DNA from: Anthostomella pinea | Taxonomy: Eukaryota > Ascomycota > Sordariomycetes > Xylariales > Xylariaceae | DNA length: 64,000 nucleotides | Assembly: GCA_963556695.1 (NCBI GenBank) | Contig: CAUWAG010000010.1 | Location: 4,216,001-4,280,000 of the forward strand | Direction: 5' to 3' | Part shown: positions 1-64,000 of the stretch, piece by piece | Layout: the number at the start of each line of letters is the position of its first letter | How positions within the stretch are numbered: the stretch's first letter is position 1 | Program-made: the position numbers and the translations under genes | Notes under the pieces: generated by a model | The model's input: only the letters and a program-made list of their open reading frames with translations | The model's database searches: none | What the model was told of the DNA's origin: nothing

Positions 1-1560
1 TTAGGTTACGATCCAGAAGCGCTGGATGAAGACGTCCTCCTTGCTCCCGGTCTGGCCTGGCACGTTGGTCAGCCCACCGTCCTCGTATCGTCGGGTTCAG
101 GAAATACAACAGGCCAGCCGAAACGAAACGCCTTCATCGTGCCCTATATCAATCATGAGGATCTGACCAAAGACCTCGGCCGCTCCTCCTCATGTAAACT
201 CGAGAGGCCGCCAGGTCCCTGCACTTCGCCTTCCGAGATCCACAGTTCACCAGCTTCGGGTTGGCCTCTGCTTGCATCGAGTTTTCGCGTGGACTGGGAG
301 GTTGCGTCATGCCGCTCAATAATAGACGGACGCACACCAGACACCTTTGGCGCATGTGTCGAAAGATCATGGAAGGCACGACAGTAACGGCCGATGCCCT
401 CGGAGTTGTGAATGGCCTTTGTGCCCCTGGTGATGGTCTACTAATCCTCGAGATCCAAAACGGCATCTCCCGTTTTCTGCTGGCGATATACCACCAGAAG
501 ACCTCCGTGGGTCGATGTACCCAGTAGAATGGAGTGTTTCCCTCCAGATCGACACACCACAACAGGAGGTCATCAGAGAAACGGATCCACTTCTGAGAAC
601 AATGACAAAGTGAGGTTTCCAAAACTTCAACCACGTTAGAGAGGACCTTACGAGATCATCTCTATTTCTTCTGAGGTATCAGTCCGAGTAATCAATTCTT
701 TCAACAAGACACGTCCAAGGAACCTTTAAACCCGGAATATCAAGCCATGTATGGGAGCTGCGCCAGGTACCCGCACTCGACAACGAGGCCCGACGACTCT
801 GGGAGGGTTTGGAATCGAAGAGCTCTTACTTGAACGTGATAACCCTGGACCAACGTGTATGCCCCAGGGTCCAACTCACCAAGTTGATCTCCGGCTCCAA
901 ATCCTCTCCCGGAGCCTGCGTCTGTCTCGGCCAACGCCAAGGGAAGAGGCCTCTCCACGCTCGCTCACAACGATCCCGAGGCTTCTTCATCTTCCATCTA
1001 CCAAAATGGATCTCAAGCGTCTGGTCTCAGTCATCTCGGCCAAAATTGACGAACCAGAAGATGTCCTCTGGGGTCTGCGAGAGGGTCAAGCCTTGCTTCA
1101 GTGCCAGCTTGGAAGAGCACGCCTCGTACCGGTCCGGAGTTGTTGAAGGATTTGTGCGGCGACGCTCACCCCCTTACTAAGGAGTCGGGTAAGGGTATCA
1201 AAAGATTCCCGTATCTCCGCCCCCCGGAGTTCATCGAAGCCAGTTTCGGCAACTTCCAGGAACTAACTCATCACCGACATCTCTAAACGGAATGCGCTCA
1301 TTGATCTCAGTTCTGGCGTCCAAAAACCCCGGAGCGATGCTTGCAGGGTTCTGTACCTGAAAGCGCACTTGTTCGATGGGAAAGCATGAGAAGACAGCGA
1401 CAAACTTCCTCAGCAACTTGCCCATCGAATTTTTTCATCTATCGACAAACCCGCGAGGATCCAAGCACTTCTGGTAGGCGCATGTGCTTCGCCGCCGTTG
1501 AGCCCATACTCATAGGCGGCGCCAGGCGGATTCTGCTTAGGTACACTCAGGCCTCATAAG
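1..1560. other. decayed coding-like patch, unassigned
   Basis: No intact gene is visible. The plus strand has several short stretches that read like protein but lie in different frames and are separated by stops, for example about 1-380, 500-610 and 740-1180. The minus strand has an open stretch at 149-634. I recognise no family in any of them. This could be a heavily eroded gene, a gene whose exons I cannot join, or chance. No promoter or polyadenylation pattern helps to decide. Confidence 0.25.
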
Positions 1561-1617
1561 TTTCCATACGCGCACGTTGATAAGATTCCAAATCACCCGT
1601 AAAGAATTAAAGATATT

Positions 1618-1691
1618 GAAATAAGCATGCAGGAATAAGCAGCATTGATGTTATACGCTCCTTTTAACGCTTGTGCCAGTGTGCTTATTTT
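1618..1691. repeat. small TIR element, diverged copy A
   Basis: A 74-bp segment opens with GAAATAAGCA and closes with TGCTTATTTT, an imperfect inverted pair. Its interior aligns by eye with the 76-bp segment at 20822-20897. Shared blocks include an AGGAAT(A/G)AGCAGC motif near the left end and CCAGTGTGCTTATT at the right end. This looks like a MITE-like or repeat-remnant family. No target-site duplication is evident. Confidence 0.5.
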
Positions 1692-1829
1692 AATTACAAT
1701 CGATATGTTATGAGGGCACAGTGTACGTCCAAAGATAGGGGTAGTAGACCTACACCAGAAACCCGAAATCACCGCACAGCTAGGAAGTGTCCAACCTCGT
1801 AGCTTACAGTCTCCCAATTTTAAGTCTGC

Positions 1830-1936
1830 CATCAGAACCTACATAAAGCAACGCCACCAACCAAAGCTACCATGCATCATCAGAACCTACATGAAGCAAC
1901 GCCACCAACCAAAGCTACCATGCATCATCAGAAGAC
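1830..1936. repeat. 48-bp tandem repeat, 2.2 copies
   Basis: A 48-bp unit beginning CATCAGAACCTACAT is repeated head to tail at 1830 and 1878, with a truncated third start at 1926. The two full copies differ at very few positions, so the duplication is recent. No coding meaning is apparent. Confidence 0.85.
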
Positions 1937-1983
1937 CCGCCCGAAACTCACAAAGGCCATGTGGACAGTGCGAGAACCCCTTT

Positions 1984-2040
1984 AGTCCCTGGTCGCATAC
2001 AGCTGCCCAGTCCCTGGTCGCATACAGCTGCCCAGTCCCT
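1984..2040. repeat. 25-bp tandem repeat, 2.3 copies
   Basis: A 25-bp unit beginning AGTCCCTGGTCGC occurs at 1984 and 2009, with a partial third copy from 2034. The copies look identical. It lies 48 bp after the 48-bp repeat in the HTF1 upstream region. Confidence 0.85.
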
Positions 2041-2757
2041 TTCACGCCGCGCCGGTCTCTACCCCCGGAGGCAATGGACACTGTACCGGAGATGGACCGG
2101 CTCGACTTGCCGCAGTTTCAGGACGCCAAAGGCAGACCAAAGCGGAGAAATCTTGCCAGCTGTGATGTTAAAACCCTTACAGGAGTATCGAGCCTGCCAG
2201 GATCGGCCCATTGAGGCCTCCGCCAACTCCCTCAGGGGAAGCCAGCTATAATGGGAGCTTTAGTTCGCAAGAAGAGCGATCATCCGCTGGGACGAGGCAG
2301 AAAGAGCTGAAGGAAGCAAGCAACTTGCAGTTTTTTGTGAAACCGTGCAACGGACGAGGGAGACGGCGAAATTGACGGGCGAGGCGATATCAGCTGACAG
2401 CGGTTCACTCCGTGCACGAGAACTCACAACAAGCAAGCACATAAGCAAGCAAGCAGATCTACCGCCGCCCGCTGATATCTCCCCCACCCCCTGCCCCCTT
2501 TCCAATGTCACACAGCCTAAGGGTCCTCCGCGATGTCACACTCACCTGACCTGCATGAGCCTTATTAGCATTAGCAGGCTGGCTACCGCTGCGATAATCT
2601 ATGACGGAGAGGGAGCGGGACCGATTGGTCAGGAGTACGCACCGGAAAGCGGGCAGCAGCAACCAGCTCTGAGCTTACCTACCAGCCTGCGAGTCGAGCC
2701 GAGTCAGGTCAGGTAGCTACACCTAGGAAGCGGGATTGGAATGCTCAGGTGTGTGAT

Positions 2758-2796
2758 ACAACCTTCCCCACGAGCTACAACCTTCCCCACGAGCTA
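2758..2796. repeat. 19-bp tandem duplication
   Basis: A 19-bp unit beginning ACAACCTTCCCCACG is present twice in direct tandem. It is the third small tandem duplication within 1 kb. Confidence 0.8.
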
Positions 2797-5700
2797 CTGC
2801 TGCTGTGCTGCCCTCCTCCAACAAACGGTGGCTCATAATCTGTGAGAGGCACGCACGAGGTCAGTCTTTCCTTCCGGCCTAAGCCGGCGGCTGCTAATAC
2901 TGTCCTGCGTCAGGTCAGGCTCGGGACATGGATGTGGATGTGGATGTTACCCCGGAAGTTTTCCTGCTGTGCGCGACGACCCTTAATTCCAATCGCGGTA
3001 GCCCTTGCTGCCTTGCCATTCGTCTCTCCGCATTTTGTGCCGCTTATACTACGGCGTATTTCTCGTACCTGCCTGTCTGCCTGTCTACTGACGATGGTGG
3101 TTCGGAAGCAAGGTTCAAGTCCGCAGCCCGCCTCTGCTGCTTGCAGGGCCTGGCCCTGCCGCCCTGGACCCGGAGGGGCGAGATGGGCCGTATGAGCCGC
3201 CGGCAGACCTAGGGGGCTTCTACAGTCCGGCATTTCCTAGATGGGCCGAGAGATCTCACTTTCTCGCATCGCGCTGCGCTGGCGGCTAGAGCAGCCCAAG
3301 AGTGGCATCCAGGTACCAGAGATCGTTGGAGGAACATTATCGTTAAGCATAGCTTGATTCACAATGTCCCTCACCGCCATGGTAACTGACGTCTGCCGTC
3401 AATCCCTTCGTAGCTTGCAAAGGCCGCGGGGAGTACTGGCTAACGAGAATCGGATCACTGAGAATCGGATCAATCAGGAACATCCAGGACAACCCCATGA
3501 GCTGGACTATGACTGCCGTGTCCGCCAAGCTTAATGGTATTAATCAAGCCTGCTTCCTGAACGAAGACATGTCTCGCAACGGCAGATACTGAGCCGGCTA
3601 CCGAGACGGTACGTACGGACCTGGGAGAAGGTTCCATAGTTGTTCACAAATAACGACGCTGGGTATGGCGAGTGACGTGCTTGCATCTAGGCTATAGCAA
3701 CAGGCTGATAAGAGCAAGGTCCAGTCAGACCAGGCAGTAGCCGTAGCCCGCAGCTATAGAGGAAGTCCCCAGTACGAGTTGAGGCAATGAGAAGAGTTTT
3801 GATGGAGCACGTGCCGGAGCGTCATGCACGTAATGTGCCCATCGATCATGCACACAGGGCAACAAGCCCTTCTGATGCCCTGCCGGCAGAAGACTGGATG
3901 AGGAATCGGCCTGGATCGCGGCGGTGAGCAGAATGGTCAACCCCTGGTTTGTGCGAGTAGATCGACATCCTTGTACCAGTAAAACGTCCTCCTGATTCGC
4001 TTTCATTGAGCATGATAGCTATTGCTTTGCCAATGCCCAATATCAGGTTGCCATTAGCAAATCGTGCTTGGAAACCTACTATCTCTGCATCTGGGGGAGG
4101 CAGTTTGGGGATCAGCACAACCCGTAGATAGGCTCACCAAGCCAACACAAACCATCACAACAGTGCTCAGAGCTGTGAGTGAAGTTGCTCAGGAGGCCCA
4201 GCTTGATTGAGTGCATAAGATGCGATCACCTCTGGATGAGTGACTGTTCGAGGCATACTGCATTGACCCGACCAAGAAGCAGTCTGACGGTCTGCCAGCC
4301 AACCAATGAGTATCAGATCTCAAAGTCAGCTGTCACAGAGGCGACGCTTACTTGCACGTACAGAAATAAGACACTCACGGGTTCTCATCCCCAGAATTCA
4401 CTTATTGTCGCTGGAAAGTAGCCGGCCGACGCTGACAGCACAGCACGTGCGGAACCGTGTCGAGATGCCGTCCACTGGCCAAATAAGATGACATGACATG
4501 GGATATTTTAGCCGCGATGGCATATCTGGATGATCTTCCAAGGTTTGTCAAGCGAATATGCGTGAGCAGGGCACGCGCATTGGGCGTGAAGCTCCGTCTG
4601 CTCGGCCTCCAATCAGGGCAGCTGAGTGACGCAGGCAGTGTCGCCCATGCTGTAGCTCCTGCTACTCTGAGGCCTAGGCCCGCTATGTTTTGAAAGTGTA
4701 GCTGGTGCTCTGCTCAGTCATGTTCGCGTGATCGAGACGCAGCGGAGGTACTCGACGGTACCTTAGACGACTTCACGACTGCCGTGAAGAGATACTTCCC
4801 CGCCCACAGACGCAAGGCGCGTCGGTGACAGAAGCTTCGCATCTGAGACCATCCGTCGTCATCTCTGACCTACCCAGCGCACGAGGTCGCGCATCGAGGG
4901 GTTGTTTTGTGGCTTGCGTTCGCTCCCGCTTGACCGTTGAGCCCTGTGTTGGAATTTTTCGCATGAAATACTGGTTGGGGTAAGATGCGAATGCAGTGCT
5001 AGAAGGGTCAACCTTGCGGGCTACGATGGACCGGGGGCGGAGGGGAAGGCAAGGGGACCCACCACCACCACCCGAAAATCCCGATCAGTCAGATCCTGAC
5101 CATGACCCCTGCTTGGTTGGCTGCATTTCTGCGACAGGCCCATGAGAGCGACACGTAGCCCAAGTCAGCGCGTCGTCTCGATGTGCTTATCACGTCTGTC
5201 GCCCTGCCAAGCAATACCTGACGCTGCTTTTGTTGCTGCTGTACCGTGGACATGCTGTCGACGCGCAAATGAGAGGGCATACACGGTGGCACCCCACGTC
5301 CGGACGTCTTGTTCGCAACGTAAGACGTTATGGGGCAATGAATGCCGAATGCTGGAATAGCTCGTCTCGTGTCAGCCATCCGGGGAAAGCGGTAGGAAGC
5401 GAGAGTCGGCCAATATTGGCGTATCAGACACTCAAGCCGTCTCCTTCGCTATTACTACTAGGTTGGTCTGCTTTTCTCTGCTACCTAGGTACGCGCTGGC
5501 GTATCTGATGTGGCGGTATGAGTCAGTAAGGCACCGCGGGCTGTCGTCGGTGACTCGGGCAGTTGTGTCGGGGTAGTGCAGGCTGCCTTGTTGGAGTTGT
5601 GTGGACGAATCTGAGGCGGCGAGGCAACCTGGCCCTGACGACAGGCCGGACCCCGTCTCCAACCACGGCCGCTGTCTTCGGTCCCGGTTTGTTCCTTCGA

Positions 5701-8700
5701 GCCACCCAGATCATCGATGCGGTCTAAGACCCCAAGGAATGGCAGGTGGAGTCCCAGAATAGCTCCGGGTAGAGGAGGACGAGGTGGCTTTCGGCGTGCC
5801 ACTGGCAGCCGTGAGCTGGAGGAGTAGAATACTGAACGGCAAAGACGGTAGATGGACGGTATTTCAATGAACACCTCTTGGCACAGGGGACCTGAAGCAG
5901 AGCAGAGGGTTGCGTGTCTGTCGCCTTAGTTGACACACAAATACCGGTATCGTATGCCGCTTCATGAAGGCAGCGAACTTCGAAGATGAGACCCAGATGA
6001 GAGAACGAGTGTTTATGTTTGATTAGAGGGTGACGTCCCAAACAGATGGAAAAGCTTATCTATTCTAGTCTCCGGCGCTAGTCTAGAGTCTAGGTAGCAC
6101 GTGCGTCGTTCACCTGCCCACAGTGACAATCTGAGAATGGAGAATGGCAGGGCTCATAGTACATGTATCTTCAGTGCTGCTGCAATGGGCATCCTGATCG
6201 CATCTCACCCCCAGATTGCCAGACACCCAGACCTGACACCTGGCAGGGCTGGCAGGAGGGCACAGACAAAGGTAAGGGTAGGAACAATATCAAAGTGGTA
6301 TTGTACCGCCGAATACAGCGTAGTCCTCAACTCGAATGGTAGCAGCAGCAGTGTCGTTCAGCTAGGCCAGCAAGTCAGCCCTATAAACCACACTGTCGGG
6401 TTTAATACCATATGTACCTATAGGTAACATACATGTTCGTGCAAAATAGATAGGCTTACCTTGTTTGTTAATCGCGCCGGCAGTTGAAGTTAGAACGGCG
6501 CCGTTGCCAACTTGGCAACACCTCGGATAATCCGTGCGTGCTCATTACCTATGTAGGTAGTTGTATGCACCTCTCCTGCTCTCTCAAAAGCAGATTAACA
6601 GACATCATGGAGGATGCACTCATCTCCGAGGATTGCTCTAGACGTCTAGACTTGTAATAAGACGTCTGGACATCCATCGACTAGAGAAAATCGTTCGATC
6701 TTGGAAGCTAGCCACGGCACCACTTGGGTATACTTGGGTCCCGCCTTGGAATGTTCCCGGCGATCCAGTCATTGTGAATTTGTGGGTGCAAGGCGGCTCC
6801 TTAATTACGGCGTGGAGCCCCGACTGCCCACCCGACGGCGGCACTCCCATTCATCGCGGCCATCCATGGATGTGGGGGAGAAGTGTCTGCCCACATCCGT
6901 TCCGAAGTTCCGCTGCGTGAGTCTGCAGGTACGGACACGATCGCGTCGAAACCTCGATGGGTCTGTATGTGTAAGTATCTGTACTGAAACTACTAATGGG
7001 TAATGGGTTTCAAATTTTTGCGCGGCCTTCCAATAACGAGTGTCCGGTTCGGCTCCCGTTAGAATATCCGTAGTCGCGGGGCTGTTTACGAACACCGATC
7101 ATCTATCTATGCAAATGTGGGCCAGCGGAGAAAGTTGATGGCGATCGGGATCACCGTTGCGTACCCGCTGGCAGACAATCATCGACCATGCTGTTTTCCT
7201 GACAGCATCCATCCCTGATCAGATCTCTCTCGGTATGGAACAAGTGCGCGCACAGCCGTGACGAGCTTCCATATACGGCATTGATGTATTGACATACGTG
7301 ACCAATCATGACCTGTGAGAGAAAGCATCCACTGAACTTCTATTCCAGGTGAAATACCCACGGTTCGGCCGATGACCATGTTTCGAGTCTTCTCGGCAGC
7401 TTGTCACGCCTAGAGAAAACCCGGCAGTTTTAGACGTCCTCTTCAAGGATGCCTCAAACGCCTACGCCTACGCCTTGCAGCGTGCCGGCGGCGCTCTGAG
7501 ATACAGCTGCGATGACTGACTAAAACGCGGTCCGAAGCGTGCTTGCGTACATTCTGATGACACGTACCGTAAGCGCAGCTGACAGGTAACAATAGGAGAG
7601 CTACCCGGACTTCTGATTTGTCAATGGCCTCCGGGGCTCGACACCTCGCACGGCAGAGCGCCATTGACGATCCAGTCCGGTCCCCTCCCCGAGCATCGTC
7701 TTACTGCCGGTGAGCAGGGACGACCATCGCAGTGCCAGAAGGGGAAAGGACGTCGGCAGGTGTCACGGCTACACCGCATCTCACCTGCACTCACTCCTGC
7801 TCAAGGAAACGGATACGCGCATCGCGCATCGCGCATCTGGTTACCTAAGCTTAGTCAATTTTTTAGAGCTGTCTCCAGATGGATGAGGATAGCCACAGGA
7901 GCCCGGCGACTGAGTTAAAGAGGGCTGATATCCGAGACACGCGCAGTTCCGATCCTCGCGGCTACATGCCTCGTCGCGTCGGTCGTCGTCGAGGGCGCCG
8001 CGGTCAGCACCTTTCTTGGATGGTGTCACTGGAAAACAGCGAGAGTCTTTCGTGGGGTTACAAACAAAACGCCACCAAATCTCCATGACAACTCGTGTAT
8101 CACAATACCCAAAGTAGGTAGGTATGGTGTACCTTCCCTGGTTCTTCGACTCGTTGATGTCTTGCGGCTCTGCTGGGGTTGGCCCGTGGTCACTGGTGGC
8201 AGCGCGGCTTTGCCCCTAAATTGAAAATAGACAGACTGCGGCGCACCATACCTCAAGTTCGGTCGGTACTTCACCTTCTATTAAGAAGCTATCCCCGAAT
8301 GCTCTCAGACCCTCCGCAAGACATAGGATCTGACAACTCGTTCAAACTGACAACGGGCGAACATGTTCCCTAGTCCGAGTCTGGGCTGGGCTAGTCAGGA
8401 ACGCGCTCCCGCCAACGGAGTCGCTGTCTCAGCTTCTTCCGCTAGACGACATACGCAGTAATGGTGGTGTTTGAACTGGCCAAGTCGGGCCAAAGCGAGG
8501 AGATGGTTCAATCCTGCATGACTACTTCCTGCCAACTGGCGATAGCAATGCAGCAGAGATACACTTGAATGTTGTTTCGTGGGATCGTAAGAATAGCTAG
8601 TAAATCACATGGGTTACAGGCAAGCAGGCAAGCCACCCGAGCTGCAAGACATCGCAAGGTGCCTGAATTATACACAGGGTTGTCGGTATTAAGAGTGCCA

Positions 8701-11700
8701 ATGAGACTGTCAGATTGCACGGACAGCGGCCCCACACTACCCGAAGAACCTTGGACGTTTTTTATACAGCCCGGAGACGGCAGCCGTCACGCCGGAGTGC
8801 AGCTATGGATGCAGGTACGCCCGGGCAGAGTGGACCTGTGACGAGGTGACGAGGGGAAGGTGTGACCAAGTGACAATACGAGGTAACAGAAGATGGAAAG
8901 CACGGTAACAGGACATGGGAATCTGTGAATCTTGAAATCGCCCACACACCCACCCTGCCACCCACAATCCAAAACCCATCCTTCCCATCCAACCAGCCCC
9001 CGTAAATCCCAACTCATTCGCCCATCATTTTAACCTCCCCCAACTCAGGCAGATGATTCGCTCTCGAGTCCTGCTCACTGATGCTTGACAGCATCAATAA
9101 TCGCGACAAGGGGATGGGCGGCTCACGCAATGCATCCGTCAATCTTGAACACGTGCATACTGTACAATGCGACATCCATGGAGGTTATTTTTATGACAAG
9201 TCGTGTGTCGCACTCTGCAACACCATGTCTCTCTCGTGAGCAGGCAGTATCTCCAAAAGAAGTTTATTTGCTGGGGCTGATGAACATGATATGATGGTCC
9301 GACGGGAGAGAGGTCTCACCGTCTCACCATTCTCACAGTTCTCGAGGGAAGCCCCCCATACCCATCAGGTAATTAGAAAATCCGTTCGAAGAGGACTGTC
9401 TCGCAGGAATGAAAGGGGCTCCCCTATCGCATCTCCACCGCTCCCACTTGGGACTCGGGAGATACTCAATCAGATTCACTGGCCAACTCCCAACTTTTCA
9501 CACATCGATACATCCCCCGCTGACCCCTCGACTCCCCGACCGCCGCGACCCTGAAATTTAGTTGGAGGTTGGTGATGCTCGCGTCCGCAGGTATGGCGCT
9601 TGGCACTGCCGTCATTGCCGTCGCAAGTGTGCGCGCGAGACCGCAACGGCCTTGGTAAACTCATGACTCGAATCCTCAACTTGGTCAAGGACTCAAGCCA
9701 CCCTCCACGGTGTTTGTCTACACGCACCCAAGCCCTGCTCAGTGCTGCCCTGGGCCCTGGCACCCTGGTCGCCGCCAGCCTCCCTGGATGAAACCGTGGG
9801 CTGACATCCTTGCCGCAGACCGCTAGAGGCCCGCTCCACCGTCAGTCGTCCGTCGTCCGTCTAGCCGCATCGGTGCAATGGTTCTATCTCAGCTGCTATT
9901 CTCCACCTCTTGCTTTCATGCGTCTGGTGCTCAGTGCTGGCAGTCCGCACTTGAAGCTCCGATGGACTTGTAGTGCATATGGTACCTATGTATGGGCCAT
10001 GGCCTGATGCCTTCACATAGCCTTCTCACACCTCCCGTCAAGGGCCAAGGCAGTACCTGAACGTTGTCGTCGACTTATGCAGTATCCATCATCAAAGCAT
10101 CTTCCCGCGAGCCTCTCCACCCAGATCCCACCTGGTGTCTTTGTCTGGGCTCCTTCTGGAAGCCCGTACGCTCCACCAATGTTGCTACTTACGCAGCTAC
10201 GGACCACGGACCACAGGTCCTTGACTCCTGAGTCCTCGGTACCTCGCTACTCACCTAGCTTTCCTTACTGTTGCACCAGGCCCAGGCCCCACAGGCTATT
10301 GCGGGTAACACATCATATCAGGCTACGGCTTGTTCGGCGCACATTTCCACCAGCCCTCAGCATGATCATCTGGTTCGTGCCGGTGCTGGGAGCTGGAGAT
10401 ATGACGACCCAGAAGTCACTTATCCGTGAGTCCATGTCTCGCGCGGCCGGCCACTTCTTACTTCACACATACCACGCCGTGATTGTCAACGCCTTCTTCG
10501 GCTTAGCTGCGAGCACCTCTTCAGGCAAGCCGACCACGCGCTAGGCTACCTCAAGTCGACTGGTCCTGGCTGGCCCTGGTCGCTGACTGTTGGCAGACCG
10601 ACATTATTTCTTCTGCCCAATTTCGAAGCCGGCCTGGACAGAGCCTGCAGTGCTAAAAACATTCGCACCGCGTGGCCGTCTTCGAGCCAGTGTCTGTGAT
10701 GAAGGTCCTTGCATATCTACCGTAATGACAACTCGTTCATGGGCCAAGGCTTCGAGGGCACCTACCGAAATACACACGTACGGTACGAAGATCGCCTTGA
10801 TCTGCTCATGATCCCCTGCCGCCACAGCCAGGGCCAGGGTCAGGGTCAGGCATCACAAATCGATACCCCTTGCGCACTTCTCGGTACAAACTCCACATAG
10901 CTTGCTGGCCTGCTTTGCTACCGATTCGGATGCGATCCTCCAAGTCCTGTAGGCTGTCAGTGAGTACTGTGTACTGTGTAGTATGTACTCCTTCTTCTGG
11001 ACGCCTTCCTCCTGGCCCTCCCCGCAGAATCAGACGGCCACACCCACCATGCGTCGACCTTCCTATTGGCCCGAACCGCCAGTAGTCTCAACAACGGTCA
11101 TGCGTTCATCCGCAAGGTGGACGCTGAGCTAATGTAACCAAGGACCAATGAGCCCGCCTCAGATGTCCCAGCCGAGATGTTATGTCTTCCCTCTCCTGTC
11201 CTCCTCCGAGAGCTTGGCATGCCGTCGTACCATTGTACCTCCGTGACTTCGAGGCAGCTAGCAGCAGACCCCTGTAACCTTGTCTCGTCGTCTTAGCTGT
11301 GGCGGATTCGAGCTGGTCTCCATTCGCCTTCACTTGCTCATTTTATATCTGCCTACACGCTTGGTCTGGATCACGTCGTGAGCAGCAGATACTCCCCACG
11401 CCTCTAGCGACCGTTCCTATCTTTTTGTTTCACGTCCGGTTGGGGGCCGCAACGGCATGGGTCCGTCTGTTGGTTCTCTGGCAGGCCACACCATAACACG
11501 GCATCAGCCATTCAGCCGGGAACCAGATGCTCAAGCTCCCCTCGATATAGAACGCTGGTACTTATGCTATCATCCAGGCCAGGGCAGGAAATCCGTGTGG
11601 CTCGGCCGCTACCTACTACCATACCTGCTCCATCAAGCATGCGGCTTTTGTCCAGTCGTCAAAGCCTTGAAACGTGCATCATCCACTCCCTTCACAATTG

Positions 11701-12798
11701 CTCTACCGTATCGGGCCAGGTACCGTACCGGCCAGCCCAGCCTGACCCCAGACTCACGAACGCCCTCTGATCGTCTGCAGTAGCAGCCCGTGCAGGCCCT
11801 GTCGACCTGTCCATCTGTTCGGATCCTCCCTAGACATTTCTCCGTGAGGACGAGCGGTAGCCATTGGTATTAATTCCACCTCTGTCGTTCTTAAGAGCAG
11901 GGGTTCCCTTGACAGACGGCCTCGTTGCAACCACGGCTCACTCTCGACGCCCACTACATAACACGGGGCCTGTCAGTGTCTGGACGTTTTGAGGCGACCG
12001 ACCCCACCAGTACAAGCATCATTTGAGGGTCCTCGAATCTATACAGCATTCACCCCCAACCAGAGCTTGACGAGCTTCACGGCACCTCCCTCTCACCTTG
12101 TTACATATCCATGGTTGGCGCCGCCCACCATCTTGTCGTTCTCTTTTCCTCTTTTTGCCAGCCAATGCCTTCGGTCGATCATTAATTTGCGTCAAATAGC
12201 AAGCACGCTTTGCCTGGACTTCTTTCGACGTCTTCTCTTCTCAAGCATAGTAAACACCAACCATCAGTCTTGGACCAAAGGCACCGTTGTACCCCACGAA
12301 TACCCAGGGAGGATCTTTCGTCTGATCTGCGCCGAGAGCTAGCAGAAGATCACGTCAACTGACGAATGCACTGGACTCACAACAACCCGTCGGCAAGCGT
12401 ACTTGATCTTCACCAGTGCCCGATTAGCTGATCTGCTGGACAGAGATCGGTTCGAGCCTATACGGCAACTTGAAGCTTGGGGCGGATGGTCTCCGGCATT
12501 CGTTGAACATTACCTTAGAACTCCCCTACTCATGCTACGAGGATACTCTACGTTGGATCGCGTTTGCACGGCATTCAATCATATTCTTGCAGCTCGTTCA
12601 TCAGCAGCGTGAATCCTGGAGGTGTGGTCGGAACGGCATCCTTCACTCGAAAAGCTGTCATACGCAGCTACTGTACCCTCTCACCTTCGCAGTCCTTGCA
12701 CAACCTTTCCAATGCTCGTTACCAGGCAGTTTGATACGGAGCAAAGCCACTGGTCTAGCAAGTTCGAGGCCGCCTTCGACAAGTCCACAAGCACACGC

Positions 12799-14973
12799 AT
12801 GTCGAGCTACGACGGTCCTTTATCCACACAGCCTGACTGGCAGGGGCACTACTCTTTTCTCCCTCCTGGGGAGAACAACATCTTCGCGCAGCCTTTCCAG
12901 CAAGCATTGGGGTCTGGAAGCAATAATGACGTCCAGTCTCAGCAGAGCCCGTCGAGCGCGCAGAACAGCACCCTAGAGAACCCTAGTCAGTCGAGGCAAA
13001 GCGCAGTCAACTCTCCCACGAGCCACCATCTAGATCCTTTAGGTCTGCGACAATCCAAAGCCGAAACTCCTACACGAGAACAATCAGACATACAAGGCAC
13101 GAATTATGCCATCAAAACGGAACCAGCTAACGAGGAAACCTTGAGCTCTACTGATGCTCCTGGCCATTCGCTTGGATCAAACCCAACAGGATCGAAATCG
13201 TCGGCAGGGCAAGCTCAGGACGCCGCCTCTACCACGAGCGGAAATGAGGACACCATCCTAGGGAAAGAGGAGGACGATGAGGTACTCGATGACGATGAGA
13301 TGGTGGAAGTTGAAGGCGAGGGGTCAGGGGTACCAATGACAGCCGCCGAGCGAACTGCTGCTCGACGGAAGATGAAGCGGTTTAGGTAGGATCTGTCGTC
13401 AACGGCCGGGCTCCAGGCTAACAATGGAGTAGGCTCACACACCAGCAGACCCGTTTTCTAATGAGCGAGTTCGCAAAGCAGCCGCATCCCGATGCTGCTC
13501 ACCGAGAGCGGTTGTCGCGAGAGATTCCAGGCCTGAGTCCCAGGCAGGTCCAGGTCTGGTTTCAGAATCGGTAAGAGACGTTGAGGGCCCTAGCTGCGAT
13601 GCACGTTCTAAACAATCTACAGGAGAGCCAAGATAAAGAGACTTACAGCTGACGACCGAGATCGAATGATCAAAATGCGCGCGGTGCCCGACGACTTTGA
13701 CAACGTCCAGGCATTGCACTCCCCGTACGGAGCCGTGCATGCGTTAGGAACGCCAATCACGCCCCCTGTTGACTTCGGATCGTCTTCGTACGCGGATCAT
13801 ATGATGAGACCGTTGATGGTGGACACGATGCGGAGAGGCGATGGTGATGATCACATGTCGCCAACAGGACTGAGCCCGGCGTTCGGTAATATTGGCTTCA
13901 CAACCCCGGGAACTATGAGCAACTCGGACATTCTTTCACCACTCTCGCCAGCATCCAATGATCGGGGGTACTATTCGGGTCAATTGACAAGTCCTCTTGG
14001 AGGGTCCCGGACATCGAATCCGTTCGCCAGACAGAACAGTCTCGACACAGGAGTTCAGATGCACTTACAGTCACGGCAGCAGGTTCGCCCCTTACAACCG
14101 CTCCAGCTTCGGGAAACGATGTCAAGATCGAGATCAGACAACCTGCAGTCGCCTCTTCGCTCGAGCATGTCGTGGAAGGGCGATTCGATTGATTACTCAG
14201 CATACCCGGGCAGTGGAAGCAGTCCGGGAATGGCAGGAAGACACCATTCTGTCTATCAGCCGGATCAGATGGGCAGCAACCCTGGGAGTGCGCTGGGTTA
14301 CGATTCCGGCTCATACTCCTGTAAGGCAAATTCCCGGTCCTTCAGTAATCACGTATTGACCTCATAAGCAGCTTCGGGAGTTCAGACTTCATCAACCAAC
14401 ATCAACTACTCGAGCTTACCGCAACCTTCACAAAACCGATCCCGATTGCGAGCGGCTTCGGCCACACTTCCCCTCGGCCTCGACCTACGACACCAATTTC
14501 GATCCGTATCTTCGCTCCAGCCCCCAGTTCACTCATCAACACCTCGATCATCTAGTACTGCGCCTTACGGTGGCTCATCTGCTTATACCAGCAGTTTCCC
14601 GTCTGCTCCTCTTACTGCGCCGATCGACTTTCCGCATTCGAGGAACCCCGGTGGCATCAGATCTGCGATCCACGATTACCACATGCCTCAGATGAGCGCC
14701 CCCATAGCGCCTTCGCAAGAATTCAGCCAGGCGCTGCACGGGAACATGGGTGGTTCCAGCACACGGACTCCGATGAGGGATACGTTTGGCGGTGGTCCTC
14801 TAGGCATCGGCCAAGGCCAGGGATCTAATGAGAGAAGCGATGACTATTCCCAGGATGGGCTGGGCGGGTCAAGTGCGGCCCTGAAAAGCAAGCGGAGCTC
14901 GTTCAGTCTCTCTCAGAGCGGTCACACGTCCGGACCTGCGCAGAGCTCTCAGTCGTACGGGCACACAACATAG
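12799..14973 (+). CDS. HTF1: homeobox transcription factor, HTF1/kal-1/pah1 type
   Basis: Nuclear DNA-binding regulator. Orthologues in filamentous ascomycetes (HTF1/HOX2, kal-1, pah1) control conidiophore and phialide development. I join four exons: 12799-13385, 13433-13570, 13623-14320, and 14369 or 14372 to 14973. All phases agree and give 675 or 674 residues. The homeodomain spans roughly residues 187-252 and is split by introns 1 and 2; the recognition helix reads WFQNRRAKIKR across intron 2. An acidic patch (EEDDEVLDDDEMVEVEGE) precedes it. The rest is Ser/Pro/Gln-rich and likely disordered, ending near SSQSYGHTT. I chose the ATG before SSYDGP; in-frame ATGs at 12622 and 12712 are alternatives. 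The last intron ends in a tandem AAGCAG acceptor. The gene stands alone, with about 11 kb of gene-free DNA upstream and 8 kb downstream. Confidence 0.92.
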
Positions 14974-16031
14974 GGGTGGTGTTCCAGAACCAAGACATTT
15001 TTAAACCCCCGAACAGCCCTGCATCGCGAGGTCATACCCGAGATCTGCACAGCGCGCTTCGTTTCCACTTCAAGGATAATACCCAATTGTATTGCGGACT
15101 TTGTTATACCACCCTTGTGCTACTATATACCTTTCTGATGTTGATACTTGACCCGGTGATTTTTTTCTCATAGCAGGTGCATTTTGGAGTGCGCGTTTGT
15201 CACGCTTTGGGTATGGTTTGAGGGGTTCCTGCTTCCGCGCGGCATAGGTTCGGACTTGATTGTTTCTGTGTTGTTTTTTCTTTCACGGCGAGAAAATATA
15301 CAGGAAGAAGGGCACGACTGATGCGACTACGGACCGGTACGACATGGGGCAGAACGGGCAAGGGCGAGGTTCCAATATATTGCCCCGCTCAAAAAAACCA
15401 ACATAAGCCCCTGGGCTGTACATAGATCCTCTTTTTGGGGACCATGTCACTTCATCAAAGTAACCCTGGCACCGCCTTGAAGAGCGGCTGGATGGCTGGC
15501 TGGCTGTGGAGTTTTTCGATTCTTTGTACAAAGTTCACTTCCATTCTATCGATCCCCGCGGGAGCCTGCTTTGCATAGTCTAGCTGGCCGAGATATACAT
15601 ACCAATTGCAGTTTCACCGCTGCCTAATATACTTCAACTACCTCGTCGAGATACCTCGCACCCAATGTGTCACGGGATATACCGCTGCACTTGCTTGTTG
15701 CGGAGCCTCACGACTGAGACTCTGGACGACTGGCTCTGAGTACCGCGGGTGGAAACAGCGGCTGAAGTGAAACCCCGATCGAGTATACACATGCGACTGG
15801 CCCTCCGAGTAAGATTGACTTGACGAGCGATTCAAGGAACCCGGCTCATCTGATCATCGACTATGGTCGCGGACGACACATCCCGGACGCGCCCGCCGAC
15901 ACAGATTGGGGGAGTTCTTCGGAATGCAACGCCGAATAGATGGATGGGACCAACCTCGTTTTGGAGATCTGCTGGTTACCTATCGTACCCACCCGCAGAG
16001 GAAAGAATTCCCCGAACACGTTTTCGCTGTT

Positions 16032-16055
16032 TGTGTGTGTGTGTGTGTGTGTGTG
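16032..16055. repeat. (GT)n microsatellite
   Basis: About twelve GT dinucleotides in a row in non-coding DNA. It also makes an artificial Val/Cys run in overlapping open frames, which should not be taken as protein. Confidence 0.95.
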
Positions 16056-17470
16056 CGTTCAGGTACTTGTCGTGGCCTTTGGTGTGTGTGTGTAGGTGCA
16101 AAGAACAGATCGAATTGGAGCTTCGAGATGGTCCTCTGAATACGACATTGCAGTTACAGCTGATTCCGTTGCTTACCTCGTTTAAGCTTCCATTGCACCA
16201 CACGTCTCGCTCACGCGTTCTTCCCTCCCTCAGCTTACACCCCCCCTTCCTCAGCCCCCGCTTATACCGGCCGGGCGGCCGGGCGGGTGGATTGGGCATT
16301 TCAGCCGGACGACAGCGTGGAAACTGGTTAGGGCTGAGAGGACAGGCGCGGGTGCGTCTTCGCGTATTCTCACTCACCGATTTGTTGTGGTTGTTTCTCT
16401 GTTGATGTTCGCCTGGTGCTGGGTCTTGGTCGCACAGGGCGCCTGTGCGCGAGCCGTGATGGACAGGGAGGGCACCGCAGGGCATGGCGTGGGGAATGCT
16501 TACACGTAACCTACTACTCTCTATCTACCTATGTATGTATATAGTTATCTACCCTAACTAGGTCCTTAGAAAGCCTACAGAAAGATGTAGCAAGCCCCAC
16601 CGGGCCACCGGTGAAAGGACTCGAACCTAATCGCAACCATATGTTCAGCACCTGTCTAGCAGCGTCTATCGCCTACACACTGCAAGCTGTAGACCGAGTC
16701 GCCACGTCCGGATGGAATCGTGTATTCCATAACGCGGAATCCCACCGCTTGACGTCCGTTACCCCCGGCAGCAAGCAGACAGCCGTGAAAAGGGGGACAA
16801 CGCGGGCCTGAATATTGCCCTTCTGAAAGCTTCCTGTGACACGGCCATCGCGGCGCATTTATTGGCTACTGGCTGTTCTTCGGTAAGACTCAAGGCCCAG
16901 AGCTGGCTGACAAGTTGCATGATGATGGGTGGCACAACGTCCCCAGCCCGCATGTTTAATTTCTCTTCTCTCACCCTTAGCTTAGCTTACGAGGGAAAAG
17001 GGGGCATGATGACGGTGATCATGATGGCGGCTTCTCTGCTGAGTTCCTGGTGCAACCCTACACCAGGCAGGGTCAAGGTAGGTAGGTAGTAGAGCTGGAC
17101 ACACACGTTGTGAGACCCGGATGGGACCACGATATCTCCTCTACCTACCAAGTAGCTAGAGAGGCATGCCACAGACCAAAGCACCATAATTAACGATTTG
17201 CTGTAGTTCTTCCCTGCTGCCGTATTAGGCCTCGCGATGGATCACCTCGAAGAAGAAGGTTATTGCCGTCAGGCACGTACCCGTATATCTGCCAGCCTAA
17301 GTTACGTGCGGATATGCGTATCTGCTAGCATGGCTGTCTTTGCGGCACCATGACACAGAGCACAGCACATGAATACTTACAGGCATATATACATGCCTCC
17401 AGATGACACAGCAGCCTGCCGGAAAATTCAAAAAGAAGCCTGGTATTGTCTGCTCCAACTCCTCCCCCCT

Positions 17471-17495
17471 CCCCCCCCCCCCCCCCCCCCCCCCC
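17471..17495. repeat. poly-C run, 25 nt
   Basis: Twenty-five consecutive C residues, preceded by two further C-rich blocks interrupted by single T residues. It is long for a fungal genome and could form G-quadruplex or i-motif structures on the two strands. Exact length may be uncertain in assembly. Confidence 0.95.
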
Positions 17496-17963
17496 GTGTT
17501 CCCTACCCCTGGCCTGGGCTGGATTGGGCTGAACTGGGGCTATGCGACGACTTCCGGCGGAGAGTCTTGGTACGACCGCTTCGAGATTAAAAGACACCTG
17601 CGCTGCGACGCCGCAAGATGGGTCCGGTATTTTGGCTAGACGGTACGTCTGCTGCCCGGCTCCTTTGGGACCAAGGTTGACAGGGGTTGTTATGGAACTG
17701 AGTATGCCGGACGCACGGTTGCCTCGACCCTGTGGACCTACATCATAGGTGCGCCGTGTCGGTACTGATCGTACCCCCTTGCTGAGGAGAGACTATGAGA
17801 AGAGAGGCAGAGATATGTGTGAGTGGACTTTGCATATGTCTGTGTGCAGGTGCAGCAGACAGACAGCGTCGCAGCCCCCTGAGCTCCAGCAGGCATCGTA
17901 CAGCAGCACCAAGACCGCAGACGCCCTTCTGCCGGCTCAGGCACCACCACTGCCCTCGGAAGC

Positions 17964-18023
17964 TTTTTCGCTCAAGCCTTTTTCGCTCAAGCCTTTTTCG
18001 CTCAAGCCTTTTTCGCTCAAGCC
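17964..18023. repeat. 15-bp tandem repeat, 4 copies
   Basis: Four direct copies of TTTTTCGCTCAAGCC, starting at 17964, 17979, 17994 and 18009, followed by a degenerate fifth start. The unit length is a multiple of three, so an overlapping frame would encode a five-residue repeat, but there is no other sign of a gene here. Confidence 0.9.
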
Positions 18024-20821
18024 TTTCTCGGGCGAGCCCTAAAGGCTGACTGGTCCAGGGTCTCTCTATACCACGGTGCTGGCGAGCACGTTACACATAG
18101 GTACATCATCGGCCTTGAAAGGTGTCGTCAGATCTGACTCTCGTCGAAATAGCCGTTTGCAGCCTGGTTTGTCTTACGTGCAGCCGAATATCGAACGTGG
18201 ATCATGCCTGTATCGTTGCGTAGGTAGTTACTATTTTCCAGGCCAGAGCTCGGGGGCACAGGTGTTACTCATGATAGTTCGTACTTGGAGACATACAGGT
18301 GCCTACTTCCGTAACCAAGGTGATCGGCTCCGGCGAGCCATGTACCCTGGCAGCCGCCTGGGTTTGAATCTGATCGAAAGCAGATTGCGGACGAGTCGTG
18401 CGGAGCCGATTGAAACAAAGTTTGGTTCTCTGCTGCAGGTTACCGACGAAGCCGAGCCAGACAGGGCTGGCTATAAGATGATCCTGATATAGCCACCCAG
18501 TCCCATCCCCACCTTTTCCGATCGCGACCCTTCTTCGCTGGTGCTTGTCATTTCTGACAGCTGCTGCTGCTCTCCAGTAGGCAGGGTTCTTCGGAATCCC
18601 TGGTCTGGACGGCAACCTGTTACCTGCCTGGCTATGTACGTCTCCCTGTGCTCGGTCAAGACGCACGGCCAGAGCAGCGGACCCGCGGAACTGACAGATC
18701 AGTTCCTCGCGTCAAGCTTCCGGACGTTACGGGACCCTTTCCCTTGACCGCGGCAGCCCCTTACCGACTTGGCTCACCTTCAACTGACTGACTCATCTTG
18801 GCCCGCGTGCCGTCTGTGCTGGAATGCTACAGTAGCACGTCCCCAGAACCCCTGGCGGCATGCCATGTCCGTGTCCGTACTGGCCCCCCACAACCTGCGA
18901 TCTGAGCTGTCAATCGTGCTGAGGCTCAAAAGCCAATGAGACTGCGTCAGGGTATTCATGACGAGACATTGAGCTTCTCGTCGCCCCGGGGCCGGTGGCC
19001 GTCAGACCCCCGTCTGTCTGCCTGCCTGCCGCGCTTGGGAGTCAGGAGCAGACTGCCTACAAGTCGTAACCCGTTGGTACGGGGGCAGCGCCCGTTATTT
19101 AGGCAAAAGTTGAGGAATGACAGGCCAGAGCCCCTGGGCCGAGATGAGCTGCACCAGGGAAGACGCCCCCGTGCCTAACCGGGAGAACTTCATAGGGCTA
19201 AAGTAAATCCGACGTGACTACCTGGAATCGGAAATTATCACCACAGACACATTTCGTCTCAACACGGAGACTGTGAGTATCTGGGAGGTGGACTGAATAC
19301 GGAAACCCCGGGTCCGCGATGGCAGATGCTAGGGCAGTGATCAGGCCCGGAGGACCTATCTTGCCTGCGCTCAAGGTTCGGCACTTTTCGCGGCTGCTTG
19401 TTACCATCTTACCACCTCCCCAAGTTGCTGGGTGACTAAGTTTTTACTTGAAGGGATATCCAGTCTTAGCATCTACGGTGCAAGGGATATTTACCACGGT
19501 GTGCGAACGAATGCGTTCAGGAGCATCCAAGACCTCCAAGCCCGCACCCATGGCCAAAGCTTTCTGTTTGACGAAGTGCATGGCGGGGAGGATCGCACAG
19601 CATGCCCCTGCCTTCGACTCCATCAGTTATCAGATCGCATCATAGGACACGATAGAGTTTCCTGGACCGGTGGGAGCACGGCGTCAGACAAGAAAACGCC
19701 ACTCGCCCGCGAAGCCGGTCGGGGTTCGAGTTTCATCGGCCAGAAGCCGAAGCCTCTGACCCATCCTCGCAGACCGCGCAGGGCCAGTCATCGCCCGCTC
19801 ATCGAGCGAGAGAAGGTCTGGTCCGCCTTGTCTCCAAAAGTCGTGTGCCGTCCCTCCTCCACAACGCCACGGTAACGTAGGGGAAGGGTGTGAAGGCGGG
19901 ACACAGCACCTTTGCAGGTGACAGAGCGTGACAGACGATAAACCGTGCGTCGGGCCCTGCCTGCAGCGGTCGGTTCCCGGTTGTGTTCGACCGGATCTTC
20001 GTGGGGCGTCGTATTATTTCCTTGTAACCCCCAATCCGGCTGTACTGTTATATATGACCGTGTGGTAACTGAGTCGAGTCGTCGTCCTCGCACTGTCGTC
20101 GCTTGTCGCCTCCAATCCTGCGATGCAGAGTCATATATCTGTTTGGCCGATAGAGCACAGGCACCAGGCACGTAAAAGCCCCGAGAGATTACGGCATGTA
20201 CGGTAGATTGCGGCCTGGCAGGGGTCTGGTCGGCCAGCACCCCAGATACTGGAGGTACTTGGGAGGGACTTGAATGGATAACTATATTATAGGGGCACCT
20301 CAGGCTAGGTTAAGACATTGATGATCACGCATGTTGCGAACTGGTGTCCCTGACGGCAGTGACGATATCTGAGGCATTACAGCAAGGGACTCGCCTTGCA
20401 AGTGATCGAGCCTCAAAGACACTACTATGGTCAGGTCTTGAACATCCGTTCGCCCAGGAGACGTATTGGCTCGCAGCCGCTGCAGATCCGGGGCGGCTGG
20501 GAGCCTGCAGCGCGGGGCCTATCTATCTAGCAGCAGCAGTTCCTAGGACCGGGCCTCCAGCGTTTGAGTGCCTGCAGGGCTCCTTGATGAGATGTGGCAG
20601 GGAAGGTCGAGTCCCAAGATGAACTAACACTCACTTCCTCGACGGCTGGTGGTGTCCCGTCTGTCAGGGGCCTATCGCTTGAGAAGTCAAGGTATCAGAA
20701 ATCGGTGGTCAGTGGCTGTGACTCGATGCTACCTACACTCAGCCCTCATAAGTCTCCGTACAAGCATGGTGACAAGATCCTATATTACCCGTGGGAGGGT
20801 TTAAAATACCTTTTGGAATAT

Positions 20822-20897
20822 GGAATAAGCATATATAGGAATGAGCAGCTCTAGTTCGATACGTTACTTTCAATGCCTTTTCCAGTGTGCTTATTCC
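20822..20897. repeat. small TIR element, copy B
   Basis: This 76-bp segment has perfect 10-bp terminal inverted repeats, GGAATAAGCA and TGCTTATTCC. Its interior aligns with the segment at 1618-1691. It has no coding capacity, as expected for a MITE-like element. A clear target-site duplication was not found. Confidence 0.55.
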
Positions 20898-23392
20898 AGC
20901 TCGATAAATACACCGTTGTATGCTGGACGGGTGGTGTACCGAGACTTACGAGGGTCCAGTGTAGCTAGTGCTTGTGGACGTAGGGACATCAGATACGGGA
21001 CACCTTCCAGGAGCAGACAAGAATGACCTTTCGCCCCGTAGGTATGTAAGCTCTTTAATACTTCACCTCGTGATCCATCTCCTCTTTTGCTGTAGAGAGC
21101 GGTGGCTCATATCGAGGTCGAGGGGGAGGGCAGCACGGCAGTCACTCGCCGGCGGCGGCGCATAGATACCGCCGACGGAGTAGAAACGGTACGGTGAACC
21201 AAAATGGTCTCGATACCGTATAGAAAAGGATCCTGAGTATGTATGCAGCGTTTGAGGTCTGACGGAGCGAGGCGAGGCGTTTACCCATCAAGGACATGCC
21301 AGCGCCGCTGCCGCCTCCAGGCGAGCGGATGTAGTCCATCTTTCGAATGCATGCGACAACTTTCCCTTCTACAACAACGAAAATGGGAGGATCCCGAACG
21401 TACGGTTCCAGATGGCGAAATATGTCAGAGGACTCTTACTGCCTCGCGGCACAGCCCTGGATAGATAGATAATTCCATATCATCTCGACAGACAAGTAGT
21501 TCGTATATATGTGAGCGCAGGTAGATAATTACGCCTGATGAAGCGAGGTTGCTGTTCATATCAATCCATATCAAGCCCCCTTGCGTGTGATAGGTAGTGA
21601 TACTGGCGGATAAAGCATGCGCATCTGCAGCACCCTGATAAGCCGATGGGAGGGATCGGTCTCTGGCCTACTTGGTCAGTAGGGTTGCCGGAATGTGTAG
21701 AAAAGAATAGCGAGTGAAGCGGACACGTCCTGGAGTTTACTTTTATCAGGCAACTGCTTTGGCTTGCTCGACCTAGGTTGTTCTCGATCGCTCTGCATCT
21801 TGCATTGTCTCTTCAGGGGCTGACAATTCGCCCGCAGAGTCACGATGATTCAATGTCGAAGAACGCCGCCAACACCTCTGGAAATAACGCAGTTTCGGGA
21901 TACATGATCCTGGGATGCTATACACTGAAAATATCCCCCCTGAACCGATACGAGAGTTGAAAATGCTCGCCTCGCTGCCGCGAAACAAATAGATTCGTCC
22001 ACGTCTCGATGCCAACCACCAACCTACCTACCCAGCCCAGGGGAGGTTTAGCTAAGTCATCGACAACACGGCCATACATCATTTAATTCTATCGATTTAC
22101 TGAGTAGCGTTTTAGGAGTTCATCAGGGTCCTCCGTTTACCTGAAAACCGAGCTTCGACGACCACCCCGCGCCGCCGCGATCATGATCTCGAAACTCTAC
22201 TTCGAAAAGAGCACCCAAGAACAACATCGACAGTCTGTCTCACCGCCTGACGCAGAGGCACCATCTATAGCCATGGGCTTGGTGCATATGTTGGTCATAT
22301 CACCGGAGAACCACGACCTGAGGCTCCTCGCGATGGTCTACGTCGCTGTAGCCCTGCGCCGTCTTCATCGAGTTGGGGTCCTGGACCGCCACCGACGACA
22401 TTACCACCAGTCCGTTCCTGCGATGGCTTAGTATCACTCCTACTCCTATCCCACCCTTCTTCTACACTTTCCTCGTCTCCATGGTCAAGGCATAGTAAAC
22501 GAGACCGACGAACACTGTCCCTTCCCATAAGGACGCAACTTTGTCGCAACCGTGACGACGACCGAGGTCCACGCTCGCCTTCGACGGAGGCCATGGCAAG
22601 AATGACGCATCGACACGCGTGTTGCATTTACGCGAATATGCAGCGATCCTCTGATGCGGCTCGCACTTCGATGATGCGGCTCGACTTCATTTAGTGGACC
22701 TTGATAGCCGGAAACAAGAAATGAAGTCACGACACGAGTTGGTTGCTGCTGAATGGTACGACGGATGACTCTTCACACTAAGTGCTAAGAGCTCGCATCT
22801 TTTTCCTCACGCGTTCATGTTCGCGCCCCGATTTACGATCTCCTCTAATAACGCTATCGTTTCCATATCGCAGGACTCTCCTCCACATGTCACTAGAGCC
22901 GGCGTAACTGCGAACAGCAAAGAACCACGTTGTGTGCCTGCGGACAGGCGACGGAAGAGAGGTATATAGTCACGAAGCGGACATAAAAGTGTGGAATAAG
23001 AATATACGGTTAGGCAACTTTCCTTTTCTTACGAGAAGAGCTGCGCAGGTATCTTGGGAGACACCAAGCTTGAACCACAGGACGTAGGTATGCTACACCA
23101 TAGGCATGTTGGCAGCATAGGATCGCGTGTCTATACATAGAGGCAAGTCTCGACGTAGAGCTAGAATATGATTACCATTATATACCATGTGCCCTAGAGC
23201 ACTATATCATCGAACTCGCCGTTTCCTCGCAGCACGAAGCGTAGGTATTCTTCGTCCAGACATCACAGCCCGCCGTTAGTTCCCCCAAGCCGACGCTCGA
23301 CTCTATAAAGCTCTAGTAATCGCACCATCAGATCTTTTCATCCGTTCTATCAGCACATTAACAGTCCCTCTACTACTCCCTCCGAATCCGCG

Positions 23393-25898
23393 CTATCGAA
23401 CCGACGGACCTCGTCTATCCACACCCGCCTCCGAGCCCTCACCCTCACCCTCACCCGAGCCCCGTCCCTCCTCCGCCAGCACATCGCCACTCTTCCTCTC
23501 ATCGGCACCACCAAACAAGACGCTCGGCTGCCCACTACCCGTCGCAGTCGCCGGAACACTCCCAGCACTGCCCTTCTCCGCTCTACCACCATCGCCACCA
23601 TCACCACCACCCAACGCCTCCTCGCCCCCACCATAAGACCCGCCCACGCTCTCCATCGTAAACGGGCTCGCAGTGGGCCCATCCAGCAGCGCCAGCTCTT
23701 CCTTCCGAAAGAAGCGCGGCAACACCGCCGCACGCACCGGGATAAGCGCAAGGATAATAATCGGGAACCCGACCGCAGCGACCGTCTGCGTGATCGCGAA
23801 CGTAGCGCCGAACCCGACGAGCTCGATAACGACAAAAGCCCAGACGGCGGCGCGGCGCTCGATTTGGCGGAGCGGGTGGTCCGCCTGCGTCAGCATGCCG
23901 TCGCGGAGCAAGAACAGGATCTTGGCCGTGATGCCGTTGGCCTCGAGCGCCTGGTAGCCCATGATAAAAAACAGACCCGCGAGCACGGCCTGCGGGATCA
24001 GGTGCAGCACGACGAGCAGGGGCCCCGACATGGTGCCGAGGGTCAGGAGGCCCTGGGCGAAATTCGAGAGCCGCTGCTCGACGACGTGCGTGCGCCGGAA
24101 GGAGAAGTGGCCCTTCGTCGGGCTTGTCTCGTCTGTGTCGACTTCCACTTTGGTCACGCAGAGCGATTCCGTGTGGAAGGGCGCCTGCGGGATCAGGCCG
24201 TTGGGGAAGGGTAATCCCAAGATTCCAGCGACGCCCGTGGTGATGCCGAGGAGGAAGATGTCCCAGTGGAAGCCGGCGGGCTTGCGCAGCGGGAACTCGG
24301 TGCCCTGTGCAATGAGGGACGACACTGTTGTCGCTTTATCAGCTGTCTGTGCCATTCTATAGTCCTCAAGACAGACAAGCTGTTCTTACCATTATGATCG
24401 AAATAGAAGAGAATCGTAAGCAGGATCGCAAACGGCATAGCGATGAACACATCCCCGACGGAGATGTCCCAAAAATGGACGAGCCAGCTCCTATCCGCGG
24501 TCGGCAAAAAGGGGGCGCTCGTCGGCAGCTTCTCAAGATCAATCGTCTTCATGCGGCCAAAGTGTATAAACCCGGTGAAGAAGATGACCGTTAACGGAGT
24601 ACCATAGTCCTTCACAAACACGCGGACGGGGTGTCGGAACAGGGCGCTGTTGCCGCCGAGCTCGCCGCATATGTATGCGATCATGAAGACGAGCAGGGCA
24701 ACCATGACGCTCAGATAGAAGGGCGAGTCGTTTCCGAAGCGTTCCAAGACCTGAATACCTTTTTGCAGGTAGATGAAGGCCACGTAGAAGCCGAAGATGT
24801 CGCATGGGAACCGCGTTACGTACTTCAGCCAGTTGCAGGCGTTCGTCACGGCGAGGATCCAGTGGAATATCAGCGACCACAACCCGATCCAGCACATGAA
24901 GGCCAGGTAGTTCGTTCCTGTCGGCGACATGATGTCGTAGACGGTGCTATATTCCCTCGACGTCAGTCATATCAGCGGAAATGCTCCGCCGGCTTCAAGC
25001 AGGGAAGGAATGGGGGCTGCTTGTAGAAGATGGGGAGGACGCACTAGTTGAAGACTGTAATAGGACCCGTAACGCCCACGATGACGAGCGGCTGACACGC
25101 CAGGAGCGAAAAGACAACGGCACCGAGTACAGACGCCAGCAGCACCTCGTTGACACCATCTATAGAATGAAAACAGACCGCGTGAGTCCCTGCAACATCA
25201 CCTTCTGGAAGGTGCGGGCAAGCCTTGCCGGATTACTTACTACCAAAATATTAGTAGAAATCCAGACAAAGTACAAGCCGGTTCGAAGCCCGAAGAAAGG
25301 GGTTTGACGAAAGGGAGGTTTCTATACGTACCATTGCATATCCGTTTTGGTGAACATATCAAGACTGAAAGCCAAAGCCGGCATGATACTATTCTCAGGA
25401 CACCATCAGTCAGTCAGTCAGTTCAAAATTCTCCCCGTCGTAACACCATTCCCATTCAAGGGGGGGGGCGACGTCAAACAGCAACCCACCACCCAACAAC
25501 ACAAACAAGGACAAACGCAAGACCCTCCCACCAGCACGGAAGAGAAAAAGAAAGATAGTCCGTACTTACTTGGCAAAATACATGTAGATAGTACTAGGCA
25601 CGACGCGGTAATCCCACGCATCGCGCCAGTCGCTCCAGTAGTAGGGCGCGCGGCGGCGCACGTCGTTGACCATGCCGCGGAAGAGATGGATCTTCCACCA
25701 CCGCGGCCTACTCCGCCCACTTATCCTCGTGCTGCTCGTGATGCCGGTGCTGCGGTTGCCCCCATCGTCAACAACATCATCGCCGGGACTCGAGTTGGTG
25801 GTATTATGCGATTTGAACGCCCTCGCCCAACCGCGGCGCTTCCTCTCCGTGCCGGTGCCGGTGCCGTGGGCGGGCTGCGTTGCGGCTGACGGCGACAT
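23393..25898 (-). CDS. SLC4/Bor1-type anion (borate/bicarbonate) transporter
   Basis: Multi-pass membrane transporter of the HCO3 cotransporter family (SLC4), which includes yeast Bor1. Exons on the minus strand: 25898-25570, 25388-25332, 25159-25045, 24946-24390 and 24324-23393. Family-typical stretches are FANIMPALAFSLDMF (exons 1-2), QPLVIVGVTGPITVFNYTVYD (exons 3-4), a PFPNGLIPQAPFHT block and GLLTLGTMSGPLLVVLHLIP (exon 5). The C-terminal tail from about 23700 is Gly/Glu-rich and variable. Four of the five exons agree in phase, but the exon 2/3 junction is one nucleotide out with the only canonical GT-AG pair. As written the frame would hit a TGA; without one G at 25332 the product would be 662 residues. 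Either the gene is broken, the base is an assembly error, or an unusual donor is used. Its neighbour is a convergent-free minus-strand m-AAA gene upstream. Confidence 0.85.
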
Positions 25899-27118
25899 TG
25901 TTGTAGATGTTGGCTGGGTGTGTCTGTCAGCCTTGTAGGTGGTGGCTTGACTTTGAGTTGAGAATCTACCGCAGACTCTATAGTGAGGAATGCGGGAGCA
26001 GCCGATTGGCTGGGTCTAAGTCTGATCTGGACCAGGAGCCAGAGCGGAATAAGACAGGACAAGACAAGACGACCGTTAATCGTGAATCAAGAGTATGTCT
26101 CAGTGAGTAGCGTAGCGCGGCATGTTTCCTAAAACACTATTCCCGTCGCTTTGTCGCCGTAGGTCGTTGGGAAAGACAGGAACGAAAACAAGCATAGAGG
26201 CAATCAAGACCGTAGGTAGCCCGTCAAGATATATACTTAATTATATATCAGCGAAGCCCGGTGAGCGCAGCGGCAGGGGCGAGCAAATTCAAGGCTTCCT
26301 TCCCCACAGAATCTGCATATTTTGTGGGGGTCGTACGCCAGACTGACAGGGATGAGAGTGACGGGATCGCTAGGGATGATGTCAAGATAAAAGCGGTATC
26401 ACAACATTTGAAGTTCAGATACGCAGAGACGAGGCGGGAAGGCTACCTACCTCGAAAGAACCTCGCCATCCTGAAGCTAATACCGGTACTACAAGCGCAA
26501 CCTCAACCTCGAAGAATTCCCAAGAATCTGGTCATGAAGATGAGGCTTCGATTCTTCGAGATGTACAGGCTGACAGGGTAGATAGTTCGTCCCACTACGC
26601 AAAAAGATGATGGGCAGCGCTAAACCGAGGTAAGACGCACTCAGGATCGCGGGCAGAACTTCTGCATCAACCCCCGGTCAACTCCCGGTCAACTCCCGGT
26701 CTGCCGGTCAACTCGGATGCAGTCACCGAAAGTGGTAACAGTACGTTAGGTATGTGCGTATGCATTTGCTGTTATAAGCTTGAACAAAAGAAACAAAGTG
26801 TACTCGATTCAAGATATAGAGGCAACCAAAACCCATGTCTCGAGAGTTCCTAACTCCCGGTTCCCTTGCGATTTGTCAACTTCTATCTAATAGTACATGG
26901 GTTGGGTACACGTCGCTATCCGACAAGGGAGTGTGTGTGCCTTAATTTCCCCCTCGTTGGGAAAAGTAGGTGGGTGATTAACATACACGGGATGAGTTGA
27001 GAGCTTTTGCGTCAGAATGTGACCATGAGAGCCCCTCGACAACCCTTTTCCATGCGAAGCCATGCCGCCATGCCCTGCGCCTGGTTGTGGATATATACGG
27101 AGTGCACCACCATCAATA
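25899..27118. other. intergenic region between transporter and m-AAA gene
   Basis: This holds the transporter promoter (right of 25898) and the m-AAA 3' UTR (left of 27119). No gene is recognised. The only structured item is a short direct repeat of CCGGTCAACTC, three times between about 26674 and 26714. Confidence 0.6.
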
Positions 27119-29944
27119 TCACCTGATGTCTTGGGCGTCCACCGCCTTGAACATCGCCGGGGCTGCAGGCGGCTCGGGCGTGTCGGGGAGACTGGGCGAC
27201 GAAGGTGGCGGCGGTGGTCCCTTCGGCTCTGTGCTAGCTGTGCCGCCAAAGTATTTCGTGAAGTCGTCCCGGTCATCGAACGGTCGAGGACCCAAAAGAC
27301 GGATCATGTCATCTCGGACAAGCATCTCCTTGCTCAGCAATTCCTCGGCGATAATACCAACCTCCTTCTTCTTCTCCGTCAGGAGGTCTTTGCACTGCTT
27401 GTATGCCATTTCAACGATGCGCTTGACCTCCTCATCGATCGTCTGTCCCGTCATCTCCGAGAATGGCTTGTGGATCTTGCTCTCGTCGTTTCGGAAGTGG
27501 AGAGGTCCAACCTTCTCCGACATACCCCATTGCGTCACCATGGCCGTGGCCATCTGCGTCACCTTTGAGAAATCGTCACTTGCTCCTGTTGTCACGGTAG
27601 GGAAATGTAGTTCCTCCGAGATTCGACCTCCTAGTGTCATGGCCATCCGGTCCATCAACTGCTGGTAGGACATGAGGTAGGCGTCGCCGGGAAGATATTG
27701 GGCGTAGCCCAAGCCCTTTCCACGAGGGATGATGGATACTTTCAGAAGCGGATCAGCATATTTAAAAAACCAGCCGCAGATAGCGTGGCCAGCTTCATGG
27801 TACGCGACCGTCTTCTTTTCCACCGGGTTCAGGACGAGTGACTTGCGCTCGAGCCCACCAATAACACGCTCGATTGCCTGTTCGAAGTGCTGCAACGTCA
27901 CCGATGCCGCGTTATTCCTCGCAGCTGTGACTGATTAGCACATCGCATACCAAGAAACGCGTCGCCCACAAGGATACTTACCAATAAGTGCAGCCTCGTT
28001 CACACAGTTGGCGATGTCAGCACCAGCGAAGCCCGGTGTCAGAGAAGACAAGCGACCACTCAGATATTCTATCTCTTCGTGCGTGACAATCTTCTTCAGG
28101 TAAACCTTGAAGATGTCTTGTCGTCCTGCCATGGTCGGGGCGTCGATGTTGATGTGCCGGTCGAAACGTCCAGGTCTCATCAGCGCCTTGTCCAAGACGT
28201 CCACTCTGTTGGTTCCGGCAAGAACAACAATCTGCTCACTGGTGTTGAAACCGTCCATCTCGGTCAAGATCTGGTTCAATGTTGCCTCCCGCTCGTCATT
28301 ACCTCCGAACCTCTGCCCTTCCGCACGCGATCTGCCGATAGCATCGATTTCATCGATGAAAATGATGCACGGAGCGCTCTTCCGCGCCGTGGCAAAGAGA
28401 TCCCGTACTCTCGACGCACCAACACCAACAAACATCTCGACGAATTCCGAACCACTCACACTGAAGAAAGGAACACCAGACTCGCCTGCAGTGGCTTTTG
28501 CGAGCAAGGTTTTACCAGTTCCAGGAGGTCCTGCCAGAATAGCACCTCGGGGAATCTTGGCACCTAGTCTTACAAACTTGTCCGGCTTTTGAAGGAAGCT
28601 CACGAATTCCATGATCTCTTGTTTGGCTTCGTCTAGACCGGCAACATCAGCGAACTTGACTTTGACAGCCGTCTCTTGACTGAACCGCTTCGCTTTGCTC
28701 TTTCCAAAGCCGAAGACTCCACCGGCACCGCCGCCACCAGGTCCCCGTCGACTAGCGTAGAAGAGTAGACCGACAAGCAAGAGCGTAGGTCCGAACGCCA
28801 TGAGTAGGCTCATGAAACCACTCTCTCCGGCATAGCTCACAGGTATCCGATCGCTGTTGGGAATACCAAGCTCGTTTTGAGCTTCATCCAACCGCCTTTC
28901 GAAAGCCTCTACGGAAGCGATGGAGAAGTAGTAGTTGAAACCAGGGCGTAGTGCAACAGAATCCGGGTACATGGACGCAGTAGCTTCTCGATTGAGCTCA
29001 ACGCGGACTTTGTGGCCATATACGACCATCTTCTCCACGAGACCCTTCTCCAGAAAGTTCTTTCTCAGCTCCTGCCACGTGATTTCTCGTCCCCCCTCGT
29101 CGAATATCGAAGTGTAGATCCAATACGCGATGGCGGACCCCACGACTGTCGTCACCCAGTCGTTCCCCCTCAGCGGACTGGGGTCAGAGTTGTTCTCGGG
29201 ATTCGGCGGCCGGTTCGAGTTGAAGCCCTTCTCGCCCATCTTAGGGTTCTGATCGTCCTGCTTCTGCTCGCCGTCTTGCGCCTTCTTCCCCTCCTCATTT
29301 GAACTGTTCTTGGAGGACGATTCCGCGTAGCTTTTAGATGGCTTCGACTGCGATCCGTTCTGGAGCTCCGGATAGTCTAATTCTGCGAGTCTCTTGGATA
29401 GAGCATATATAGATTTCAAGGCCTTGCCCGCGTCGGCGATACCCAAAGTGCCGTCCTGCCGCTTCTTCAATATGTCTGCCAATCCCTTTGGTACGCCAAC
29501 TCGCTTGATCTCGGAGATGGCACGTTTCTCGTTCTCTTTCAAGGACAGAGGTCCCGTCGAGAGCATATTCTGTAATTTCTCGTACTCGGCGTCGCTGAGG
29601 TATACCCAGCCCTCTGGCAAGGGCAGCCTGCCGTCCTTCGCATTTTCGGAAGCTGTAGGCGCCTCGCCCTCGGTGGGACCTGGCGAGTTGTGGTTTTTCA
29701 TCTGCGGCTTCGACGGCACCTCCTTGGACGGTGTCGCACCATCACTTTCGCCATCTTTGCTGTCTTTGCGTTCGCGCTCCGGTGGCTTCTGGTCGGAAGA
29801 GTAGTATCGAGGTCGCTGGTTTGCCCATGCCGAGGAGGTTGTGCGTAGAGCTCGTGGTGTTCGGAGGGTTGCGCGGGTCGAAGCGCTTAGCGAATAGCTG
29901 GCGACCCGCGCAAGTCCGGTCGACCGCCTCAGCAAGCTCGACAT
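27119..29944 (-). CDS. YTA12/AFG3: mitochondrial m-AAA protease subunit (AFG3/YTA12 family)
   Basis: ATP-dependent zinc metalloprotease of the mitochondrial inner membrane, facing the matrix. It degrades misfolded membrane proteins and matures selected substrates. Two exons, 29944-27982 and 27924-27119, join in phase to give 922 residues. The N-terminus ([20 protein letters not shown]) is Arg/Ser-rich with no acids, like a mitochondrial presequence. Two membrane segments lie near residues 260-280 and 378-400, with the FtsH extracellular-type domain between. The AAA module has Walker A GPPGTGKT (about 471), Walker [12 protein letters not shown] and the second region of homology [10 protein letters not shown]. 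The protease site HEAGH is near residue 697. All key residues are present, so the protein should be active. The Pro-rich C-terminus varies in the family. I could not decide between the Afg3 and Yta12 branches. Confidence 0.96.
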
Positions 29945-30375
29945 AACGCAGGTCAAGAGCTTGGGGCCTGACGAGGCGGAGGCGGAGGCGGAGGATAGAG
30001 GGTGGATGGATGGGGGTAGATGGCAATTCCGAGGCCCGTATTATCGCATAGAGAAGAGTATGCGAGGTTGGTGTTCGTGGCGCGGGCTGGAGGTGGTTAA
30101 AGTTATTACGGTAGAAAGCTATTTCGCCTCACACCAGTCATCGGTCATAAGAGGTGGTGATCATTAGAAAGCTGCAGCTGCCTCGCTAACCCAACACAGC
30201 TAGCGGCCCGAGCTGCCGCTGCAGCACCACACGTGATAACCTCGGCGCTATCGGACTTGTAGTGGGAATAACGAATTGCATAAAGCTAAGCACCTGGCAT
30301 AAGCAGTTATGCTAGAGGCAATCGACAATAGGGGTGTCATCCATCTTTTGCACCTGACGCTCCAAGCATTTGCTA
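29945..30375. other. m-AAA gene promoter region up to transposon
   Basis: About 430 bp of non-coding DNA between the m-AAA start codon and the left end of the Tc1-like element. It begins with a purine-rich GGCGGAGGCGGAGG stretch on the plus strand close to the start codon. The transposon has therefore landed in, or just beyond, the presumed promoter. Confidence 0.5.
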
Positions 30376-31724
30376 CACTCCCCGACCAGAAGTCTCCGAG
30401 CCCACTTTTCGAGCAGCCCTACACGCCTACACCCTCCAACTTTCACCATTCACCACGCACCCATCTCTCACTGTAATAATATGAAAAAAACTGCATTATA
30501 TAAGCCATTCAATAGTGTGTGTACCAATCACCTGCTCTTTTCACTGCGGCGATTTGCTTGCCGAGAGATTCGACGAGAACGCGTACATCCTTAGGATCGA
30601 TCTCTGACCACGCCCTTTCGATTAACTGTCTGGCATATACCTCGTGGGCAATATTAGCCTTCAAATCAGCGAAACCAGGCTCGATTCTCCGTATTTGCTT
30701 CTTTAGAAGTGCCCAAATATGCTCGATCGGTTTCAAATCAGGGCTGTGAGCAGGCCAGTCCATCGTCCAGATGTCGTGCTCCTCTAGCCACTCTGGAGTG
30801 CCTCCAAATCGATGGATACGAGCGTTATCTTGCATAAAAAGATTCCCAGCCTCGTAGAACGGAAGGAGCCCTTCTTCAAGGACGTCTTGATATGAAGCTG
30901 AAGATACTCCTCCGCGAGGAGCATCCTCATCGGGCTCGCAGAAGATGATTTTGCCTAGGCCACCTTCTCCGCTGCGTAACCAGATCAAGGCCCAACACAT
31001 AATAGAGATACAGGGTCTCCCATGACTCCGAGGGTTCACGAGATCCTGCATGTAACGTTCAGAAGAGAGGCGGATGACCCAATCGCCCGGATTATCGGAT
31101 GAATTCTGGACCGTGACTTCGTCTGAGAAGAGTGTTTGTATCAGCTCCTTAAGAGCCTCTGGCGAGTCATATTTATTGTAAAAAACGAGCCTCTCTCGTG
31201 CGTCATCTTCCATAAGCTCGATCCGTTTCGCCGTGTTTTACTTGCGAAGCCTGTGAGCGTGAAGAACGTGCTTAATAGTGGTATGGGAGCTGAGGACCCT
31301 GCTCTCTTTCTTGAGCTCTTTGTAGGTAGCCCTGGGGTACTTTCGTGCTGTTTTAATTAACTGAGTTTCTTTGCGCTTGTTTAGAGTCCTTATGGCTCCC
31401 TCTTAAGATCGAGAGACCGTGGTGTTATGCTCTCTAGCAGTGTTAATAATGTCGGTCACGGTTTGAGGCCGATCCAGATGGAACGCGCTTGCGACATCGT
31501 CGCGCCTTGCGCCTGCCGCCCTAACAGCCACAATAGCTGCACGAGCTTCAAAAATAAATTCCTGGTTTGGCCCGCGATTTGCGGTCAGAATTATACCAAC
31601 CTTTTGTAAATCCATCGTTTTGGTATTGAGTAAATAAAAGGTGAAGAAGGAAGGGGGTCGCGAGCGCGTAGACGCGTTTTGAAACTAGCGTGGTGGATGC
31701 TCGGAGACTTTTGGAGGGTCAGTG
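30376..31724 (-). mobile_element. Tc1/mariner-family transposon, complete but inactivated
   Basis: A 1349-bp element flanked by TA dinucleotides (30374-30375 and 31725-31726), the expected Tc1/mariner target duplication. The ends are imperfect inverted repeats: both read CACT inward, then a CC-rich stretch and the shared block AAGTCTCCGAGC. The element carries one transposase gene on the minus strand with a DD34E-type catalytic triad. Because both ends and the TA are recognisable, insertion is not ancient, yet the gene carries two nonsense codons. Confidence 0.88.
30509..31615 (-). pseudogene. Tc1-like transposase with two in-frame stops
   Basis: One frame of 368 codons from 31615 to 30509 encodes a Tc1-like transposase: an N-terminal helix-turn-helix region, a linker, and a DDE catalytic core. 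The core includes LFSDEVTV (first Asp), FMQDNARIH (second Asp), and HSPDLKPIEHIWALLK with the Glu 35 residues after the second Asp (34 between). Two TAA codons interrupt it, at 31405-31403 and 31240-31238. Both could come from C-to-T or G-to-A changes (CAA or TGG to TAA), in keeping with repeat-induced point mutation, though that is inference. No indel is needed to explain the gene. A non-autonomous state is the simplest reading. Confidence 0.9.
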
Positions 31725-32710
31725 TAATATACCTACAAACAGAATTCGTCATGGTACTAGCAACGTATCTCAGTTAAGGCCTCGGGGTCTTTTGCGCTCT
31801 TTTCTCTCCTTGGTCATCGTAATCTAGCGCATAATCATCTGTATGAAGTCTACAGACGACCCGCCATCATGTCGTCCCTAGAGCTCCCCCAATCAATGCG
31901 GGGCCGCGAGGCGCTTTTTTTAGCTTGATCGAGCTTTTTCGTGGAAAGCGTTGGCGTTTACCTTGAGAGTAATAACATCAGCCTTAAGAGTTGTGACCTT
32001 AGTCTCAAGAGTGTTGCTCTCGGCTTATATAACATCTAATCCACTATGAAGCACTTTGAATCCGCACAAGTCGCGACCATCCTCCGAGCTCAATAAAACC
32101 GTACATCACTTCTACCATCCCGCCTGTCCGCCCAGTATCCCTGGCTCTTAGGTTCCTATCACATGTCCTCGCCTACGCAGCACTCTTAAGTGCACCATTT
32201 CGCATAAAATCGGTTGATAACAAGTACAATCAACTACACATAAACATAGAAGCAGACAAGAGAAAGTCTCATGATATATATCCCAAGAGTACCTATACCT
32301 AAGCAAGTGGCGAGTGTAGACCATGCTCCGCATCCCGTTCCCCGTACGCAAGTACATTGAAGCAAATAGAACTCCCGTCCCCGCCCCAGCCAGCCCGGAA
32401 GGAATAGCTAGGCTGTTGCCAATCCACTGGCGTACATAACGAACGCGAAATCAAAAGGACAAACACGTAAAAAAACACCAGTTTGATATCTCCCACGCTT
32501 TCCATATGCCCGCCCATGATGTTTTCCCGTGCACGTTTGCAACCTGCCCGCTCTGAATGAAAATTACGTACTCCCGCTCATCCTGCGCTCGCTCCATCTG
32601 CCGTGGTCCGTTTGACCCATGAATCATTGTACATCATTTAAACACTCCAGATCGAATATTATGCTCAGTCAATCTTCGGCTGCTCCAAATTAGGTCATGG
32701 GCGGGGGCTA
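31725..32710. other. intergenic region, possible older repeat remnant
   Basis: Between the transposon and the stop codon of the transcription factor. On the minus strand, about 32060-31920, a frame encodes a short heptad-like stretch (TLETKVTTLKADVITLK) ended by a stop, and nearby frames are Lys/Arg-rich. This resembles the C-terminal tails of some fungal DDE transposases, but I cannot assign it. The right-hand part is probably 3' UTR of the transcription factor. Confidence 0.35.
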
Positions 32711-35700
32711 CTACTGCTGCCCATTGTGCATCGTAGACCCGTTCTCGAAGCTCGGGTACGCACCGCCCATGAACTCGGCCCAGTCCCAGTCAAGCGTCAT
32801 GGGCAGCTGCCACAGATCTTGTGGTAATAGGGGCTGGTGGAAGCCGCCGGGCGCGCCGTTCGGACCACCCATACCGTTGGGCCCCAGCATGGCAGGTGGC
32901 GACGCCAGGGGTTGTCCGAAGCCCGTTAATTCTGAGAACGAGCCCATGTCTGACATGGCATTGGGGTCGAACTCCTGGGACGGCCAACCTCCGGGCCCAC
33001 CGCGCGGCGCTGCCCCGTTCGTCGATGTCGCCGTTTCCATCGGGCTGTAGCCCCCGTTGCCGTTCATGTTGCCGTTGTTGGCTTGACGGTTCTGCTCTCC
33101 GTTGAACTTGGGCGACAATTGTGCCACCTGCGGGTTATGGCTGTAGTTGGTTGTTGGTGTTGCGGCCGAGGACGTCGTCGGGCGTGGAGTCACTGTGAAA
33201 TGCGATGATGGAGAAGAGTGGTTGTTGTTGTTGTTGTTGTTGTTGCTCTGTTTTGAGACGTCGTTGTTCTTCCGCTTCTTCCGGGACGACGAGTCCTTCT
33301 CCGCCTTGTCGATGACAACCTTGGCGATGCGCTCGAACTCCGAGCACACGCCTAGCATACGATAGACACCACCGGTCTCGGCCTCCTCACCGAGCGTGGA
33401 GAGAAATGTCACCACTAGATTCATGAGTTTCGTATCCGATCTGGCGCGCGGATCGTGCGGGTTCTGGAGGATGTTGCCGAACAACGTCACCAGAGCAGAA
33501 ACAGGGAAATACAATATCATCCTGTTCTCGTTAGCAAGGTTGACGACGCAGGCTAGATCTGGTGTGATTACGTACCAAACACAAGAGAAGTCACCCTGTG
33601 GAATGTACTTCAGTAGAGAGATCGTTGCTCGCGCAGCAGAAGCGCATAGCGCCGCCGAGGAGAACACTCTCGGGTTCAGGGGTCTCGCATTTAGACCCTG
33701 GATAGCGTAGTTTGATAAGCGACTTGTCCAATAGCCGCGGTGGACTGACATGCGGTGGATGGTGGTAAGAGTATTGTAATAAGAGAAATGTAACATCGCA
33801 ATATGCAGTATCAACGGCGTATGCGAAGCGTTGATCTCGTGTTCCGGTCGGTAATCGATGTCAATGTTGTCCTTCCAATTCTCGAGATCCTTATCAAGTT
33901 CCCCAATCGTCTGCAGAAGCTCGCCGTTCGACAACTTGGTCGCTTTCGTCGCGTACAGTTTCTTGTAGACCTTGCTCTCGATCGATGCCAGCTCGCACAT
34001 CACTCGGAACAGGTTCATCTTCCCCTTCCCGTTAGCGAGAGGAATATTGCCAATGTGGTCGTCCGGGTCGGCATCTGGAAGCTCGACGTTCATGTCGTCG
34101 TCGTCTTGCGCCGGCGGCCGTCCGGAGCGCAGACACAAGTCCTTGTCCAACATGTAGGCGATCCAGAACACCCGTTTCCTCTGCTCAATCTCGACAGGAT
34201 TCAGGTTGAAACCACTGCCCCTCTTATGTAGGCCGATGCTATGTGACAGCCTGATGGCAGCTGCGACTAAGAGGAATGAAGGCTGGGGATTCGGCGTTCC
34301 CTGCATGAATAGAGCCATCCCGAGCAGAGCCTGTACGCTCAGCAAGTCGGTGTTGCGCATGGTCAGTTCGGAGAAGACACCCATAGCATTCTTCAAATAC
34401 GCCCACGCCTTCTCATCCTCTTCCGCCGGCACGAGGTTACTCATAACCCTAAGCCTATGGGCGATGGCGAAGGCGCAATTCAAGCTAGCCCACCATCCAG
34501 AGCCTTCATACGGCTCGGCAGAATACTGCATCTCGACGAGGTGCATGAACGTGGGCTGGTGGAATAGCGGGAACATGCAGTTGAAGTTCTCAAAGTAATC
34601 TTTGAGGAGAGACAGAGCCTCTGCCTTTGGCGGCAAGGGCCGGAATATCGGACGGTGGAAAAGGTCAGCAAAGACTTCGGGTTTCCAGTGGTTCCACTTG
34701 TGATCGTCGAGCGAGACTTCTGAGATCATTTGCTGGAATGATGTGTCCCCCGTTCTATCATTCACCCACTGGATGCCTTTGGGCGAGAAAATAGAGAACC
34801 CAGACGAAGATCCTGCTACGCGTTAGCTAGAGCGCACAATACGGAATAGGCCGGCATACCGATATATCTCGTCTCGCCAGAATTGTTTGTTACCAGCGAA
34901 CACATCATCTCCGACAGGGCCGACACTTCTTCCTCACCTCCATGGCCTTCCGGGTTGGGAGACTGGTCCCTCCTGTAGTCTCGATCTTTGGCTGGCTCGG
35001 GCGAAGTTAATGAACTTCGAGGTGTCGAGACAGTGCCGTCTTGAAAGCCTGACGTTTGCGAGGGTGATGTGGGATTCGATTGTGGTACATGAGAGGCACT
35101 TCTCGATTGTTGGTTTTTCTCGGCGAGGCGCCTTTCCAAAGTAGCGAGATCGGTCGATTCGTCGTCGTCTCCGAGGAGTCCTTCGGCAAGTGTGTCAGCT
35201 GAAGTCCGGAGAATGGGCTAAAGCTGAAACGATCCGGCGCATCGCAGACGGGCAGTTGGGCACTTACCAGATAACCTGAGCAGGCTCTCCATACGTCCCA
35301 GGCGGTTCTCGAGACCCTCGATGTATTTGGCTCTGGGTTCATCGCATTAGCCAAGCAAGCAGGAAGCAGTCGACGTGAGTAATCACCGTACCCTTTCGGA
35401 GGACTCCTCTTCTTCTCGACCTGTGTAAAGACACATTCCGTCTTGTAATTGATGCAATGCGTGCAGGCGGGCATCTTGCCGTCGCACTTGATCTTCTTCT
35501 TCCGGCACATGTCGCAGGCCTGCACTGCGATCAGTATTCCTAACCAGCGTCGTTGGCTTGAATATGCTCACCCGCGCGATCCTCCTCCGCTTTGCCTCGT
35601 TCGCATCGTCAAGCAGCGACGATGGGTCGAAGCCCATCTGAGCGGCCAGCTCGGGTGGTAGTACAGACATGCCGTCGTGACCGTATGCTCCGAATATCTG

Positions 35701-35778
35701 GGGCGGCTGGTTCATCAGCTGGGGAGGGGGCATGCCAGGAATCTGGAAGCCCCCCGGATCGACTCGGAGGTGATCCAT
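32711..35778 (-). CDS. Zn2Cys6 transcription factor with Fungal_trans domain
   Basis: Nuclear regulator of the fungal Gal4-type class. Six exons on the minus strand join in phase: 35778-35572, 35519-35387, 35330-35268, 35180-34860, 34812-33576 and 33521-32711, giving 923 residues. The binuclear zinc cluster has cysteines at about 71, 74, 81, 88, 91 and 98 (CX2CX6CX6CX2CX6C), followed by a basic linker and a short dimerisation helix ([19 protein letters not shown]). The middle homology region (Fungal_trans, about residues 290-560) includes [14 protein letters not shown] and [23 protein letters not shown]. The C-terminal part holds a basic patch, a poly-Asn run from a (GTT)n tract near 33219-33246, and a Gly/Pro/Asn-rich tail. 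The last intron is 54 nt with no in-frame stop. Target genes are unknown; I cannot match it to a named regulator. Confidence 0.92.
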
Positions 35779-38296
35779 GATGGATGCGTTCGTGGCGTCG
35801 GCCTGGTAGTCGTCGCTGTCGTCGTCTTCTTGCGCTCGCGTTTGAACTGGGTAGAGCGTGGTTTTTTCGGCGGGGAGCGAGTCGACGAGTATGTATGACG
35901 GAGATAAAGTCGTGGGGGTGAGTAGACGGGCTTGGGGAATGGGGGAACGGACGGTGGGACCTAGCGGATGGCCGGGTCGATAATAGGGACGAGAATTTGG
36001 AAATAAGGGGACTCCTCCCTTTCGATCTAGTCGTGGAAACTAGCCCAGACACCCAGATTACGAATCAACTTGGACAGCTAAAAGGTGAAGCAACATGCTA
36101 TTCGTCCGGAAGCAACTTCAAAGGGGGCTGAGCGGTCTAAACGCCCAGGCGCAGGCGGGAGGAAGAGGCACTGACGCAAAGGCAGAGGCACCTCGTCCGT
36201 GATTGGCAAGCCGAGGCAACTATTAAAAGACGGCGGCGGTATGTACATGTAGGTAACCGGTGTAGCCTTCGGGTTTTCTTGACAACGTCACAATACCATT
36301 GGTGGTGTTCCCGTACCACCAGTACTGCAATAGTACTGTAGAGGACGATCAAAGGAAATCTCTACCAACTTCCAAGAATTCTTTCTGCAGCGGGATGTAT
36401 TTCCGTACGAGGGTGAAGAGGGACATGACAGCATGACAAGGCCCGGCCGAGAGACAAGGGGTGCGGCTTCTTCCGTCTGACTTCCTCATTGGCCCGGTGG
36501 CCTACGACGCTCATCAGGGACCTGCAAGAGCTTCCTGTCCAGACAACAATGCAGTGACGGCTTCACCTGTGTTGCCAATAGGAGAGCACCTGTGAAGATG
36601 TTTCTAATCTCTAATAAGGGGAATCATGGGACTCGGACGGTCGGACCTGAACCAGCGAAGCAACTCGATAATGAAAAATAAACCTCACAAACCCGCGACG
36701 GAAGAGTCCCCGAACCCCTCTTACTCCATTCAGCAAATGAGACGCAGGGACGCGGGTCTCTCTGGCGCCCTTTCTCGGTCCACGGCCTGGATCGTCGAAA
36801 AGTGGTTCGTCGGATGCCGCTATCAAAGCAAACTCAGATCTGACAGCAACTTGGCAAGCAACTTTGCTGTCTGCTGTCTGGTGATATCACCAATATTGCA
36901 AGTAGAGTGCCGGCAGACATGACCAATAGGCAATAATAGCACGGCGGCATGGGGTCCCAGCAAGACCATTGGCCATCATCTCCAAAACCCATCAGCAGTC
37001 ATATGATGACGATCGACCACATGAGCCGCCCAGCCCGCGCGCGAGAGGCCTCACAGACGCACCCAGACTCCCGTCTGCGGCGTGCAACGAGACCCCGAGA
37101 GCCCGGGAGTGACATCTCAAACCTGTTTCACCACCCCTGCCCGCACCGGCAGCAGAGTTGCTCGCTGGACATCCCGACTCTGAACAAGGCTTCAGAGTTA
37201 CAGATAGGTAGCCCTTAAAAGCAGATCGGCATACATGTGGTCAGACGACGACATGGTATTCAGTAACTCACCTGCCGGAAGATTGGAAAATCAATCGACC
37301 GAGAGACGCGAGAAAAAGAATGAAAAGACGGCCAGGGTGGAGACTTTACTCACGTATTTCAATATGATCTTCTTGAGCGCCCCAGCCAGTATTTTCCAGG
37401 GGAACACCTTGACGTCCTTTGTGGGCATGGAGTTCTCGCGCCAAATGGCCAAAATCGCAGAGCGAACATTATTTTCCCTGCTGACAATGTCACGACCAAG
37501 AGGGCCAAAGCGACGGGATGGCCTCCTCCCTGCGCGCCTGCGGCGTTTCATGTCAGTCTCATGGCGGGCAGCCCCAGGTATTTCCACGTTTTCAGGTTTG
37601 GGGGCATGATAGACACATGTCTACGGTGATTTTTCTGCACTTGCCTTAGCCATGTCGATGCCCAGTAGAAATGGCATGCTTTCTTTCGCCCGCGGTTGGA
37701 TAAGCATGGCGTTTCGATGCTTTCCTCTAGCCCCCATTCTTCGTTCGTTATGCCGGTGGTCATTAGGACTCACCTAGATAACGTAATCCCAACCTGCCCG
37801 CAGAGCATGAACAAAGATGGCGCATGATGGCAGTCTCACACACACACACACACACACGAGGGGACGCGTGTCCCAGCACCACTCATGCCAGACGCATAGA
37901 TGTCTCGATGGTTCCGAAGTAAAGGGTCCGGAATGACACAAACGGGTAGACGGATCCGAGAATTATTATGCTTTATTATGAGCAGGCCGGGAAATCGTGC
38001 ATCTCGACCGGCCGATCGTCATGCTCTTTTTTTCGTCCGGGGCACTGCAAGGGCAGCGCCTCGGACGGCTATCTACAAGAAATGTGACATCCCATATAAA
38101 CTAGGACACGACGACGCTGAAGCCAGCTTTGTCGTCCCAGCTCATTCATCAACCCCCAAAAGCCTTAATCATATTAACGCCGGAACTGATGCTAGGGCAT
38201 TATCAACGTGTCGACACTATGCCAAGCGGTATCATCGAAAATCAGAATTTGTACAAACAAACAACAAACAACCGGGTAGGCCGAAGCGAACCGGAC
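35779..38296. other. gene-free region
   Basis: About 2.5 kb between the transcription factor start and the stop of the next minus-strand gene. The left part is its promoter. Around 37235-37760 a few open stretches exist on both strands, one of them Lys/Arg-rich, but none resembles a known family or shows a consistent exon structure. A (CA)n microsatellite lies at 37836-37857. Confidence 0.55.
37836..37857. repeat. (CA)n microsatellite
   Basis: About eleven CA dinucleotides in a row in non-coding DNA. Confidence 0.95.
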
Positions 38297-39934
38297 TCAT
38301 AGTTCCTCAGTGAATCTTGAGGCAGACCCATGAGACCGAGTTGATCCATCACGTGATGGATGTGAACGTCCAAGCGGATCTCTCTGAGGCGGCTCGAGGG
38401 GAGAACTGTCGGTATAAGGGCTGAACGGTCCAGGCCGCGTCACGGGCGTCCGCGCCGGGCTGGCGTGGAATACCGGGATTCCGCTTTCCGGCCGCATCGG
38501 CGATCCGACAGCCAGCCTTGAAGGACCTGCTTGGCCGAGCCACATTTGCGAGTCGCGATATTCAATCGACTGATCACTCATCATTGTTGCTCGAGGGTCT
38601 GTGTAGCCATCGCCTCCAAACTGCAGCACTGGTGGCAGCTTTCTACCAGAAACCTTAGTGAAGCCCTTCTCGCCTCCGTCAGATGATGCTGTGCTTTTAG
38701 AAAAACGCTTGTATCCCGATAAGTTGGCGAGAGCCGCGGGTACAGCAAACGGAATCGATCGTCTTCGTTGCGACATGTCGCCAGCGGCGCCTCCTCCGCC
38801 GCTAGGCGCGGCACTCCCTCCTCTGAGAAGACCGCCGGGACCTCGATCGCCCGTAGAGCCTCGCATCAATTTCAAGGTGTTCTGGCGTTTCTTCCATCGT
38901 ATAGCAACCAAGGCGAGAACCAGGATGAATGCGACACCAGCTACCGCTCCCAACACGCTGCCAGCAACGGTAGCCACAGATTTCTGGTCCGTCGCCCCCG
39001 AATTGGAATTTGGGTCGTCGCCGGCCGCTGCAGTAGCCGTAGGCGATGTTGATCCATCCCCGCCTCCCACTACAGTGTAACCATCGCTTCCAGGACCGGT
39101 AGATGTAGCGGTTCCAGAGAAGGATCCAGAAGTTGAAGATGAAGCTGAAGATGAAGTTGAAGTTGAAACCGAGGTTGAAGAGGTTGAAGATTCAGACGAT
39201 GATCTTGAAGATGTGGACCCAGATGAATATGTACTGCTCTCCGAGCTGAATATCGAAAAGCTGCTCCCGCTTGAAGAGGTGAAGGATAGTAAAGAAGAAG
39301 TAGAGTTGATCGAGGTCGAAGCCGAACTCGAAATAGCTGCAGAAACGCGTTAATAACATGACCGACACATAAGATATGGGCAACACTGACACGTTGAAGT
39401 GGTATTTGTTACGCCGGCCAATGAAGGAAAAGCAGGAGAACCTGTTAAATGAGTGGACGTCAAGGGCGCATAAGACAAGGTTGGAAACGAAGTTGGCATG
39501 GAGGACTCCGAAGGTGTCACGGTCGGGTCTGTCGTTGAACTGGCGGACGACAGTGAATTGTCACCATCATTGTCGTCGCCGTCTCCCGATGTAGCGTCCG
39601 GTGGGCCTGGGTACGTCGCAGTCGCAGGGTCCGCTTCAACAGTCAGAGCGGCTTCGGTCTCGCTGCGGGGGCTGGCCGTTTGTTTCGGAAGTGTCTGGAC
39701 GGTAAGGACCGCACCGGTGTTGTCGATTAGTTGGAGAACGGAGATGGTCTCAACAATTATAGTCGGGTCCGAATCGTCCCGCTTGTGTGTATTCTTATCG
39801 TTTTGGGAACGAGCGTGGTGGTGTTGATGGTTGTGATTGTGGGAATCGCGACTGGTGTGTGAATGAAGGTGTTGTTGATGTTGGTCGTGTTCTCGGGTCT
39901 GAGGGAAAGAAGACCCAGAAACCGGTTCTCCCAT
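38297..39934 (-). CDS. Ser/Thr-rich single-pass membrane protein (Mid2/Wsc-like architecture)
   Basis: Two exons, 39934-39391 and 39336-38297, join in phase (intron with a GTCAGT donor and CTGCAG acceptor) to give 527 residues. Order of parts: an N-terminal His/Asn/Gln-rich segment (about 1-50), an acidic and Thr-rich region, a long Ser/Thr-dominated stretch (about 190-260) suited to O-mannosylation, a Gly/Asn spacer, one membrane segment (TVAGSVLGAVAGVAFILVLALV), the basic stop-transfer RWKKRQ, and a Pro/Ser-rich cytoplasmic tail with RPESGIP and SRFTEEL. This is the layout of Mid2- or Wsc-like wall sensors, but I see no Cys-rich WSC domain. There is no obvious signal peptide at the chosen start and an in-frame stop lies upstream, so either the true first exon is missed or topology is set by the membrane segment itself. 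Function is unproven. Confidence 0.72.
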
Positions 39935-42267
39935 GGCGCGCTGGGTGGCGGTGTAAAAAAGAATACGAGTTCTGAGAGAGTGTTATGAATGCCGACGTGT
40001 TAATCCGCCGGGTGCTGTTCGCTGACTCGCTGACAGGTAGTGAATGAATGCGCTATGTTGCCGATCGTGCGGAGAAACCCATAATTATCATTACTGCTAC
40101 CCCTATATCGTGTTCGTCTGCGCTGTCTCGGCTGTGTGTTGTCGTCTTCGTCACCCGATCCTCATCGTCGGCGAGGGAAGCTGGCACCGGACATCGACAC
40201 GGCAACGATGAACGGACGGCGGAGGGGAGGAGGAGGAGGTGGAGGAGGACGACGAAGGGGGACCTTGGAGCGAGAGGGATCGTGTTTGTAGACCGACGGA
40301 TGCGTAGGTGCAGGTGGTCTCATTTGATGCTATGGATGCCCACCAAATTTAAAATGAGAGGCTGCCGAGTAGTGGGCTCTGGACTGCCAGGCCTGCGTGC
40401 GTGCGCTGCTCAGTGCTGGGACTCCCTGTCACTGCCCTGTAGACTGTAGCGGGCACTATGGCCGTCTGGTGGCCGTTCACTATGGCCAGCGACGAGCTCA
40501 TCTCGCTTGAGGAGCCATGTCTCTCTCTCTCAGCAGGGGATCCGGGTGTAGACACCCAATCGTAGATCGCTTGCTGGGCCAATCCCCCAATCATCTGCTG
40601 CGGTACAACTCTCTACCAAGGGGCCATCTGGGGGCTACCCGTAGTGATCGGGGGCATTTCTTTGCAAACATCCGCGTTTGCCAATTCGTTGTCTTCAATT
40701 GTGATGAGTCGGTGCTGCCAGGGTATCTTCAATACTATCTGACGTCTTGTTGGTCCTCTTCCTTCGCTTCCTCGAGAGTCGACGCTGGAAGTTGTTGGAT
40801 CTGAGTGCTGACTGGCGGCAGCGCTCTCTCATCTTGCATGCTGGGCGTATTGTGGCGGCTTCAGGGACGACGCCTGAGATAGGTACATCTGACACATCTG
40901 ATAGGTCGGCCGGCCAGACGCAGGAACACGAAAACCCCCCCAAAGCTGTGCTCACATGGCGTGCTCGGTGTGGAACGATGGTTGGCTGCATGTCGCTGCC
41001 ACGCGGGAGCTAGACTTCTCGTATTTTTCAGTGCGGTGGGCGTGGCCGCACGTGAATATTGTCTTGATATTCATATTCCTCATCACTGATCAGGGCTGTT
41101 CCTGTTGAAACGACTGCGCGCATCTGGCGTGCTCGGGGTCGGTCCCTGCAGGTACAAGGATTGGTGGATCCCTTCATTTCACGGTACGCGCACTCACTGC
41201 TCACTGCTCAGTGCTCAGTGCTCAGTCTGGACCCAGGACGAGTCTGCGTCATGATCAGCAGCGAGTGATTGCCAACAGATATGCCAGATCGAAATCGAAA
41301 GCGCGACACTGAACATTCCAACATGCGCCAATCCACCAATTGCACACTTGCCCAAGCTTGAGATCAAACGAGCACGTACGTACCTGCAACAACTTGCAAG
41401 TTGGAATGTAGGTATTAGGTATGTGTTCGGCCGCTGCTGAATTTAGCACACGGGGCCCCTTGCTTCAAGTTTGGCAACACGGGACGGGAGCAGTGATCGC
41501 CCTAGCCTCAAATGACAGACCTGCAGCAGGCATGTGGTCCTGAAGGCTGATAGTGAGATGCAGGTGGGGTATCGTAGCTACCAACTTGGAGTCCCAGCCA
41601 GGCCTGCGATTGGCCGGCGGCAGCTGGCAAATGTATTCGTGGAATCAGTAATCTCACGATCCATCTTGCAGTCTTGTCGATTGGTATCATGTTATCGCAG
41701 CATTTGGCCGCCCAGATGCCGTATCTACATGGATCCACCAGTCAGGAGGCAAGCGCTGAAAGAAAAGATGAAACTGGCCCCGTGGAACCCCCCGATGTCA
41801 ACCCCCAGCGTTGGGGACGACGTAATCAAGTGTTGTATGTGAATATAATAGCTGCAAAGGACCATTTTGGGTGGTTAGGGGGGTTGGGGCCAAGTCTCAG
41901 CTTTTCAATGGCTCCGTTGCCTGCCCCAATCTCATGGTAAAGGATCAGCAGCGCCTCACTTAAACTCACATGCAGTATTGCGTGACGATGGACTATTTCT
42001 CCGTTTGGCGCACCCAAGAGAACAGGGCTCACATGACCGGTGTCTTCACAACAACGCAAGTCTTTATAGACGGATATTGGCCGACTCCTACTCAGGAGAC
42101 GCATACAAGGCAACTGAATCGTCTTCAAGGGGTATCACAAGAATTTGTATACCGCAAATCTCATATGCGTAGACCTAACATCCGTGGAGCAAAAGCAACG
42201 CCGTCGAACGCCCGCCTCCCAGTAGCCCGAGTATATGTTTTTGTTCCGTTCCCGTTCCAGCTCAAGC
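39935..42267. other. gene-free region
   Basis: About 2.3 kb with no recognised gene. It holds the promoter of the Ser/Thr-rich gene at its left end and the LOC1 3' UTR at its right end. An 8-bp unit, CAGTGCTC, is tandemly repeated near 41201-41226. A minus-strand open stretch at 41826-42128 reads plausibly as protein but matches nothing I know. Confidence 0.55.
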
Positions 42268-42967
42268 TCACGCAAACGACACGCGCTTCTTCTTCGGTCT
42301 CGCAGTACTGGTGCCAGACGAAACAGCGTCCTTGATGCCAGCGCCCTCGCCATCATCACCTCCGTCCGACGGCCGGCTGCTGCTTCGCTTTCGCTTTTTC
42401 CGCAGCGAGTCCTTGGTCTCGTCGAGCTTGCTCTTCCTCTCCGAGTTATTCCTCTCCTCCTCGGCTCTTCTTGCCTCGCGGATCTCCTCCATCTGCCGGG
42501 CCTTGATCATCTTGGACTCGATTTCGCCTTCCTTGTCGGCCTGGACCATGGCGAGGATTGTGGTCATGCTCTCCTGTTCGAGAAGAAGACGCACGTTAGT
42601 CAGCTTTCTTGCGACCCTAGATATGGGCTGATCGGGCCTGGGTGAGCAGGCTCCCAGTCCAACTTACCTTGTCGTCCACAAAGACCTTCCCCTTCTTCTT
42701 TCCCTTCGGCTTTGTGACTCCGACCGGCGTGACCATGTTCAGTTCCGGAATGCCCAGCTCTTTCTCGGTATAGATCTTCTTCTTCCTCTTCAACGCACCA
42801 GCGGCGCCTCGGCCTTTCGCCTGCTTCGAGGGAGGCGGACCCTGCTTGCGAGCCTTCTGTTTGACGATGCCATCTTGGGGGCCAGACTTGGACGACTTGC
42901 TGCCTTGGATGCCGGACTTGTTCGCGGCGTGCTTGTTCTTGACCGTTCTCGTCTTTGACGGCGGCAT
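42268..42967 (-). CDS. LOC1: 60S ribosome assembly/export factor LOC1
   Basis: Nucleolar, very basic protein required for 60S subunit assembly and export; in yeast it also helps ASH1 mRNA localisation. Two exons, 42967-42668 and 42573-42268, join in phase 0 to give 201 residues, the usual size. The N-terminal half is Lys-rich. The family core reads [20 protein letters not shown] then [11 protein letters not shown] at the exon junction, followed by [20 protein letters not shown] and a charged helix ([16 protein letters not shown]). The tail has more basic patches and ends KKKRVSFA. The ATG chosen is the one directly before PPSKTRT; an open frame continues upstream without another ATG. It diverges from HIS3 across 425 bp. 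Confidence 0.93.
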
Positions 42968-43392
42968 CTTGTCTGTCTGTGTCTGTGGTGTGTAGGTCCC
43001 TGGAAGAAGCTGGTGCGGCGGGCAGATTCTCAATCAATAGGTAGAATCGCGGCTCCTAGAAAATCTTAAATCGTTTGGAGAAAATCGTTATCGATAGAGG
43101 GAGGTTGGCGGGGCCTAGACTTACCGATGCACCTGCCCGCTCTTGGGTCTTGCAAATGCATGATGGTTGGTCAATTGAAATCGAAACCAACCCACCCTGC
43201 CACCATGCCGATAGTCGGACACGGCATACTAACAAAAATGTTACAACACCAACTGACTGACAACCAGTTTACCGCCAGCATTAACACCCTCAACGCCTCC
43301 TGAAGTCTACGATTCTACCGACAATCCCGCCTCCCATTCCACCCACCCACCCACCCATCTGCCCGTCAAGGCCACCGCGACACCGACAAACG
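42968..43392. promoter_or_regulatory. LOC1-HIS3 bidirectional promoter region
   Basis: The 425 bp between two divergent start codons must hold both promoters. I see no perfect TGACTCA general-amino-acid-control site; the closest is TGACTGA near 43253. The HIS3-proximal part is CA/CC-rich with a (CCCA)n-like stretch just before the ATG. Confidence 0.6.
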
Positions 43393-44277
43393 ATGGGCTC
43401 AGAAAAGGCCAGCAGCCCCCGCTGGGCGGCGTTCGCGCGGGACACGAACGAGACCAAGATTCAGCTGGCGCTGAACCTGGACGGCGGCGCATTCCCGCCC
43501 GAGACAGACGCGAAGCTGAAGTCGGCCGCCGAGGAGGGACACGCGAGCCAGGCCAGCAAGTCGCAGACCATCAGCGTGAACACGGGCATCGGCTTCCTGG
43601 ACCACATGCTGCACGCGCTGGCGAAACACGCCGGCTGGAGTCTGGCGCTGGCGTGCCAGGGCGACCTGCACAGTACGTTATGACTACCTACTCTCCGTAA
43701 CTGCCTTCTTTGATCTACATATATACGAAGATCTGGGTGGTGGACGGGGGGTGCTACCTCTCCGCCGGGCCTCAGAATCATACCTCACATCTACATACAC
43801 CCCAGCCGAGCCCTCCCTCCCGCCGCAGAACAAAGCAACCGCTAACCCGCGCCCCCACGCACAGTCGACGACCACCACACCGCCGAAGACGTCTGCATCG
43901 CGCTCGGGTCGGCCTTCGCCCGCTCCCTCGGCAGCGCGACAGGGCTAGCGCGCTTCGGGTCGGCCTACGCACCTCTAGACGAGGCGCTCTCGCGCGCCGT
44001 GGTGGACTTATCGAACCGGCCGTTCAGCATCGTGGACTTGGGGTTAAAGCGCGAGAAGATCGGCGACCTGAGCTGCGAGATGATTCCGCACTGCCTGCAG
44101 AGCTTCGCGCAGGCCGCGCGCGTCACGATCCACGTCGACTGCCTGCGCGGCGACAACGACCACCACCGCGCCGAGAGCGCCTTCAAGGCCCTGGCCGTCG
44201 CCGTGCGCATGGCTACGGCTCGCGTGCCGGGGCGCGAGGGCGAGGTGCCGAGTACGAAGGGGACGCTGAGTGTGTAG
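43393..44277 (+). CDS. HIS3: imidazoleglycerol-phosphate dehydratase
   Basis: Catalyses dehydration of imidazole glycerol phosphate to imidazole acetol phosphate, the sixth step of histidine synthesis; a Mn-dependent cytosolic enzyme. Two exons, 43393-43672 and 43865-44277, join across a 192-nt intron (GTACGT donor, GCACAG acceptor) to give 230 residues, normal for fungi. Conserved parts are [16 protein letters not shown] (about 64-79), the metal-binding [14 protein letters not shown] directly after the intron (from about 95), the second His cluster [18 protein letters not shown], and the C-terminal STKGTLS. All metal ligands are present, so it should be active. The intron is long compared with its neighbours. 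It shares its promoter region with LOC1. Confidence 0.98.
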
Positions 44278-45306
44278 GGATGTGGGGTCAATAGAAATAC
44301 AAATTGTAAAATCTCGACAATACGAAGACAGTCAAATGTTGTTTGCTTGATTTCCCGGGAAAATGGGAATGAGATGGGATGGATGGTCTGTGTGCCATCT
44401 TTCTTCGTGCAGATAGATGTCTGCCTTTCCAAAGGACCGGTTTACGTCTACAGGTTTCACATCTGGTCCACGTGCTTGGAGCCCAGAGAAACGGACTGTT
44501 GGCCATTATCTTTCTAGGTCATGTCTCATTTCGAGATCCAGTCGTGGGGGTTTTGTATGACGACCTAGATACGCGCGTCTGATACCGAGATGTATATAAG
44601 GTCAATAGAATCGCATAGTATCGATCGCATCTGGTATCAATATGTACGTATAGTATCGGATGGTTTCGGATGGTCTTGTGTGATATCGGATCAACTTCTC
44701 AGCACAAGAATTCTCGCTGTGTATTGGCACCATGGCCGTCGACCGATGTGTACCGCTTTCGTGTAGGATATATTACCACCACCAAAACGTATTGAGCAGC
44801 ACTAGTAAGAAAACGCCCTTATTGTGTTAGCCTGTCCAATCTGCATCGCCGGATCCATTTGCTGATTTTGATTTATTTCACCATTCTGCCGAGATCTCAA
44901 AACAAGAACAAGCTTCATTCCATCGGATGACTTGTGATGAAGAATTGATATGTCAAAGAACATCCTTTTCTGTTTGTTGGTTGGACAAGGTATCGGAGGA
45001 AGTTACACCAGAGACAAGAACTCCCCAGGTCAAGATCGAGACTAATAGTTAACGAGTTATCATTAGGCATTATATATAGCTAGGCAATAGACCGGGGAAT
45101 CATGTTGCTACATATATGTACAAAACTTTTCGCAGTTTCGTTTTCTCATATGTCGCCAAGAGAAGGTCGTTCGACATTAGAAGCCAAATGGGCAGCGTTA
45201 CAAGCCCCAAGTCAATGCGCAAATCAGTTCCTGTAGCGGTTCGATAAAATTGGGTATCTGGCAATCCTACACATACAATTTGAGTATCGAAAAAGAGGTT
45301 GTTTGT
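44278..45306. other. intergenic region, convergent 3' ends
   Basis: About 1 kb between the stops of HIS3 (+) and the MARVEL-type gene (-). It should hold both 3' UTRs. I see no gene, repeat or tRNA in it. Confidence 0.6.
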
Positions 45307-46206
45307 TTAGGAGCCGTATCGGTACCCAGCGGGCTGAGAAAGGTTCTGAGCCACGCCAGTTTCGGGGTACGCAGTCTGGCCGTCGTGGTTGAAGACGTGG
45401 CCCTCGCGGTCGAAGCCGTTAGTATCGCCATGCTTGTTGCTGTATAGGTGGGGCTCATTGCCAGCAATGGCAGTGCTGTCGGTGTTGTAGCTTGGACGCA
45501 CCTGGTCCGGGTGGGTGTGCGTAGGCAGAGTGTTACCGTCAGAGTCGCCAGTCTTGTTGCGGCGGAACCTGCCCATGAAACCACCTTGGCCGTAGCCAGA
45601 GGTGTAATTGTTGTTGGGGCTGGGGCCGAAGCGACGCTCCTTGCGTCGGTGGCGGACAAGAACGAACTCAACAATGGCGGAAAGCAGGAAGAAAACACTG
45701 CAGCTGTCGTTAGCGCCCAGCAGCTTGGTGTGGGGAGAGGGTATAACTTACATGGCGACGATGGAAACAGCCAGAACGGCAGTCTCCATTTGACAGATTG
45801 TTCTGTAACTGGGCAGACCATTGCCAAGCCGGTCGCCAGCAGGACGGTTGTTGCCAAAAGGAGTGTCCACGTTGCCGCGGCACGAGCTAGCACCGCCGCG
45901 ATTGGCCTGGGCCACGTAGATGAAGGCGCCGATGAAGGCGATGTCCAGAATAATGGCAATGAACGACGTGAAAGGGTGTCCCGCGAGGCAACATAGCAGT
46001 AAAAGTCCGATGAGGGTGTATATGACACCGACGCCAGCGATGCCTTCAACTGCCTTTGTCCATGTTGGCATGGGAATATTATTGTGGCGCGATGCCACGG
46101 CGAGGAAGTATGAAAAAAGCGCAAGGGCCACAGCGCAGCAGCAGAGCTGGATGCCTCGGATGAACCACTGCAGCAGCTTGAGGGCGAAACCCGATTTGGC
46201 TCCCAT
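45307..46206 (-). CDS. MARVEL-type four-helix membrane protein
   Basis: Two exons, 46206-45752 and 45697-45307, join in phase (54-nt intron, GTAAGT donor, CTGCAG acceptor) to give 281 residues. Four membrane segments fall near residues 8-37, 52-75, 80-98 and 142-166, the last one split by the intron. This is the MARVEL-type layout found in fungal plasma-membrane or vesicle proteins. The second loop is Cys/Gly/Asn-rich (SSCRGNVDTPFGNNRPAGDR). The C-terminal 110 residues are hydrophilic, rich in Asn, His, Gly and Tyr, ending AGYRYGS, and probably cytoplasmic. The start before GAKSGFALK gives a short N-terminus typical of the family; an in-frame ATG 93 nt upstream is less likely. Specific role unknown. 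Confidence 0.85.
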
Positions 46207-47028
46207 GTTGGCGGTTCTCGTGCGATGTGTGTGGGTGCGGAAAGTCGTACTCGTATCGTGGGCGGGTGTACCCTCGGTTGGTTGTGGTTTGTTGTCCAAG
46301 CTTCAGATGTGTGTGTGAGAGAGAGTATGGGAGAATAATGAAAAGTGGGAGGGAGAGGATGTAAACTTGTAATTAATAACGGAAGAATGGAACAGGGTGG
46401 CCCTAAAAACCTTGGAAGGAGCCGATCATAGATGAATGAGATGATGGAGGAGATTTCATGTTGATCGTGGGATATTAAGGTGTCTTGGACGGAGTTGCTA
46501 GCTCTGAATCCGCCAGTTTGTGAGGCGTGCTAAGGAAGCTTCGAAGACGATGACGAAAGATGCGCCGCGCAACAACCTAACACTTTCAAGGTTTATCGTC
46601 CTTTCTTCATTCTTCAAACCTGCCGGAAACAGTCTGTTCGAAACCCTGGTCACCTGACTAGCAGTCGCAAACGCGGCGGGGAGTCGCCCCTCGCTGACGT
46701 CTGCTGCTTCCAGGTTGCATCAGCCCAGCTCGCCAGGTGCGGCGGGGTGCGGCAGGGCCTGTTCCCCGCAGCCCTGCCGCAGCATGACATCAAGCACCGA
46801 CAGGGGTTCGACTCAGTCAATTCTCCGATTTGCTCGATTCTCAACAAAGCCACACCAGAGCCATACTGGCAGGGTCACGAGCCTGTGGCGGTGCTCTGCT
46901 GCATTATCCTTCTGTGCAATCGCCAATGGCAATCGTACCGAGGCACATCCTAATCCGTTACGCTATGGGATTAGGGCAGATTGGAATATGAGCCATCGCA
47001 AGACGCGCGATTTCCAACGATGTTGTTA
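46207..47028. other. intergenic region
   Basis: Promoter side of the MARVEL-type gene, then unassigned DNA up to the tRNA gene. No coding sequence is supported. A (GT)n-like run sits just before the MARVEL gene start. Confidence 0.55.
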
Positions 47029-47162
47029 GCCCCGCTGGCTTAATGGTTAAAGCATCCGACTTCTACAAATCATCATCGGAAGATTGCGAGTGTGAGGAGT
47101 CCTCCTTATTCTTCTTAAATGAATAGTTACTGACGTAATGCAGTCGAGTCTCGCGTGGGGTT
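47029..47162 (+). tRNA. tRNA-Arg(UCU), with a 9-nt anticodon-loop intron and a 52-nt T-loop insertion
   Basis: The cloverleaf is complete once two inserts are removed. The acceptor GCCCCGC pairs with GTGGGGT (two G-T pairs). The D arm is GCTT/AAGC, and the anticodon stem TCCGA/TCGGA encloses a loop with anticodon TCT at 47062-47064. Nine nucleotides at 47066-47074 sit at the normal 37/38 intron site. The variable loop is AGATT and the T stem GCGAG/CTCGC. The T-loop TTCGAGT is split after its first T by 47092-47143. That 52-nt insert starts GTGAGG, ends TGCAG, and has a TTACTGAC branch-point-like motif about 10 nt before its end. A TTTTT Pol III terminator lies 10 nt downstream (47172-47176), and none lies inside. 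The spliced RNA would be 73 nt. The insert splits the B box, so the gene may be silent. Confidence 0.8.
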
Positions 47163-48953
47163 GCTTATAACTTTTTGTTTATCATCAATCGTATCGTGAA
47201 TTGATGCTGTGGCTGACGGTCTACGGGTGTGCTGTTTCTCTCAGCCAGGCACAACATTCACATTGCTATTGAATACTCCAAAGTAGTTTTATCCACATAT
47301 CGTGAGCATGTTGATTTTTTCATTGTATTTTCCCTTGAGTCTGAGGATGCAGCGTGTTGCTCGAGAGACATAATCTATTGACGAGGTACGAACCTGTGAT
47401 CTACACCTCCCTATTCCGTGCCTGGCCTCACAACTCAGATGGATGTGGAACTGCATCAGAGGGTCGCTCACCTCGGCACATAATGTTATGACATCTCTCT
47501 CGAATCGGCGCGCTGCCGAACGGGCGTCGGCGCCTCTGCATCTGGAGCCATGGGAATTGGCATTCGCAATATCGGGGGTGCTGAGGAGCTCCTTGACGTC
47601 ATGGGCACTTGCTTAATCTCAGCTTACTACCTGTAGGGCAATTTGAGTATTTGGCCTAAGTGTCCTAATGTAGGGTGTCTTCTTACCAAGAGACGGAGTC
47701 TCCCACGCGGGCCCGAACCCTGGCCACGGCACATAGGGGAGCAGCTTGTACTGTCGCGACGAGGTTGAAGCCAGTCCGGGCGAGAGGAGTCCTTACCCCA
47801 GCCAGAACACTCATGATGCCATGGTGTTGTTAACGGGGGCCTTCAATCGTTGAGATAGGGGAGGAGGGGCATCGTGCGTAACTCTCACCCTACCAACTCC
47901 CGTCCCCCTTGGTGGTTGGCCAGCAGCTGGATTCCTCGCAGAAGGCCACCGACTGTACGGTTCCGGCTCGGGGTGTCATCTTCGTTATTAGGAGATATCT
48001 GACAGTACGGCCATGGCTCTGGGATATTATATGGTACTTTCTTGCCACCAGCGAGGTCCGAGCCATAGGTCTGGGGAAAAGAGCACCTGGATACGTCAAC
48101 TGATGGCGTCATTCTCTTACCTAGTGAAATATTCGAAGATGCGCTGCTCTCTGTGTAATATCCCCGGAAAATACAGACCTCTACCAGCCGCTAATGACAT
48201 CGATGTCCATGTGCGCAGTCTCACAACTTGTCCCTTTGATCCCGCTGCATCTGGTTGGTTGATTGCCTGCCTCTGCATGGTCGCGCTGCATGTCGGAAAG
48301 GGGTACCACATGTGTTTGCAAAATAGGGGTACTCACCTACCGGCACGTGTATTGCAGGTCAACTGAGTACATGTGGCTGTGCCTTGTGGTAGCGGTATCC
48401 AGAATAAGGACCAGGGTCACGAATGGTGGCTATTGGTCTGTATCTGGAAGTTGCTTGATTGAAAGAAGGGATGGGTGGTGTCCCCATCCCAGAAGTAGCT
48501 ATCATCCCAGTTGGGTACGAATCTGGTACAAACGGGTACCAGTTGGGCTCCAAGGTACCTTGTACCCTGGTCCGTGACCCATCCGTCATTGTGGCTGGAA
48601 AATGGGTTGAGGAGCCACATGGCACCCTGCGCAAAAGCATAAAATCGTCATGGTGGGGGTAATTACTTATCAAGGCGGCCTTTCTACCCTCAATCGCAGT
48701 CTTACAGCACTTCACAGGCACCGTTTGAGAGAGCATCATGTGAAGTATAATGATCGTTATCTGTTACAGTCTCCCTGGACCGAAATAATAGTATACATGC
48801 GCGAGTTGATTCAATCATACAAGACTTGCTCGTAATCACAGATGAGCAGTGAACGCCAAGCCGGAAAACAGCCACCGTTCCCACCCCCCATCGTATCTTT
48901 CCTCTTCATACCCTCGAGCCGCCCCTCCAGTCATACCAGCAGCTTCTCGCAAT
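47163..48953. other. intergenic region
   Basis: About 1.8 kb from the tRNA terminator to the stop of the secreted-protein gene. No coding gene is supported. Around 48490-48570 the motif GGTAC recurs several times with local inverted symmetry. Two T-arm-like strings near 47390 and 47715 do not belong to foldable tRNAs. Confidence 0.55.
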
Positions 48954-49595
48954 TCAGCAATCGCGCAGGCATACGTAGCTCTGAATCGCCTTGTTGGCGT
49001 ACTCTTGAACGGAATCAGGAAGGCCTTTGAAACACTTGTTGCCCCCGGCGTCTATGGCGGACCCCGTCTCGCCGGCTTGCACCTGGCAATTTGGGTCGGT
49101 ATACACCATGCAGTTGGTCCCGCGATTCCCATCGCCGACAGCCAGAACGCTGCCGATAGGATCCACGATCCAGGGCCCGCTCGGGTCGGTCTCGTTTTGG
49201 CGGTAGTTCTGCCTCTGGCATTCACGGTTGCACTGTAGGTATCGCATGATCGGTCAGCCAGCTGGCCATAGATAACTAGGTATCGCCACGTTCCTCGTGT
49301 GTGCACAGAGGGAAGCGTGCCAAAGGAAAGGGGGATGAGGCGGCTTGGAGAGACTGTGCTCGGGATCATAGAGCTCTGCACACTTTGGGAAGGGGGCGCT
49401 GATTACCTTGCCTGGGCCGTGTTGCGAGATTAGGGTGCTGTGTTGGCAGTCGGGTCCTGCGTAGACGTGGACGCATGCTCCGCCACCGATTCCGGGATCA
49501 CCGCAGCCGTTGCGTGCCGATAGTAGCTCGGGCATAGATGTCGCAATTCCAGCTGCGAGGAGGCTCACGACGAGGGTCTTCGTGATGGCGTACAT
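48954..49595 (-). CDS. small secreted cysteine-rich protein
   Basis: Two exons, 49595-49407 and 49232-48954, join in phase 0 (GTAATC donor; CTACAG acceptor preceded by a CTGAC branch motif) and give 155 residues. The N-terminus MYAITKTLVVSLLAAGIATS is a clear signal peptide. The mature part has ten cysteines, including NGCGDPG, ACVHVYAGPDC, CNRECQRQNY, NCMVYTDPNC, NKC and CLRDC, which suits five disulphides. There is no membrane segment or GPI signal. I recognise no family. Small size, secretion and even cysteine number fit the class of candidate effectors or antimicrobial proteins, but that is inference. The 174-nt intron is long for this window and could hide a small further exon. Confidence 0.75.
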
Positions 49596-50889
49596 CTTGT
49601 TGGTGGTGATTTCAGATACGGTTCGGGCCGGAAAGCTCAGAGTGCTGTGTTTTGATGCTTTGAGTCGTTGGTGTGACTTGGCTCGAGGAAGTGAAGTGGT
49701 GTTTGTGTTGTTGCTATTGTTGAGTTTCCGAGACCACCGACAACGTGAGTCTTGTCTGTCTTAAATATAAGAGGAGACTGGACTGTTCTCGATGACATCG
49801 TCATGTCTTCAGCGACAGGTCTTTGGCCGCACCTCGCCCTCCAAGCTCATGTTTACTATTTTCAGCCCGATCATGATGTTCCCTTACTGCCCGAAGGATG
49901 GGACTGTGGGTTGTAGACCTGAAGGGTATGATGCAAGTCTCGCGATTGTTTGCCACAGAGCAGTGTTGATTTCGGTTCACAGAGCATCTGATGATGATCT
50001 CATTGTCACCATGGGTTCTGGTGACAATCACCCTCCGCTGATGATTACATGGGGATATAATTAGATAGAGTTGACAATGTCCAGATCCGATGACGAACGT
50101 AGGAATGTGACGATGGTGCTGGTTTCTGTAATCGGCTTTGGTCGGTGACGATGGTTGCAAAGCACCTGACCCATGTTACTATTGCCCGGCGCCGTGACGG
50201 CCGAAGGCCGATACTGCGTTGCCTCTCGGGCTGCTTCCATCACTTGAGTACAGTTATATAAAAGCCATTAGTCGGGGCGCGGCATTTATTACATGCGTCG
50301 TGAACCTACCAGGTGGATCTGGTGATCCTGCCTCAGCCTTGCCTGCTTGACAAGGTACTATTTACAGCTAGCCACTCCTTCGCAACAGTAGCTTGTTCCC
50401 ACCAAGCCAGGTTCCGCAGCCTTCTTGCTGAGATAGCTCGACCATGTTGCTTGCTTGACCTGCGGACACCTTGTCGTTTTCATGTCACATCTTCCACCTC
50501 GAGCTGATGTGATTTCTGCATTCATACTCGGGTAATCGGCCCCAAGAAGGTCGAGTAGATACCTTGTAAGGTGCGGACACCTTCATGTGGTATCAACTAC
50601 GTAGCTACTCAGACGTTGCGTTCGGTTCGTCAACCGGTCTTTCGTTGCGATCGTCACGTGCCATTTCCCACGTTTGTTGCCATCCCCCGTGCCAACGCCA
50701 AGTACTTGGATGCGGCTCCGAAAGTGACACTCCCGAGGTCCCTATGGCCTTGAGCCTGTTCACAAGATGTCGTAACCATCGTACAGTCGTAGCTGAGGGA
50801 GCTAGACGTGCGCAGTATCAAGATGGCCATTGGGTTGACGTCCTTGCTAAGGTCAAATTTGAATTTGGTTGGGTCGTTGCCTTGCGCCA
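49596..50889. other. intergenic region
   Basis: Promoter region of the secreted-protein gene on the left and 3' region of CENP-S on the right. Short open stretches on both strands near 49800-50160 and 50570-50750 resemble nothing known. No repeat or RNA gene was seen. Confidence 0.55.
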
Positions 50890-51351
50890 TCATCTTTTGG
50901 ACTTGCCCTTGCCCTTGGTCTTGGCGGCTTTTGTCTCGTCGACAAAGTCCTTGATAATGGCGTGCAGGTCATTGTTCCTTCTTGCAAGCAATAATACATC
51001 GGCAGTCGTGATGGTCGAGCGTCCGGCGTGACGACTGAAGCTCTCCAGATCCATTGCGACGTTTTCTGAGTCTCATCAGCTCTGCCCATCTACCTTGTTC
51101 AGTACCTCAAGGAAGGTCGCGTACCGATCTGAGCCCAGACCATCTCCGTCAAGGCTCCAATGAACTGAGGAGTCACATTTCTGTTTCTCCGTAGGGTTTC
51201 CTCATCGACCATTTTGCCGACAGCGAACCACAGCGCAGCCTTCAGTCGCTATTTCGCGATATCAGCTGGGATTCGGAGGGAACTACCTGCAGCACAGGGG
51301 TCCGGTGGAATAGTTGCTCACCTCCCTCACATCTTCGTCATCGTCCGCCAT
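50890..51351 (-). CDS. MHF1: CENP-S / MHF1 histone-fold protein
   Basis: Histone-fold subunit that pairs with CENP-X (MHF2). It acts in the kinetochore CENP-T-W-S-X complex and with the Fanconi-type helicase FANCM/Mph1 at stalled forks. The gene is hidden by two introns. Exons are 51351-51322 (only ten codons), 51248-51125 and 51065-50890, with consistent phases, giving 109 residues. The start is MADDDEDVRE; the histone fold follows (about residues 11-90) with LKAALWFAVGKMVDEETL, NVTPQFIGALTEMVWAQIE, AMDLESFSRHAGRSTITTAD and VLLLARRNNDLHAIIKDF. A Lys-rich tail (TKGKGKSKR) ends the protein. Length and motif order match the family. It diverges from PGA2 across 511 bp. Confidence 0.93.
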
Positions 51352-51862
51352 CGCAATTCGGGAGATGCGTTGAATGAGGCACAGGTAACGGCAACAGATG
51401 ACTTGTTTAGTGGCGTCCTGAGGAGGAGGTGGTGGATAAGGTACCATGATACCTGTCAAACGCGTCGAGCGCGTCTTAGAAGGCGAGGACGATAAGACCC
51501 TTATCGGCACATGCATATTGGGCAGGTGGGGCAAGGTTCAACCCAATTTCCGGACTGTTTTTGTTTCGTTGCGCCCAGCACTTTTATCCCTCGTGGTCTA
51601 AACATCTAAAACCTTCCACGAACCCAAAAACGACGCACTGCCCGCCAGATCCGTTGCCTCCGAAGCTTCAATTTCTCTTGTCCTTGCCTTTCCTGTCTTT
51701 CTACTCCTTCTCCTCGTGTATTACTATCAGTCTCTGGTTGCGACATACTCGGGCCTGCCCTACGTCTACTCTCCTTCGAACAACTGCTCGCCTCAGACGC
51801 TTCCGATTCCTGATCTTCCTACGCACGACGCACGTCGCAACTACACCCGAGCAGACTTCACC
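51352..51862. promoter_or_regulatory. MHF1-PGA2 bidirectional promoter region
   Basis: The 511 bp between divergent start codons. The PGA2-proximal third is pyrimidine-rich (TTTCTCTTGTCCTTGCC-like) as in fungal 5' leaders. No specific factor site was identified. A plus-strand frame is open through part of it but lacks a plausible start of its own. Confidence 0.5.
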
Positions 51863-52324
51863 ATGTCGGAACTTTACGACCTCTTTGCCCACTTGGGCGA
51901 CTCAGTCCACAAGCTATACAGGCTGGTCACGTACCGGTTCACGAACAACCTTAGCGAGTCGTTCTCCCAAGTGCCAATGCAGCACTGGATCCGCCTGGTA
52001 ATCATCGTTGGGGCCTACGCCCTGCTTCGGCCCTACATCGTCAAGATGGGCGCAAAATTCCAGGAGAAGCAGATGGCAAAAGACCAGATCGAACAAGAAA
52101 AGCAGGCCGAGATATCCCCCAATCAGCTGCGGGGCCAGGTCGACATACCGGAAGACAGCGACGAGGAGGAACAGGCCGAAACCACTTCATCAGACTGGGG
52201 GAAGAAGGCTCGCAAGCGGCAACGAAACATGATCAAGAAGATGTTGGACATCGAAGAGAAGAGGCTCCAGGAACTGCAAGAAGAAGAGGAAGACAAGGAT
52301 ATCGAGCAGTTCCTGGTCGGATGA
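51863..52324 (+). CDS. PGA2: PGA2-type protein-trafficking membrane protein
   Basis: Small ER/nuclear-envelope membrane protein; in yeast Pga2 is needed for processing of Gas1 and Pho8 and for normal secretory traffic. A single exon of 153 residues. After a short N-terminus (MSELYDLFAHLG) comes one membrane segment, WIRLVIIVGAYALLRPYIV (about 41-60). A long charged region follows: a helical stretch KFQEKQMAKDQIEQEKQ, an acidic spacer DSDEEEQ, a basic patch KKARKRQRNMIKK, and the acidic C-terminus EEEEDKDIEQFLVG typical of the family. The ATG with a CACC context before SELYD was chosen; the frame is open upstream for about 150 nt but the added part is unlike the family. Confidence 0.9.
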   Translation: MSELYDLFAHLGDSVHKLYRLVTYRFTNNLSESFSQVPMQHWIRLVIIVGAYALLRPYIVKMGAKFQEKQMAKDQIEQEKQAEISPNQLRGQVDIPEDSDEEEQAETTSSDWGKKARKRQRNMIKKMLDIEEKRLQELQEEEEDKDIEQFLVG

Positions 52325-53272
52325 GGTCGCCGACGGAGAGGCGGAACATTGAAGGGACGGTGGATCATCCTATACATAATGCGACTACCATGAACCCTCA
52401 ATCAGCAACTCACATTTCTTGTCTTCGACTCGACTATCATCTTCAGCACTGAATAGCAATCACATGTGTCCAATAACCTAACTAGGCAGTGTCCCAACAG
52501 TCGCTAGAGAACAAACTCGAACTCGACTCATGCTCGTAAGAGTCCGCGATCGAGAACATCCGACAAGGCATCAATGCATCAGGTCAGGTCGAATCTGTGA
52601 TCCTGTCTGACAATGGCGCTATCCTTGCAGAGCTCGAGTCCACTTCAACATTGGAGCTGACTGAACATATCGACATCTAAGGGATGTGCCAACCTTTGGA
52701 CCTATGGTACAACCATCCCAGGGCCGGAGTCGAGACGCTTCCAAGACTTCGTCCGTACCCGACAGCTTAACGTGCCGCTTCTACTCGGGGACTCATGCAT
52801 ATGCAACCTTGCCTGCCCTGTTCTCGCAGTTCTTTCGTGTCAGCATATCAGAGCCATCGCCAATCTCGTGTTTGCCGATCTCTGCGCCATTGAACAATCG
52901 CTCGCAGTGTCAACCATGCCCCCAATACCCCCACAGTGTAGTAAGATTGTTCCTGATACCGAACATACGTGGACATGTCTCCTAAGGTGAGGCCCCTGTC
53001 TTTGCTAGTATTGTGCTTAGGCTACCCGAATACCGCCAGGATGGACCGAAGCGAAAACACGGGCAGCTCGGCGTGTCTTCCGCGGCCAGTCAAAACCTCC
53101 AGACTGCATCTTCAGCCAATCTACCTCATCGTGCGACGGTTCCTTACATCCACGTATCTATTCCATCACGTAATGTACCCTCTCCGGATGACGGCGCTTT
53201 GACTACAATATCTACGTGCATCTATTTTCGCGCATGGAATCCTTTCTGTAACGGTCCGTTCCGCCCGCTGCC
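52325..53272. other. intergenic region
   Basis: PGA2 3' region, then unassigned DNA before the permease pseudogene. Some frames around 52690-52990 are open on the plus strand, but I cannot relate them to any protein. Confidence 0.5.
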
Positions 53273-55239
53273 ATGCCAGCGCCCAGTTCGGGCATGGTGC
53301 CATCCCACCACGAAGCGGACGAACGCCTCTCCGGTGAGGACGACGCGCTGATCCGGGCGTCGGTCGACGGAGACCAACAGCACCCCCGCGTAACGGACGT
53401 TCGCTGACTCGAATGAACGGTCTGGCCCTGGTTATCAGCTTACAGATTGGCTCGGGCATCTTCGCGGCACCCACTCTGATAAGCCAGCACGTCAACTCGC
53501 CGGCGGATGGGCTGATTGTCTGGGTGGTTGCCGGCCTGCTCGTCTGGACGGGCGCGGCATCCTTCATCGAGCTGGGGCTGCGCATTCCCAGTAACGGGGG
53601 GATCCAGGAGTACCTCCGGACCTGTTGGGGAGACTTCATGGGCTACCTGTTCACTTGAGTTTCGGTCTCGACTTAAAGCCGGCGGCCAACGCCGTCATAG
53701 CCACTATATTCGCTGATTACCTCCTCAAAGCTCTGTGGCCTTTCGAGCCGCTCTCGCCATGGACAATCAAGATCGTGGCGCTCGCCTGTGTAGCCACACT
53801 CACGCTGGTCAACTGCTTGGGTGCTACTGCCGGAGCGAAAGCTGCCAACGTGTTCTTACTGCTCAAGCTTAGTGCGCTTGCGAGCATGATCATTATCGGT
53901 TTTGTGGTCTACGTGTTTGGCTACGGAGATGGCGTCCCGGCCACAGAGGCTGGATGGTTCGGATGGGATCGATCGCCTCCGGCAGAGGTCAGCACATGGG
54001 CATGGCTTGGCAATTCTGCCACTGCGCTCTTCGGGGCCCTATTCAGCTATGGCGGATGGGAAGCAGTGGGCTTCGTCCTCGGAGACATGAGGGATCCGAC
54101 TGGGGATCTACCGGTTGTAATCAATGGAGCCATGACCATCGTAATTTCTGGGTTCTTTCTGATGAACGCGGCATTATATGGTACGTGTGAAGTCTTCAGC
54201 GCCGACACTCTGATGTTCTTTCATGCCACTGAGATCGGTGTGCCTAACCACTTCTACAGTACGTACGGCGAGGTTCCCACAAGTCATATCAGCTTGGTTG
54301 GACAGACAAACTATCTTGCCTTCGAGATGGTCTGACTCGGAAGTAAAATTGACACCCAGTAGATTTGTTTGCCGTTCGATGTCATGAGAGAAGCCACAAC
54401 AGTGGCGGTAGTAAGTTGTCCCGTCGATGCCGGCGGACACCGCCGAAGTAGAGGTAGGCTAATAATCAAGTCAAAGGAGTTCGCAAGACGAACAGTTGGC
54501 GGCTGGGGTGGGCTCGTATTCTCGGTCGTGGTAGCGCTGTCAGCAATGGGGGCCCTCAACGCCAACGTGTTTGCCACAGCGAAGCTCTGTGCAGCTGCCT
54601 CTCGGACGAGCCTACTTTCCCGCTGTTCTCGCAAACTTACACTGTAGCACGGCGCGAGACGAGGCAGCATACTTCCGCCAGACGCTGCCGTGGATGGTTC
54701 GACTCCCTGTGCAGGTCTTTGCGAGGGCCACCCGAGACTTGCGGTGGGAGCAATCCGTGCCCATGTAAGATTCACACCGGGAACCCTCGTGCTTGTGCAA
54801 GCTTGTCTCATGCATGTGGCAGATTCGCCCTGCTGATGAATGGGACTCTTGCATCGTTTTACGTGGCCATCGGTAGTTTCAACGGGCTGGTGACTTTCAT
54901 AGGTGACTTTGCCTTTGCCTCCTGGACGCCTTCTTTCGTATGTATGACTAACGTGTGTCAAAAGGGTTATCCGATTACTTCTTCTTCATGATGTCTGTTT
55001 CGGGCATACTAATCCTACGCAAGGCCGACCGGCATAAGCCCACCGGATCCGCGCACACGTACAAGACGTGGATAGGGAACCCAATCATATTCTCGTTCGT
55101 CAGCGGCCTGTTGATCCTCAGGGGAGTCATAACAGAACCGCTTCAGGGCCTGGCGATCCTGTTTGCTGGCCTGCTCGGATTGGCCGTCTTCTACACAAGG
55201 ACCGGCCGGCGCGGTTTCGAGCTACCCGCGGGTATATGA
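53273..55239 (+). pseudogene. amino-acid permease (APC superfamily, LAT/methionine-permease type), broken
   Basis: The sequence still reads as a fungal LAT-type permease: LALVISLQIGSGIFAAP (TM1), IQEYLRTCWGDFMGYLFT, AANAVIATIFADYLLKALWP, LFSYGGWEAVGFVLGDMRDP, VVALSAMGALNANVFATAKL, NGTLASFYVAIGSFNGLVTF and FSFVSGLLILRGVITEP near the end. It is not intact. The start region (ATG 53273) is in a different frame from TM1 (from 53413), with a break near 53400. A TGA sits at 53656-53658 where a Trp is expected, and the frame shifts again within 20 nt. A further frameshift lies near 54605, at AAAS before FPAVLANLHC. Intron-like gaps remain near 54181-54361, 54411-54475, 54766-54822 and 54902-54964, so this is a decayed gene, not a processed copy. 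Length and order match a full permease. Confidence 0.88.
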
Positions 55240-57680
55240 TGAGATGACGAATTAGCGATGCCTCGCTGGTGACGAGGAGGTAGTTGCCTCTTACACTACA
55301 TAAAGGCAACCACGGGCTGTCATATCGATCATCTTCCAGACAGACCGTTTTTTGCCTGGGAGGGGTGTAGTCGACAGATTAAAGGTGGCAATGACCGCGA
55401 TCCTTACCGCACGCGATCCGCTGGCGCATTTGAAGCTCCGTGAGAGGTCCCAAGGCGGCGGGAACTTCATCTATTTCTCCTGCATAGCGTCGGATTCAGC
55501 ACCGGCCGCGGGTCGGTCGGTCGGTGGTGGTGGTTGTAGTTGGTTCACACCATCTTGGGATTCGCGTGTGTGATCACGAGCGTCGAGCGTCATCCGAGGG
55601 CTGTCTGCTTGACTTGATTGTTGTTGTTTGTGTAGGCTGCATTGCATGCGCTGCGAGCTGCCGTACGACTTTAGGTATCAAGAGACTTTAGGTGGGTATA
55701 CGAGGCGACATAAGACCTCCACCCTCGCGCGCCGACGCCCCAAAGCAATGGCATCGTCGCACACGTGCAACCGGAAGGCCGTCGAAAGCAGATGGTGGAG
55801 ATACACCGGCAGGCCCAATGTGGACATCCACAACAGCATCATGGTAAGGTGGACATAGCCAGCCAGCGATGGCAACATCAACGAGGCTCTCTCTCTCTCG
55901 GTGTAGTTCCCTTGACTGCTCCAGCGATGGCAACAGCCAACGAGGCTCTCTCTCGGTGTGGTTTACTTATGTAAGCTGCATTTCGGTGCTCGCCGCGCTT
56001 CGAACTGGACATGATCTCATGCATAGCCAACTTCCATTCTGCAGGCCGTCTTTACCCGGTAGGTAATGATCAATGCTCGAAGCACCGGGGTGGAGCCTGG
56101 CCTCTTTTGCCTCGTTGCCTCCTCACGTACATGAGAGGGATGTTCTGCACGAGTTCTCGTTTTTATGGTTCGTGGCGTTGCTGTTTTTGCTCGATGAGCC
56201 CGTGCGATTCTAGAGCCACCACTTATTCCCCTGGTGATGGTGGCGTGGTTTTGTGGGCTTACACCTGGAAACGGTGCGTTGGGTCTACAGTCGGGTCTAT
56301 ACATCAGTGCACGGCATCTATGACAAGTGTTATTAGCTTTGATCCAGTTGAGCCAGCAGCAGGTGTATCTGCGGCAAGCACCCGACTCTCTGTCGCACAC
56401 GCACTCCTTGGAATATCTTGAGATCTGGGCGGTGGCAGGTGTCTATGGGGCGGGCCGCGGTGGCACCACGGCTGTGTTTCTAGCTGACGCCCGGCTGGAT
56501 AGTGTGGATGGACTACCGCAGTTATTACTCGGACGTCAGGCCTGCCTCGTGATTACTGAGGCGTCACGGAGACTGAGACTGCCAACGGTCGAAGATAGGC
56601 AGACAGGAGTCGTTGAACTCGAGCTGAGGTACTAAGCTGCTTGCTTGTTCCTGAGCGACAGGGTCGTGGCTAGTCATCTGCATCGCATCGACACCAGCTT
56701 TAGCTTGCTTGGGAATAGCGAGGGGCATAAATGCATACGAACCAAAGCCTGAGGAGTCCACGAGGTGTCGATGCTACCATTTGACGACAGCTCGCAGACA
56801 AACCCTGCTTCCCACACTGCCACCCTTCCATCGTCTTGCGCCTCCAAACTACCGATATGCAGACATGCATACCAACATGCATAGTTGCCCCTCCTTCCTT
56901 ACAACCAACATTGAAAGAGAATGACTTGTGACCTGACCTAGGTAAGGTAATAAATCCTGACGGTGGCCTTAACTCATCAAAAACGTGTTAGTACTGTGGT
57001 AAGGTAGTACCTGGGCGGCGCTGGGTCAGACCGCGTCTTGGGACCCCCCGTACCCCTGCCGCCGCTCATACCTCATAGGCTGGACGGTGGACCGCCGACC
57101 CCACGGTGAGCAAGTGCTTTTTCGGCGGCCGCGCCTTCGTCTTATTACATATTAAAGCGAGCACCGCCTCACCTCGAAAAGTCACTTGATTGACGTTTTT
57201 GTTTGTTCGCAAACTTCCGTGTCCTTACAAGTCTCGAAGGCTGTCTGTCCTCCTTCAGTGCCCTGTCTGCTGATCTTGTCTTGTACTGCCCTGTACTGCT
57301 CTGTACTGCTCCGTCTCACCTCCAGACTCCAGTCCATCCGTCTGTCTCCACCGCTCGTTACGTTGATTCCTGGCGGGACCTGCGATCGGGATTTTGTACA
57401 CCAACCTGCCCGTCGTCTGGAGTCTTGAGGTTGCTTCTGCTGCGTACGAGCTTTCAGAACAGCTGCTGCTCCACCTCCAGTTTGCCTGTCGAAAATCTCA
57501 CCTTGAAAACGAAAAGTCCTTGGCATTGGGCAGCGTTGAGAGCCGCCGCTGCCTCGAACTACCTAGTCAGCGAGGCTGTGTTAAGAATCAGTCACCAGGG
57601 TTGCACATTTTAAGCCCGCCATCGCCCAGATACGATGAGCTAGAACCATAACCGCTTCATCACGTTGAGTTTTCGCGAAT
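55240..57680. other. gene-free region with a direct repeat
   Basis: About 2.4 kb without a recognised gene. It contains the 58-bp-period direct repeat listed separately. The last 500 bp before the next gene are CT-rich (CTGTCTGTCTCC-like tracts) and suit a 5' leader. Confidence 0.55.
55863..55965. repeat. 58-bp-period direct repeat, 1.8 copies
   Basis: A unit beginning CCAGCGATGGCAACA occurs at 55863 and 55921. The copies differ in the length of an internal CT tract. No coding meaning is apparent. Confidence 0.8.
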
Positions 57681-60553
57681 ATGGTCGAGGGTGTTGACAT
57701 TCAAAAATTCCTGCAAACCGGCTACTGGCCGAGTTCTAGGGCCAGAAGCCCGGATTCAAGATTGTAAGTTGAGTCCTGATGCCGATCGCTCCAAGCCCCT
57801 CCGCCTCGAAGCCCCCGTTGCGCGGGGAGTGCCACTCTGCTGGGTGATAAAGCATCGTTTGCTGAGACTTGAATCACCTACACAGTTCAGACTCAAACAG
57901 CCCGTCGAATGAGTCGTTTCATATAGACCCGACGGCTCCGAGAAGGTTGCCGTTCAAAGTAGCTCTGCCCGTCCACAATCGGCATTACCAGCCGCCCCCG
58001 CCCCCGAGCGTCGAGGATGAATCTGAGGCCCTTGCGAAGGAATATGGATCCGTCGTCTCAACGCCTTCTGAGGAGCCGCCGTACCGCGGGGAACCCGACC
58101 AAGACCCAATCCTCCTGCCCGTGCATGAGTATAACCCCGAGCGGCGTTTTGTGCTCGTGTCCAACGCCTCTGGTTCGTCGGATGAGTCTTCAGGGTCGGA
58201 AAAGAAGCCGCCGAGGCGACCCAGGTCTAAGGAGCGGCGGGCCGAGCCGGAACCTACTCCGTATGAGGCAAACACGGGCCGCAAATATGTCGCGCCCACG
58301 CCTCGAGGAGATGAGACGGCCAAGAAGCGGGAGGCACGGCCTGCCCGTGAGAGGCGCCGGAGCAGAATGGATGAACTTCCTCCGATAATCACTGGTGCTG
58401 AGCCTGAGACAAGGCCACGGGATGTCAGGCGCGCGAAGTCAACGACGAGAGCTGATGTTCGTGGCGAAGACTACTTCTCGCCTCGGCTAACCTCACTAAG
58501 CTCTCGGTTCCAAGGTGAGAGCACGCTGTCGCCAGATGTGACAGAGCATGCTACACATGGTCGGGACCGATCCTACTACAATGGAGGGCTGAGCCCCAAC
58601 ACTCAGCGCCGCAACAGGTCGGCTCATCCCGATCAGCAACACAGCCGCAATCTGCCAAATGACCACAAACACAAAGACAGCAGTCTGCAGCTAGGCCAGC
58701 CGATAAGCCCTACTTTCCAAAAGAGGCATACTGGAGATATACCGAGGCAAACACGACGTCCCTCCAAAAGTGGCCACGAGATGCGCCGCCAATACTCGGA
58801 CATGCCAGCCCCCAAGCTCAGTCGAAAGTGCTCGACTTCAAGTCATGCTCAGTCCGAGCGGGATTCCGCCTCTCTGAAATCAGCGAGTCCACGAGAAAAA
58901 AGACACTCTCCGCATTATAATGACACTTTCCACTCCAGTGACGAGGAGCAACGGCCTCGGCTGGACACCCGACGACGAAAGTCGGCCCTGCCCACAGAAA
59001 GAACCGAGTATCTGGGGACTCCCACAGAAACGAAGACTGCTGATAGACGAAAATCCAGAGGAGTATCTCCACTGCCCTCCCCGCGGGTATCACAAAATTC
59101 ACACAATGAGAGCTACTCGTCATCTTCCAGTCCTCGCAGTTCGACGTTCCCAAGGGACCTGAGAGCTCCGCGTGAGGAGGATCGCCCCGAGCGACCCTTG
59201 TCGAGAGCCTCGACTGCCAGGTCCGTTTTGAATGCGGCTGCTCCAATTCTGGTTCCAGCCGTTGTCGCAGCGGCAACTGCAGCTGCCTCTGAGTCAGGCA
59301 GTCCGATTGACCATCGTCGGTCTACGGTTCCTCCACCGCCGAAGGCAGCGACCAAAGTAGACATACGTTCACCAGCATCCGCGATGCCCTCTCCAAGTCC
59401 ATCCACGCGCACGTGGCAGCCACCAAAATTTGAGCCCTCAAGGAATGGTGCTGACGTAGGCAAACCTATCACCTCATACAGACGATATTCCTTAGATACC
59501 CAATCCGGAGAGCTTCCCGATATAGGTCATCACTGCCCTCGCACGAGAGAAGAGGCGGGCCACATGGACTGGCTGACGCTACCACGCTGCGACAACTTCA
59601 ACATCTGCCCATCGTGCTACAACTCCAACTTCGCTAATACGGAGTTCGCACACCACTTCGTCATGCCGCCCATCCGCCCACGCGACCGACCTCTCGCATG
59701 CGACTTTGGCACCTCGCAGTACTACCGCATCGCGTGGCTCTTCACGCGCAAGTACAAGAAGCCCGACCTGAGCCTCTTCATGAGCATCGCCAAGATCGGC
59801 GCCCAGAACACGCCCTGCACTGGGCACCGGGAGGCGAGCCGCATCTGGTATTCGGTCAAGGATCCGCGGTCGAAGCGGCCGCTCCAGGAGTTCAACGTGT
59901 GCCACAGTTGCGCCAAGACAATCGAGGTGCTGCTGCCGAATCTGACCGGCCTCTTCGTGCCCATGGACTCGCCCGCCGAGCCGACGCGCGGCGTCTGCGC
60001 CTTGCGCCAGCAGAATGACCGGCAGCACGAGCGTGGCCGGTTCGTGCAGTACTTCGATGTCTTGGAGACGACGGCCGATCACGCCCTCGTCACCAGAAGC
60101 CCGCCTAACGTTCAGGTACTCGTCGAGCGCCTCAGGCGGCACATGGAGATCCCCGAATGCGCAAACGGGCGCGAGCGCCATGGCCAGAAGTGGCATACCA
60201 TGCGCTCGATCCCGGATTTCACCGTGTGCGAGGAATGTTTCGGGGAGGTGGTGAGGCCCCTGGTGAATGGCGACGACGAGCGCGCCCTGCCCATCGCAGG
60301 CAACTTCCACCACGAATCGGTCCGCATTCCCGTCGCCGCGTGCCAGCTGTACTCGTCCCGTATGCGGGCCTTCTTCGCGCGGGCTATCCAACGCCGGGAT
60401 TTGGGGTACCTGGACGCCAAGGTGCGTGAGCGCCTCGACAAGGAGCAGGAGTTCCACGACAAGGTCGCGGCGCTCGATCGCGTGCCGCGTGGGACCTCGT
60501 GGGTCGATGCCGAGGCGGAGAAAATCGATCGGGAGTGGCGGCGGTGGGAGTGA
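57681..60553 (+). CDS. large low-complexity protein with a three-fold Cys motif domain
   Basis: Two exons, 57681-57763 and 57886-60553, join in phase (GTAAGT donor, ACACAG acceptor) to give 916 residues starting MVEGVDIQKFLQTGYWPSS. Residues 30-570 are Ser/Arg/Pro-rich, highly charged and likely disordered, with an Ala-rich hydrophobic patch near 475-500. The C-terminal third is folded-looking. One motif recurs three times, starting at about 578, 672 and 786: Cys, a basic spacer, Trp followed by Leu/Tyr/His and Thr/Ser, then F-x-(I/V)-C-x-x-C (FNICPSCY, FNVCHSCA, FTVCEECF). This looks like a repeated zinc-binding unit. The end is a charged helix (KEQEFHDKVAALD) and EWRRWE. I know no named family; similar proteins may exist as hypothetical proteins in other filamentous fungi. 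Localisation is uncertain; no signal or membrane segment is convincing. Confidence 0.87.
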
Positions 60554-62196
60554 AATATGACACCAGATCCCACTCGGAGCCGAAGTGGGATAGACTAACT
60601 GACCTGGCCATGGATGTCGATGACCCCTGGCCGGTGGCGGTGATGGGATAGCAAAACAACAGTACGATAGATATATTCGTACTATGACTGGATATGGGCT
60701 GGGGCTTGGGTTTGGATAACGGGATGGGAATGGGAAAGGGTAAAAGGGAATGGGGTCTAGATGAGATCATATCAGACCAAACGAAACGATACGAGATATG
60801 TTCATGTGTATGTGGATGACGAAACTACGAAGCAGACTTCACACTAGGGTTCATCACCTAGTCATGAGTAACAAGGAATGAGTAATGAGATACGGATATG
60901 AATACTCATTCAGAATACTGAGCACTTGATGTGGTGATGTGATGAGACGTGACGTGTCTCTTTAGCGGTCATTACAGCCAGCAATGCCGAGTATCACCAG
61001 GGCCATGGCATTATTGTCTCCGATCTACATCGCCACCAGCCGGCCAGATCAAGCGGCTTAATAGGAAAGATATGGGAATACTGAACCGGCAATGAACCCA
61101 TATCGCGTCGACTTTCCAGCGAATGGGATTCTGGTGTTGCCCACACTGAGACCGAGGCCTGGGAATACTTCACTCGAGATCTGGGTTCAGAAGTTTGCCA
61201 ATGGCTGGGCTAATAACACAATGGTTGGTCTGGCCTCTCGTCTACCTTATATTTTGGCATTGTAGTGGAATGTTGTGGCAACAATAAGGCTACTGGCTAT
61301 TGTTCACTCTCCTGCTAGACTTTCCTCGCCAACGATGCACTGCTGCTGGTGCCCGACAGGCTGGATAGTAATTCTTGCAAGATTATGACTTCTTTATGTC
61401 CTGGCCTACAAGGTGATAGAGTGAACAACCTCGGAGGTACCTAGGTACATCTTTGTATTCCTTTCTTGCAAGTGGCCAGGGCGTTTGTCGGTAGCGCGTT
61501 TAGCGCGTGAAAATTTGCAGGCAGGTGTGAGACTGCTGCGACAGAGGGTACCCACCTGCCCTTGTTAGCGCCGCGGCTTTATTGTTAGAGAGCTTCGGCT
61601 ACAGCCGTGGACTTCGTCACGCTGCCGTTACCTGCCCGTGATTTGACTGATTCCAGCCGTGGCCCGGGCATGGAGTTCTCCTCCCACTCACTTCACGAAT
61701 TAATGTTGGTAATTCTTATTTCCAGGGACCTCAACTACTGAAGCCCCACCACCGTCATTTTTTATCGTTTTGCGAGCATCTGCGAGTTCTGCACGACACC
61801 CGGTGTCCTGCCTTTGGCCACTAGGTAGACACGGCACGGCTCTCTCTGCTGTTTGCTGCTCTGTACCACTCACGCAAAGAACGAATCGAACCTGCGCGTC
61901 AGCGAACGCCGTCCCCTTCTTCTCCTTTGGACCGGCCACAAAGCGATGCAGACGACGGTGCAGGTGCACCCGCTACCACCAGCCACACGGACGAGAATAT
62001 AGATACGCTCAAGCATGTCGGCGGGTGGGCAATCGCAACCCAGTTCTGTCCCCGAGCACACACCACTAGGGACATTTCTCCAGCATCCCACTTCTCCCCA
62101 CGCCCGTCCTGAGGCCGCCAGCGAGACCCGAGAGGCAGCCCCGGATTGGAACTGTTGCTGATCCAAGCAGCCAGCTTGGCTTGCAAGGCTCACGAC
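60554..62196. other. intergenic region
   Basis: About 1.6 kb. The first few hundred bases are probably 3' UTR of the Cys-motif gene, with many GAT/GATA-like words. No gene or RNA is recognised. The last 350 bp form the presumed leader of the SUMO-protease gene. Confidence 0.55.
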
Positions 62197-64000
62197 ATGA
62201 AGAAACTTGTATGTTTGAAGACCGCTGTTGATATAACACGAGTGCACTTTGCTAACGGTCTGACTTAAGCCGGGCTTTGGTGCACCGAAGCCTGTGAACA
62301 CCCTCGCCGTGAACACCACCACAAACCCGCGACAACCTATCCCCTCCACGTCCGTAACCACTCGGTCGAGCCCGCCTCTCCCGCCACCTGTAAAGCGACA
62401 GAGGATCGAAGGAAATGCCCCGACTCCTACCCATACCAATCTTCAGTTCGCGCCATCACTTGATTGGGCGGCCAACGACAAGAATCCGCGCAAACGTGTC
62501 CGCAGCGAGGCCTCTGGGGTTGATGATTCGCCAACGCTGAGTGTTCAGTCGTTGGGTTCCAAGTCAAGCCACCTTAACGTCAAGGAAAATCGAGTTGTCG
62601 AGAAGAATAATACTTACCCTCGTAAGAAGCGACAACGTTATAGCAAGCGCGCACCCGGTACACGCACCGATGAAGGACGCATGGAAGGCCCCAGCGGAAA
62701 GTCTCCAGCGTCATGTCTCACGTCTAGCGAAGTCGAGGACGAGCCCAAGGACCACGACGTTGACATTGTTGAGTGCCAACCAGTCCCCTCGGTCTCAGGA
62801 GGGCAAGAGGGAAATGCCGCGCAGGAGCGTCCCATTGGTGACTATGAAGGCCGTTTTCGTAAGAAAGGGAATGGGAGCTCACTCACTCTCGATACCAGGG
62901 CCAATGCTCTGGAAAAATTCATCAAGGTCCTTGACAATACGGATCCAAAACGGCAGAAGATTCCCAGCAATAGCCCTGATGAGCTAGCCCCGAATGCAGA
63001 CGATTTCAAGAGGGTGTCTGTCAGGCAACCATTGCAACCGTCGCCAAGTCTCTCGACGAAAGGCGATATTCTGCGGACAAAGTTCAACAGAACGAAACCA
63101 CCGAAACCCAAGGTGGTCGAGGCATCAGATGCAGATCGTGATCTCGCCAAGGACATAGTTGGCGACGGGCTTAGCATTATATGTGGTGCTTCTGGTCGCT
63201 ATAAATACTACCAGTCACATGTCCCCGAAGCCAATCGTTGCTTTCTCTCGGCAGGGATGATCAGTACCATTCTGCGACCTACTGACCAGGCTGGCAACCC
63301 CCTAAAGCAGTATGAATACCTGACAGTGAACCTCGGGAATGTCACGGAAATTGCGCGGTGTGAGCAACGACACGAAAGCAATATCATCCTTGTCGCCCAA
63401 AGTCTTGATCACATGACTGGAGCTGGACCGAAGCTTATGCTAGAGCTGGCAAACCGCAACTCATGCGACAAATTCATGCAATGGGCCTTGATGAAGAGAG
63501 TTGAGAGCCGAACTCTCCAGATTAAACACTGTTCACCGTAAGATCCTGTGGTTCGGTGGCATAGAAAATATGGCTAACGTCAATAGTGCGATTCTCACAA
63601 AGCAATTCCAGGAATTGCTCAAGAGGGCAGAGAGGGACACTGTTCTCAGGGATGAGGATTCGGTTGCCGATGACATGCTACTCATTGCACACAACAAACA
63701 AGCTCGTTCTCGTGTGGCTCAGAGACCAGGTCACGGTCCATCTGGCGTAGCTCCGCGACTAAAATTGAAGGATGCCATGAGGCCATCTCCCAGCTCCCGG
63801 TCCACTCAGAATGATGATGTGGTCACGCAATCGGCAGATACAGACGAACATAACGGACAGAGGACAGAACGCACGACGCGTTGGACGTTCGCGCTGAGAG
63901 ATTCACCGAAGCGATTCGGTCCTAGGCCCGAGATTTGGACGATGGCCAATCCTGACTGGGAAAAGCAATGGTGCAATTCTCTTGTTTTCCCCCCCCCAGG
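62197..64000 (+). CDS. ULP2: ULP2-type SUMO protease, 5' part (runs off the window)
   Basis: N-terminal part of a nuclear cysteine protease that removes SUMO from proteins. Exon 1 may be only 12 nt (62197-62208, MKKL) before a GTATGT donor. Exon 2 is 62270-63537, and exon 3 starts at 63587 and continues past the edge; phases agree. Residues 1-280 are basic, Ser/Pro-rich and likely disordered. A PH-like region follows (from about DRDLAKDIVGDGLSIICG to DKFMQWALMKRVESRTL). Exon 3 ends in W(T)MANPDWEKQWCNSLVFPPP, which matches the W-x-SLVFP...G entry to the Ulp1/C48 peptidase domain. The catalytic His, Asp and Cys lie beyond the window. Assignment to the Ulp2 rather than the Ulp1 branch rests on the long N-terminus and PH-like part. 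The start codon is the least certain point. Confidence 0.78.

Follow-up and report, generated by a model that had tools for sequence, protein, structure and literature searches.

Spliceosomal introns occur chiefly in Pol II genes, and among the small structured RNAs U6 and U3 are the named exceptions, being the only ones known to be often interrupted by introns according to PMC5832005. In fission yeast the U6 gene contains an mRNA-type intron situated close to the catalytic nucleotides of the RNA, for which PMC10484740 proposes an origin by reverse splicing. The U6 promoter of Trichoderma reesei has been used together with its first intron (PMC9518982). The introns of tRNA genes in the red alga Cyanidioschyzon merolae lie at positions 12/13, 37/38 and 53/54 and are associated with hBHBh' motifs (PMC9602550). 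An earlier note on the DNA analyzed here held that the T-loop is not a site of introns in eukaryotic nuclear tRNAs, which the C. merolae intron at 53/54 contradicts. A literature search, with most subscription journals lying outside it, turned up no tRNA gene reported to have a spliceosomal intron. In the window, a 64,000-nucleotide stretch of Anthostomella pinea DNA, lies a nuclear tRNA-Arg(UCU) gene that probably acquired a U2-type spliceosomal intron between T54 and T55.

The gene gives a 73-nt tRNA only when two segments are taken out, and here the earlier note was accurate in its coordinates and sequence. With introns allowed, ARAGORN detected no tRNA while the 52-nt insert was present, and reported tRNA-Arg(tct) of 73 bases with a 9-nt intron once it had been removed. 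The 9-nt intron noted after position 37 is borne out, ARAGORN placing it one base off the 37/38 convention. Over the whole window, ARAGORN with bacterial settings called no tRNA, and there was no Rfam match above the cut-offs. In the joined form every stem is fully paired (acceptor 7 pairs, D 4, anticodon 5, T 5), the conserved bases of the D-, anticodon- and T-loops are all intact, and the A-box of a functional tRNA-Arg(UCU) gene is present; there is no sign of decay in the tRNA body. The minimum-energy fold of the joined mature form is the cloverleaf, at -26.7 kcal/mol, whereas its shuffles average -19.86 (z -2.26). The unspliced 145-nt stretch folds no more stably than its shuffles (z -0.51), and with the insert in place the acceptor and T-stem are still paired in the predicted fold around a swollen T-loop. 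Like other eukaryotic tRNA genes with a canonical 37/38 intron, this gene has one too, but the 52-nt insert lies elsewhere and is longer than the 7-28 nt that ARAGORN reports for the introns of the other tRNAs examined in the genome.

Table 1. Features of the interrupted tRNA-Arg(UCU) gene (window positions) and of the interrupted U6 gene of the same genome (positions in locus L078)
Feature	Position	Strand	Basis or remark
tRNA-Arg(UCU) gene, three exons	47029-47162	+	sequence, ARAGORN
Exon 1, positions 1-37: acceptor 5' strand, D-arm with A-box TGGCTTAATGG, anticodon UCU	47029-47065	+	ARAGORN on joined sequence, A-box match, D-stem pairs 4/4
Canonical 9-nt tRNA intron CAAATCATC, after position 37	47066-47074	+	ARAGORN
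Exon 2, positions 38-54: anticodon stem 3' strand, variable loop, T-stem 5' strand GCGAG, T54	47075-47091	+	ARAGORN, fold
52-nt T-loop insert between T54 and T55, putative U2-type spliceosomal intron	47092-47143	+	splice-signal score and control, intron comparison, single locus
Insert donor GTGAGG	47092-47097	+	
Insert branch-site match TACTGAC	47128-47134	+	
Insert acceptor GCAG	47140-47143	+	
Exon 3, T55 to discriminator: TCGAGT, T-stem CTCGC, acceptor GTGGGGT, T73	47144-47162	+	ARAGORN, fold, alignment
TTTTT, possible Pol III terminator	47172-47176	+	sequence
U6 intron-like segment 1, 49 nt	L078:1538-1586		branch-site match CTGAC, 12 nt after A
U6 intron-like segment 2, 55 nt	L078:1621-1675		branch-site match CTAAT, 10 nt after A
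U6 intron-like segment 3, 53 nt	L078:1689-1741		branch-site match CTAAC, 12 nt after A

The edges of the insert are fixed independently, and without slack, by the T-loop TTCGAGT, and as previously noted they are those of an intron, with GT at 47092-47093 and AG at 47142-47143; removal of this GT-AG segment restores a consensus tRNA exactly. The signals follow one another as GTGAGG...TACTGAC...GCAG. The fungal-intron layout described in the earlier note thus stands for the edges, the branch-site match and the acceptor, but the pyrimidine-rich tract lies upstream of the branch-site match and not between the match and the acceptor. The match to the CTRAY branch-site consensus is followed by 10 nt after its A, compared with 10-12 nt in U6 introns of the same genome and 10-22 nt in 22 predicted coding introns picked by a rule requiring a branch site at 8-28 nt. 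In length, too, the insert falls among the U6 introns (49-55 nt) and the predicted coding introns, which include lengths of 49-54 nt. The splice grammar of the predicted coding introns is similar to that of the insert. A first script picked 10 of them and a looser one 46, both selecting on splice signals, and they describe the grammar without being independent proof of it; the lowest-ranked of the 46 look like chance. The window also holds, at 43393-44277 on the plus strand, an imidazoleglycerol-phosphate dehydratase (HIS3-like) gene identified by eye. Its intron, placed by eye at 43673-43864 (GTACGT...ACAG), is longer than most of those predicted, and the script chose another end for it.

How often would such a segment arise by chance? 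For donor, branch site and acceptor together the insert scores 8.0 by a simple rule written, after the insert had been seen, from the general fungal consensus. Among the 167,688 52-mers that the window and the adjoining 20 kb (84 kb of genome) yield on their two strands, 597 are GT..AG and two score 8.0 or more; one of the two is the insert, and the other appears to be a predicted coding intron on the minus strand of the window at 35520. With the donor fixed and any length from 42 to 120 nt allowed, such an intron begins at 71 of 127,740 window positions, a figure that takes in real introns. When 1,634 intron-like GT-AG segments (score at least 7) in 329 kb of sequence were removed singly, a tRNA spanning the junction resulted in 13 cases, namely the gene described here and a mitochondrial artefact, the joining of two neighboring tRNA genes, that recurs in 12 copies. 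The 52-mer and joining controls make it very unlikely that the insert is a functionless chance insertion or an assembly artefact with accidentally intron-like edges, a reading that its occurrence at a single locus would otherwise suit; intron grammar at the exact T-loop edges would hardly be expected of an assembly error. The donor could be drawn into a 7-bp hairpin inside the intron, though the insert folds no more stably than its shuffles (z -0.20). On the strength of its edges and internal signals, the insert is very probably a spliceosomal-type intron.

The closest tRNA counterpart is the T-intron of C. merolae tRNA-Ile(UAU), at 53/54, which is likewise an additional T-loop intron in a nuclear tRNA gene that also has a 37/38 intron, as described in PMC9602550. 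A BHB-type intron removed by the tRNA endonuclease from a non-canonical place, with GT..AG edges by chance, therefore has a eukaryotic precedent. Unlike the C. merolae T-intron as characterized there, the insert lies one position further along, at 54/55, has GT-AG edges and a branch-site match, and lacks a BHB: when bulges of 2-4 nt flanking a 4-bp middle helix were sought at the two junctions, no arrangement fitted. The lack of a fitting geometry led us to reject BHB-type splicing, and since GT-AG ends with all splice signals are as rare at a fixed place as the 52-mer control indicates, we regard such an intron as extremely improbable here.

The U6 genes of the same genome offer a nearer parallel to the spliceosomal-type intron. 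An Rfam search, with 47 of 2,591 candidates scored, gave at least nine U6 matches, one of which (C16:2508026; L078:1501-1780) has a canonical core only after three GT-AG segments are removed. The joined sequence, ACAGAG/AAGATTAGCATGG...GATGACAC/GCTCAATCAAAGA/GAAGC (slashes at the junctions), agrees with the Rfam consensus; with its introns in, the form that was scored, the gene reaches 39.9 bits, below the cut-off of 44. An uninterrupted U6-like gene (L076) scores 65.5 bits and departs from the consensus after ACAGAGA, and U6 splicing is therefore likely, although not proven, to be needed in this genome. Introns 1 and 2 of the interrupted U6 gene have the pieces CCCGAGT, GTCCAA and the branch-site match in common, in this order, and look as though they were related to each other. 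L076, L077 and L079 (C4:1043101, C2:7777208 and C16:2928728) are U6-like sequences without introns that are off consensus and are then followed by a T-run, and L076 starts in a tandem repeat with the 20-base unit CCCACGAGAGTGGTGGCATA. Like the U6 introns of fission yeast and other fungi, including the three in this genome, the tRNA insert is short, of the spliceosomal type and situated in a small structured Pol III RNA; unlike them, it has a tRNA as host and also splits the internal promoter. By analogy, the three U6 introns, of the same size and grammar as the insert, make its removal by the spliceosome plausible. Fungal U3 snoRNA introns are also of the spliceosomal type and in a non-coding RNA gene, but their host is not a tRNA. 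The two U3 matches of this genome that span the whole 274-position model (C2:2094376 and C14:739964) are 281 and 262 bases long, so that neither has room inside it for such an intron.

A query of the 171-base stretch found this locus only, and so did a 30-base piece from the insert when three or fewer mismatches were allowed. An introner-like element would require several near-identical copies; neither this reading, put forward in the earlier note, nor that of an ordinary repeat is supported, since no second copy was found. The spliceosomal reading of the earlier note is supported in part, by the intron-like anatomy (edges, branch site, length, no BHB, no second copy) and by the U6 precedent. 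A copy of another tRNA gene is rejected too, a DNA search with the joined 84-nt tRNA sequence having matched this locus alone, as two pieces. Two patterns running from a split T-loop to the acceptor, which are limited to a single insertion place and a small set of branch-site forms, gave 14 and 29 matches, the insert-bearing gene being among the 14. None of the 42 others, all of which were inspected, proved to be a split tRNA; the T-stem is paired at 4 of 5 positions in three of them, with no more than 5 of 7 acceptor pairs. In prokaryote and viral collections the 5' half of the gene found nothing, and the joined T-arm pattern found one unrelated tRNA-Pro on a viral contig.

A pattern for the 5' half of tRNA-Arg(UCU), with no mismatch allowed, had 36 matches, five of which have a full D-stem: the insert-bearing gene, a nuclear gene on C2 that is intact, and the mitochondrial gene with its two further copies on C15 and C16. 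The intact nuclear gene (C2:8468306-8468395; L040) has an 18-nt canonical intron and is of a clearly different sequence type. The insert-bearing gene as sole gene for AGA decoding was rejected on finding it, and AGA decoding need not depend on the insert-bearing gene. The Rfam tRNA search scored 63 of 2,100 candidates and is no full tRNA census. As a separate observation, the 32,605-base contig C1 looks mitochondrial, with the tRNA order E-M-M-L-A-F-L-Q-H-M, which we take to be typical of Sordariomycetes mitochondria. Stretches on C2, C9, C13, C15 and C16 have tRNA clusters very similar to those of C1 and are probably nuclear copies of mitochondrial DNA.

The insert divides the B-box. Its 3' half keeps TCGAGTC, now preceded by CAG, and no intact B-box of the form GWTCRANNC is present on either strand in 46900-47500; an intact B-box is usual in a functional tRNA-Arg(UCU) gene, although other promoters can serve. 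The interrupted U6 locus, for comparison, has GGTTCGAACC downstream of the gene. The TTTTT that had been reported after the tRNA is there. A broken B-box and an intact tRNA-Arg(UCU) gene on C2 to do the work are what a young pseudogene would present, whether it gained a real intron or received an intron-like insertion, and the donor is weak against the consensus at two places, with T at the exon end (-1) and G at +6. Such a gene, dead but recently so, would have to have escaped substitution in every stem and conserved base and to have kept the full splice grammar in its insert. Nor is it a recent dead copy of the C2 gene or of the tRNA-Arg(CCU) gene, because only 57 and 52 of 73 alignment columns, respectively, are identical. 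The pseudogene reading of the earlier note is consequently strengthened by the intact, divergent gene on C2 and weakened by the undecayed tRNA body, and we judge it unlikely, if the most serious of the rivals. Around the gene, putative minus-strand genes lie at about 45267-46302 and 48954-49760, as read from the stop-to-stop listing. Just upstream, two plus-strand frames of 139 and 123 amino acids (46534-46953 and 46658-47029) are without coding evidence.

How might a tRNA interrupted by a spliceosomal-type intron mature? The precursor would be made by Pol III from the A-box and the damaged B-box, or by Pol II; a Pol II transcript running through the tRNA may offer the precursor a second route to the spliceosome. 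The spliceosome would remove the 52-nt intron, as in fission-yeast U6, and only then would a normal T-loop be available for the elbow, RNase P, RNase Z and modifying enzymes. The 9-nt intron would be removed by the tRNA endonuclease by the ordinary route. That the gene is transcribed and its intron spliced at all seems reasonably likely from the sequence. That the tRNA matures through two splicing machines, the spliceosome acting on the T-loop GT-AG intron and the tRNA endonuclease on the 37/38 intron, to yield a working tRNA is a further step that we propose tentatively, as a real possibility. All of these gradings are judgements and were not computed. Reverse splicing into the exposed T-loop, with reverse transcription as the next step, could account for the presence of the intron; PMC10484740 puts forward such an origin for the U6 intron of fission yeast. 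There, closeness to the catalytic nucleotides explains reverse splicing into U6, and this closeness is absent for a tRNA.

If the spliceosomal reading is true, spliceosomal introns would extend to tRNA, among the most conserved classes of RNA, and the spliceosome would be shown to act on a tRNA precursor. The production of tRNA-Arg(UCU) from this gene would then be tied to spliceosome activity. The locus would also allow ideas on the entry of introns into RNA genes to be tested on a natural case, in a host to which the explanation offered for U6, closeness to the catalytic nucleotides, would not apply.
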